39,875 bases of DNA. It comes from Paenarthrobacter sp. PH39-S1 (GTDB lineage Bacteria > Actinomycetota > Actinomycetes > Actinomycetales > Micrococcaceae). The position numbers were made by a program, and so were the translations under genes. A model generated the notes under the pieces. It did not search any database. It was not told the DNA's origin and saw only the letters and a program-made list of their open reading frames with translations. How positions within the stretch are numbered: position 1 is the first letter of the stretch; each line of letters opens with the position of its first letter. The stretch spans positions 1 through 39,875 of the forward strand of contig NZ_JASISR010000011.1 of NCBI RefSeq assembly GCF_030063245.1, read 5' to 3'. This document shows, one piece after another, positions 1 through 39,875 of this stretch.

Positions 1-2
1 CA

Positions 3-233
3 CAACGCTCCACCGCCGCGCAGACCAAAGCCAGCCGGCGGACCACCGCCGACGGGGCCCCTGCCTACAGTTTCCGGGCCCTGCTCGAACACCTCGCCAC
101 CCTGACCCGCAACGACATCCGTTACGGAACCGACACCACGATGCCCGCAGTCCCGACGCTCGCGGCCCCAACACCCATCCAGCGCCGTGCCTACGAACTC
201 ATCGGCCAAACCGTCCCGCTAAACCTGAAGTAG
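3..233 (+). mobile_element. 3' end of an IS1634-like transposase gene (partial)
   Basis: An open frame enters from the window edge and stops at TAG 231-233. It encodes about 76 residues that end in LTRNDIRYG and TPIQRRAYELIGQTVPLNLK. This C-terminal pattern (a LATLTRN segment, then a TPxQRRAxELxG motif and a short hydrophobic tail) resembles IS1634-type DDE transposases of Arthrobacter and relatives, by family memory and not by a search. The catalytic domain lies outside the window, so intactness cannot be judged. The element's end sits against a truncated mnhC (324-383), so it probably inserted into that operon. Confidence is moderate for the family and high that this is a C-terminal coding fragment. 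Confidence 0.65.
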
Positions 234-259
234 ACAGAAGGAAGAAACCCCAAAACCAC

Positions 260-296
260 GAAATCCCCGCCGGAAGTCAAGGACGGCGGGGATTTC
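260..296. terminator. Hairpin after the transposase
   Basis: A perfect 13-bp inverted repeat, gaaatccccgccg at 260-272 and its complement at 284-296, has an 11-nt loop and lies 27 nt after the transposase stop. It is probably the transposase terminator or a subterminal hairpin of the insertion sequence. There is no clear T-run, so the terminator role is inferred. Confidence 0.6.
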
Positions 297-326
297 CCAC
301 GTCACCACCCACGTAACTTCGGGCTA
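297..326. repeat. Probable terminal end of the insertion sequence
   Basis: The sequence between the hairpin and the truncated mnhC fragment holds two direct ccacgt-type repeats. It ends where mnhC homology stops, inside the codon after Ile19 at about 323-326. The IS terminal inverted repeat should lie here, but the other end is outside the window, so neither the inverted repeat nor a target duplication can be confirmed. Confidence 0.35.
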
Positions 327-383
327 GATACCGGCTGCGTACAGCACGCCCATCACCAGCAGTAGCGTCATGTTCGCCTTCAC
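324..383 (-). pseudogene. mnhC: mnhC/mrpC 5' fragment truncated by the IS
   Basis: Starting at GTG 383-381, which overlaps the TGA of the upstream mrpA fragment (GTGA), the frame reads MKANMTLLLVMGVLYAAGI and then hits TAG at 326-324. This is the start of the first transmembrane helix of Mrp subunit C (a NuoK-like protein of roughly 110-180 residues), whose next residue is normally Tyr. The fragment ends exactly where IS sequence begins. The 4-nt overlap is the usual mrpA/mrpC coupling. Nothing functional can remain. Confidence 0.7.
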
Positions 384-1339
384 GGGCCCACCTCCAGCGA
401 TTCGTTCTCCATGGCCGGAGCCCCGCCGGATCCGGGGTCCTCTTCATGCTGGTCGATTTCCGCCCCCAGACTGCGCAGCACATCCATCACCAGGCCGACC
501 ACGACCATGTAGACACCGATGTCGAAAAGAGTTGAAGTGACGAATTTGATGTCGCCGAAGACCGGAAGGTAGAGCCCGAGAATGGCGCTCTGGAACACCT
601 GGCCACCCAGCAGCAGCGGGGCCAGCGCGGAACATGCCGCGAGGCCCAGCCCGCTCCCGAGCATCCAGCCGGCGCTGACCCGGGAGGACTCCGCCAGTTC
701 AAACCTGCCGCCGGCCAGATAACGGATGGTCAACGCCAGCCCTACCATGAGGCCGCCTGCAAACCCGCCGCCCGGACCATTGTGGCCAGTCAGCAGCAGG
801 TACACGGAGAAGATGATCAGGCTGTGGAACAACAGCCGGGTGATGACTTCGACGATGATCGAGCGCCGCTCCGGAGCCAGCGTCCGCCCGGCCACGAGCC
901 ACGGGTCCCGGGACACCGCAGTGAACCGGCGCGCGAGTTCGGCGCGGACATCCGGGTGCTCGCCGCCGGACTTCCCCCGGACCCGGCCCACACTCCCGGT
1001 CTTCACCGTTGCCGCGCGCGGCAGCCGGTCTCCGCGTCCGCGCACAAAAATCAGGCTGGCGACGCCGATGGCGGCAATGTCCAGTACCGAGATTTCTCCG
1101 AACGTGTCCCAGGCGCGGATGTCGACCAGCGTGACGTTGACAATGTTCAGCCCGCCGCCGCCCTCATATGCCAGCTTCGGAAAGGCCAGCGAAACGGGAC
1201 TGTCGACGCGGGAGCCCATCGCGGCGAGGGCAACGAAAATCATCGTGGTTCCGAACGCCGCCCCGAGCAGCAGACGGATCCAGCGGTGCGACACGATCGG
1301 CTCCGCAATACTGGGGGTCATTTGTCGTTTCTGCGCCAA
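380..1339 (-). pseudogene. mrpA: Mrp antiporter subunit A, C-terminal (MbhE + MnhB) remnant
   Basis: The 319 residues match only the C-terminal third of actinobacterial MrpA, which normally is about 950-1000 residues with a fused MnhB region. An MbhE-like membrane segment with PVSLAFPKLAYEGGGGLNIV and VDIRAWDTFGEISVLDIAA covers about residues 15-95. After a linker comes an MnhB domain, about 155-300, with LLTGHNGPGGGFAGGLMVG and VTSTLFDIGVYMVVVGLVMD. The NuoL-like ion-translocating core and DUF4040 region are missing: reading upstream, the frame stops at TAA 1375-1373 and an unrelated MFS gene begins at 1486. The annotated start is a TTG (1339) with no ribosome binding site. With mnhC cut by the IS, the whole Mrp operon is probably dead. 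A short functional derivative is possible but unlikely. Confidence 0.75.
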
Positions 1340-1472
1340 CCGGGCGGCCGTAGCCTGTCCGTCGCGTCCAGTTTACCAACCCTGCTGCGCCGGCCGGAGC
1401 ACATGTGCCCGCGCAGGCATGTATTTCAGCCGCCGTTTGCCGCGCCGTGCTGCGCGGGACCCCGGGGACGTA

Positions 1473-1485
1473 TAGCATTTTGGCT
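1473..1485 (+). promoter_or_regulatory. Leaderless-type promoter of the UMF1 transporter
   Basis: TAGCAT at 1473-1478 is followed by 7 nt and the ATG at 1486. A -10 hexamer at this distance puts transcription start at or next to the start codon, and there is no Shine-Dalgarno sequence. This fits a leaderless mRNA and supports the ATG at 1486 over longer frames. Confidence 0.5.
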
Positions 1486-2823
1486 ATGAGTGAGCTCACA
1501 CCGGCGGCCGGTTATTCCGGTCTTGCCGAGGCCAAGGCCCCTGCCACGAAGGGCCAGATCATCGCGTGGGCATCCTGGGACTGGGGGTCGGCGGCATTCA
1601 ACGCCGTGATGACCACCTTCATATTCACCGCGCTGTACCTCACCGGGGATGCCTTCGGCGGTTCCGATCATGCCTCAGCCGTGCTGGCCTTTGCGCTGTC
1701 CGTTTCCGGGCTCGCCATCGCGCTTTTTGCCCCGGTGACCGGCCAGCGCTCGGACCGCAGCGGCCGGCGGCGGCTGTGGCTCGGGGTGAACACGCTGATG
1801 GTGGCGGCCCTCACGGCGAGCTGCTTTTTCGTCCAGCCGCATGAGTCCTATCTGCTCTTCGGTTGCCTGGCCATTGCCGCGGGACATGTTTTTGCCGAGC
1901 TCGCCTCGGTCAATTACAACGCCATGCTGCTGCAGATTTCCACCCGTGCCACCATCGGCCGGATCAGCGGAATCGGCTGGTCCGCCGGCTATCTGGGCGG
2001 CATTGTGGCGCTGCTGATCGTCTACTACGGGTTGATCGCACCCAAGGTGGGCATCTTCGGCATCACCGACGACGACGGGATGACCTACCGGGTGGTGGCG
2101 TTGTTCTCCGCGGCGTGGATCATCATTTTCTCCATCCCGGTGCTGCTGTCGGTGCCGGAATCCAAGGCCGATCCGGCACAGACCAGGGTCGGTCTCGTCC
2201 GCTCCTATCTGGATCTCTTCGCCACGATCGCCAGGCTGTGGCGGACCCAGCGGCACACGCTGTACTTCCTGATGAGCAGTGCCATCTTCCGCGACGGACT
2301 GGCCGCGATCTTCACCTTCGGCGCCGTGATCGCCGTCGGCAGCTTCGGCTTCGCGAAGGGCGACGTGCTGATCTTCGCGATCGCCGGCAACGTCGTCGCC
2401 GCCGTCGGCGCCATTTCAGCCGGGTTCCTCGATGATCGGCTCGGGCCTAAAACCGTCATCGTCATCTCACTTGTGGGGTTGCTCGGCTCCGGGACGGTAC
2501 TGCTCTTCCTGCAGGGCAAGACGGTGTTCTGGATCTTCGGCCTGCTGCTGTCCCTCTTCGTCGGGCCGGCGCAGTCCTCCGCGCGCACCTTTATCGGCAG
2601 GCTGGCCCCGGCCGGCCAGGAGGGCGAACTTTTCGGGCTTTACGCCACCACCGGGCGCGCGGTGTCCTTCCTCGCGCCGATGCTCTTCGGGCTGTTCATC
2701 GTCTGGTTCGGCTCCCAGCGCTGGGGCATCTCCGGCATCCTCATCGTGCTCTTGGCGGGGCTGCTCCTGCTGCTCCCCGTCAAGGCTCCCGAGCACCACA
2801 TCCCCGCCCCGGCCCCGACCTAA
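1486..2823 (+). CDS. MFS transporter, UMF1 (Atg22-like) type
   Basis: This 445-residue integral membrane protein has about twelve hydrophobic segments. The N-terminal sequence KGQIIAWASWDWGSAAFNAV is characteristic of the UMF1/Atg22-like major facilitator family. The first cytoplasmic loop has the MFS motif GQRSDRSGRRR at about residues 87-97, and a second-half equivalent is DDRLGPKTV. The family includes vacuolar amino-acid effluxers in fungi; bacterial substrates are mostly unknown, so none is assigned. The start is chosen for the leaderless promoter just upstream, since an in-frame extension to 1405 has no transporter features. The gene lies next to the broken mrpA and converges on dcd across a large palindrome. 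Confidence 0.9.
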   Translation: MSELTPAAGYSGLAEAKAPATKGQIIAWASWDWGSAAFNAVMTTFIFTALYLTGDAFGGSDHASAVLAFALSVSGLAIALFAPVTGQRSDRSGRRRLWLGVNTLMVAALTASCFFVQPHESYLLFGCLAIAAGHVFAELASVNYNAMLLQISTRATIGRISGIGWSAGYLGGIVALLIVYYGLIAPKVGIFGITDDDGMTYRVVALFSAAWIIIFSIPVLLSVPESKADPAQTRVGLVRSYLDLFATIARLWRTQRHTLYFLMSSAIFRDGLAAIFTFGAVIAVGSFGFAKGDVLIFAIAGNVVAAVGAISAGFLDDRLGPKTVIVISLVGLLGSGTVLLFLQGKTVFWIFGLLLSLFVGPAQSSARTFIGRLAPAGQEGELFGLYATTGRAVSFLAPMLFGLFIVWFGSQRWGISGILIVLLAGLLLLLPVKAPEHHIPAPAPT

Positions 2824-2842
2824 CCCCGGTCGCCTTCCCCTC

Positions 2843-2908
2843 CCCAACTAGGTAGCAGCAGGTGCACCCAAAGCGCGTTTTGGGTGCACCTGCTGCTACC
2901 TAGTTGGG
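2843..2908. repeat. Dispersed palindrome copy 1 (28-10-28 hairpin), probable bidirectional terminator
   Basis: The left arm at 2843-2870 (starting CCCAACTAGGTAGCAGCA) is the exact complement of 2881-2908. Two further pairs in the centre give a 30-bp stem with a 6-nt loop. It lies between the convergent UMF1 transporter and dcd, where it could end transcription from both sides, although no T-run follows. The outer 18 nt are identical to the copy at 23283-23348, and the inner stem differs. This marks a repeat family rather than a one-off terminator. Confidence 0.9.
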
Positions 2909-2930
2909 CCGGGGCCGGTGAGGGAAAGAG

Positions 2931-3509
2931 TCAGATGGCGGTGATATGGAAGTTCTGGAAGGAACGGGACGCGGTGGGGCCCCGCTGGCCCTGATAGCGG
3001 TTGCCGTATTCCCCGCTGCCGTAGGGGTGCTCGGCGGGTGAGCTCAGCCGGAAGAAGCACAGCTGACCGATCTTCATCCCCGGCCAGAGCTTGATCGGCA
3101 GTGTGGCCACATTGGACAGCTCCAGCGTCACGTGGCCCGAGAATCCGGGATCAATGAAACCGGCCGTCGAGTGCGTCAGCAGCCCCAGCCGCCCCAACGA
3201 GGATTTGCCCTCCAGCCGGGCCGCAATATCGTCCGGCAGCGTCACGGCCTCGAAGGTTGAGCCGAGCACAAACTCCCCGGGATGCAGAATGAACGGCTCA
3301 TCGGGGGCGACCTCCACCAGACGGGTCAGATCCGGCTGGTCCTCGGCCGGATCTATGTGCGCGTACTTGTGGTTGTCGAACAATCGGAACAGCCGGTCAA
3401 TCCGCACGTCGATGCTGGATGGCTGCACCATGGTGGGATCGTAGGGGTCCAAGACAATGCGCTTGGCGTCAATTTCGGCACGGATGTCGCGGTCTGAGAT
3501 GAGCACCAT
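2931..3509 (-). CDS. dcd: dCTP deaminase (probably dUMP-forming)
   Basis: This 192-residue trimeric pyrimidine-nucleotide enzyme starts [14 protein letters not shown]. It has the family signature [18 protein letters not shown] at about residues 114-131, with the catalytic Glu at position 130, and the nucleotide-binding segment [14 protein letters not shown] at 100-113. In actinobacteria such as Mycobacterium the enzyme converts dCTP to dUMP in one step (deaminase plus dUTPase); the fold and length fit, but the bifunctional activity is inferred from lineage. The product feeds thymidylate synthesis in the cytoplasm. The ATG at 3509 has no strong Shine-Dalgarno sequence. The gene is monocistronic and converges on the UMF1 transporter. 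Confidence 0.95.
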
Positions 3510-3606
3510 CTAAAGTTAGCGCATCCGACTCCCCGCAGAGCAGCGCGCCGGTAGGATGCGACGGCGGAGCCAAAGCGCGGCAGGTAAGGGGCCGCCACCG
3601 CCGCCC

Positions 3607-3623
3607 TGGTCAAGGTTTGACCA
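3607..3623. promoter_or_regulatory. Inverted repeat upstream of dcd
   Basis: TGGTCAA-GGT-TTGACCA is a perfect 7-3-7 palindrome about 100 nt upstream of dcd and 78 nt past the kynA stop. A further half-like CTGGTCAAAC lies at 3689-3698. It could be an operator for dcd or a weak kynA terminator; the sequence does not decide. Confidence 0.4.
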
Positions 3624-3700
3624 CATTGGACCCGGCGGGCGGGGAAAATTGCGAGTGTCACGAAACAGCCGGCGAGTCGGTCCGGAACCTGGTCAAACCT

Positions 3701-4582
3701 TCACCGGCTGCTGCGTGACTCCGCGGTGATGGCACCGATTTCTGTGCGGACCGCATAGAGCTCGGGAAAGAAGGTCAGCTCCAGGGCGCGCTGCAGGAAT
3801 TCCACGCCCGAAGAGCCGCCGGTTCCGGTCTTCATGCCGATGGTCCGCAGGACGGTCTTCATATGCCGGAACCGCCAGAGCTGGAAATTATCCTCCAGGT
3901 CGACCAGTTCCTCGCAGGCCTCATAGAGATCCCAGTTGTCCGCCGGGTTCTCGTAGATTGCCCGGTACAACTGGACCAGCTCGTCATTGAAGACGTGTGC
4001 CGTGGTGAAGTCCCGTTCCAGCAGCTCGACGGGAACCGCGAAGCCGCGCCGGCCCAGCAGCCGGATGAATTCGTCATAGATGCTGCTCTGTCCCAACAGC
4101 TCTTCAAGCACCGCATGCGCGGCGGGGTCCGAGGCAAAGACCTTGAGCATTCCGGCGTTTTTATTGCCCAGCAGAAACTCCACCGCGCGGTACTGGGCGG
4201 ACTGAAAACCGGACGCGGCCCCCAAATCACCACGGAACTGGGCATATTCCGACGGGGTCAAGGTGGCCAGCACGGACCATTGCTCGGTCAGGCTCCGCTG
4301 GATGTGCTTGATCCGGGCTATCCCCTTCATAGCCATGCGCAGATCATCAGCCATCAGCGCCTGCCGCACCGCCCGGAGCTCATGCAGCACCAGCTTGAGC
4401 CAGAGCTCGGAGGTCTGGTGCTGGATGATGAAGAGCATCTCGTCGTGATGTTCGGGCCGGCTGACCGGATGCTGGGCGGAGAGCAGTTCATCGAGCGCCA
4501 GGTAGGAGCCGTAGCTCATCTTGTCCCGGAAGTCCGTTTCGATGCCGGATTCAATCTTCCGCGTATTCTTCTTTACCGCCAC
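3701..4582 (-). CDS. kynA: Tryptophan 2,3-dioxygenase
   Basis: A 293-residue haem enzyme that opens the indole ring of L-tryptophan to N-formylkynurenine, the first step of the kynurenine pathway. Clear family motifs are MLFIIQHQTSELWLKL at about residues 49-64 and RHMKTVLRTIGMKTGTGGSS at about 238-257, the latter shaping the haem/substrate pocket. It is all-helical and a soluble tetramer by family knowledge. The start is GTG at 4582, with AAGGA 7 nt upstream. No kynB, kynU or transporter lies next to it, so tryptophan catabolism must be completed by genes elsewhere. It is divergent from the KhtT/KhtU pair. The family call is secure. Confidence 0.95.
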   Translation of the reverse strand: MAVKKNTRKIESGIETDFRDKMSYGSYLALDELLSAQHPVSRPEHHDEMLFIIQHQTSELWLKLVLHELRAVRQALMADDLRMAMKGIARIKHIQRSLTEQWSVLATLTPSEYAQFRGDLGAASGFQSAQYRAVEFLLGNKNAGMLKVFASDPAAHAVLEELLGQSSIYDEFIRLLGRRGFAVPVELLERDFTTAHVFNDELVQLYRAIYENPADNWDLYEACEELVDLEDNFQLWRFRHMKTVLRTIGMKTGTGGSSGVEFLQRALELTFFPELYAVRTEIGAITAESRSSR

Positions 4583-4742
4583 AGCCAGTCCTTAATATGA
4601 GCGTCATTGCCGTGCTTCAGCCTACGCCGGTGGGCGGATGGACCGGCGGGGACGACGGCGGACTATTGGCGGCCCGAGCGCTGTTATATCTAGCACCGGT
4701 CCAGCAAGGACCGACGGTTCAACGCACGACTAAGGTAGTCCC

Positions 4743-5225
4743 ATGAACATTGTAGAAACCCCGCTGCCGGGGATCGGCGTCCGCAGAGAGCTCACGCTGA
4801 CCACAGGCCGACGCGTTGGCGTGGTCACGCACCGCGACGGTCAGACGGAACTCATCGTCTCCAGACTCGATGACCCAGACGCCTGCGCCGCGTCCATCCC
4901 GCTCAGCGCCGACGAATCGGCCGCATTGGGTGGCCTGCTCGGAGGTACCAAGCTGATCGCCCAGCTGTCCGCGGAACAGAAGGATCTGCCCGGGGTAAGC
5001 ACCCAGCAGTTCCTCGTCCACGATAGCGCGCGCTTCGCCGGCGGCACGCTCGGTGACACCCAGATGCGGACCCACACCGGCGCGTCCGTCGTCGCCATCC
5101 TCCGGCAGGGAAGCGTCATCGCCTCCCCGCGGCCGGATCAGCTTCTGCTCTCCGGCGATGTCGTTGTCATTGTCGGCACCGACTCCGGCCTGGCCGCGGC
5201 GGCAGACATCCTGCAGTCCAAATAG
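4743..5225 (+). CDS. KhtT-like TrkA-C regulatory subunit of a cation:proton antiporter
   Basis: A 160-residue soluble protein. The C-terminal half, from about residue 75, is a TrkA-C/RCK-C domain ending in QLLLSGDVVVIVGTDSGLAAA, where ligands gate K+ transporters. The N-terminal half (RRELTLTTGRRVGVVTHRDG) is the usual small domain of KhtT-type subunits. It probably sits on the cytoplasmic face of the antiporter encoded 18 nt downstream and controls it by pH or a nucleotide. Bacillus KhtT binds c-di-AMP, but whether this protein does is unknown. The ATG follows AAGGTAG closely. The pair is a standard actinobacterial KhtT-KhtU arrangement. Confidence 0.85.
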   Translation: MNIVETPLPGIGVRRELTLTTGRRVGVVTHRDGQTELIVSRLDDPDACAASIPLSADESAALGGLLGGTKLIAQLSAEQKDLPGVSTQQFLVHDSARFAGGTLGDTQMRTHTGASVVAILRQGSVIASPRPDQLLLSGDVVVIVGTDSGLAAAADILQSK

Positions 5226-5243
5226 GAGGCGCGGCTTCCCCCT

Positions 5244-6419
5244 GTGAACGACACTACGCTCTCGCTCATTCAGCTCGGCATCGTCTTTTTCGGACTCGGC
5301 GTCCTGGGGCGGCTCGCCGGGATGATCGGCATGTCCCCCGTGCCCCTGTACCTTCTCGGCGGCCTGGCGTTCGGCCACGGCGGCCTGATCGACTTCGGCG
5401 GGATCGAAGACTTCGGCCACATCGCCAGCGAGATCGGCGTGGTTCTCCTGCTGCTGATGTTGGGATTGGAATATACGGCCAACGAGCTGGTGACCGGGCT
5501 TAAACAATCCTGGCTGGCCGGAGTGGTGGATCTGGTGCTCAACATGGCCCCCGGCGCCGCGGTCGCCTTGCTGCTGGGCTGGGGCCCGGTGGGTGCGCTG
5601 GTGATGGCGGGCGTCACCTATATCTCCTCCTCCGGAATTATCGCCAAGGTCCTTAGCGACCTCGGACGGCTCGGTAACCGCGAAACCCCGGTGATTTTGT
5701 CTATCCTGGTGATCGAGGACCTGGCCATGGCGGCCTATCTTCCGGTCCTGACCGCCGTGCTCTCCGGAGTTTCGATCGCTGGCGGGCTGACCGCTGTGGG
5801 CGTAGCCCTGGCCGTGGTGACGGTGGTGCTCGTACTGGCACTGAAATTCGGCCACCTGGTCTCGGCGATCATCGACAGTCCGGACCGCGAAACCTTTCTG
5901 CTCAAGCTGCTCGGAGCCGCGCTGCTGATCGCCGGCCTGGCCTCGGCCATGCAGGTCTCCGCCGCCGTCGGCGCGTTCCTGCTCGGCATCGCCATTTCCG
6001 GCGCCACCGCCAACAACGCCACGCGCGTGCTGGAGCCCCTGCGCGACCTGTTCGCGGCCATGTTCTTCGTTGTCTTCGGCCTCAACACGGACCCCGCGTC
6101 CATTCCGCCGGTACTCGGATTCGCCCTGCTGCTGGCCGCCGTGACTTCGGTGACCAAAATCGCCACCGGCTGGTGGGCCGCCAGCCGGCAGGGCATCCGC
6201 AGGCTGGGTCGGGCACGCGCCGGTGCGGCCCTGATTGCCCGCGGCGAATTCTCCATTGTCATTGCCGGTCTAGCCGTCGCGGCCGGCAGCGTGCCCAAAG
6301 ACCTGGCCGCGCTGGCCACCACCTACGTGCTCATCATGGCGGTTTTCGGCCCCATTGCGGCCCGCTACGTCGAACCGCTGGTCACGCTATTCCAGCGCGA
6401 GCCCGTCCCGGCCCTCTGA
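5244..6419 (+). CDS. KhtU-like CPA2 monovalent cation:proton antiporter
   Basis: A 391-residue membrane protein of the Na+/H+ exchanger fold (CPA2/Kef type) with about 12-13 hydrophobic segments. Recognisable features are the entry helix GIVFFGLGVLGRLAGMIG, the LLLLMLGLEYTANEL segment at about 68-82, and the unwound-helix region VIEDLAMAAYLPVLT around residues 156-170. It exchanges K+ or Na+ for H+ across the membrane. It lacks its own RCK domain, which explains the separate TrkA-C subunit just upstream. The start is GTG 5244, but AGGAGG at 5224-5229 is 14 nt away, rather far, so the start is only fairly secure. The pair may be the remaining local antiporter now that the Mrp operon is broken. 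Confidence 0.9.
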   Translation: MNDTTLSLIQLGIVFFGLGVLGRLAGMIGMSPVPLYLLGGLAFGHGGLIDFGGIEDFGHIASEIGVVLLLLMLGLEYTANELVTGLKQSWLAGVVDLVLNMAPGAAVALLLGWGPVGALVMAGVTYISSSGIIAKVLSDLGRLGNRETPVILSILVIEDLAMAAYLPVLTAVLSGVSIAGGLTAVGVALAVVTVVLVLALKFGHLVSAIIDSPDRETFLLKLLGAALLIAGLASAMQVSAAVGAFLLGIAISGATANNATRVLEPLRDLFAAMFFVVFGLNTDPASIPPVLGFALLLAAVTSVTKIATGWWAASRQGIRRLGRARAGAALIARGEFSIVIAGLAVAAGSVPKDLAALATTYVLIMAVFGPIAARYVEPLVTLFQREPVPAL

Positions 6420-6635
6420 CTCGCCAACCGCGACCACTGCGGGCGCGCGCTGACCGCTACTTACCGCTGACCAACGACGACGACGACGGCACGGCACGGG
6501 GTTTACCATGCCCAGCCGGCGCCGCGGATCGGATTGGGAAGGTGCATCCAGCTGCTGATTCCCGGTCGGGGGTGCGCAAAACGACCCGCAGAATGAGGTA
6601 ATGTGGTCATTGCTGTCTGAGGGTTTCCCTCCAGT

Positions 6636-6709
6636 GCGGGCGTAGCTCAATGGTAGAGCGCTAGCTTCCCAAGCTTGATACGCGGGTCCGATTCCCGTCG
6701 CCCGCTCCA
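6636..6709 (+). tRNA. tRNA-Gly (anticodon CCC)
   Basis: A full cloverleaf with encoded CCA. The acceptor GCGGGCG at 6636-6642 pairs with CGCCCGC at 6699-6705, the D arm is GCTC/GAGC, and the anticodon loop TTCCCAA puts CCC at 6668-6670. The T arm is GCGGG/CCCGT with loop TCCGATT. The anticodon stem has a T-T mismatch and the T loop has C at the position where T is usual (TTCGATT); neither is likely to be fatal. The gene stands alone. Confidence 0.95.
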
Positions 6710-6787
6710 CTTCTCACGCGGTCTGCCCCACCGCCACGTCGATCAGGCCCCTTGCCGCGCCGGTTTTCCCGTGGCACTATCGGGAAG

Positions 6788-7204
6788 ATGACGATCCCCA
6801 CGCGCGCGTTTGCCCATATCCGCTTGACCGTCTCCGATATAGACCGGTCGCGGGCTTTCTACGATGAAATCTTTGGCCTGCCAGTGGCCTTCGAGGTGCC
6901 CGCTGGTGCGGATGATGCCACCCGCGAACAGCTGGGCTGGCTCTTCGGCGGGGTGGTCTACCAACTCGGTGATTCCCTGTTTGGACTGCGTCCGGTCGGT
7001 AAGGACAGCTTCGATGAAGACCGTGTGGGTCTGGACCATGCCAGCTTCGCCGTCCAGTCGAAGGCGGAGCTCGAGGCAGCGGCGGCCCAGTTGGACCGCA
7101 GCGGTGTCACCCACGAAGGAATCAAGGACATCGGCGTCGGTTACATCCTGGAATTCAGGGACCCGGACAATATCGCTTTGGAGCTCTTCGCGCCGAAGGC
7201 GTAG
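6788..7204 (+). CDS. VOC (glyoxalase/bleomycin-resistance fold) family protein
   Basis: A 138-residue single-domain vicinal oxygen chelate protein. It opens HIRLTVSDIDRSRAFYDEIF and closes with EFRDPDNIALELFAP, the paired beta-alpha-beta-beta-beta modules with a His near the start and a Glu in the last strand as likely metal ligands. The substrate cannot be told from sequence; relatives include glyoxalases, dioxygenases and drug-binding proteins. The ATG at 6788 is preferred to a TTG at 6752 because the domain begins right after it, and CACTAT sits 7 nt upstream in leaderless position. A strong terminator follows. Confidence 0.85.
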   Translation: MTIPTRAFAHIRLTVSDIDRSRAFYDEIFGLPVAFEVPAGADDATREQLGWLFGGVVYQLGDSLFGLRPVGKDSFDEDRVGLDHASFAVQSKAELEAAAAQLDRSGVTHEGIKDIGVGYILEFRDPDNIALELFAPKA

Positions 7205-7218
7205 GTGCGGCGGTGGAT

Positions 7219-7250
7219 CGCCGGCCGGTGCAGTTCGGCACCGGCCGGCG
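7219..7250 (+). terminator. Strong hairpin after the VOC gene
   Basis: cgccggccggtgc at 7219-7231 and its exact complement at 7238-7250 form a 13-bp GC-rich stem with loop AGTTCG, 14 nt past the VOC stop. It also faces the end of the TetR pseudogene at 7267, so it may terminate from both sides. It lacks a T-run, as is common in actinobacteria. Confidence 0.75.
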
Positions 7251-7266
7251 CGGCTCAGTTCCGCAG

Positions 7267-7793
7267 TCAATCCAGCAGTGCGGCCGCCAGAGCCTTGCCG
7301 ACAAACGCGCCGAACTCCGCCGCGGTCCACCTCCCGCGTGAGCACCAGGTTCTCGTACAATTCCGGAGCGGTGTAGGTCCACATCACATCCGCCGCCCGG
7401 GCGGTGGTGAGGCCCTCCGCGAGCAGCCCCCGCGCGGCCATGGTCCGGGCGTTGTGCAGCATGCGTTCGTAGCGGGCCGCGCCCACCTCGTCCTGCAATG
7501 CCGCCATCTCCGGGTCCCCGGCCGCGGCGGCCTCGCGGATGAGCCGCGGAGCGGATCTCCGCCGGAACCGAACCCCCGCCCAACACGCTCTGTGCATGGA
7601 TCCCCCGCACCAGCCCGGGCTTACCTCCGTACGCCTTGTGAACGGTTTCCGGCGACACCGCCGCCGCGATGGCCGCTATCGTCGTCGGGCCATATCCGCC
7701 GGAGAGCAGCAGGCGCCGAGCCGCCAGGATCACCTCCCGGTTGCGCTCTGCTACGAGCCCGGCGGCTGGCGGCCTCGGAGGGACGTTTTTCAT
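7267..7793 (-). pseudogene. TetR-family regulator, disrupted
   Basis: The N-terminus from ATG 7793 is a normal TetR helix-turn-helix: ERNREVILAARRLLLSGGYG, then TTIAAIAAAVSPETVHKAYG. After SVPAEIRSA the reading frame changes, and LIREAAAAGDPEMAALQDEV follows directly. The segment normally lying between (an estimated 30-40 residues of the ligand domain) is absent, so a deletion has shifted the frame. A second lesion is one extra G within GAGGTGG (7330/7331): removing it restores LTREWTAAEFGAF and the natural end ALAAALLD with TGA at 7269-7267. The DNA-binding domain could still be translated, but a regulated repressor cannot. The intact operator at 7825-7850 fits this gene. Confidence 0.8.
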
Positions 7794-7824
7794 TGACGGC
7801 TGGGGGCAAAATGCTACACTCCTT

Positions 7825-7850
7825 ATTGGATACAAATAACTGTATCCAAT
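7825..7850. promoter_or_regulatory. TetR-type operator palindrome
   Basis: ATTGGATACA-N6-TGTATCCAAT is a perfect 10-6-10 inverted repeat in an AT-rich pocket. It lies 31 nt upstream of the TetR pseudogene and 18 nt upstream of the first ATG of the divergent SnoaL remnant. Position and symmetry are those of an autoregulated TetR operator. It has kept perfect symmetry although the genes on both sides are broken. Confidence 0.7.
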
Positions 7851-7868
7851 ATTTGCCGGAGGCTCCGG

Positions 7869-8318
7869 ATGGAACCGGACGCAACGGTCGGAAGCGGCTC
7901 CGCTGGCCGCGGTCAGCGGTCTTTTGGAGGCAACAAATGCCCACGATCCCGACGCCGTCGCCGCCTGCTTTGCGGTGGACTACGTCAACGAAACTCCGGC
8001 CCATCCGCTGCGCGGCTTCTCCGGGCGCGACCAGGTCCACACCAACTGGGCCCACATCTTTTCCGCCGTCCCGGATCTGGGTACACGCCTGCTGGGCACC
8101 GCCGTCAACGGCCGGGGAAAGGCGGGGGGGAGAGGACGACGGCGGCCGGAACGCCGCCGTTGACGGCGAAGGAAAGGGCGCCGTTGACGTATGGTCCGAG
8201 TGGCTGATGACCGGCACCCGGCGCGATGGCGACGCCCACGAAATGGCCGGTGTCGTCATCTTTAGTGTCCATGGCGGCGCCATAACGGCCGCCCGGTTCT
8301 TTTTGGAGCCGGGGGAAG
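7869..8318 (+). pseudogene. SnoaL-like / NTF2-fold protein, frameshifted
   Basis: Fragments of an NTF2-like SnoaL protein appear in two frames. LEATNAHDPDAVAACFAVDY runs on through HPLRGFSGRDQVHTNW and PDLGTRLLGTAVNG (7924 to about 8112). Then, in another frame, VWSEWLMTGTRRDG is followed by HEMAGVVIFSVHGGAIT and ARFFLEP (about 8190-8312). Around 8101-8180 the sequence has a near-duplicate of a GCCGTCAACGGCC-like stretch plus a run of seven G, which probably caused the shift. The ATG at 7869 is in yet another frame, implying one more lesion near the start. Family members are small isomerases or cyclases or act on toxic organics; function here is lost. Confidence 0.7.
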
Positions 8319-8321
8319 GCG

Positions 8322-8640
8322 GCAGACGCCCTGCAGGATCCTGCTTCCCGCGGGCAATTAATCAACCGGGGCGGCCTCAACCTGACCCTGAACGAGCTCT
8401 CCCGAGCGCTGCACGCCGCGGCCGGGAGTGCGGGGTCGACCAAGCGGACACCGCTGCCCGTGTTGAGACTCATGTCGGTAGGCGCCCGGCCCTTCTCGCC
8501 GTTCCTGGCGCGGGCGGCGGGCGCGGGCGGCGCGTGCCGCCGTCGTCCTGAACACCACGGACATAACGTTCGACGACGGACCGCCCCGGGCGCTGCTGCC
8601 GGGGTTGCCGAGCACGGGGCTGGCCGCCGGCGTCAACTAA
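8322..8640 (+). pseudogene. NAD(P)H-binding oxidoreductase C-terminal remnant
   Basis: A fragment reading ADALQDPASRGQLINRGG and LNLTLNELSRALHAAAG (8322 to about 8520) matches the C-terminal part of NmrA/SDR-like NAD(P)H-binding proteins. Close to 8520-8540, in a GC-only stretch, the frame changes and resumes as RAAVVLNTTDITFDDG and LLPGLPSTGLAAGVN, with TAA at 8638-8640. The nucleotide-binding N-terminus is gone: the SnoaL remnant is joined directly to this piece, so a deletion fused the two genes. The family assignment is from pattern memory. Confidence 0.6.
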
Positions 8641-8707
8641 TGAAAGAGCCGCCTGTCGTCGTGTCCACGGCCCAGACCGGCGTGGGACTCCGCAGCACTT
8701 AGCGTGT

Positions 8708-8728
8708 ATGGTCAGTCACACGGACCAT
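8708..8728. promoter_or_regulatory. Imperfect inverted repeat upstream of the small basic gene
   Basis: ATGGTC-N9-GACCAT lies 24-44 nt upstream of the ATG at 8752. The TATGGT overlapping its left arm could be a -10 element. Role (operator or leader hairpin) is unknown. Confidence 0.35.
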
Positions 8729-8751
8729 TTCGGTTCCCTTTAGGAGTGATC

Positions 8752-8886
8752 ATGGCAGACAAATCCCCAGGAAAATCCTCAGCAAAAAAGCCCGGCAAGT
8801 CCATCAAGGAAAAGCGCGCAGAAAAGCGGGCCACCGAAGCCTCTGCCAGCCCGGTGGATAAAATCGCGGCAACCAAAAAGAAGTGA
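8752..8886 (+). CDS. Small lysine-rich conserved hypothetical protein
   Basis: A 44-residue, strongly basic protein (about a third Lys/Arg) with low-complexity KSSAKKPGKSIKEKRAEKRA. TAGGAG sits 6 nt before the ATG at 8752, a good ribosome binding site. No domain is recognisable. I recall similar short K-rich proteins in Micrococcaceae, so it is probably real. A nucleic-acid-binding or charge-neutralising role is only a guess. Its TGA overlaps the GTG start of the downstream dehydrogenase (GTGA at 8883-8886), so the two are likely translated from one message. Confidence 0.65.
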   Translation: MADKSPGKSSAKKPGKSIKEKRAEKRATEASASPVDKIAATKKK

Positions 8887-10055
8887 TTGCGTCAGCGGGC
8901 GGTATGACGCTGGGTGTTCTGGCAACATCACGCAAGCCTGACGAGCGCCGCCTTCCGATTCATCCGCTGCATCTGGAGCGCATCAACGCCGGAATCAGCA
9001 GAAACATCATTCTGGAACACGGCTACGGCGAGCCCTTTGGTCTCTCCGATGAGCAGCTAAAGCCCTTAGTGGGCCGGATCGCCAGCCGCGAAGAGCTGAT
9101 TGCCGCTGCTGACGTTGTGCTGCTGCCGAAACCTCAGCCGGAGGACCTGGTCGAGTTGCGCGATGGCCAAATCCTCTGGGGCTGGCCGCACGTCGTACAG
9201 GACCGCGCGATCACCCAGCTCGCCATCGACAAGCGCCTGACGCTGATCGCGTTCGAAGCCATGAACCACTGGACAAGCGATGGCGGGTTCAGCCTTCACG
9301 TCTTTCATAAGAACAATGAACTGGCCGGATACTGTTCGGTGCTGCATGCGCTGGCACTGACCGGGTCTACCGGCGATTACGGGCGCCGGCTCAGCGCCGT
9401 CGTTCTTGGTTTCGGGGCAACGGCCCGTGGCGCCATCACCGCGCTGAACGCGCACGGAATCCACGATGTCCAGGTGCTCACCAGCCGTGATGTTGCCGCC
9501 GTCGGCTCTCCCATCCATTCGGCCCAGATCGTCCGGTTCGATCAGGACGAGTCCGCTCCGTATCTGAGCCATGTGCTGACCGAGGAGGGCCGGATGCCGC
9601 TGGCACCGTTCCTCGCGGCGAGCGACATCGTGGTCAACTGCACGCTGCAGGATCCGAACGTGCCGCTGATGTACCTGCGCACCGAGGATCTTGGCGCCTT
9701 CAGCCCCGGTAGTCTGATCATCGATGTTTCCTGTGATGAGGGCATGGGCTTCAGCTGGGCGCGGTCGACGACGTTCACGGAACCGATGTTCGAGGTCGGC
9801 GACCACGTCGGCTACTACGCCGTGGACCACAGCCCATCGTATTTGTGGAACTCGGCAACGTGGGAAATCAGCGAGGCCCTGCTGCCGTTCCTGGAGACCG
9901 TGCTGGCCGGCCCCGATGCGTGGGCCGGCAATGAGACGATCCGGCGCGCGATCGAAATCCAGGACGGACACATCCTGAACGAGAACGCCCTCCGCTTTCA
10001 GCACCGCTCACCCGGGTACCCGCACCTGACCGAGGCGGACCCGGCCGTTCCCTGA
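8883..10055 (+). CDS. N5-(carboxyethyl)ornithine synthase-like NAD(P)-dependent dehydrogenase
   Basis: A protein of up to 390 residues of the alanine dehydrogenase/transhydrogenase superfamily. The N-terminal domain begins LGVLATSRKPDERRLPIHP; the Rossmann domain carries VVLGFGATARGAI near residue 180. Conserved blocks include LIAFEAMNHWTSDG, SLHVFHKNNELAGYCS and VDVSCDEGMGFSWAR (here IDVSCDEGMGFSWAR). This set matches proteins annotated as N5-(carboxyethyl)ornithine synthase, which reductively condense pyruvate with ornithine (or lysine) using NADPH; the actinobacterial substrate is not established. The start is either GTG 8883, overlapping the previous stop, or ATG 8904, where homology starts. 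Neither has a strong ribosome binding site, so coupling is plausible. Confidence 0.85.
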   Translation: MIASAGGMTLGVLATSRKPDERRLPIHPLHLERINAGISRNIILEHGYGEPFGLSDEQLKPLVGRIASREELIAAADVVLLPKPQPEDLVELRDGQILWGWPHVVQDRAITQLAIDKRLTLIAFEAMNHWTSDGGFSLHVFHKNNELAGYCSVLHALALTGSTGDYGRRLSAVVLGFGATARGAITALNAHGIHDVQVLTSRDVAAVGSPIHSAQIVRFDQDESAPYLSHVLTEEGRMPLAPFLAASDIVVNCTLQDPNVPLMYLRTEDLGAFSPGSLIIDVSCDEGMGFSWARSTTFTEPMFEVGDHVGYYAVDHSPSYLWNSATWEISEALLPFLETVLAGPDAWAGNETIRRAIEIQDGHILNENALRFQHRSPGYPHLTEADPAVP

Positions 10056-10056
10056 C

Positions 10057-10082
10057 GCGGGGGCTTCCGCCACCCCCTGCGC
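10057..10082 (+). terminator. Weak GC hairpin after the dehydrogenase
   Basis: GCGGGGG and CCCCCTGCG flank a short loop just after the stop at 10055, forming an imperfect stem of about 8 bp. It may be a terminator for the two-gene unit. Confidence 0.35.
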
Positions 10083-10148
10083 GGCGTGGGGCGGGTGCCG
10101 TGCGGGCGGACGGTGCCGGTAGGGTACGGGTGGGTGGACCGCGCCCGG

Positions 10149-10544
10149 TCAATCTTGTCCGGGCTGGGAAACCGGCTCGAACAGTTCGACGGGATTTCCG
10201 GACGGGTCCTCCAGCAGAATCTGATTGCCGCCGATTCCGGTGACTATGTCATTGCGGAAGTGGACTCCCGCGCCGCGCAGCCGTTGCACTGTTGCCGGAA
10301 GGTCGGCTACGTCCAGCGATATCCTGTTCCAGCCGCCGGGAGCCGGCCGTGTCCCGTCCGGCATGGACTGGCCGCCGCCTCCGGCCGCACTGGGTGAACT
10401 GAGCAGCAGCCGGAGTGCGCCGCGGCGAATGATCGCGAAACTTGGTGCCGGATGCATCACCTCGCTGAAGTCCAGCTGCTGACAGTAAAACGCAATGGCC
10501 GCCCCGACGTCATCAACGATGTAGCGGACCCTTATCTGTGCCAT
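10149..10544 (-). CDS. VOC family protein
   Basis: A 131-residue vicinal-oxygen-chelate protein. It opens IRVRYIVDDVGAAIAFYCQQ and ends ILLEDPSGNPVELFEPV, the two half-domains of the fold. Metal-ligand positions are partly replaced: the first-strand His is Arg/Tyr here, while the final Glu is kept. It may therefore be a binding protein rather than a metal enzyme. The ATG at 10544 has a strong AGGAG 6 nt upstream. It converges on the carboxyethylornithine-synthase-like gene. The substrate is unknown. Confidence 0.85.
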   Translation of the reverse strand: MAQIRVRYIVDDVGAAIAFYCQQLDFSEVMHPAPSFAIIRRGALRLLLSSPSAAGGGGQSMPDGTRPAPGGWNRISLDVADLPATVQRLRGAGVHFRNDIVTGIGGNQILLEDPSGNPVELFEPVSQPGQD

Positions 10545-11004
10545 GACATTCTCCTGCTCGTTGGTCCCCTACCGGCACTCCGCGAGTCCCGGCCGTAACA
10601 CGCAGCGCGCGCTGTCTACGGCAGGCCCTGATCCGCGGCCACACCCGGGAACAGCTGCGGGTCCTGATGCCGGGTGACCAGTGCAGGGGACTTGATGTTT
10701 GACCCCGCGCGTCCTCGTGAACGGCGACGACGCCGGTATCAGGCCGGTCACCTCAGCACCGTTCAGAGCAGGATGTACAACAGACGGTGGGGGTCTGACT
10801 GCGCTTCCCTTACCTCTCTTGGCAGTCCTGAAGCCGGGCCTACGACCGGTGGCGGAAACGCGGAATGGACGCTTTCAGATTAAGCCCCCGAGGCCGTCAA
10901 AGCACCGGCCAAAATAGAGAAATCTGCTGATCGTGCGGCGCACTCTCGGGCCGCACTCTCGGCGCGCGGACGGTTACCCGCCCGCGGTCCCACGCGTCCC
11001 GGGC
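10545..11004. other. 460-nt stretch without a recognised gene
   Basis: No reading frame looks convincingly coding. A plus-strand segment at 10616-10690 reads LRQALIRGHTREQLRVLMPG and then stops, which could be a remnant of a lost gene, unidentified. A 13-nt near direct repeat (CGCACTCTCGG twice) lies around 10939-10965, next to the MFS gene end. Confidence 0.4.
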
Positions 11005-12363
11005 TCAGCCCGCGGTACCAAGCTCCCCGGTCTCCCTGCGCCGCACGATCAGCACTGGACGCCGTTGGCTCTTCCGGTCAACCCTGAGGGTGAGATGGCC
11101 GCGCCGCGCCAGCACAACGGCGATCACGGCCGCCGCGGCGCCCGGCACCGTTCCGGCGACGACCATGGCCCATTGCGGTCCGAGGTGCTCGGCGAGCGCG
11201 CCGATCAGCGGGCCGCCGATGGCCTGGCCGCCGATCAGCACCATGATATACAGGCTCATGACGCGGCCACGTATCCGGACATTGGTGGAGATCTGCACCA
11301 ATTGGTTGGAACTGGTCAGAAAGGTCAGCGACGCGTAGCCGGCAGCCACCAGCACCGCGCAGAAGATCCACATGCTCGGCGCGGCGGCCGCCAGGACCAG
11401 CAGCATGCAATAACCGCCGGCCGCCCCGACGACGGTGCGCAGCCGCAGCACGGGCCGCCGGGTCGAGGCAACCGCTCCGGCGAGCGCGCCGACCGCCACC
11501 AGCGTGTTCAGCAGTCCGTATCCGCCGGCGCCGGAATAAAAGACAGTATTTGCGTGGGCCGCCATCAACACGGGCAGGCTCATGGCAAAAACAGCAATGA
11601 AACCTGCCATCACGGCGGGCCAAAAGATGGTCGGTTTCCGCATCGCGTAGTCAAGCCCCTCGCGCAGTTGGCCCTTGGATCTGGGGGCGGGCGCCGATCT
11701 GAGCAGATCCCTGGTGCGCAGGCGGGCGAGCGTGCCGACCGTGAAAAAACAGGCCAGGGCATTCACGGCGAAGGCCCAGCCGCCGCCCACCGCGCTGATG
11801 AGCACGCCGCTGATGGCCGGTCCGATCATCGCGCCGATCTGGAAGATGGAGGAGTTCACGCTGATGGCATTGCGCAGCTGAACCGGCCCTACCAATTCGT
11901 TGACAAAAACCTGACGCGCCGGCTGGTCGACGACGGTGACCAAGCCCAGCAGGAAGGCGATGCCGTAGATGTGCCACACCTGGATGGCGCCGCTGAGCGC
12001 GAGCACGGCCATGACCACGGCCAGCACGCCCGCGGCACCCTGACTGATCATGAGGATCATGCGCTTGGAGCAGCGGTCGGCGATGATGCCGCCCAACGGC
12101 ATGAGCAGCAACGACGGTGCGAACTGCATCGCCACCGTAATGCCGACGGCGGTCACGCTGCCGGAGAGCTGGAGCACCAACCAGTCCTGTGCGATCCGCT
12201 GCATCCAGAGCGCGATCACAGCGACCAGATGGGCCACGGCGAAGAGCCTGAAGTTGGGTACCTTCAGCGAGGAAAATGTTTGGCGCCACGGCGGACGTTG
12301 GGCGGCCAGGTCAATTGGAGCGGTCAGGGTGGAAACGCCGGGCAGCGCTGGTGGGGGTGTCAA
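11005..12363 (-). CDS. MFS transporter (EntS/MFS_3-like)
   Basis: A 452-residue, twelve-helix major facilitator. FRLFAVAHLVAVIALWMQRI opens the first helix and AQDWLVLQLSGS follows, typical of the MFS_3 (enterobactin exporter-like) group. The loop motif is GGIIADRCSKR at about residues 92-102. TVVDQPARQVFVNELVG at about 143-159 is also characteristic. These proteins usually export small molecules; the substrate here is not known. The start is a TTG at 12363 with AGGA 5 nt upstream; no better in-frame start precedes the first helix. It is divergent from a LysR gene across a 131-nt region with inverted repeats, so that regulator probably controls it. Confidence 0.9.
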   Translation of the reverse strand: MTPPPALPGVSTLTAPIDLAAQRPPWRQTFSSLKVPNFRLFAVAHLVAVIALWMQRIAQDWLVLQLSGSVTAVGITVAMQFAPSLLLMPLGGIIADRCSKRMILMISQGAAGVLAVVMAVLALSGAIQVWHIYGIAFLLGLVTVVDQPARQVFVNELVGPVQLRNAISVNSSIFQIGAMIGPAISGVLISAVGGGWAFAVNALACFFTVGTLARLRTRDLLRSAPAPRSKGQLREGLDYAMRKPTIFWPAVMAGFIAVFAMSLPVLMAAHANTVFYSGAGGYGLLNTLVAVGALAGAVASTRRPVLRLRTVVGAAGGYCMLLVLAAAAPSMWIFCAVLVAAGYASLTFLTSSNQLVQISTNVRIRGRVMSLYIMVLIGGQAIGGPLIGALAEHLGPQWAMVVAGTVPGAAAAVIAVVLARRGHLTLRVDRKSQRRPVLIVRRRETGELGTAG

Positions 12364-12391
12364 GAGAATCCTGAGGTCGTTTTTTCGTTAC

Positions 12392-12471
12392 GGGAATAAA
12401 TTCCACCCTAGCGAGCGGGCTAGTATTCCCAAAGGACATGATGTCTATAAGTACCATTACGGTTTGTAATG
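12392..12471. promoter_or_regulatory. Divergent MFS/LysR control region
   Basis: Two dyads lie between the divergent genes. GGGAATA at 12392-12398 pairs with TATTCCC at 12424-12430, enclosing an inner CTAGC-N6-GCTAG. CATTAC-GGTTT-GTAATG at 12455-12471 contains the T-N11-A pattern of LysR-type sites, with T at 12457 and A at 12469. The latter is 24 nt before the LysR start and suits autoregulation. Confidence 0.55.
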
Positions 12472-12494
12472 AGAGGCCGACGAGGAGGCTCCCG

Positions 12495-13361
12495 ATGCTG
12501 TTCGATCCGGCTCAGCTGCGCAGCTTTTTGGCTGTCGCCGAGACAGGAAGCTTCACCCGGGCCGCGGAACGGCTGCACTTGAGCCAGCCCACCGTCAGCC
12601 AGCATGTGAAGAAACTTGAGACCGAGTCCGGGCGTCAGCTCGTGGCCCGGGACACCCGCGAGGTCCGGCTGACGGACAACGGGGACGCCATGACGGGATT
12701 TGCGCGCACGATTCTGGCGGCCAACGAAGACGCGGCCCGCTACTTTTCCGGCGCAGCGATGCGTGGGCGGCTGCGGTTCGGGACCGCCGATGATCTGGCC
12801 ATCACCGGACTGCCTCGGATCCTGCGTGAATTCCGCCAGCTGTACCCGCAGATCAACCTCGAACTCACCGTCAGCCAAAGCGATCAATTGCACCGCCGGC
12901 TCAAGGCCGGGCAGCTGGACCTGGTGTTCATCAAGTGGGTGTCGGGCGCGCAGGAGGGAGTGGTGGTTAAACAGGATTCCTTCTCTTGGGTGGGGCTGGA
13001 ACAGACCGTGCTGGAACCCGCCGCCCCGGTGCCGCTGATTGCCTACCCCGCCCCCAGCCTGAGCCGCAAACTCGCCATCGATGCGCTGGAGCAGGCCGGC
13101 CGCACCTGGCGGATCACCTGCAGCACCAAACAGATCAGCGGCGTGCTGGCCGCACTGCGGGCCGGCATCGGAGTCGCCGTGATGCCGACCTCGCTGGTGC
13201 CGGAGGATCTGAAGGTCATCACCCGCCGCTTCAGTTTGCCGCCGGTAGGCGACGTGGATTTCACGCTGATCCGCAATCCGTTGGCAAATACCGAAGTCGT
13301 GGATGCGCTGACCCAGGCGATCATGGGGCGTAAGCTCACCCCGCACACGAGGACGCAATAA
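12495..13361 (+). CDS. LysR-family transcriptional regulator
   Basis: A 288-residue LysR-type regulator. The N-terminal winged helix-turn-helix is [20 protein letters not shown] followed by [15 protein letters not shown] (about residues 7-41). The periplasmic-binding-like effector domain spans about residues 90-280. It begins at ATG 12495 behind GAGGAGG at 12482-12488, which is decisive against an upstream in-frame ATG at 12438. The divergent MFS exporter is its likely target, and a T-N11-A site lies in between. The co-inducer is unknown. Confidence 0.9.
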
Positions 13362-13396
13362 GGGAGTCAGCCTGAGCCCGGAGAATTCCGTCGCGT

Positions 13397-13410
13397 TAGA
13401 ATTACCCGTT
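13397..13410 (+). promoter_or_regulatory. Leaderless-type panD promoter
   Basis: TAGAAT at 13397-13402 lies 8 nt before the panD ATG (13411), with no ribosome binding site. Transcription would start at or very near the ATG, indicating a leaderless message separate from the LysR gene that ends 49 nt upstream. Confidence 0.5.
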
Positions 13411-13830
13411 ATGAACAGAACAATGTTTAAATCCAAAATCCACCGCGCCACTGTCACTCACGCGGACCTGCATTATGTCGGCTCCGTAACGGTCGACGAA
13501 GACCTGCTGGATGCCGCCGATATTCTGCCCGGCGAATTGGTCTCCATTGTGGACGTCACGAACGGCGCCCGGCTGGAAACGTACACAATTCCGGGTGAGC
13601 GAGGCTCCGGCGTGCTGGGCATCAATGGTCCCGCGGCCCATCTGGTGCAGGTTGGCGACCTGGTCATCCTGATCACCTACGCACAAATGACGACGGCGGA
13701 GGCCCGCGACTATGTCCCCGCCGTCGTCCATGTTGATGCCGGTAACCGGATCGTGCGGCTGGGCACGGACCCCGCCGAGGCTGTCACCCCCGGCCTGCTC
13801 CGCCCTCCGCTGGCCACCAACCGCTGCTGA
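13411..13830 (+). CDS. panD: Aspartate 1-decarboxylase proenzyme
   Basis: A 139-residue pyruvoyl enzyme that makes beta-alanine from L-aspartate for pantothenate and coenzyme A. The start [20 protein letters not shown] is canonical. The self-cleavage site is YVGSVTVD: cleavage at Gly24-Ser25 turns Ser25 into the pyruvoyl group. [18 protein letters not shown] further on is also a family signature. The protein is slightly longer than the usual 126-140 residues at its C-terminus ([20 protein letters not shown]). No other pan gene is adjacent. Confidence 0.95.
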
Positions 13831-13865
13831 GGGGCAGCGTTGTGGGCCGAGAACGAAGCGTCCGG

Positions 13866-14588
13866 CTACCGCGCGGAACTGGCTCCCCCTGAATCGGGAT
13901 CATCCACCGCCGGATTCTGCGTGTCGGGATCGTCCACCGTCGGGTTCTGCACGCTGGAAGCTGCCGAACCCGGGGCGCTCGGATGCGACTCGGCGGCACC
14001 CGGTCCGCCGGCTCCGATGGACGGATTGTCCAAGCCACCGGAAGGCTTATCGAGGCCGCCGGCCATTGCCCCGGTACCTGTGCCCGCCGCGCCCGCGGTG
14101 CCGACGTCGTCGGCCCTGGAATGTGCAGCGGAGTCCGGCGCTGAAACGTCTCCGCGCCAACTGCCGGTCTCCGAACGGCGCCCCTCAATAAAATCCTTGA
14201 ACCGCCGCAGATCCGACTTCACCTGGCGGTCATCCGCGCCAAGGGCCGAACCGACCTTCTCCAGGAATGTCTCCGGATCCCAGTCCAGCTGCACGGTTAC
14301 CCGGGCGGACTCATCATCGAGGCGGTGAAACGTCACCACGCCGGCATGGGATTTGCCGTCCACGCTCTTCCATGCCACCCGCTCATCGGGGTGCTGTTCG
14401 GTGATGACAGCGTCGAACTCGCGCCGCACGCCGCCGATGTTCGTCACCCAATGGTTGGTGGTTTCCGAGGTCTGCGTGATCGATTCCACGCCGTCCATAA
14501 ATTCGGGAAAGGATGCGAACTGCGTCCACTGGTTGTAGGCCCGCGTGACCGGCACCCCTACGTCGATGGATTCCAGTACTGTCGCCAC
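13866..14588 (-). CDS. SRPBCC (polyketide cyclase-like) protein with low-complexity tail
   Basis: A 240-residue protein. Residues 1-140 form a START/SRPBCC domain beginning VATVLESIDVGVPVTRAYNQ, a family of ligand-binding helix-grip folds often annotated as cyclase/dehydrase. From about residue 155 the chain is disordered, Gly/Ala/Pro/Asp-rich, with internal repeats (GGLDKPS/GGLDNPS and PTVDDPDTQNPAVDDPD). GTG 14588 with GGAAGGAGA upstream is the likely start; a longer frame to 14744 lacks any domain. Similar proteins are common in Micrococcaceae and are thought stress-related, but no biochemical role is assigned here. Confidence 0.85.
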   Translation of the reverse strand: MATVLESIDVGVPVTRAYNQWTQFASFPEFMDGVESITQTSETTNHWVTNIGGVRREFDAVITEQHPDERVAWKSVDGKSHAGVVTFHRLDDESARVTVQLDWDPETFLEKVGSALGADDRQVKSDLRRFKDFIEGRRSETGSWRGDVSAPDSAAHSRADDVGTAGAAGTGTGAMAGGLDKPSGGLDNPSIGAGGPGAAESHPSAPGSAASSVQNPTVDDPDTQNPAVDDPDSGGASSAR

Positions 14589-14703
14589 GATGTCTCCTTC
14601 CGGAGGGTCAGTTGGCTGCTTCGAAGCGCCCCCGTGCGGCCGCCCGTTTTCCACGCTACCTGCGCCGCTGGCCCTGATCAAGGTTCCGGGAGGTCTTCGT
14701 GTC

Positions 14704-15609
14704 CTACTCCGGGCGTTCGTCCGCACCGGCGCCGCGGGCAGCAATGCCGTCCCGCCAGGAATGGGCCGGGCGGTAGCCGATCAGGCTGCGGGCGGCCTTA
14801 ATACTCAGCAACGTTTCATGGCCTCTGATGGTCCCGTGCCGCTCCAGGCCGGGAAACACCTCGTCCAACAGGTCCGACGACGGCCGGTCCATAATGGTGT
14901 CGGCGGCGGCTATGATGACATTTTCGGATCCGGTGGTATCCGCTTCCAGGGCGTTCCGGCAGGCTGCGGCGACATCCCGCACGTCGACGTAGCCCCAGAG
15001 ATTCCAGCGGCGCGACGGCGCGTCCGGCCAGAAGCCGGGAACCCGGGCGTAGTCCTCCGGCGCGAAAATATTGGAAATACGCAGGCCAACAAAGGGGATG
15101 CCCGACCAGCCGGAAACATGCGCCGCGGCCTGCTCCCCGAGGACCTTCGAGAGGGCGTAGGCGCTGCTCGGATAGGGGAAATGCTCCTCATCAACGGGTG
15201 CATAGTGCAGCTCACCGTCCCTCTCGCCCGCCTTGTCGCTCCCGCCGAAGGGCAGCCCGAGGGTGGTTTCCGACGACGCCCACACCACCCGCTCCAGCCG
15301 CAGCGCCGCCGCAGCCAAAAAAACGTTCTGGTTCGCCGCCGTGTTGCGGTTGATGGTTTCCGCCGGCGGGTACATGCCCGGTTCCGGGATATTGGCCAGA
15401 TGGACGACGGCGTCTGTTCCGCTGAGTGCCTGAAGTGCCTGACCGTAATCGGTCAGATCCACGCGCATGGTTGGACAGCCCAGATCCGAATTACGGCCGA
15501 CCGGTCCGGTTATGTCGCTCGCATGCACCGAATAGTCGTGGGCGAGCAGATCGGTCACGGCCGCACGGCCCGCCTTGCCGTGGGCTCCAGTGACCGCAAT
15601 GGTCTTCAT
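14704..15609 (-). CDS. NAD-dependent epimerase/dehydratase (extended SDR)
   Basis: A 301-residue extended short-chain dehydrogenase. The dinucleotide-binding motif GAHGKAG is at residues 8-14, the acidic end of strand two is at about 36 (ASDIT), and the catalytic YALSK follows SSA at about residue 150. WGYVDVRDVAAACRNALE is a typical extended-SDR block. It resembles uronate dehydrogenase/UDP-glucose 4-epimerase relatives, but the sugar or other substrate cannot be fixed. The start is ATG 15609. It runs divergently from the AEC transporter gene; a 161-nt region between them has TTGACG at 15677-15682 as a possible -35. Confidence 0.88.
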   Translation of the reverse strand: MKTIAVTGAHGKAGRAAVTDLLAHDYSVHASDITGPVGRNSDLGCPTMRVDLTDYGQALQALSGTDAVVHLANIPEPGMYPPAETINRNTAANQNVFLAAAALRLERVVWASSETTLGLPFGGSDKAGERDGELHYAPVDEEHFPYPSSAYALSKVLGEQAAAHVSGWSGIPFVGLRISNIFAPEDYARVPGFWPDAPSRRWNLWGYVDVRDVAAACRNALEADTTGSENVIIAAADTIMDRPSSDLLDEVFPGLERHGTIRGHETLLSIKAARSLIGYRPAHSWRDGIAARGAGADERPE

Positions 15610-15770
15610 GGTGGTCCTTCCGTCGTGTGGGACGTCGCCTCGGTGGCTTCAGCTTAGGCTGAGCCAGTGCACCTTATTGACGTTTTGCTTATCAATCTTC
15701 AGTCTATTGGGGTCCTGCGTCCTGGTGGCCGGTCGTTGACTTCCGATTCACCGGCCCAAGGCGCCTGAGC

Positions 15771-16694
15771 ATGCTGGGCGTTCTGCAGGGTTTTTCCGTC
15801 ATCTGGGTCGTCATCCTGGTGGGTTATCTGCTGGGCCGCGTCGACGTGCTCGGGCCGGACGGCGAGCGTATCCTCAGCCGTCTGGTGTTCTTCGTCGCCA
15901 CCCCGGCGCTGATGCTGCAGACGCTGAGCCACACGGATCTGCGCGCCGTTTTCTCCACGTCCCTGCTGGTGGCCGCGTTGAGCGCCTTTGCGGCGGCGCT
16001 GGTCTACCTGCTGGTGGCCGGCGTCGTCCTCAAGCGCCCGACCGGAACGGCGCTGGTCGGTGCGATGTCCGCGTCCTTGGTCAATGCCGCCTATCTCGGT
16101 ATTCCGATTGCGGTATATGTCCTCGGGGACGCCTCCTTCGCAGCTCCGGTGCTGATCTTCCAGTTGGCCTTCTACACCCCGCTCTTCGTGCTGCTGCTCG
16201 ACAACGCCGGTCGCCGGCGCCGCGCGTCATTGTGGACTTTCCTGGGCCAGATACCCAGGAACCCGGTGCTGATTGCCTCGCTGCTGGGACTGCTGATCGC
16301 CGCAGTCGGGTGGCAGCCCCCGAATCTGGTCATGCAGCCATTCATTGCGCTGGGCGGGGCGGCCGTGCCCGGCGCGCTGCTCGCCTTCGGGATTTCCCTT
16401 CATGGTTCAAGGCCCCTGCAGAACAGCGACGGCCGCACTGATGTCTTACTGGCCTCCGCGGTCAAGCTGGCGCTGCAGCCGGCCGTCGCATTTTTCCTGG
16501 CCCGCTACCTGCTGGATCTTCGCGGACACGCCCTATTTGCCGCCGTCGTACTGGCCCCTTTACCCACGGCACAGAACGTCTTTATTGTTGCCTCCCGCTA
16601 TAAATCGGGCGTGGCGGTGGCCAAGGACACCGTGCTGCTGACCACCGCCGTCGGGGTCCCGATTCTGGTCCTGGTTTCCGCCCTGCTGGCCTAA
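15771..16694 (+). CDS. AEC family transporter (auxin efflux carrier fold)
   Basis: A 307-residue protein with about ten transmembrane segments. It begins VLQGFSVIWVVILVGYLLGR and has the conserved FFVATPALMLQTLS and AYLGIPIAVYVLG blocks in helices two and four. Relatives carry malate, malonate or other organic anions; the substrate here is open. The ATG at 15771 follows AAGGCG. The end is odd: the last codons and the stop are duplicated directly as a 23-24-nt tandem repeat (16674-16720). Confidence 0.9.
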   Translation: MLGVLQGFSVIWVVILVGYLLGRVDVLGPDGERILSRLVFFVATPALMLQTLSHTDLRAVFSTSLLVAALSAFAAALVYLLVAGVVLKRPTGTALVGAMSASLVNAAYLGIPIAVYVLGDASFAAPVLIFQLAFYTPLFVLLLDNAGRRRRASLWTFLGQIPRNPVLIASLLGLLIAAVGWQPPNLVMQPFIALGGAAVPGALLAFGISLHGSRPLQNSDGRTDVLLASAVKLALQPAVAFFLARYLLDLRGHALFAAVVLAPLPTAQNVFIVASRYKSGVAVAKDTVLLTTAVGVPILVLVSALLA

Positions 16695-16720
16695 GACGTT
16701 TCCGCCCTGCTGGCCTAAGA
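16674..16720. repeat. Tandem duplication spanning the AEC stop codon
   Basis: The unit GTTTCCGCCCTGCTGGCC plus TAAGA occurs at 16674-16696 and again, identical, at 16698-16720, separated by one C. The first copy encodes VSALLA and the TAA stop; the second lies in the 3' untranslated region. Exact identity suggests a recent slippage event. Confidence 0.9.
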
Positions 16721-16792
16721 GGCACCCCTCCGCCGTCCGGTCACGTCCTCAGTCTGCAGTGCGGTGACAGCAGAACGCGCCGAAGCAGCGGG

Positions 16793-16805
16793 TATCGTGG
16801 ACACA
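16793..16805 (+). promoter_or_regulatory. Leaderless-type promoter of the membrane-anchored hypothetical
   Basis: TATCGT at 16793-16798 is followed by 7 nt and GTG 16806. This spacing matches a leaderless transcript and favours GTG 16806 over GTG 16764. Confidence 0.5.
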
Positions 16806-17792
16806 GTGAAAAACGGCACCAGACTCATGAGGATCGCGGCCGGCTGGCTGCTGGGACTGATGCTGGCCGTGGCCGCCGCGATCATCACCATCACGATGGT
16901 AAATGCCAGCTATTTCGGTCCGCAACAGCCCGTGCGCGATTACCTCCAGGCCCTGCGCGATGGCGACGGAGCCAAGGCCTTGGGCCTGCTCAAGGCGACC
17001 GTACCCGCGGGCAACCCCGCGGTACTGGACGGCAGCGGACTCAAGAGCGCGGCTGCGGCCATCGAGGACCTGCAGATCGGGGACCCTCAGGAGCAGGCAG
17101 ACGGCCGGGTCAAAGTCCCCGCCAGCTACAAAATCGACGGAGCCGACCACAGCACCGAGTTCCTGCTGGAACCGGCCGGCAACCGGTGGCTCTTCTTCAG
17201 CACCTGGACGTTTGTTCCTGCTCCGCTGCCAACCATCGATGTTTCCGTCGTGAATGAAACGACCGCCTCACTGAACGGCGTAGGGGTCACCATGCCGTCG
17301 GGCCGGAGCACTTTTTCGGTCCTGTACCCGGGGCAGTACAAGGCCTCATTTCAGAGCGGACTATTCCAGGCCCCGTCGGTCACCACCGCCGTGACTTCGG
17401 CAGGGGACAAGCCCGCCGCCGTCGAGCTGAACACGGCGCCGTCGCCGAAACTCATGGCCGATGTCAACAGCCAGCTCCACCAGTATCTGGACGGTTGCGC
17501 CAAACAACAGGTGCTGCTTCCCGCCGGCTGCCCGTTCAGCAATCATTCGGACAACCGGATTGTCACCCCGGTGGTCTGGAGCATCGAAAGTTATCCAACG
17601 GTCGGGATCTCCGCCTACGGTGGGGAATGGGTGATCGCTCCACTGACCGTCAAGGCGCAGGTGAGCTACCAGGAACAGCAGCTGTACACGGGCGCGGTGG
17701 TACCGGTGGAAGAGGCGCAGAGCTTCGGCTTCACCGCCAAATTGGATACCGGCGGCGGGAGCGTCACCGTCACCCCCGTCGTGGATTATTGA
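16806..17792 (+). CDS. Hypothetical membrane-anchored protein
   Basis: A 328-residue protein with one N-terminal hydrophobic helix (AAGWLLGLMLAVAAAIITIT, about residues 11-30); the rest is probably outside the membrane. After the helix, a QPVRDYLQALRDGDGAKALG segment resembles the start of NTF2-like/DUF4878-type domains that sit under membrane anchors. There follow beta-rich parts, with two Cys (CAKQQ, AGCPF) that could form a disulfide. I recall similar proteins in Arthrobacter but no known function. It could be a cell-envelope protein. Confidence 0.75.
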   Translation: MKNGTRLMRIAAGWLLGLMLAVAAAIITITMVNASYFGPQQPVRDYLQALRDGDGAKALGLLKATVPAGNPAVLDGSGLKSAAAAIEDLQIGDPQEQADGRVKVPASYKIDGADHSTEFLLEPAGNRWLFFSTWTFVPAPLPTIDVSVVNETTASLNGVGVTMPSGRSTFSVLYPGQYKASFQSGLFQAPSVTTAVTSAGDKPAAVELNTAPSPKLMADVNSQLHQYLDGCAKQQVLLPAGCPFSNHSDNRIVTPVVWSIESYPTVGISAYGGEWVIAPLTVKAQVSYQEQQLYTGAVVPVEEAQSFGFTAKLDTGGGSVTVTPVVDY

Positions 17793-17840
17793 CCACAAGC
17801 GTTAGCGGGATGGCCACCCCGCGGGACACGGGCGCGCGTT

Positions 17841-18770
17841 TTAACCTGCCATCAGCGTCGGGCGGCGCGTCCGGGTCGGTCTTCGGGCGCGCAGCGCGAG
17901 CTGCACCCTTTCCGCGACCCGCTGCGGTCGGTACAGGACATCAGGGTACTGGATCCGCAGCAGCACATGGCCGGAGATGCCGGCAGCCGCGTCACGCCAT
18001 GGGGCAGACGCGAATTGCCCGGCCGGCGGCCGGCGCTCCAATCCGACGATCTCCGCGACGAGATAACCGTCGATCAGAAAGTGCACCACGCCCACACCGT
18101 GGACCCAGCTTTGGGCCTGAACCTCGAATCCGAACCGCCGGAACAGGATTCTGGCCAGCGTTTCCCACGGCGAATCGGCCCCCTCCTCCACCAGATCCAG
18201 CGCGGTTCGGGCCTTCCCATCACGACTTGCCGGGAGATGTCGACGCAGAACCTCCGGATCCACAAGTCCTTGATTCACCGCCGATTCCACCATGACCACG
18301 GACTCCGGTATGGGCAGGCAGAAAAGCGCATGGATCAGCACGTCTTCCAGCGCGGCCACCGGCGCACCAGTAACGGGGCACGACAGCGGTGCCGCGTGCA
18401 GCACGGTGCGCGGTTCAGGCAACGGAACGGGGTGCGGCCCGGCCCGGGGTGCGGAGTACAGGACCGGTTGCGGCCCCGTTTCCGGACCGCGGAGACCGTT
18501 GCCGACAGCAAGATGTATAAGGCAAGGCTCCGCCACCACCCACAGCCCATACTGCCCGGCGGCGGAGGCACAGGTCAGCACGCCGCGGTGGCGCAGCGCC
18601 TGCACGAACGCGGCGGGGGCGCCGGGAACCGCCAAAATCCCCCGCTCCCGTGTCTGCACCTGCTTCCCCGCGACCGCCCGGGCCAGCTGTGCCGTCGTGA
18701 AACCGCGCTGCACAAGGGCTTCCGTCCGTGCCGCCCCACCAAGGCTCCGCAGAACCTGCTCAACATCCAT
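17841..18770 (-). CDS. AbiEi-N / DUF559-like protein with degenerate nuclease motifs
   Basis: A 309-residue protein built like the abundant actinobacterial proteins with an AbiEi-type winged-helix N-terminus and a Vsr/DUF559-like nuclease C-terminus. The N-terminal part MDVEQVLRSLGGAARTEALV with QRGFTTAQLARAV fits the winged helix, and RERGILAVPGAPAAF the domain end. In the C-terminal part the usual GRVDFLIDG and EVDGxxFH motifs read GVVHFLIDG and EIVGLERR (about residues 235-255), so the metal-binding Asp residues appear replaced. It is probably catalytically dead or diverged. Start choice among ATG 18770, ATG 18782 and TTG 18794 is uncertain. Confidence 0.7.
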   Translation of the reverse strand: MDVEQVLRSLGGAARTEALVQRGFTTAQLARAVAGKQVQTRERGILAVPGAPAAFVQALRHRGVLTCASAAGQYGLWVVAEPCLIHLAVGNGLRGPETGPQPVLYSAPRAGPHPVPLPEPRTVLHAAPLSCPVTGAPVAALEDVLIHALFCLPIPESVVMVESAVNQGLVDPEVLRRHLPASRDGKARTALDLVEEGADSPWETLARILFRRFGFEVQAQSWVHGVGVVHFLIDGYLVAEIVGLERRPPAGQFASAPWRDAAAGISGHVLLRIQYPDVLYRPQRVAERVQLALRARRPTRTRRPTLMAG

Positions 18771-18879
18771 GCCGACAAGCATTCCAAGCCGCAACGCGGA
18801 GCGGCAGCATCGCCCGCCATTATGTGCCCGGCTGCGCCACCGGGGCAGGGTGTGGAGAGAGGATGACCGGATATTGGGC

Positions 18880-18981
18880 TATGCGACCCTATCGGCAATG
18901 TGCAACCCTCTTGGCAATGCGCGACCTTCTCGGCGAGGCACCGACCGGGCGATGCACCGAACGGGCATGCACCGAACGGGC
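18880..18981. repeat. Short tandem repeats
   Basis: Three degenerate 18-19-nt units (18880-18897, 18898-18916, 18917-18935, pattern ATGYGCRACCYTCTYGGC) are followed by two identical 15-nt units, ATGCACCGAACGGGC at 18952-18966 and 18967-18981. They fill the space between the DUF559-like start and the end of the NHL gene. No function is evident. Confidence 0.75.
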
Positions 18982-19000
18982 ATGGCGTCGCAGCGAGCCC

Positions 19001-21016
19001 TTAGTCCATTCCGAGCAGATCAAGCGTCAGCCCGGTGTCGCCGGAGGCGTCCAGCAGTACCGGAATGCCCCAATCCTGCTGGTACAGGTGGCAGGCTGCG
19101 TGGTCTGGGATCTGTCCGTCGGCCGTTTCCGGGCCGTCGCAGGCCGCCGCCCGAGCTGTGATATGCAGGACCCCCTCAGGGACGTCGGCTGAAAGTGTCA
19201 GCGTACGGTGCAGACCAATCGAAGTGCCGCCGCCCGCCGTTAGCAGATCAGGCGGTGTGGAGGAGACCTTCAGCTGCGTCGGGTCGCCCCAGCGGTCGTC
19301 CAGCTTCTGTCCCGTCGGTGCGGAAAAGCGCACCTGCAGGGCCAGCGCGCCGGGTGCCACCGGCGTCTTGGGACGCTGCGTCTGCGCGGCACCCTCGTCG
19401 ACCTGCTGGGCTTCCTTGGGGACCGGCAACCGGACCAGCTGGTGCCGGTTGGCTTCCACCACAATCAGCAGCGGGATGTCGCCGCTGCTGTCGAGCAGCA
19501 CATCGGAAGGCTCTGCGAGCCCGCGGGCAAGGGTGCTCAGTGTCCCGGCGACCGGGTCGAAACGCCGGACAGCGCCGTTGTAGGTGTCCGCGACGGCGAC
19601 CGAACCGTCCGGGAGCACGGTGACGCCCAGCGGGTGCTGCAGGCGTGCCTGCTCCGCGGCTCCGTCTCGGAAGCCGAAGTCGAAGAGTCCGGTGCCGACG
19701 GCGGTTTCCACCGCGACCTCCCCTGCGGCACCTTCCCAACCAGGTCGCACTTTCGGCACGTTAGCGGGCTCATTCGTGCCGGTGCTGCTACCTAGTTGCG
19801 CGGGGGGCGGAGTCGCGAACCGCAGCACCCGCAGCGCGGACGTTTCCGAATCGGCCACCCAAATGCTGCCATCCGGTGCCTCCGCGAGGCCGGACGGCTG
19901 AGCAAACCAGGCCTGACCGGCAGGGCCGTCCAGCAGCCCCTCCAGACCGTTGCCCGCCACGATGGTCACCTGGCCGGTCGCCGGGTCGAAACCAAAGATC
20001 TGATGCACGCCGGCCATCGCCACGGCTACACGGTTAAGCGCCGCCGACCAGACAACGTCCCAGGGGGATGACAGCGCGACCTCCAGCGGACACAAGCCCA
20101 GATCGCCGCCCGTCAGTGCGGCGCCGTCGTCGTCCACGCGGGCCGGGCCGCCCTCCAGCAACCGCTGCACACCGTTTCCGGCCAGCGTCCGCACGGATCC
20201 GTCACTCAGCCGCACGCCGCGCAATCGGTGGTTCACGGAATCGGCGATCACCACGTCGTACCCGGCCTGGGCGGCGACCGCATCCGGGAGCAGCGTCAGG
20301 CCCTGCGGCTCATTGAACTGCGCGGTCTCGGCCGTGCCGTCGGCATGCCCCTTCACGCCGCAGCCGATGGTCCGCCGCACGCTCTGCAGGTCCGGGCCGA
20401 GCTCCACCAGCCGGTGATGTCCGGTATCGGAGACCAGGAATCGGCCATTGGGCAGCGGGAGGACCTTGCCGGGGAAGCGCAGGGCGCCCGACGTCGGCGC
20501 CGGGGCAACGTACGGGCCGTCGCCACGGTGCAGCGTGCCCTTGGCCTCATGCTCCGCGATCAGCTCCGGAATCAGCGTCGCCAACCCGGCCGCGTGTCCC
20601 TCACCGGAAAGATGCGCCACGATGTAGCCCTCCGGATCGATGACCACCAAGGTGGGCCAGGCGCGGGCAGCGTAGGCCTGCCAAGTGAGCAGCTCCGGAT
20701 CATCGAGCACGGGGTGGCGGATTTCATAGCGTTCGACGGCGGCGGCGAGGGCCACCGGGTCGGCCTCATGTTCAAATTTGGGCGAGTGAACACCAACGGT
20801 GACCAGCACGTCGGAGTATTCCTGCTCCAGCGGCCGCAGCTCGTCGATTACGTGCAGGCAATTGATGCAGCAAAACGTCCAGAAATCCAGCAGCACGATC
20901 TTGCCGCGCAGCTGCTCCAGCCCGAGTGTTTTTCCGCCGGTATTCAGCCAGCCGCGGCCCTGCAGCTCGGAGGCCCTGATTCTCAGGTGCGGTGCGGTTC
21001 CTACTGGTGCATCCAC
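19001..21016 (-). CDS. NHL-repeat thioredoxin-like protein (NHLRC2-like)
   Basis: A 671-residue protein. Residues 1-150 are a thioredoxin/TlpA-like domain with FWTFCCINCLH; the redox pair is Cys50-Ile-Asn-Cys53. Residues 165-520 hold NHL beta-propeller repeats (LVSDTGHHRLVEL, VIADSVNHRLRGV, WVADSETSALRVL, VADTYNGAVRRF). A C-terminal beta domain of about 130 residues follows. There is no signal peptide, so it is presumably cytoplasmic. GTG 21016 shares one base with the TAG of the upstream CopD-CtaG gene, so the two are translationally coupled, suggesting a role linked to cytochrome oxidase or copper handling (inference). Between two blades, residues about 406-428 are encoded by a degraded copy of the dispersed palindrome. 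Confidence 0.88.
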   Translation of the reverse strand: MDAPVGTAPHLRIRASELQGRGWLNTGGKTLGLEQLRGKIVLLDFWTFCCINCLHVIDELRPLEQEYSDVLVTVGVHSPKFEHEADPVALAAAVERYEIRHPVLDDPELLTWQAYAARAWPTLVVIDPEGYIVAHLSGEGHAAGLATLIPELIAEHEAKGTLHRGDGPYVAPAPTSGALRFPGKVLPLPNGRFLVSDTGHHRLVELGPDLQSVRRTIGCGVKGHADGTAETAQFNEPQGLTLLPDAVAAQAGYDVVIADSVNHRLRGVRLSDGSVRTLAGNGVQRLLEGGPARVDDDGAALTGGDLGLCPLEVALSSPWDVVWSAALNRVAVAMAGVHQIFGFDPATGQVTIVAGNGLEGLLDGPAGQAWFAQPSGLAEAPDGSIWVADSETSALRVLRFATPPPAQLGSSTGTNEPANVPKVRPGWEGAAGEVAVETAVGTGLFDFGFRDGAAEQARLQHPLGVTVLPDGSVAVADTYNGAVRRFDPVAGTLSTLARGLAEPSDVLLDSSGDIPLLIVVEANRHQLVRLPVPKEAQQVDEGAAQTQRPKTPVAPGALALQVRFSAPTGQKLDDRWGDPTQLKVSSTPPDLLTAGGGTSIGLHRTLTLSADVPEGVLHITARAAACDGPETADGQIPDHAACHLYQQDWGIPVLLDASGDTGLTLDLLGMD
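19733..19800. repeat. Dispersed palindrome copy 3, degraded and inside a coding sequence
   Basis: The left arm at 19733-19760 contains CCCAACCAGGTCGCA (13 of 15 identical to the family core). The right arm at 19775-19800 is, on the minus strand, CAACTAGGTAGCAGCACC, identical to copy 2. The arms pair at about 19 of 28 positions, with a perfect 7-bp inner stem. Overall size (68 nt) matches the two perfect copies (66 nt). The open frame of the NHL protein runs straight through it. Confidence 0.75.
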
Positions 21017-23160
21017 TATCGTTGTTCTCCCTGCTTGGCGTCGTGCACGCTACTGTCCCGGTGGGCCAGCCCGGCAAACATATCGTTGTAAGCACTCAGG
21101 TCTGCGTCATTATTCCGGTCCGCCGCACGGTCCTTGCGTTTGGTCTCGCGCTCATCCGATCGGGACCACATCACCGCAACGCCCAGGGCGACCAGCAGCG
21201 TGGGCACCTCACCGATTCCCCAGGCGATGGCTCCGGCGGCCTGCTGATCGGCAATCGCGGAGGCACCCCAGTTGCGACCCATGTTCCCGAAGTAGTCCCC
21301 GGCCAACAAGGCCGTGGAGCTCATCAGCGTCACACCGAAGAATGCGTGGAAGGCCATGGTGGCCAGGAGCAGCAACAGGCGCAGCGGGTAGGGGGCCCGG
21401 CGGGGCAGCGGATCGATGCCGATCATGGTCAGTATGAAGACGTAACCGGTCAGGGTGAAGTGCAGAATCATCAGCTCGTGTCCGATGTGGTCCCGCATGG
21501 CGTAGCCGAAGGCGCCCGAGTAGTAGAAAAGCACGAGGCTGCCGGCAAAGTTGGCTGCCGCGAAAAGCGGGTGAGTTACGAGCTTCGAGAACCTGGAGTG
21601 GACAATCACCAGTATCCACTCGCGGGCGCCCCGGCTGCCATCGCCGCGCGGGACCAAGGTTTTCAGGGCCAGCGAGACGGGGGCTGCCAGCACCATAAAC
21701 AGGGGTGCCACCACCATCAGCGCCATGTGGTCCACCATGTGCGCGCTGAAGAGAACTCGGCCGTATACCGCGGGGCCGCCGGACGTGATGTAAACCAGCG
21801 ACGCCATGCCGATCAGCCAGCAGATCAACCGCGGCACGGGCCATTTGTCTCCGCGCCGGCGGAGCTTGAGCACCGCGGATACGTAGAACGCCGTACTGAC
21901 CAGCACAAAGGCTATCCAGAGCCAGTCCAGCCGCCACTGGCTGAACCAGCGGGAAAAAGTCAATTCCGGCGGCAACGGGTATCCGCTGAGGATGACCGCC
22001 GGGGTGGCGTCAGGGGCGAAGCTGGTGGGCTGCGGCGGAGCGGACCGGCTCAACGCCACCGCGATTCCACTGGTGGCTCCCATAATGATCAGCTCACCAA
22101 GGATCAGTTGCCAGAGCACCCGGGTGGCGGACAGCGCCTGCTTGCCGGACGTGCCGCTCTCCAGCCGGGGGATGATCCAGGACCGGTGCATGTAGCCGAT
22201 GCTGCCGAGCACGATGATGGCGACGGTTTTGGCCATGATCAGCTGGCCGTAGGAAGAGGAGAAGAGGGAGTCCCAGCTGGTCACGCGAATGGCCGCGTTG
22301 ATGACACCGGAGGCGAAAACGACGAAGAAACACGCCAGCGCCAGGGCGGAGAACCGTTTCAGTACCGGTGCGGTCAGCTGGCCCAGCTTGCCCGACACCG
22401 CGGCCAGCGCGATGATGCCGCCCACCCAGAGAGCAACTCCGATGATGTGCAGGAGCAGGGAATTCACCGCGCCCTCGTGGTCCGAGCCGCTCGAGGAGTG
22501 GCCGATCAGCGCCTGCGGCACGAGCCCGAGAAGGGCCAGCACCAGGGTCAGGCCCAATCCGGTCTGCGAACGGATTCCGAAACAAAGCGTCGTGACGACG
22601 GCGGCGAAGATGCAGATGGAGAGCCAGGCTTGGCCGGTGGGTTGGTCCGTCATGAAGTAGACCAACTGGTTCGAGTAATCGCCGGTTCCTGAAATCGGCA
22701 GGCCCGCGATGTCCGAATAGGTGAAGATAAGCACCGCCGCCGCGGAGATGGTCCAGAGGGCTCCGGCCCCGGCGGCCAGGGTCATGGCACGGGTAAAGGC
22801 GGGGTGCTCGGGCGCAGGAGGGTACGGCGCATCCCGGGTGCTCCGGGCGGCCCGTGCCGCGGGGCTGGACCGCGTGGGTTTGAGTTCCTTGGGCAGCAGC
22901 ACCACCGCGAAAATGAGCGCGCCAATTACCGCGGCAATCGAAAGGTTATGGATGGTCAGGGAAACCGGTAATCCCCACCGGGTCAAAGCCCCCGGATCCA
23001 CCAGTGCCTTGGCAGCGGCCGCGCCGGAAAAGATCAGGGCGATCACCAGGGCCAGCAGTGCGGCGCCGCCGCCGCCCAGCAGCCACATGCTTCGGATCCC
23101 CGCTGCGGCCGCTGAGCCATGCGTGGAAGGGGTTTTCTGGGGAGCGGTGGTTACTGGCAC
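21016..23160 (-). CDS. CopD-CtaG fusion: copper/cytochrome c oxidase assembly membrane protein
   Basis: A 714-residue polytopic membrane protein. The N-terminal half has CopD-like helices (RFSALALACFFVVFASGVIN, then a tryptophan-containing loop and MAKTVAIIVLGSIGYMHRSW). The C-terminal half is a caa3-type CtaG domain (FSAHMVDHMALMVVAPLFMV, AMRDHIGHELMILHF) with the conserved His residues expected to handle copper. This fused form is usual in actinobacteria and is thought to deliver copper to cytochrome c oxidase. GTG 23160 with GGAG 9 nt upstream is the likely start. The longer frame to 23307 would translate the 25-nt repeats and part of a palindrome. It is coupled by a one-base overlap to the NHL-thioredoxin gene. 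Confidence 0.9.
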   Translation of the reverse strand: MPVTTAPQKTPSTHGSAAAAGIRSMWLLGGGGAALLALVIALIFSGAAAAKALVDPGALTRWGLPVSLTIHNLSIAAVIGALIFAVVLLPKELKPTRSSPAARAARSTRDAPYPPAPEHPAFTRAMTLAAGAGALWTISAAAVLIFTYSDIAGLPISGTGDYSNQLVYFMTDQPTGQAWLSICIFAAVVTTLCFGIRSQTGLGLTLVLALLGLVPQALIGHSSSGSDHEGAVNSLLLHIIGVALWVGGIIALAAVSGKLGQLTAPVLKRFSALALACFFVVFASGVINAAIRVTSWDSLFSSSYGQLIMAKTVAIIVLGSIGYMHRSWIIPRLESGTSGKQALSATRVLWQLILGELIIMGATSGIAVALSRSAPPQPTSFAPDATPAVILSGYPLPPELTFSRWFSQWRLDWLWIAFVLVSTAFYVSAVLKLRRRGDKWPVPRLICWLIGMASLVYITSGGPAVYGRVLFSAHMVDHMALMVVAPLFMVLAAPVSLALKTLVPRGDGSRGAREWILVIVHSRFSKLVTHPLFAAANFAGSLVLFYYSGAFGYAMRDHIGHELMILHFTLTGYVFILTMIGIDPLPRRAPYPLRLLLLLATMAFHAFFGVTLMSSTALLAGDYFGNMGRNWGASAIADQQAAGAIAWGIGEVPTLLVALGVAVMWSRSDERETKRKDRAADRNNDADLSAYNDMFAGLAHRDSSVHDAKQGEQR

Positions 23161-23181
23161 ACATCCATTCTCCGGCACCCC

Positions 23182-23256
23182 CTTGGCTTGCGCGAATCCG
23201 CGCTCCCTTGCCTTACGCGAATCCGCGCTTGCTTGCCTTACGCGAACTAGCGCCGG
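23182..23256. repeat. Three tandem 25-nt repeats upstream of CopD-CtaG
   Basis: Units at 23182-23206, 23207-23231 and 23232-23256 share the core CGCGAATCCGCGC (third copy CGCGAACTAGCGC), preceded by CTTGSCTTR. Each core is itself a small palindrome. They begin 22 nt upstream of the GTG at 23160. They could be regulator binding sites or slippage products. Confidence 0.8.
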
Positions 23257-23282
23257 GGGAAGCCAGCCGCCGTCGGCTCCTT

Positions 23283-23348
23283 CCCAACTAGGTAGCAGCA
23301 CCTGCACTCAAACCACGTTATGAGTGCAGGTGCTGCTACCTAGTTGGG
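23283..23348. repeat. Dispersed palindrome copy 2 (28-10-28 hairpin)
   Basis: The left arm 23283-23310 (CCCAACTAGGTAGCAGCA, then an inner decamer) is the exact complement of 23321-23348. About five more outer positions can pair, including one wobble. The outer 18 nt equal copy 1, while the inner 10 nt differ (CCTGCACTCA here, GGTGCACCCA there) and yet pair perfectly in both. It lies downstream of hup and upstream of CopD-CtaG, so it may also separate their transcripts. Confidence 0.9.
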
Positions 23349-23430
23349 AGGGAAGAGTCCGCGTGACGGCGAAGGGCGGCCACCTTGCGGCAGCCACCCT
23401 CCGGCAATGCTTTACGAAACCATGCGAAGA

Positions 23431-23718
23431 CTACTTCTTGGTGGAGACGGCAGCCTTGAGCTTAGAGCCTGCGGTCAGCTTGACGCTGTGGCCGGCGGCG
23501 ATCTGGATGGCCTCGCCGGTCTGCGGGTTGCGGCCCGTGCGTGCGGCGCGGTCGGTGCGCTCAACGGCCAACCAACCCGGGATGGTGATCTTCTCGCCCG
23601 AGGCGACGGAACTCTCGAAAACCGAGAAAAGGGCGTCCAGCACAGCGTTCACTGCGGTCTGGCTGGTGTCAGCCTTGGCCGCGACCTCTGCAACCAATTC
23701 ACTACGATTCTTAGCCAT
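23431..23718 (-). CDS. hup: HU-family DNA-binding protein
   Basis: A 95-residue histone-like protein that bends and compacts DNA as a dimer. It starts MAKNRSELVAEVAAKADTSQ, and the arm region carries GRNPQTGEAIQI with the conserved Pro that wedges into DNA. It lacks the long Lys/Ala-rich C-terminal tail of mycobacterial HupB and ends KAAVSTKK. ATG 23718 with AGGAGG 6 nt upstream is decisive over the longer frame to 23772. It stands alone, separated from rpsN by about 380 nt. Confidence 0.95.
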   Translation of the reverse strand: MAKNRSELVAEVAAKADTSQTAVNAVLDALFSVFESSVASGEKITIPGWLAVERTDRAARTGRNPQTGEAIQIAAGHSVKLTAGSKLKAAVSTKK

Positions 23719-24034
23719 GTATGTCCTCCTGGACGTGGGATGGATGAAGCTTGCACGCCGGTTGCGTGCCAACCACTGTTAGCGAACATACCATTTCTGC
23801 CCCCGCGGACACGGTGATTTCCCCGGAATTTGGCCGATTTCAGCGATTTCCCGGATGTTTTGACGGAATTTCCGCTCAGAGCCAATCTTTTCCCGGCCGA
23901 TGCCGGGCGACGACGGCGGTTCGGTGCAGGACGCCGCAGGTCGACGGCGGCCCGGGTGCGGCCCCGCTGCCGACAACGGCAGCCCTCCGCCGTCGTCGTG
24001 CCTCCTGCCCACTCCCACCGCAGCCGGACAGGCA
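23719..24034. other. Intergenic region between hup and rpsN
   Basis: This holds the hup leader (about 50 nt, with the ribosome binding site) and then GC-rich sequence without a convincing gene. A long-range inverted repeat CGACGACGGCGG at 23908-23919 and its complement at 23987-23998 enclose a 67-nt loop with further GC hairpins; it may be a structured element or low-complexity sequence. Confidence 0.4.
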
Positions 24035-24067
24035 AAGGGGCGGCGGCCACAATGGCCGCCGCCCCTT
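24035..24067 (-). terminator. Terminator of the rpmB-rpmG-rpsN cluster
   Basis: AAGGGGCGGCGGCCA at 24035-24049 and its exact complement at 24053-24067 form a 15-bp stem with a 3-nt loop, 36 nt past the rpsN stop at 24103. This is a strong intrinsic-type hairpin. Confidence 0.8.
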
Positions 24068-24102
24068 CACGATGGAACGTCAGTTTCTGCAAGCGCCGCT
24101 GA

Positions 24103-24408
24103 TTACCAGCTGGACTTGGTGATGCCGGGCAGCTCGCCCCGGTGTGCCATGTCGCGGAAACGGACACGGGAGATACCGAACTTCTGGAGCGTGCCACGGG
24201 GCCGTCCGTCGATCGTGTCGCGGTTGCGCAGACGCACCGGCGATGCGTTGCGCGGAAGCTTCTGCAGGCCCAGACGTGCGGCCTCGCGGGCCTCGTCGGT
24301 GGCGTTCGCGTCGACCAGAGTCTTCTTCAACTCGAGGCGCTTGGCGGCGTAACGCTCAACGATGACTTTACGCTGTTCGTTCTTTGCAATCATTGACTTC
24401 TTAGCCAT
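24103..24408 (-). CDS. rpsN: 30S ribosomal protein S14, zinc-independent form
   Basis: A 101-residue S14 starting [20 protein letters not shown] and ending [17 protein letters not shown]. It is the long form without the CxxC...CxxC zinc ribbon of the 61-residue type-Z S14. In actinobacteria this version is usually the zinc-starvation paralog that replaces the zinc-binding protein in the small subunit. It is the last gene of a cluster with two similar paralogs (L28, L33), 4 nt after the L33 stop. Whether a zinc-binding S14 exists elsewhere in the genome cannot be seen here. Confidence 0.95.
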
Positions 24409-24412
24409 ATGT

Positions 24413-24580
24413 TTAGCGCTCCTCTCGGAATTCGACGTGCTGGCGGATCTTGGGATCGTACTTCTTCAGAACCAGACGGTCCGGGTCGTTACGACGGTTT
24501 TTGCGGGTGACGTAAGTGAAACCGGTACCCGCGGTGCTCTTGAGCTTGATGATCGGACGTACGTCCCTGTCTTTTGCCAT
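24413..24580 (-). CDS. rpmG: 50S ribosomal protein L33, zinc-independent form
   Basis: A 55-residue L33 that reads [20 protein letters not shown] and ends [17 protein letters not shown]. The four Cys of the zinc-binding form are absent, so this is the C-minus paralog. Its ATG overlaps the TAA of rpmB by one base (TAATG), giving translational coupling. L33 sits near the E site of the large subunit. The downstream neighbour is rpsN. Confidence 0.95.
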
Positions 24581-24816
24581 TAGAGCTTCACCCCGCGTGC
24601 CTGGATCTGCGCGACGACGGCGTCAATACCGCGCACGTCGATGGTCTTGATGCCACGGACCGAAAGGGTCAGGGTGACATTGCGGCGCAGGGACGGAACC
24701 CAGTAGCGCTTCTTCTGAATGTTCGGATCGAACCGACGCTTGTTGCGTCGATGCGAGTGCGAAATGCTGTGCCCAAAGCCCGGCTCGGCTCCAGTCACTT
24801 GGCAGTGAGCTGCCAT
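24580..24816 (-). CDS. rpmB: 50S ribosomal protein L28, alternative form
   Basis: A 78-residue L28 beginning [20 protein letters not shown] and followed by [20 protein letters not shown], the usual family block. It has a single Cys (Cys5), so it cannot form the four-Cys site of zinc-binding L28. It is the first gene of the rpmB-rpmG-rpsN cluster, whose combination of C-minus paralogs is the classic zinc-limitation set. GGAGG 6 nt upstream of the ATG supports the start. Confidence 0.95.
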
Positions 24817-24827
24817 GACTATCCTCC

Positions 24828-24843
24828 AAAAAATGAATGTTCA
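24828..24843. promoter_or_regulatory. Weak candidate Zur site before rpmB
   Basis: AAAAAATGAATGTTCA sits directly upstream of the rpmB ribosome binding site. It shares the AAAATGA half with actinobacterial Zur boxes (TGAAAATCATTTTCA type), but the dyad is poor. The site is proposed mainly because the cluster is expected to be Zur-controlled. Confidence 0.2.
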
Positions 24844-25173
24844 GCGGTTTTACCCGCCATGAAATGCGTTCAGGGGCGTCCCTGGCCGGCAACCGAAGCA
24901 GCCGAGGTAATGGCGATTCCGCGCAACTTGAGCCCCTAACTACCGGCCTCCGGGAGATGAATCCCGGCAACCGGAGCAATTGCGCACGCTCCGCGCCACC
25001 TGACGCCTGTCCATTCTATGAGCTGGGGCGGATTAAGACCAATCGGTCGGTCGCCCCGCTAGTCCGCCCCCGGTGCCGCCGGCTGAGCAGCAGATACTTC
25101 TTCGGGGCCGCATTACGACGTCTTCCTCCCCGACGGATGTGCCTGAGGTGCTGGGAATTGGGTGGCGTGTGGG
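24844..25173. other. 330-nt stretch without a recognised gene
   Basis: Upstream of rpmB and downstream of the SGNH hydrolase stop. It presumably carries the rpmB promoter. No frame has family features and no strong hairpin is evident. Confidence 0.4.
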
Positions 25174-25956
25174 TCAGGATGCTGGGGGCGTGTGAAGTTC
25201 CGGCCACCGCGGACTCAGGGCGTCGCCGGAGGAGACGCCACGCAGCCGCCGGCTAATCCACGGTCCCACGTATTCGCGCGCCCATTGGGCATTGGCCGCG
25301 GCCACCTTCAACCGGCTGAGCACCGGCAGAGGCTCCAGTTCCGGGACTTCCACCACGGATTCCCGGTCCAGCACAGCCAGCACCCGCCGGGCCATATTAA
25401 TGTGTCCCGGCGTGGACATGTGCATGCGATCCACGCTCCACATTCGCGGGTCGTCGTATTCATCAAAACGCCAGTAGTCCACCGTCAACGCGTCGTGCTT
25501 ATCGGCTACCTCCCGCACCAGCTCGTTATAAATCGCGGTCCGCCCCCGGGTTTTCCCGAAAACCCCGGAGGCCTTGGAATCGAAGCCGGTGAACATCAGC
25601 ACCGCAGCACCGGTGGCGCGGAGTTTGGCGATGCCGCGGCTGTAATCCCCCATTAGTGCGTCGATGTCGACTTTGGGCCGCAGAATGTCATTGGCTCCGG
25701 CGTAGATACTGACAAGAGTGGGGCCCAGCACCACGGCGGCATCGATCTGTTCACTCAGTACCTGCCGCATTTTCTTCCCGCGGATGGCCAAATTTGCATA
25801 CCCGAGACCAGGTTCACCGGGCGCGAAGGACTTGGCGAGCTGTTCCGCCACCCGGTCCGCCCAACCGCGGCAACCGTGTGGCAGCACCGGATCGGTGTCA
25901 CCCATGCCTTCGGTGAAAGAATCCCCGAGTGCCACGTATTTCGCCGTAAATTCCAC
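25174..25956 (-). CDS. SGNH/GDSL hydrolase
   Basis: A 260-residue esterase/lipase-like protein of the SGNH fold. Block I is YVALGDSFTEG with the nucleophile Ser13, block III is GAND at 87-90 (oxyanion Asn89), and block V is SVDRMHMS with Asp176 and His179 completing the triad. The motif following Asp (WSVDRMHMSTPGH) is that of bacterial lysophospholipase-like members. No signal peptide is present when it starts at GTG 25956 (GAGGTAAG just upstream); an extended frame to 26292 has no features. The substrate is unknown. Confidence 0.9.
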   Translation of the reverse strand: MEFTAKYVALGDSFTEGMGDTDPVLPHGCRGWADRVAEQLAKSFAPGEPGLGYANLAIRGKKMRQVLSEQIDAAVVLGPTLVSIYAGANDILRPKVDIDALMGDYSRGIAKLRATGAAVLMFTGFDSKASGVFGKTRGRTAIYNELVREVADKHDALTVDYWRFDEYDDPRMWSVDRMHMSTPGHINMARRVLAVLDRESVVEVPELEPLPVLSRLKVAAANAQWAREYVGPWISRRLRGVSSGDALSPRWPELHTPPAS

Positions 25957-26449
25957 ACTTACCTCCGTCTCGGGGAACTGGATACCTAATCCTATGATCA
26001 ATACCACCCTGGCTTGGAAGGTGCCGCCGAACCCCGTTCCCCTTGTACCCCGTTCAGGAGCAGCTACCCGCGCACCGAGTCGGGTTCCGGGATGCGTTAC
26101 GCGCTGGTTTCCTGCAGCAGACCGCCGCCAGCGGCAGGCCGGAAGGTTCCCCGAAACGGGGGGGGTCTCTGTTCGTGTAGGCAGCGGTTGCCGGCCTTGA
26201 GACGGTTCCAGCGCGGGAGCTCTTGGTGCGCATCCAGCGGCCGACGACGAGATCAGCGGATGCACACCGAGGGCGGCCGACAACAGTTTCACCTTCCCGG
26301 CCGCCCGAGCAGCTTCAGCGCTTCGATTTAACCGTCACCCTTCGCGGCCCCCACTCCGGTTCAGCTGCGGTTACGATTGGTGGCAACCGCCGAATCCGGC
26401 CGGATCCCAAACCGACCTCTCCGGAGATCCTTGACATAGAGAGCACCTC
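25957..26449. other. 493-nt divergent intergenic region
   Basis: Between the SGNH hydrolase and the small acidic gene. A plus-strand segment around 26057-26180 reads VQEQLPAHRVGFRDALRAGF, QQTAASGRPEGSPKRGG and then stops; it has a codon-like look but no start and no known family, so it may be a gene remnant. It includes an eight-G run. Nothing else is supportable. Confidence 0.35.
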
Positions 26450-26686
26450 ATGCCCACCAACCTGCGCCTCACCCCGAACGACGCGTTTCCCGAAAATCTC
26501 GACAAGATCGCGGACAAGAAACTGCAGATCCTCGACAGCCAGATACAGCGCCAGCTTGACCGCGAATATGTCGTGGTTGGCGAACCGAACCCGGAGACGG
26601 AGTTCCGGCACTATGAAATTGACGAAGAATTCGTCGAGCGGGAGAGCGCTGAGAGCGCTGAGAGCGCCGCTCCAACTAACGCCTAG
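26450..26686 (+). CDS. Small acidic hypothetical protein
   Basis: A 78-residue acidic protein with an amphipathic centre (NLDKIADKKLQILDSQIQRQ), then REYVVVGEPNPETEFRHYEI. The C-terminus is ESAESAESA, encoded by three tandem copies of a 9-nt GAGAGCGCT-like unit, so its length probably varies between strains. GAGAG lies 8 nt before the ATG. I do not recognise a domain. Residues 15-55 could form a short coiled coil. Confidence 0.65.
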   Translation: MPTNLRLTPNDAFPENLDKIADKKLQILDSQIQRQLDREYVVVGEPNPETEFRHYEIDEEFVERESAESAESAAPTNA

Positions 26687-26770
26687 AGGCCTGCCGCCAC
26701 CTTCCGGGACGAAGCCGACACCCTTCAGCCGCCGGTGAAACCGTGAATGTCCGAGCCAGCTGATAGACCA

Positions 26771-26792
26771 CTTGGTACCACTACCAAGGAGG
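26771..26792 (+). promoter_or_regulatory. Hairpin overlapping the ribosome binding site of the DUF7715/DUF3024 gene
   Basis: CTTGGTA at 26771-26777 and TACCAAG at 26782-26788 form a perfect 7-bp stem with a 4-nt loop. The last three bases of the right arm are the AAG of AAGGAGG (26786-26792), the ribosome binding site for ATG 26798. Folding would partly hide it. The palindrome could alternatively be a protein operator. Confidence 0.5.
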
Positions 26793-26797
26793 CTGTC

Positions 26798-27607
26798 ATG
26801 AAACTACTCGTTGCCACTGCCCTGACCCAGGGTGAGCGGCAGAACGACTATTGCTTCGCCGTCGAAGGTGAACTGGTATTTATCCTTCCGCCGTGCGCCG
26901 CAGACCGGAAGGATCCCGACGGGCCGTGCGGCTGCGGCCGGCGGTTTGCCGGCCTGGTCTCGCAACACGCGACGACGACGGCGAGGGTCACCGATGTGCC
27001 CGACGCCACCGCGCGGAACTATACAGAGGCGTTACGGAGCGGAATAAAGGACCAGGGATATCCGACAGACGGGGTAACCGATCTGTCCAACGGTCTCCTG
27101 GAACTGGCCTCGTACTGGCCGTTCGGCTCCGTCATCGAACGGCGCCTGGATCAATTCGCCCGCCGGGCGCTGTTTCACCCCATCAACGGCGCCGACCCTA
27201 ATATCGCACCATCGGTTCACACGATCCCCGACGCCGATCTACTGGTTATTAGAACCAGATGCGCGGCCAAGGTACGCGAGACTGACGGATCCGGTTTCCC
27301 TATCGACGTTCTGGCAAGGGGCCGGGACGTGACCCTGCTGGAGTACCGTTTATGGCCCTCCAACCGTCCTGGTGAGGAATTCACGTGGACGTACAGGCCT
27401 GCCGCCCGGCTACGGTATTTGGGCAGTTCTGGAGAGTGGCAGCTGTTGTGGACCAGTGGAATGAACCAGTGGCACAGCTATGCCACGCTGCCCCGCAGTG
27501 TGCAGGTCGCCGAGCTGCTGGATGAGATTGATGCGGACCCGCACATGCTGCTCCGGGCCAGCAGACCGTCATCCATTCCCTTTATCGAGAGGCGCCGGCC
27601 GTGCTGA
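26798..27607 (+). CDS. DUF7715-like / DUF3024-like fusion protein
   Basis: A 269-residue protein of unknown function. The N-terminal domain (about 1-115) begins MKLLVATALTQGERQNDYCF and contains ILPPCAADRKDPDGPCGCGR, whose three Cys suggest a metal site; it resembles the DUF7715 domain. The C-terminal domain (about 155-262) has the DUF3024 pattern: FTWTYRPAARLRYLGSSGEW, then WTSGMNQWHSYATLP and VAELLDEIDADP. Both names are from memory and need a profile search. ATG 26798 has AAGGAGG 5 nt upstream; a GTG-type extension to 26747 lacks it. The end overlaps the EVE-domain gene by 7 nt, so the two are one operon. Confidence 0.7.
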   Translation: MKLLVATALTQGERQNDYCFAVEGELVFILPPCAADRKDPDGPCGCGRRFAGLVSQHATTTARVTDVPDATARNYTEALRSGIKDQGYPTDGVTDLSNGLLELASYWPFGSVIERRLDQFARRALFHPINGADPNIAPSVHTIPDADLLVIRTRCAAKVRETDGSGFPIDVLARGRDVTLLEYRLWPSNRPGEEFTWTYRPAARLRYLGSSGEWQLLWTSGMNQWHSYATLPRSVQVAELLDEIDADPHMLLRASRPSSIPFIERRRPC

Positions 27608-28071
27608 ATTACTGGTTAGGTGTAGTCAGCGCGGACCACGTGGCCCGGGGCGTACAGCTGGGGATTGCGCAGGTCGATCATGGCAAACCGGGAGCGTTTC
27701 GCCGGATGCTCCCCGGCGATGGCCTTGTTTATTACTCACCCCGAACCAGCCTGCTGGACGGCCTGATGCTGCAAGCCTTCACCGCCGTGGGACGGATAGC
27801 CGACGGCGACCCGTGGCAGGCCGACGAAGGCCAGTTCCAGCCGTGGCGGCGGCGGGTGACATACGACGACGGTGCGCCGGTGCCGCTACAGGCGCTCAAG
27901 CCACGCCTGCAGCTAACGCAGGAGAAGAACTGGGGCTACGCACTGCGTCGAGGTGTGATCCCCCTGGCCGAGGAGGACTTTATTCTGATTCATGCGGCCA
28001 TGCTCAATGTCGCCAGCGGAAAACCGCAGCCGCAGTCATGGAAGCATCCCGATCAGGATAGCGAGGGCTGA
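27601..28071 (+). CDS. EVE domain-containing protein
   Basis: A 156-residue protein consisting of one EVE (PUA/YTH-like) domain: NYWLGVVSADHVARGVQLGI at the start, then FRRMLPGDGLVYYSPRTSL, ALKPRLQLTQEKNWGYALRR and EEDFILIHAAM at the end. EVE domains bind modified bases in DNA or RNA and occur in modification-dependent restriction and in RNA metabolism. Alone it has no catalytic domain. Its GTG lies 7 nt inside the upstream gene, so the two are translated together, which suggests a joint function. The aromatic cage residues (Trp, Tyr) seem preserved. Confidence 0.85.
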   Translation: MLNYWLGVVSADHVARGVQLGIAQVDHGKPGAFRRMLPGDGLVYYSPRTSLLDGLMLQAFTAVGRIADGDPWQADEGQFQPWRRRVTYDDGAPVPLQALKPRLQLTQEKNWGYALRRGVIPLAEEDFILIHAAMLNVASGKPQPQSWKHPDQDSEG

Positions 28072-28128
28072 GGGCTTGGTGACGGACGATGATAGAGGAG
28101 TGAATCCTAACTCCGCGACACCGACCAC

Positions 28129-29604
28129 GTGCTGATCCGCAGGGCCCGGCCAAAGCAACAGGTCCCAGAACAAAAGGGTGCAGGGCAAAAGGGTGCAGGG
28201 CAAAAGGCGGAAATCTCGCGGGTGGGCATTTGGGGAACCAAGTACCGCAAGGCGACGGTGGGCCTGTTCAGTCTGGCCTTTCTCGTCGCGTATTCCGTCT
28301 CCGCCATCACCACGGCGATGCCCCGGGCAGCGCAGGAACTGCAGGGCTTTCCACTCTACGGCCTGGCCTTTGCTGTCACCATGGCGACCTCCGTGGTCGC
28401 GATGGCCTTCGCGGCGCCATGGATTGACCACTCCGGGCCGGGCGTGCCCCTGATGGCAGGCATCGCGGTGGATTGCCTGGGCCTGCTGGTGGCTGCCGCC
28501 GCGCCCACCATGGAAGTCCTCGTGGCAGGGCGCGCCATTCAGGGTCTGGGCGCCGGGCTGGAGGGCGTGGCCCTGTATGTGGTGATTGCCCGCGTTTTCC
28601 CGGCCGCCCTGCGGGCTAAGATGTTTGCCGCGCTTGCTGCCGCCTGGGTGCTGCCTTCAATTGTCGGGCCTGCGATCAGCGGAGCTGTGACTGATCAGTT
28701 CGGCTGGCGCTGGGTGTTCGTCTCCGTTCCCTTCCTGGCCGTCTTCGCCGTGGCACTGGTCCGCTCCGGCACCCGCGGTATGAACATGACCGCTCCGACC
28801 CGCGCTACGGTGTCCCGGATCAGGCTTCATCGTTGGGGCGTGCCCCAACTGCGCATTCCCCAACTGCGGCTTGCTCCGGTATGGCGTCGGCCCGGCTGGG
28901 CCCTTGCATCTGCCGTCGCAGTGCTGGTCCTGGGGAACGCAGCCCAGCGCACGCAACCCTGGTGGCCCGTGGAACTCAGCGTTGCCGTCGTCGTCCTGAT
29001 TCTCGCCGTACCCAGATTGCTGCCGCAGGGAACCTGGCGTTCACGACGCGGCATGCCCTCGCTGATCCTGATGCGCGCGCTGATTGGCACCGCGTTCACG
29101 CTGGGCGATGTGTATCTGCCGCTGCTGATGATTCAGCAGCGCGGGCTGCCGGCGTGGCTTGCCGGGCTATCGCTCACCGTAGGTGGCATTACCTGGTTCA
29201 CCGGTTCCTGGTTTGCCGGCCGCGGCGTCGTGGCACCGCATGGCCGGCTGATGCTCGGGGCGCTGGGAATCCTGCTGGGCGTGGTGATTTGCGCCCTGGT
29301 GGTGCTGCCGACCACGCCCGTGTGGATCGCGTGGCTGGGCTGGGCCTTCGCCGGGCTAGGGATGGGTATGGCCTACCCGACGCAGTCCGTCCTGGTGCTG
29401 GAGCAGTCGCCGCCCGCGGACCAGGGAAGCAATGCTTCCGCCCTGCAGTTGAACGAGACGCTGACCACCGCCGCCGTGCTGGGTGCGGTGGGTGCAGTCT
29501 TTGCCGCCCTGCTGGTCAATCCGGAGGCTGGTTTCGCCGTGGCATTTGGCGTCGCCGCGCTGCTGGCCCTCGCCGCGGGACTGGCCGCCCGGCGTGCCGG
29601 CTAA
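28129..29604 (+). CDS. MFS transporter
   Basis: A 491-residue major facilitator with about 12-14 helices. KATVGLFSLAFLVAYSVSAI starts helix one, GRAIQGLGAGLEGVALYVVI is the helix-four signature of drug-exporter-like members, and MAYPTQSVLVLEQSPPADQG lies in the second half. The first 30 residues are low-complexity, coded by a tandem 15-nt repeat (28171-28200). The GTG at 28129 has no ribosome binding site, so a later start such as GTG 28225 (VGIWGTKYRKATVG) is as likely. A cytoplasmic insert has a near repeat (VPQLRIPQLRL). The substrate is unknown. Confidence 0.88.
   Translation: MLIRRARPKQQVPEQKGAGQKGAGQKAEISRVGIWGTKYRKATVGLFSLAFLVAYSVSAITTAMPRAAQELQGFPLYGLAFAVTMATSVVAMAFAAPWIDHSGPGVPLMAGIAVDCLGLLVAAAAPTMEVLVAGRAIQGLGAGLEGVALYVVIARVFPAALRAKMFAALAAAWVLPSIVGPAISGAVTDQFGWRWVFVSVPFLAVFAVALVRSGTRGMNMTAPTRATVSRIRLHRWGVPQLRIPQLRLAPVWRRPGWALASAVAVLVLGNAAQRTQPWWPVELSVAVVVLILAVPRLLPQGTWRSRRGMPSLILMRALIGTAFTLGDVYLPLLMIQQRGLPAWLAGLSLTVGGITWFTGSWFAGRGVVAPHGRLMLGALGILLGVVICALVVLPTTPVWIAWLGWAFAGLGMGMAYPTQSVLVLEQSPPADQGSNASALQLNETLTTAAVLGAVGAVFAALLVNPEAGFAVAFGVAALLALAAGLAARRAG
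28171..28200. repeat. Two tandem 15-nt repeats at the MFS N-terminus
   Basis: CAAAAGGGTGCAGGG occurs at 28171-28185 and 28186-28200, followed by a partial third copy (CAAAAGG). If translated they give QKGAGQKGAGQK. Copy number may vary between strains, and the repeat may instead be the 5' untranslated region. Confidence 0.85.
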
Positions 29605-29673
29605 GATCCCTACGGGGCCTCAGCGCATTTTGCGCAGCTCAAGCGATTGGCGCGGCTCAGCACTTGAAACACC

Positions 29674-29815
29674 TCAGGCGTGCTCGGCCTTGCCGAGCCG
29701 CCAGTAACCCATGGATGCCACGCGATCGGGCTGGACGCCTGCATTGCGGACCAAATACCGGTGCAGCTCGCGCACCATCCCGGCTTCACCAGCGATCGCT
29801 GCGCCTGCTCTCAGC
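29674..29815 (-). pseudogene. Siderophore-interacting protein C-terminal remnant
   Basis: On the minus strand the 3' end of a ferric-siderophore reductase-like (SIP) gene remains: AIAGEAGMVRELHRYLVRNA, then GVQPDRVASMGYWRLGKAEHA and TGA at 29676-29674. The GEA...VRxLRRYL...GYWRLG pattern is the characteristic C-terminus of SIP flavoproteins. Upstream of about 29815 the frame becomes featureless Gly/Ala/Arg sequence, so the FAD and NAD(P)H domains are lost. Part of the 410-nt space between the MFS gene and the DUF6457-like gene is thus an old gene scar. Confidence 0.65.
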
Positions 29816-30014
29816 CCGAGCGCAGTCCCGCCGCTCCCTACTCCGGCGCCGTCGCGCCCGCTCCCAGGTGACCTCTCGCCCGGAAGGAGCGAAGGAGAAG
29901 CGTTGTGCAATGCCGCCTCGGATGCTATTCCTTGAGGGCAGGGTCTTGTGCGGGTCGGACCGCGGAAGGTCCTTCACGAGAACAAAAGGTACCGAACCAG
30001 ACAAAGGAGCAGCG
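29816..30014. other. Leader region of the DUF6457-like gene
   Basis: No coding frame is convincing. A small stem GGACC-N6-GGTCC lies around 29957-29972. AAAGGAG at 30003-30009 serves the ATG at 30015. Confidence 0.35.
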
Positions 30015-30332
30015 ATGACTGACCACGACGACGAGGAGCAGGCTCTGGCCCATTGGGGCCATCGACTCTCTCAGGCGCTGCAGATTTTGGATTTGGAGGT
30101 CGACCAGAAATTGATTCTCCGGCTGGCCGATGAGTCCGGCCGGTCGGTGGGTCCCTCCGCAGGCCCCATCAGCACCTTCGTCGTCGGCTATGCCGCGGCG
30201 CTGGCTGCCACCAGCGGCCATGTCGACCCGCAGGCTGCGGTGAGGTCCGCCGTCGACACCGCCCTGAAGCTGTGTGAGGACGGAACGCCCGGCGGCCCCG
30301 ACACGGAAGGATGGGCCGGCACGGCGCAGTAG
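30015..30332 (+). CDS. DUF6457-like small protein
   Basis: A 105-residue acidic, mostly helical protein. It has WGHRLSQALQILDLEVDQKL followed by PSAGPISTFVVGYAAALAAT and DPQAAVRSAVDTALKLCED. The pattern matches the DUF6457 domain, which I recall near or fused to molybdenum-cofactor guanylyltransferases. The context agrees: it converges on a molybdopterin oxidoreductase. ATG 30015 has AAAGGAG 5 nt upstream. Its biochemical role is unknown; a chaperone or cofactor-insertion role for the oxidoreductase is inference. Confidence 0.75.
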   Translation: MTDHDDEEQALAHWGHRLSQALQILDLEVDQKLILRLADESGRSVGPSAGPISTFVVGYAAALAATSGHVDPQAAVRSAVDTALKLCEDGTPGGPDTEGWAGTAQ

Positions 30333-30458
30333 CGCGCCGACAAATTACGGAAGGCCACCCTCCCGCCGTCGCCCGTCAACCACCTCCCCGTCGCCCGTCA
30401 GCCGCAGTCAGTCCGCGCGCGCCGTCCGTTGCCGTCGCCGTTGCCGTCGCCGCTGCCG

Positions 30459-32759
30459 TCAGCCAGCTGACGTGGGCTCCAGCCGCACAATGACATGTTT
30501 GGAGACCGGAGTGTTGCTTCCGTCGGCCACACTGTCCAGCGGCACCAGCACGTTCGCCTCCGGGTAGTACGCGGCAGCGCATCCCCTGGCCGTGGGGTAG
30601 GAGACCAGCCGGTAGTTGCGCAGCACCCGCTCCTGGTTGTCGTGGTGCTCGCCGTGCACGTCAACGTACTGGCCGTCCGCCAGGCCCAGTGCGGCAAGGT
30701 CTTCAGGGTTCACGAACACCACCTGCCGGCCCTTCTTGATCCCCCGGTAGCGGTCGTTGTGGCCGTAGATGGTCGTGTTGAACTGGTCGTGCGACCTCAT
30801 GGTCTGCAGGATCAGCCGCCCCGGTGGGCAGTCGACGTGCTCCAGGTCGTTCACCGTGAACACGGCCTTGCCGGTGGGTGTGTGGAAAGTCCGGGAATCC
30901 CGCGGCCCGTTCGCGAGCACGAAGCCGCCGTCCTGGCGGATGCGTTCGTTGTAGTTTTCGCAGCCGCCCACCACGTGCGAAATGTGCTCCCGGATCAGGT
31001 CATAGTCCCGCTCGAATCCGGCCCAGTCCACCGCCACCTTGTCCCCCAGCGTCGCCTGGGCCAGCCGAGACACGATGGCCACCTCGGAGAGCAGGTTCGG
31101 CGCCACCGGTTCCACCTTGCCCCAGGACGGGTGCACCGCGCAGACCGTGTCCTCCACCGAAACAAACTGAATGCCGCTGGCCTGCCGGTCGATTTCCGTC
31201 CGGCCCATGGTGGGCAGGATCAGCGCCTCCCGGCCCACCACCGTGTGCGACCTGTTGAGCTTCGTCGAAATCTGCACGCTCATGTCCAGGTTTTCCATCG
31301 CCGCCTCGGCCACGGTGCTGTCGGAAATCGCACCCACCAGGTTCCCGCCCATGGCCACGAAAACCTTCATGCCGCCGTCGCGCATCTTCTCAATGGTCTG
31401 CACCGCGTCGGTGCCGTGCTCGCGGGGCGGATTGAAACGAAACTCCTTCTCCAGCGCGTCCAGGAAGGCCGGCGGCATCTGCTCCCAGATGCCCATCGTC
31501 CGGTCCCCCTGGACGTTGCTGTGCCCGCGGATCGGGGAAGCGCCGGCGCCGGGCTTGCCGATGTTGCCGCGCAGCAGGAGCAGGTTGATGACCTCCTTGA
31601 TGGCAGCCACCCCCTTTTTCTGCTGGGTGAGTCCCATCGCCCAGGTGATGATGACCCGGTCCGCCTGCAGGTACCGGTCCGCCAGCTCGTCGATCTCCTC
31701 CCGGCGCAGGCCCGTCGCCTCCAACACCGCGCCCTCGTCCAACCGGGTCAAGTGCGCCTTCAGTTCCTCCAGCCCCTGGCAGTGCTCCTTGATAAAGTCA
31801 TGGTCCAGCACCGTACCCGGCTTCGCGTCCTCCGCATCCAGGACCCGCTTGCAGAGAGCCTGCAGCAGCGCCATGTCCCCGCCGAGGCGGATCTGCAGGA
31901 ACTGGTCAGCCATCTCGGTCCCGGACCCGATGATCCCCTTGACCTCCTGCGGGTTCTTGTAGCGCCGAAGGCCGGCCTCGGGAAGCGGGTTTACGGCGAC
32001 GATCTGCGCGCCGTTGTTCTTGGCCTCCTCCAGCGCGGTGAGCATACGCGGGTGGTTGGTGCCGGGGTTCTGGCCCATGACGATGATCAGCTGGGCCTTG
32101 CCGAAGTCGTCGTAGGCGATGGTGCTTTTGCCGATGCCCAGCGTCTGTCCCATAGCCCAGCCGGTGGATTCGTGGCACATATTGGAGCAGTCCGGCAGGT
32201 TGTTGGTGCCGAAGGCGCGCACGAACAGCTGGTAGCTGAACGCCGCCTCGTTGGAGGTACGCCCGCTGGTGTAGAACGAGGCCTCGTCCGGGGAGTCCAG
32301 GCTGTTCAGCTTCGCGGCGATGATTTTGAACGCTTCATCCCAGCTGATCGGCTGGTAGTGGTCCTTGCCGGCGGGCTTGTAGACCGGTTGGGTGAGGCGG
32401 CCCTGCTGTCCCAGCCAGTACTCCGACTTGGTGCGGAGCTCGCTCACCGGATTCTGCGCCCAGAAGTCCGAGTCAACGGTGATGGGGGTGGCCTCCCAGG
32501 TGACCGCCTTGGCCCCGTTCTCGCAGAATTCAAAGGCCTTGCGGTGGTCCGGATCCGGCCACGCGCAGCTCATGCAGTCGAAGCCGTCCCGGTGGTTCAT
32601 CGCCAGCAGGGTTTTCCGGCTCCTGTTCACTCCCATATCCTTCAGCGCGGGGCCCATCGAATGAAGGACGCCGGGCAGGCCAGCAGCCCAGGTTTTCGGC
32701 TTGCCGACCTCGATCTGGCTTTCGTCTTCGTCCTCGACCTGGGGATTTTTGCGGGCCAT
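30459..32759 (-). CDS. FdhF/YdeP family molybdopterin oxidoreductase
   Basis: A 766-residue molybdenum enzyme of the YdeP (CbbBc/FdhF-like) branch. The N-terminal segment has only GFDCMSCAWPDP (Cys62, Cys65), not the four-Cys iron-sulfur motif of classical formate dehydrogenases. The cofactor domain carries NMCHESTGWAMGQTLGIGKS, the Cys of which would be the molybdenum ligand, and RTSNEAAFSYQLFVRAFGTN. GNIGKPGAGASPIRGHSNVQ is a typical family block. The C-terminal MopB domain starts near residue 640. No Tat signal is visible, so it is cytoplasmic. The substrate is unsettled; formate dehydrogenase annotations of this branch are often unproven. ATG 32759 with GAAGGGA upstream is the probable start. 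Confidence 0.92.
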   Translation of the reverse strand: MARKNPQVEDEDESQIEVGKPKTWAAGLPGVLHSMGPALKDMGVNRSRKTLLAMNHRDGFDCMSCAWPDPDHRKAFEFCENGAKAVTWEATPITVDSDFWAQNPVSELRTKSEYWLGQQGRLTQPVYKPAGKDHYQPISWDEAFKIIAAKLNSLDSPDEASFYTSGRTSNEAAFSYQLFVRAFGTNNLPDCSNMCHESTGWAMGQTLGIGKSTIAYDDFGKAQLIIVMGQNPGTNHPRMLTALEEAKNNGAQIVAVNPLPEAGLRRYKNPQEVKGIIGSGTEMADQFLQIRLGGDMALLQALCKRVLDAEDAKPGTVLDHDFIKEHCQGLEELKAHLTRLDEGAVLEATGLRREEIDELADRYLQADRVIITWAMGLTQQKKGVAAIKEVINLLLLRGNIGKPGAGASPIRGHSNVQGDRTMGIWEQMPPAFLDALEKEFRFNPPREHGTDAVQTIEKMRDGGMKVFVAMGGNLVGAISDSTVAEAAMENLDMSVQISTKLNRSHTVVGREALILPTMGRTEIDRQASGIQFVSVEDTVCAVHPSWGKVEPVAPNLLSEVAIVSRLAQATLGDKVAVDWAGFERDYDLIREHISHVVGGCENYNERIRQDGGFVLANGPRDSRTFHTPTGKAVFTVNDLEHVDCPPGRLILQTMRSHDQFNTTIYGHNDRYRGIKKGRQVVFVNPEDLAALGLADGQYVDVHGEHHDNQERVLRNYRLVSYPTARGCAAAYYPEANVLVPLDSVADGSNTPVSKHVIVRLEPTSAG

Positions 32760-32768
32760 TGGGGGCAC

Positions 32769-33322
32769 TTCCCTTCACTAACGACGGCGTGTCCCGACGG
32801 TGGGACGAGCGGCGGCTGCGCGCACCTATCTAAGGCCTAACAGTTATTGGGAGGGGCCGCAAGCGATCCTGCAATTTCCGGCGGGCGGGAATTACGAGTA
32901 GGACTGCGCTGCGGCACATCGAAAAGGGCCGCCTGGCGAATCGCAGGAGCCCTCATTGCCTCGTCTGAGTCTGTTCCCTTCCTCTCGACAATTTCACGCC
33001 GTACGGTGCAGCTACGGAAACAAGGGAGGGTCGCGCTCTGGCACCGTATTTCGGGAGGCCGCGAACGAAGCGGCGGTAGAACAAGCGGTCGTTAATATGC
33101 ACCATAGTCTGGAAGCGCTTGGCGCCGCCGCGGCAGCACTGGAGGTCCGGGTATCGCCGCAGATGGCCCGCGGAGTCCAGGTCACTGGGAACACATGGCG
33201 CGACCTGACCTGGCTGTCCTATTTCTGTGCCCCGCTCCACGTCGACGCCGGGTGGTAGGACCATAACGCGCTTTAAGTTGATGCGCTCCCGTTCGTCACA
33301 GCGCGCGGGGGCCCTGGGGGGC
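32769..33322. other. 550-nt region with at most one doubtful small ORF
   Basis: The first 80 nt are AT-richer (CTAACAGTTATTGG at 32836-32849) and probably hold the oxidoreductase promoter. A plus-strand frame ending at TAG 33256-33258 contains REAANEAAVEQAVVNMHHSL and EALGAAAAALEVRVSPQMAR. It is helix-like, but has no clear start or family. It could be a short gene or a remnant. Confidence 0.3.
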
Positions 33323-34663
33323 TTAAACCGTTCTGGCGCCGTCGTCCTCCACGAACCGCGGCTGGCCGGCACGCCAGCCGAACAGGGCGCACAGCACCCC
33401 GATCGTCAGGAACATGAAGCCGGCCGGCGCAAAACTTCCGGTGGCCGCGTGCAGCCAGCCCACCAGCAGTGTGCCGGTGGACCCAACACCGTAGCCCACG
33501 CCCTGCATCATGCCGGACAGGTGCGCGGCGGTGTGCGCGTCCCGGGTCCGCAGCACAATCATGGTCAGCGCCGCGGCGGTCAGACTCCCCTGACCCAGCC
33601 CCAGCAGCCCGGTCCAGATCCAGATGCCGCCCGGCGGGCCAAAGATGCTCAGGGCGAAGCCGGTGCCGGTCATCAGCGCCACCACCACGTTGACGCCGCG
33701 CTGGCGCCGCAGTCTGACGGCCAGCGCGGGGGCCAGCAGCGAGCCGGCCATCTGCAGCACGATCGACACGGCCACGATGGTTCCTGGGGTGCCGCCGTCC
33801 ACCCCCCGCTCGCGCAGGGTCGGCGCCAGCCAGGCGAAGACGGAAAAGGACATCATCGCCTGGAAGACCATGAACAAGGTGACCTGCCAGGCCAGCGGCG
33901 AGCGCCACACGCTCGGACCGGCCGCGATCCGCCCGCGCCGCGCATGCCGCTGACGCACCGCGATGGGTGCCCACAGCAGCGCGGCCGCCGCCGCCGGCAG
34001 GGCCCAGAAACCGAGGGCGGTCTGCCACGACCCGGTGGCCTCATAGAGCGGGTGCGTGAAGCCGGCGCCAAGGGCTGCGGCGCCGCAGATGGACATGGTG
34101 TACAGCCCGCTCATCAGGCCCAGCCGGTGCTGGAAATCCCGCTTTACCAGGCCTGGCATCAAGACGTTGACGACGGCGATGGCAGCTCCGGCGGCGAACG
34201 TACCGGCCAGCATGGCCGGCACCGCCCCCAGGCCGCGCCCGGTCAGCCCCAGCGTGAGCACGATCATGGCGCCCAGCAGAGTCCGCTCCGCGCCGAAACG
34301 CCGCGCCAGGCCGGGAGCCAACGGCGCAAAGAGGCCCAGGAAGGTCACCGGAACCGTGGTCAGCAGGGTGACCAGGAGCGGCGGCAGTCCCGTGGCCGCG
34401 GTGATTTCCGTCAGCACCGCCGCAAAACTGGAAAAAACCGTGCGCAGGTTCAGCCCCACCAGGATCAGGCAGGTCGCGATGTACAGCAGGCTGCGGCGGC
34501 CCGTGACGCGGGTGGGATCCGCGGCGGGGACCTCGTCCGCCTCGGGGTCCAGCAGGAGCTTCGCGGCGGCATGCCCAGGAACTCTCCGGAGATCAGCCGG
34601 CCCACGGAGCGGTTCAGCGGGTGGTTCCGGTGGCAGGTCGGACTCCGGAGCGGTGGTGTTCAC
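33323..34663 (-). CDS. CynX/NimT-type MFS transporter
   Basis: A 446-residue major facilitator. After a 50-residue hydrophilic, Pro/Glu-rich N-terminus, helix one is LLYIATCLILVGLNLRTVFS, the hallmark of the cyanate/2-nitroimidazole transporter (CynX/NimT) group. LFAPLAPGLARRFGAERTLL gives the first MFS loop. The family exports or imports small polar compounds; cynS is not near, so a cyanate role is not implied. GTG 34663 lies 7 nt after a TACGAT hexamer (34676-34671 on this strand), so it looks leaderless. It is the downstream neighbour of the broken hydroquinone reductase gene, on the same strand. Confidence 0.9.
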   Translation of the reverse strand: MNTTAPESDLPPEPPAEPLRGPADLRRVPGHAAAKLLLDPEADEVPAADPTRVTGRRSLLYIATCLILVGLNLRTVFSSFAAVLTEITAATGLPPLLVTLLTTVPVTFLGLFAPLAPGLARRFGAERTLLGAMIVLTLGLTGRGLGAVPAMLAGTFAAGAAIAVVNVLMPGLVKRDFQHRLGLMSGLYTMSICGAAALGAGFTHPLYEATGSWQTALGFWALPAAAAALLWAPIAVRQRHARRGRIAAGPSVWRSPLAWQVTLFMVFQAMMSFSVFAWLAPTLRERGVDGGTPGTIVAVSIVLQMAGSLLAPALAVRLRRQRGVNVVVALMTGTGFALSIFGPPGGIWIWTGLLGLGQGSLTAAALTMIVLRTRDAHTAAHLSGMMQGVGYGVGSTGTLLVGWLHAATGSFAPAGFMFLTIGVLCALFGWRAGQPRFVEDDGARTV

Positions 34664-34743
34664 CGTCCCGATCGTATCGAAGTAACGTCAGTTCGCGGTA
34701 ACGGGACTTGTGCGAACGCGTCGCCCGGGGAAGGCCCCCCGGC

Positions 34744-35767
34744 TCATGCTCCGTGCCCCAGTGCCACTTCCTCGCCTGCCTTCACGGGTCCGGGTGCAGT
34801 CCCATCCCCGAACGGCCGGCCACCCAACTTTTCCCGCCCGTGCGCGGTCAGCCAACCGGACGTGTCCGGGCCCTTGGGCACGATCTGCGTGGGATTGATG
34901 TCCGTGTGCACCATGTAGTAGTGCTGCTTGATCTGCTGGAAATCGATCGTGTCACCGAAGCCAGGGGTCTGGAACAGGTCCCTGGCGTAGCCCCAGAGAG
35001 CGGGCATCTCGGTGAGCTTGTTCCGGTTGCATTTGAAATGCCCGTGATAGACCGCGTCAAAGCGCGCCAGTGTCGTGAAGAGCCGCACGTCCGCTTCGGT
35101 AATCGTCTCCCCCACCAGAAAGCGTTGCGCGGCCAGCCGCTCCTCCAGCCAGTCCAACGCAGTGAACAGCCGATCGTAGGCATCCTCGTAGGCTTCCTGG
35201 GAGCCGGCAAAGCCGCAGCGGTAGACGCCGTTGTTGACTTCGGTGAAGACCCGCTTGTTGACCTGATCGATCTCTTCGCGCAGCTCTTCGGGATAGAGCC
35301 GGGGGGCGCCGTCGCGCTGGTAGTCGGTCCACTCGGTGGAAAAGTCCAGCGTGATCTGCGGAAAGTTGTTGGTGACCACGGCGCCGGAGGGAACGTCGAC
35401 GACGGCGGGTACGGTGATGCCGCGCGGATAGCCGGGGAAGCGCTTGAAATAGGCGTCCTGGATCCGCTCAATGCCCAGCACCGGGTCTTGTCCGTCCGGA
35501 TCCAGGTCAAAGGTCCAACTGCGCACATCATGGGCGGGACCCGGTTGGCCGAGGGAAATAACGTCCTCCAGGCCCAGCAGCCGTCGGACGATCACCGTCC
35601 GGTTGGCCCAAGGGCAAGCGCGGGCGGCGATCAGACGGTAGCGGACCCGGCTTTACCGGCCACCGGCCGGCCTCCGGATCGTCGCCACCGCGGAGAATCC
35701 GGTCCTCAATGTAATTGGTGTCGCGGGTGTACTCTTGGCCACCGGTGACATAGGTGTTTGTGCTCAT
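34744..35767 (-). pseudogene. Glutathionyl-hydroquinone reductase-like (Xi-class GST/ECM4), one-base frameshift
   Basis: Read from ATG 35767 the protein starts MSTNTYVTGGQEYTRDTNYI and continues to RWPVKPG, then goes out of frame. One extra base (A at 35645 on the plus strand) is enough: without it the frame reads PGRYRLIAARACPWANRTVI and continues for the full length of about 340 residues. The active-site CPW motif lies just past the lesion. The rest is intact: SWTFDLDPDGQDPVLG, TVPAVVDVPSGAVVTNNFPQ, FLVGETITEADVRLF. In actinobacteria these enzymes probably use mycothiol. A real mutation or a sequencing/assembly error are both possible. Internal GTG starts would give a protein lacking the catalytic Cys. 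Confidence 0.85.
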
Positions 35768-35789
35768 GGACCAGCTTAGGCCGATTCCG

Positions 35790-36233
35790 TCAGCAATCCG
35801 AGGGCCCGCCACCATGGACGTGCTGCTGTTCCGCCGCCAGCCAGTCCTCCACCTGAAGCCCTGGCACCCGGCCAAATTCCCAAACATTATTGGTGACAAC
35901 GGTCAGACCCCGGGAGCAGGCATGGCCGGCAATCATAAGGTCATATGAACCAATGGGAGTTCCCGCTTTGCACAGTTGGCCGCGAATCTGACCACAGTGG
36001 TAGGCGGCAGCGTCATCAAAGGACAGTAGCTCGAGCCTTGCCGTGAACCCTTCAATGATTGCGATGTTCGCCTCAAGCGTGGCCGGGCATTCGGCCCCGT
36101 AGATGAGTTCCGAGAGCACCGCGGTTGACGTCGCCAATGTTCCGCTGAGCCCATTGAACTTCTCCCGCAGGTACGCCGGCCTGTTTTTGAGAATAAAGAT
36201 CACCGTGTAGGTGTCCGGCAGGTAACGCAGCAT
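35790..36233 (-). CDS. vapC: VapC-like PIN-domain toxin
   Basis: A 147-residue PIN-domain ribonuclease of a type II toxin-antitoxin pair. The first metal-binding Asp is in YLPDTYTVIF (Asp7), the Glu in VLSELIYGAE (about 43), and the later Asp in PIGSYDLMIAGHA (about 98); TNNVWEFGRVPG ends the site. The usual DTN after the first Asp reads DTY here, and the usual TNNxREF reads TNNVWEF, so activity may be altered. ATG 36233 shares one base with the TAA of vapB. It is encoded next to the broken reductase gene. Confidence 0.85.
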   Translation of the reverse strand: MLRYLPDTYTVIFILKNRPAYLREKFNGLSGTLATSTAVLSELIYGAECPATLEANIAIIEGFTARLELLSFDDAAAYHCGQIRGQLCKAGTPIGSYDLMIAGHACSRGLTVVTNNVWEFGRVPGLQVEDWLAAEQQHVHGGGPSDC

Positions 36234-36514
36234 TAAAGACCTTCACGCTCGGGCTGCGGCGGCTGCTCTCGGTGGGCCGGGAAATCCGCAGACACCGCCG
36301 GTCCGTCAAACCAGCTATTCCAGACCATATCCACCGGAGCGATGATTCGCGTCTTTCCCTGCGCCAGAATGGAAACCTCCCGGACCGACGGCGGCATCTC
36401 CAGGGCCTTCGGCAGCCGGACTGCCTGAGATTGATTACTTCTGAAGATCTTCGTTCCAAGGCTGCTCCAGATTGCCGTGTATCTGGACACGTGCCGCGGA
36501 AATTCCCACGGCAT
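36233..36514 (-). CDS. vapB: VapB-like antitoxin
   Basis: The antitoxin partner of the downstream PIN toxin. The AbrB-like DNA-binding part is TKIFRSNQSQAVRLPKALEM; the C-terminal toxin-binding arm is MVWNSWFDGPAVSADFPAHR, ending PERE. Antitoxins of this family normally begin MRTTKIF or similar, but the codon at that place is CTT, so the usual start is absent. An ATG 18 codons upstream (36514) gives a 93-residue form with an extra N-terminal stretch without family character. TAATG couples it to vapC. It probably autoregulates the pair by family knowledge. Confidence 0.75.
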   Translation of the reverse strand: MPWEFPRHVSRYTAIWSSLGTKIFRSNQSQAVRLPKALEMPPSVREVSILAQGKTRIIAPVDMVWNSWFDGPAVSADFPAHREQPPQPEREGL

Positions 36515-36560
36515 TCTTCCGGACGAACGGCAAAACGCGATCGGTAACCCCGGTTAGGCT

Positions 36561-37676
36561 TTATTTCAGGCCGAGCAGGGCCTTCCGGACGGCGATGCTC
36601 AGCTGCATTCCCCGGCCGGCCGTTCCGCCCTCCTCGACGCGCTGGGGAACGTAGCCGAAACCGACCCCGTACGCCGGGTCCGCAAACCCCAAAGCCCCGT
36701 TGGCGCCGTCGTGCCCGAACGCCTGCGCACTGCCGAAATCCATCCGCGCGTGGGATTTCATGAACACCACGGCAAACGCGCCGAGCTCGCTGAACACACG
36801 GTCGGCGCCCCAGACCTGCTCCTGGCTCATCACCGCAATGGTCTGCGGCGTCAGGAACGGCGCGCCGCCGTCGACCCCTGTACTGGCGGCCGCATACAAC
36901 CTCGCCAGCCCGACGGCGGAACCCACCCCGGCGCCGCTGCTGCTGCCCGCGGCGCGGATGGACCGCATGTTCGGCAGCGCCAGCAGATTGCCCGCCGACA
37001 TGTTGGCCGAGCTGCCCAGGATGCCGGCCGGGTCCACGAAGGGCGCACGGGGGTCCTCGTCGAAGAGCACGTTCCGGAAGCGAGGTTCCTGGCCCTCCGG
37101 CAGCCCCAGAAACATATCCACGGCAAATGGATCCCGGATCCGTTCCTCGTACAACGCCTGCAGCGTGCCGCCGGTGACCCGTCGGCAGAGCTCCTCCAGC
37201 AGCACGCCCATGGTCAGCGCGTGATACCCAAAGGCGGTACCCGGACGCCAATACGGGACCGCGTCGGCCAGCCGGGCGGCAACGGCGGCCGAATCGTTGT
37301 ATTCATCCATTCTGAAACCGCCCGGTACGCCCACGACGCCGGCCTGATGGCTCAACAGCTGGCGGACGGTAAGCGTGTCTTTGCCGTGGCTGCCAAATTC
37401 GGGCCAGTACCGGGTAACGGCAGCATCCAGGTCCACCAGGCCGTCCTGGACCAGCAGACTGAATGCGAGCGCGCTGGCGCCTTTGGAACAGGAATACACC
37501 CCGGTGACGGAGTCAGCGGCAATGTCCGGGCCGCCGTGCAGGTCGACGACTTTGGCACCCTCGTGATAGACGGCCAGCTGCGCACTGTACCGGGGATCGG
37601 CGGCGAGGAGGTAATCCATAAGGTCGCGGACGGCGTCGAACATTGGGGCGGCAAACCCTCGGGCGCGCTTAGTCAT
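36561..37676 (-). CDS. Beta-lactamase-fold serine hydrolase (class C/EstB-like)
   Basis: A 371-residue esterase of the serine beta-lactamase/penicillin-binding fold. The catalytic Ser62 and Lys65 are in YSCSKGASALAF; the Tyr of the second motif is in GTAFGYHALTMG (about 151), as in EstB-type esterases and lipolytic lactonases (YxN reads YHA). FGHDGANGALGFADP fits the third motif, HxG-like. There is no signal peptide, so it is cytoplasmic, arguing against a cell-wall role. The start is ATG 37676. It is divergent from the acyl-CoA dehydrogenase gene. Confidence 0.9.
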   Translation of the reverse strand: MTKRARGFAAPMFDAVRDLMDYLLAADPRYSAQLAVYHEGAKVVDLHGGPDIAADSVTGVYSCSKGASALAFSLLVQDGLVDLDAAVTRYWPEFGSHGKDTLTVRQLLSHQAGVVGVPGGFRMDEYNDSAAVAARLADAVPYWRPGTAFGYHALTMGVLLEELCRRVTGGTLQALYEERIRDPFAVDMFLGLPEGQEPRFRNVLFDEDPRAPFVDPAGILGSSANMSAGNLLALPNMRSIRAAGSSSGAGVGSAVGLARLYAAASTGVDGGAPFLTPQTIAVMSQEQVWGADRVFSELGAFAVVFMKSHARMDFGSAQAFGHDGANGALGFADPAYGVGFGYVPQRVEEGGTAGRGMQLSIAVRKALLGLK

Positions 37677-37726
37677 GCCCTCCAGCCTATGTCGCCATGG
37701 TTCGCGCCGCGCCCATGGCTTCCCAA

Positions 37727-37742
37727 GCTACCCGCGAGTAGC
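37727..37742. promoter_or_regulatory. Operator-like palindrome between serine hydrolase and acyl-CoA dehydrogenase
   Basis: GCTAC-CCGCGA-GTAGC is a 16-nt near-perfect palindrome with one central mismatch pair. It lies 51 nt from the hydrolase start and 69 nt before the acyl-CoA dehydrogenase start. Such sites often bind TetR-type acyl-CoA-responsive regulators, but the assignment is a guess. Confidence 0.35.
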
Positions 37743-37810
37743 ATGGGTCACACCCCGTCGGGTTCCCACCCGGGCAGGCTCTGCAACAACGGGGCGGCGA
37801 AAGGGCCACC

Positions 37811-39811
37811 ATGAGCATCAAGGCTGACAACGCAAGCGCAGGAACCTACCCGGCTTCGGAAAACCACTCCCCTGAAAACCCTGGCCCGAAAGTCACCGAG
37901 CAGGACGCGCGGAAGGTGGCCGAGGATGCGCGTGAGACCAGCTGGACCCGGCCGAGCTTCGCCAGGGGGCTCTACCTGGGCAGCTTCGACATCGCCCTGA
38001 TCCATCCGCACCCGGAGCCCACGGCGGACGACACGAAGCGCGGCGGAGAATTCCTGGGACGGCTGCGAACCTACTGTGAAACGCTGGACTCCGCCCGGAT
38101 CGAACGGGACGCGCTGATCCCGGATGAATACCTCGCCGGGTTGACCGAACTGGGCGTCTTTGGCATGAAGATTCCCCGTGAATATGGCGGCCTGGGCCTT
38201 TCCCTGACGTATTACGGTAGGGCGCTTCAGCTGCTCGGTTCCGTCCACCCGTCATTTGGCGCGCTGGTTTCCGCGCATCAGTCCATTGGCGTGCCGGAAC
38301 CGGTGAAGGTCTTTGGCACCGAGGAGCAGAAAAGGGAGTACCTGCCCCGCTGTGCCGCCGGCGCCATAACCGCGTTTTTGCTGACCGAGCCGGATGTGGG
38401 TTCTGACCCGGCGCGGATGGGCTGCACCGCCGTGCTCAGCGAGGACGGCTCCGAGTATGTGGTCGACGGCGTTAAACTCTGGACCACCAACGGGGTCATC
38501 GCCGAAATCGTGGTGGTGATGGCCACCGTGCCCCGGCACACACTGCCGGACGGAACACAGGCCAAGGGCGGCATCACGGCTTTCGTGGTGGAGGCGGACA
38601 CCCCCGGCGTCACGGTTGAAAACCGCAATTCTTTTATGGGCCTGCGCGGCATCGAGAACGGCGTGACGCGTTTCCATCAGGTGCACATCCCGGTAGCAAA
38701 CCGGCTCGGCCGTGAGGGCCAGGGGCTGAAGATTGCGCTGACCACGCTGAACACCGGCCGGCTGTCCATCCCCGGGATGTGCGCCGCGACCGGAAAGTGG
38801 ACCCTGAAGATCGCCCGCGAGTGGTCCAATGCCCGCACGCAGTGGGGCAAACCCGTGGGCGAGCACGAGGCCGTGGGCAAGAAGATCGCCTTCCTGGCCG
38901 CCACCGCTTTTGCCCTTGAAGCGGTGTTCGAACTCTCCGCGGAACTGGCCGATTCGGGTATGAAGGACGTCCGCATCGAGGCCGCCCTGGCCAAACTGTG
39001 GTCCTCGGAGATGGCTTATCGGTGTGCCGACGAGCTGGTGCAGATCCGCGGCGGCCGCGGCTACGAGACGGCGGCGTCGCTAGCGGCCCGGGGTGAGCGC
39101 GCTGTTCCGGCCGAGCAGTTGCTGCGCGATATGCGCATCAACCGGATCTTTGAGGGCTCCACAGAGATCATGCATCTGCTGATCGCCCGCGAAGCGGTGG
39201 ATGCGCATTTGAGCGCCGCAGGTGACCTGGCCTCCACCACCGCGTCGCTGCAGGACAAGGGCAAGGCCGCCGTCGCCGCGAGCGGTTTCTACGCCAAGTG
39301 GCTGCCCAAACTGGCCGTCGGAAGGGGCATGGATCCGCGCTCCTACAACGAGTTCGGCCCGCTGGCGAAGCACCTGCGCTACGTGGAACGCGAATCCCGC
39401 AAGCTGGCCCGGCAGACCTTTTACGGGATGGGCCGCTGGCAGGCAAAGCTGGAATACAAGCAGGCGTTCCTCGGGCGGATCGTGGACATCGGCGCCGAGT
39501 TGTTCGCCATGGCGGCCTGCTGCAGCCGCGCGGAGATGCTGCGCGTGAAGGATCCCGTGCAGGGCCGGTACGCGATAGAGCTGGCCGATGCGTTCTGCGG
39601 CCAGGCCCGGCTCCGCGTCGACGCGCTGTTCACGGACCTGTGGCATAACACGGACGACGGCGACAGGCGGCTTGCGTCGCAGGTGCTGGCAGGCGATTTC
39701 GGCTGGCTTGAACACGGCATCATCGACGTCTCGGAGGGCACCGGGCCGTGGATCTCCGACGCCGCCCCCGGCCCGAGCCGCAAGGAGAACCAGCGCCGCA
39801 GATACCGCTGA
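37811..39811 (+). CDS. Acyl-CoA dehydrogenase, long (VLCAD-like) form
   Basis: A 666-residue flavoprotein that oxidises acyl-CoA to trans-2-enoyl-CoA in beta-oxidation. After a 45-residue hydrophilic N-terminus come the N-terminal helical domain (about 75-190: EYLAGLTELGVFGMKIPREY), the middle domain (FLLTEPDVGSDPARMGCTAV, VDGVKLWTTNG), and the C-terminal FAD domain (NARTQWGKPVGEHEAVGKKI, QIRGGRGYETA). RINRIFEGSTEIMHL carries the expected catalytic Glu. An extra C-terminal helical domain of about 180 residues, as in VLCAD/ACAD9-like proteins, makes it longer than the usual 380-400. AAAGGG lies 6 nt before the ATG. Confidence 0.93.
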   Translation: MSIKADNASAGTYPASENHSPENPGPKVTEQDARKVAEDARETSWTRPSFARGLYLGSFDIALIHPHPEPTADDTKRGGEFLGRLRTYCETLDSARIERDALIPDEYLAGLTELGVFGMKIPREYGGLGLSLTYYGRALQLLGSVHPSFGALVSAHQSIGVPEPVKVFGTEEQKREYLPRCAAGAITAFLLTEPDVGSDPARMGCTAVLSEDGSEYVVDGVKLWTTNGVIAEIVVVMATVPRHTLPDGTQAKGGITAFVVEADTPGVTVENRNSFMGLRGIENGVTRFHQVHIPVANRLGREGQGLKIALTTLNTGRLSIPGMCAATGKWTLKIAREWSNARTQWGKPVGEHEAVGKKIAFLAATAFALEAVFELSAELADSGMKDVRIEAALAKLWSSEMAYRCADELVQIRGGRGYETAASLAARGERAVPAEQLLRDMRINRIFEGSTEIMHLLIAREAVDAHLSAAGDLASTTASLQDKGKAAVAASGFYAKWLPKLAVGRGMDPRSYNEFGPLAKHLRYVERESRKLARQTFYGMGRWQAKLEYKQAFLGRIVDIGAELFAMAACCSRAEMLRVKDPVQGRYAIELADAFCGQARLRVDALFTDLWHNTDDGDRRLASQVLAGDFGWLEHGIIDVSEGTGPWISDAAPGPSRKENQRRRYR

Positions 39812-39850
39812 CCCCAGTCCCGCCCCGCCGCCCCCAGCGGCCCCTTATTC

Positions 39851-39875
39851 CCCAAGTAGGTCGCAGTTTTTGGAC
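39851..39875. repeat. Dispersed palindrome copy 4, left arm cut by window end
   Basis: CCCAAGTAGGTCGCAGTTTT starts 40 nt after the acyl-CoA dehydrogenase stop. It resembles the left arm of copy 3 (CCCAACCAGGTCGCAC) and the family core. The right arm would lie beyond the window. Confidence 0.5.

Follow-up and report, generated by a model that had tools for sequence, protein, structure and literature searches.

Among the described systems, the closest to the palindromes analysed here are the REP and REPIN sequences with their RAYT genes. In the parts of the sources compared, the gene lies beside the repeats, each gene is associated with one repeat class, and repeats also occur without the gene (PMC3116915, PMC8049555, PMC3733652). 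The compared parts also describe RAYTs as settled and long inherited (PMC8049555), and define REP sequences as repeats of 20-40 bp that have a tetranucleotide, GTAG or CGTC, at one end (PMC3733652). A RepRanger row gives thousands of computed REP candidates in Arthrobacter livingstonensis (PMC12306157), so palindromes as such are not new in Arthrobacter; within that source the term 'nuclease' has no occurrence, and the parts compared contain neither a fixed-length family nor a partner gene. The family described below, with its bracketed nuclease-like partner, is REP/RAYT-like and is not a member of the REP/RAYT family. It probably constitutes a two-part system of interspersed palindromes that follows the REP/RAYT logic with an unrelated enzyme, the mechanism being deduced from the sequences.

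The stretch of DNA analysed (the window, 39,875 nt) corresponds to positions 1-39875 of contig C22 in the source genome (G000, 4.65 Mb in 135 contigs). Copy 1 of the palindrome (2843-2908, 66 bp) is located between convergent genes: 19 nt separate it from the stop of an MFS/Atg22-like transporter gene on one side, and 22 nt from the stop end of a dCTP-deaminase-like gene on the other. Copy 2 (23283-23348, 66 bp) lies on the downstream side of an HU-like gene (23431-23772, minus strand), at a distance of 82 nt, and upstream of a CtaG/CopD-like gene, also on the minus strand, whose start, as given by the longest reading, falls inside the palindrome. The first-pass annotation had described both copies as exact 28-10-28 inverted repeats with a common outer 18-mer and different inner 10-mers, and this was confirmed in the sequence. 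It had also pointed to two further members, at 19733-19800 and from 39851 onward, and these were recovered as a copy with decayed arms (copy 3, 19735-19800) and as the left arm of copy 4 (39851-39875, plus strand), 39 nt past the stop of an acyl-CoA dehydrogenase gene. Copy 4 extends past the window end into an N run in the contig (locus L085), apparently an assembly failure at the hairpin.

The window copies consist of a 64-bp core flanked by C and G, which gives 66 bp. With up to three mismatches the outer 18-mer occurs five times in the window and in none of 100 dinucleotide-preserving shuffles. Folding z-scores were -11.43 and -14.86 for the two perfect copies and -1.50 for copy 3, for which 17 of 200 shuffles folded equally well. 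Copy 3 is in frame within an ORF on the minus strand (19001-21016) that codes for a 671-aa thioredoxin-like/NHL-repeat protein, about 22 residues of which are encoded by the palindrome; two congeneric genomes share this insertion (L049, L098), so that three species have it. Rickettsia palindromic elements provide the comparison for such an in-frame copy. An Rfam scan of the window yielded only a tRNA at gathering score. At 10925-11054, two perfectly complementary 18-nt arms separated by 94 nt form another inverted repeat.

A search for the arm core in the whole genome and in other Micrococcaceae revealed that it is not confined to the window sites, and the proposal of a high-copy, REP-like dispersed element was borne out. 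A pattern in which the ends were conserved and the gap could take any of 15 lengths (30-44) matched 26 palindromes in the source genome, all 26 exactly 64 bp long, and the reversed control gave none; when decayed copies were included the genome contained at least 33 copies of 64 bp, a definition that leaves aside a 63-bp copy on contig C135, the gapped copy at the window edge and single 65-bp variants in the family-genome searches. The strict pattern matched 8 of 149 family genomes, in 3 of 32 genera, and a slightly looser one added a further congener (G003), which brings the genomes where the element was found to nine. In the scan of named genomes at least 114 loci were found; the 80 listed with names all belong to Arthrobacter, Pseudarthrobacter, Paenarthrobacter or a Micrococcaceae MAG. 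Of the 84 elements at these 80 loci, 82 measure 64 bp and the other two 63 bp, and six that duplicate A. terrae elements counted as G004 were removed from the arm-mismatch and inner 9-mer counts. Neither copy 1 nor its pattern was found in viral contigs, plasmids or phages.

Elements have CCCAAC/GTTGGG at their ends, which may resemble integron attC sites; the outer 14 bp are common to the genera and the inner part is lineage-specific. The inner 9-mer CTCAAAACG was exact in 15 of 106 arms of the source genus (G000 and G004), with no reverse complement; in the other genera sampled it was absent from all 152 arms and its reverse complement was present in 31. At orthologous sites, the source genus (L031, L035, L045, L081) and other genera (L120, L135, L114, L178, L132, L158, L169) carry the 9-mer in opposite orientations, and the inner motif thus looks as though it had flipped at its site between one lineage and another. 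Sampled stretches of G065 (L321, L324) and G136 (L303) share another palindrome family, 56 bp long (CGTTGC..AGCGG..GCAACG).

Copies 1 and 2 had been placed outside genes, in terminator-like positions, and the part concerning gene ends held for the family when position was checked: elements are mostly close to gene 3' ends, with a median distance of 7 nt to the adjacent 3' end among 137 elements. The extragenic part does not extend to all four window copies, one of which (copy 3) is intragenic. By heuristic gene calls, with six A. terrae elements counted twice, the 137 elements were 62 tandem, 53 convergent, 14 divergent, 2 intragenic and 6 at locus edges. Heuristic calls on 192 distinct elements indicated that open frames entering the element stop mostly at element position 6 (45) or 10 (22). 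Ordinary bidirectional transcription terminators, repeated by chance, would explain the strong hairpins and the 3'-end and convergent placement (53/137), which are also what an intrinsic terminator should have; this explanation is nevertheless very improbable. No T-run was found beside any window copy, as already remarked for the two perfect ones, and terminators would not be expected to show an exact fixed length with a conserved outer motif, to keep mismatched arms, to lie within a gene, to bracket one gene family or to avoid the terminus.

The 3' end of dnaN is the only site with a readable empty-site comparison. The elements of L183 and L196 open with the last codons of dnaN, that of L063 sits 16 bp further on, and two genomes have no element. 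In element-free homologs the native dnaN end reads CCCAACTAG (G065) or CCAAACTAG (NtRootA1), and this site suggests a target that resembles the element end and is not duplicated. A target-site duplication, as expected of a classical MITE derived from a DDE transposon, was not seen at dnaN, where the element-free homologs already read CCCAACTAG/CCAAACTAG, and the flanks elsewhere were too diverged. In the wider comparison 23 loci were first flagged as having an empty homolog, several of them showing a variant palindrome on inspection, and 244 pairs were occupied on both sides.

The inner stem had been said to change while pairing is kept. Covariation between arms was clear: 92 cells were altered on both sides compared with 43.1 in shuffles, and the covariation score was 0.241 against 0.114, neither value being reached in 500 shuffles. 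Perfect pairing, however, is not general, since the ten variable pairs were all matched in 12 of 33 copies and at least four were mismatched in 10 of 33. Mismatches between arms are overdispersed, some mismatched arm pairs are kept between species, and one likely event of arm-to-arm copying was detected (L077/L092). Of the two causes proposed for the matched changes, pairing selection and arm-templated repair, the conserved mismatched arms disfavour strict selection, and together with the copying event they favour episodic arm-templated homogenisation.

Two copies in the source genome, with starts 1,066 bp apart, bracket one gene of about 315 codons, and the orthologous locus of G004 is organised likewise (L038, L106). 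Homologs of this gene were found in all 14 genomes searched, and eight genomes besides the source (G003, G004, G013, G122, G149, G150, G151, G152) have one that is 63-74% identical. In the module, a first palindrome is followed by 62-63 bp that include a DnaA box and then by the gene, about 311-327 codons long, whose stop is overlapped by a second palindrome. In the 11 loci of the clade that includes these genes (clade 1), the upstream palindrome ends 62-63 bp before the start in nine and 47 bp before it in L247, where the start is uncertain; in L188, also of uncertain start, the gene is without its 5' part and no upstream palindrome is present. The downstream palindrome begins 9 or 13 nt ahead of the stop-codon end in 10 of the 11, and in L244 the frame continues through a decayed downstream palindrome. 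The outer motif is a variant one in L246 and L251.

Several paralogous genes have other palindromes on both sides (L256-L259, L267-L270, L272). At L253, L255, L263-L265 and L271 the evidence of bracketing is one-sided or weak, and at L252, L254 and L260-L262, nuclease genes that do have a DnaA box, no bracketing palindrome was found. L266 duplicates L245 and was excluded. Four matches of the homolog search contained internal stops (two in G152, one in G122 and one in G002), and separate translation gave internal stops in L256 only.

The protein has an AbiEi-like N-terminus and a C-terminus weakly similar to Vsr/DUF559/MTES_1575 nucleases of the PD-(D/E)XK type. AbiEi models match 31 of 32 proteins (best E 1.4e-13), and the protein of the source genome matches over residues 16-148 (E 5.8e-12), which places an AbiEi-like domain at its N-terminus. 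Matches in the C-terminus were obtained to MTES_1575 (25/32), DUF559 (9/32, best E among the 32 members 4.4e-7) and Vsr (1/32), and the profile matches PDB 3hrl, an endonuclease-like protein (E=4.9e-4). The likeness to these nucleases resides in the C-terminal stretch PDL...EYDG..H and in these weak family and PDB matches, and the glutamate of the motif is a glutamine in several paralogs. The source-genome protein differs from established members in scoring under the curated Pfam and NCBIfam cut-offs (MTES_1575, 20.9 vs 38.2 bits; vsr, 21.3 vs 97.85), in the additional AbiEi-like N-terminus and in its palindrome partners. Structure prediction from three sequences gave no usable model (mean pLDDT 41.1), and a search for viral relatives returned 14 pattern matches, none of them confirmed.

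In the compared part of the source, AbiEi of the AbiE type IV toxin-antitoxin system reportedly binds to, and represses from, long inverted repeats that precede its own gene (PMC3985639), and binding of the palindromes by the partner protein is, for this reason, a natural guess. The likeness to AbiE comprises the N-terminal similarity (31/32) and the presence of long inverted repeats ahead of the gene (PMC3985639, in the same part); the differences are the nuclease-like C-terminus and palindromes that flank both sides of the gene and are scattered over the genome. A 317-aa protein encoded within the window (17841-18794, minus strand) matches AbiEi weakly (E 2e-4) and the nuclease-family profile distantly; no exact DnaA box was found in the window and no long palindrome beside this gene, a possible stationary relative.

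Palindrome labels, assigned by us from the flanking palindromes of each locus, follow the protein tree: all 11 proteins labelled CCAACT are in one clade (support 100/100) and all three labelled CGATTGCTCCGT in another (100/100). The proteins of the source genus form their own sub-clade (98/94), which parallels the change of the inner motif. In the clades that could be read, each protein clade is accompanied in these sequences by one palindrome family. The three genomes with a clade-2 gene contain 4, 8 and 9 clade-2 palindromes, 2, 3 and 2 of which are at the gene itself, all of one length; among the genomes without such a gene, one was found in G151 and none in the other ten. Clade-1 palindromes are present without a close gene homolog (best identity 35-41%) in G065 (33 copies), G136 (12), G002 (7) and G057 (4). 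The clade-1 gene looks long settled: nine genomes have a single close homolog apiece, and the locus is the same in several species (L188 compared with L246, L247, L249 and L251).

Homing nucleases of the Vsr-like type are known, and a nuclease gene that inserts into pre-existing palindromes would acquire two flanking copies while something else spreads the palindromes. Such homing would agree with the Vsr-like domain, the two flanking copies and the single close homolog per genome. It is an improbable explanation, since homing into a target would not by itself account for different nuclease clades having different palindrome families, and, for both families in which copies were counted, most genomes with scattered palindromes also have the gene.

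An exact, co-oriented DnaA box (TGTGGATAA) starts 31-49 nt upstream of the gene start in 26 of 31 homologs; of the other homologs, one has the box reversed, two have it with a single mismatch and two, with L188 counted among them, are without it. Exact boxes number 11 in the 904 kb of background sequence, of which six belong to two dnaN-covering loci and two are at these same genes.

The distribution of the palindromes along the chromosome was analysed in G065 and NtRootA1, which begin at dnaA, and in G136; up to two mismatches were allowed in G065 and G136, and an exact looser pattern was used for NtRootA1. With bounds derived from the copy positions themselves, the G065 interval 1.484-3.221 Mb, 38% of the chromosome, contains none of the 33 copies and 29 of 56 tRNA genes, and the NtRootA1 interval 1.397-4.049 Mb contains one of 39 copies and 30 of 53 tRNA genes. 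Beyond 60% of the dnaA-terminus distance, a cut-off that like the other boundaries was picked after the positions were known, there are 2/33 copies against 29/56 tRNA genes in G065 (Fisher 6.7e-6; 0.0028 with tRNA clusters merged) and 1/39 against 23/53 in NtRootA1 (Fisher 5.8e-6; 0.0016 with clusters merged). Beyond the half-way point the values were 7/33 against 36/56 and 2/39 against 30/53, respectively. Without any cut-off the elements were non-uniform (KS 2.0e-4 in G065 and 2.7e-8 in NtRootA1). In G136, whose contig start is not at dnaA, none of 12 copies is in 1.264-2.916 Mb, and the sampled GC skew, which is noisy, changes sign mostly between 1.9 and 2.1 Mb. Other long palindromes do occur in the terminus half, so palindromes as such are not missing there, and terminus avoidance may be a trait of this palindrome family only. 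We infer that the DnaA box and the avoidance of the terminus are linked.

The sites of the nucleoid-occlusion factors Noc and SlmA are palindromic and missing from the terminus region, and exclusion from this region is shared by the present elements (2/33 in G065 and 1/39 in NtRootA1 beyond 60%). The palindromes could thus be binding sites kept by selection, either for the AbiEi-like protein or for a chromosome-organising factor, forming a regulon or a nucleoid-occlusion-like system in which the gene-flanking copies are operators and nothing is mobile today. The terminus avoidance and the conservation of the outer motif and length across genera, and of many sites between species, fit this explanation, as does the report, in the part of the source compared, that AbiEi represses from inverted repeats (PMC3985639). 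It is still unlikely: the elements adjoin gene 3' ends (median 7 nt) with few between divergent genes (14/137), one copy is within coding sequence, the downstream palindrome of each gene is outside any operator position, and site occupancy varies among congeners. The elements further differ from Noc and SlmA sites in their length of 66 bp, in their usual position at the ends of genes and in their link with a nuclease-like gene that they bracket.

Many copies are at orthologous sites in different species, which implies slow turnover. At the site of copy 1, G004 has 12 bp and no element, none was seen in G003, and G001 and G002 contain nuclease genes that belong to other clades and are accompanied by repeats of their own; in the G001 insert (L234, L241), many short repeats containing GTCGACACTCG flank the nuclease gene, with no clean palindrome pair. 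A different site is occupied by a clade-1 palindrome in one species and by a clade-2 palindrome in another (L175/L142). Outside the family, a DUF559 protein of Tsukamurella, which belongs to another order, is 25% identical and is encoded between two 64-bp palindromes; this palindrome occurs at 19 places (both strands, flanking copies included) in eight Tsukamurella tyrosinosolvens records, and no DnaA box was found at the gene. In Arthrobacter ERGS1:01 a DnaA box accompanies a homolog that is flanked by palindromes on either side, and no clear palindrome pair was found at two other Tsukamurella homologs or at a Nonomuraea homolog.

The system resembles REP/REPIN-RAYT in its dispersed extragenic palindromes and in the repeats that bracket a single-copy, long-inherited gene, with a different enzyme in that position. 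It differs in the AbiEi/Vsr-DUF559-like partner, the DnaA box and the terminus avoidance, and the elements, with ends CCCAAC/GTTGGG and 66 bp, lack the GTAG or CGTC tetranucleotide and exceed the 20-40 bp of REP sequences. The first-pass annotation had anticipated a REP-associated tyrosine transposase as the partner, and this did not hold, the AbiEi/Vsr-DUF559-like gene being bracketed instead: of the 149 family genomes 7 have PF01797, and of the nine element genomes just one (G000) does, so a Y1 transposase is not associated with the family. The Y1_Tnp gene of the source genome (G000:C47:113437-113799) is in a 3.4-kb locus (L223) that contains one other 50-bp palindrome and in which no copy of the family palindrome was found. 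The system appears to be of a kind not previously recognised: its partner protein is unrelated to REP transposases, and among the open-access papers listed by the searches none was found to connect dispersed palindromes with DUF559/Vsr-like or AbiEi-like proteins.

At the level of sequence the analysis establishes the fixed-length family, the bracketed gene, its DnaA box, the avoidance of the terminus and arms that are both conserved and homogenised. On the preferred reading as a two-part palindrome system, the 66-bp palindromes would be the dispersed, gene-less partners of the palindrome-gene-palindrome module. The partner protein would bind its own palindrome and nick or cut there, which would spread or overwrite palindromes in trans; DnaA would couple expression of the gene to replication initiation, and with it the action to early-replicated DNA; and template switching at the hairpin would copy one arm onto the other. 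More tentatively, and with less than even confidence, these may be selfish palindromes timed by replication, in which a nuclease of the AbiEi-Vsr-like type, switched on through the DnaA box at the start of replication, inserts copies of the 66-bp palindrome cognate to it into DNA just replicated on the origin side and leaves the terminus empty, the arms being rewritten by hairpin template switching and many nuclease clades with their own palindromes coexisting across Actinomycetota.

Such a two-part system would mean that populations of REP-like palindromes arose with an unrelated enzyme, and a role would be available for unexplained DUF559 and hypothetical proteins of Micrococcaceae, Tsukamurella and Nonomuraea. 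The palindromes would also constitute a natural mark of replication timing on the bacterial chromosome, and the system makes it testable whether palindrome arms stay matched through selection or through copying.
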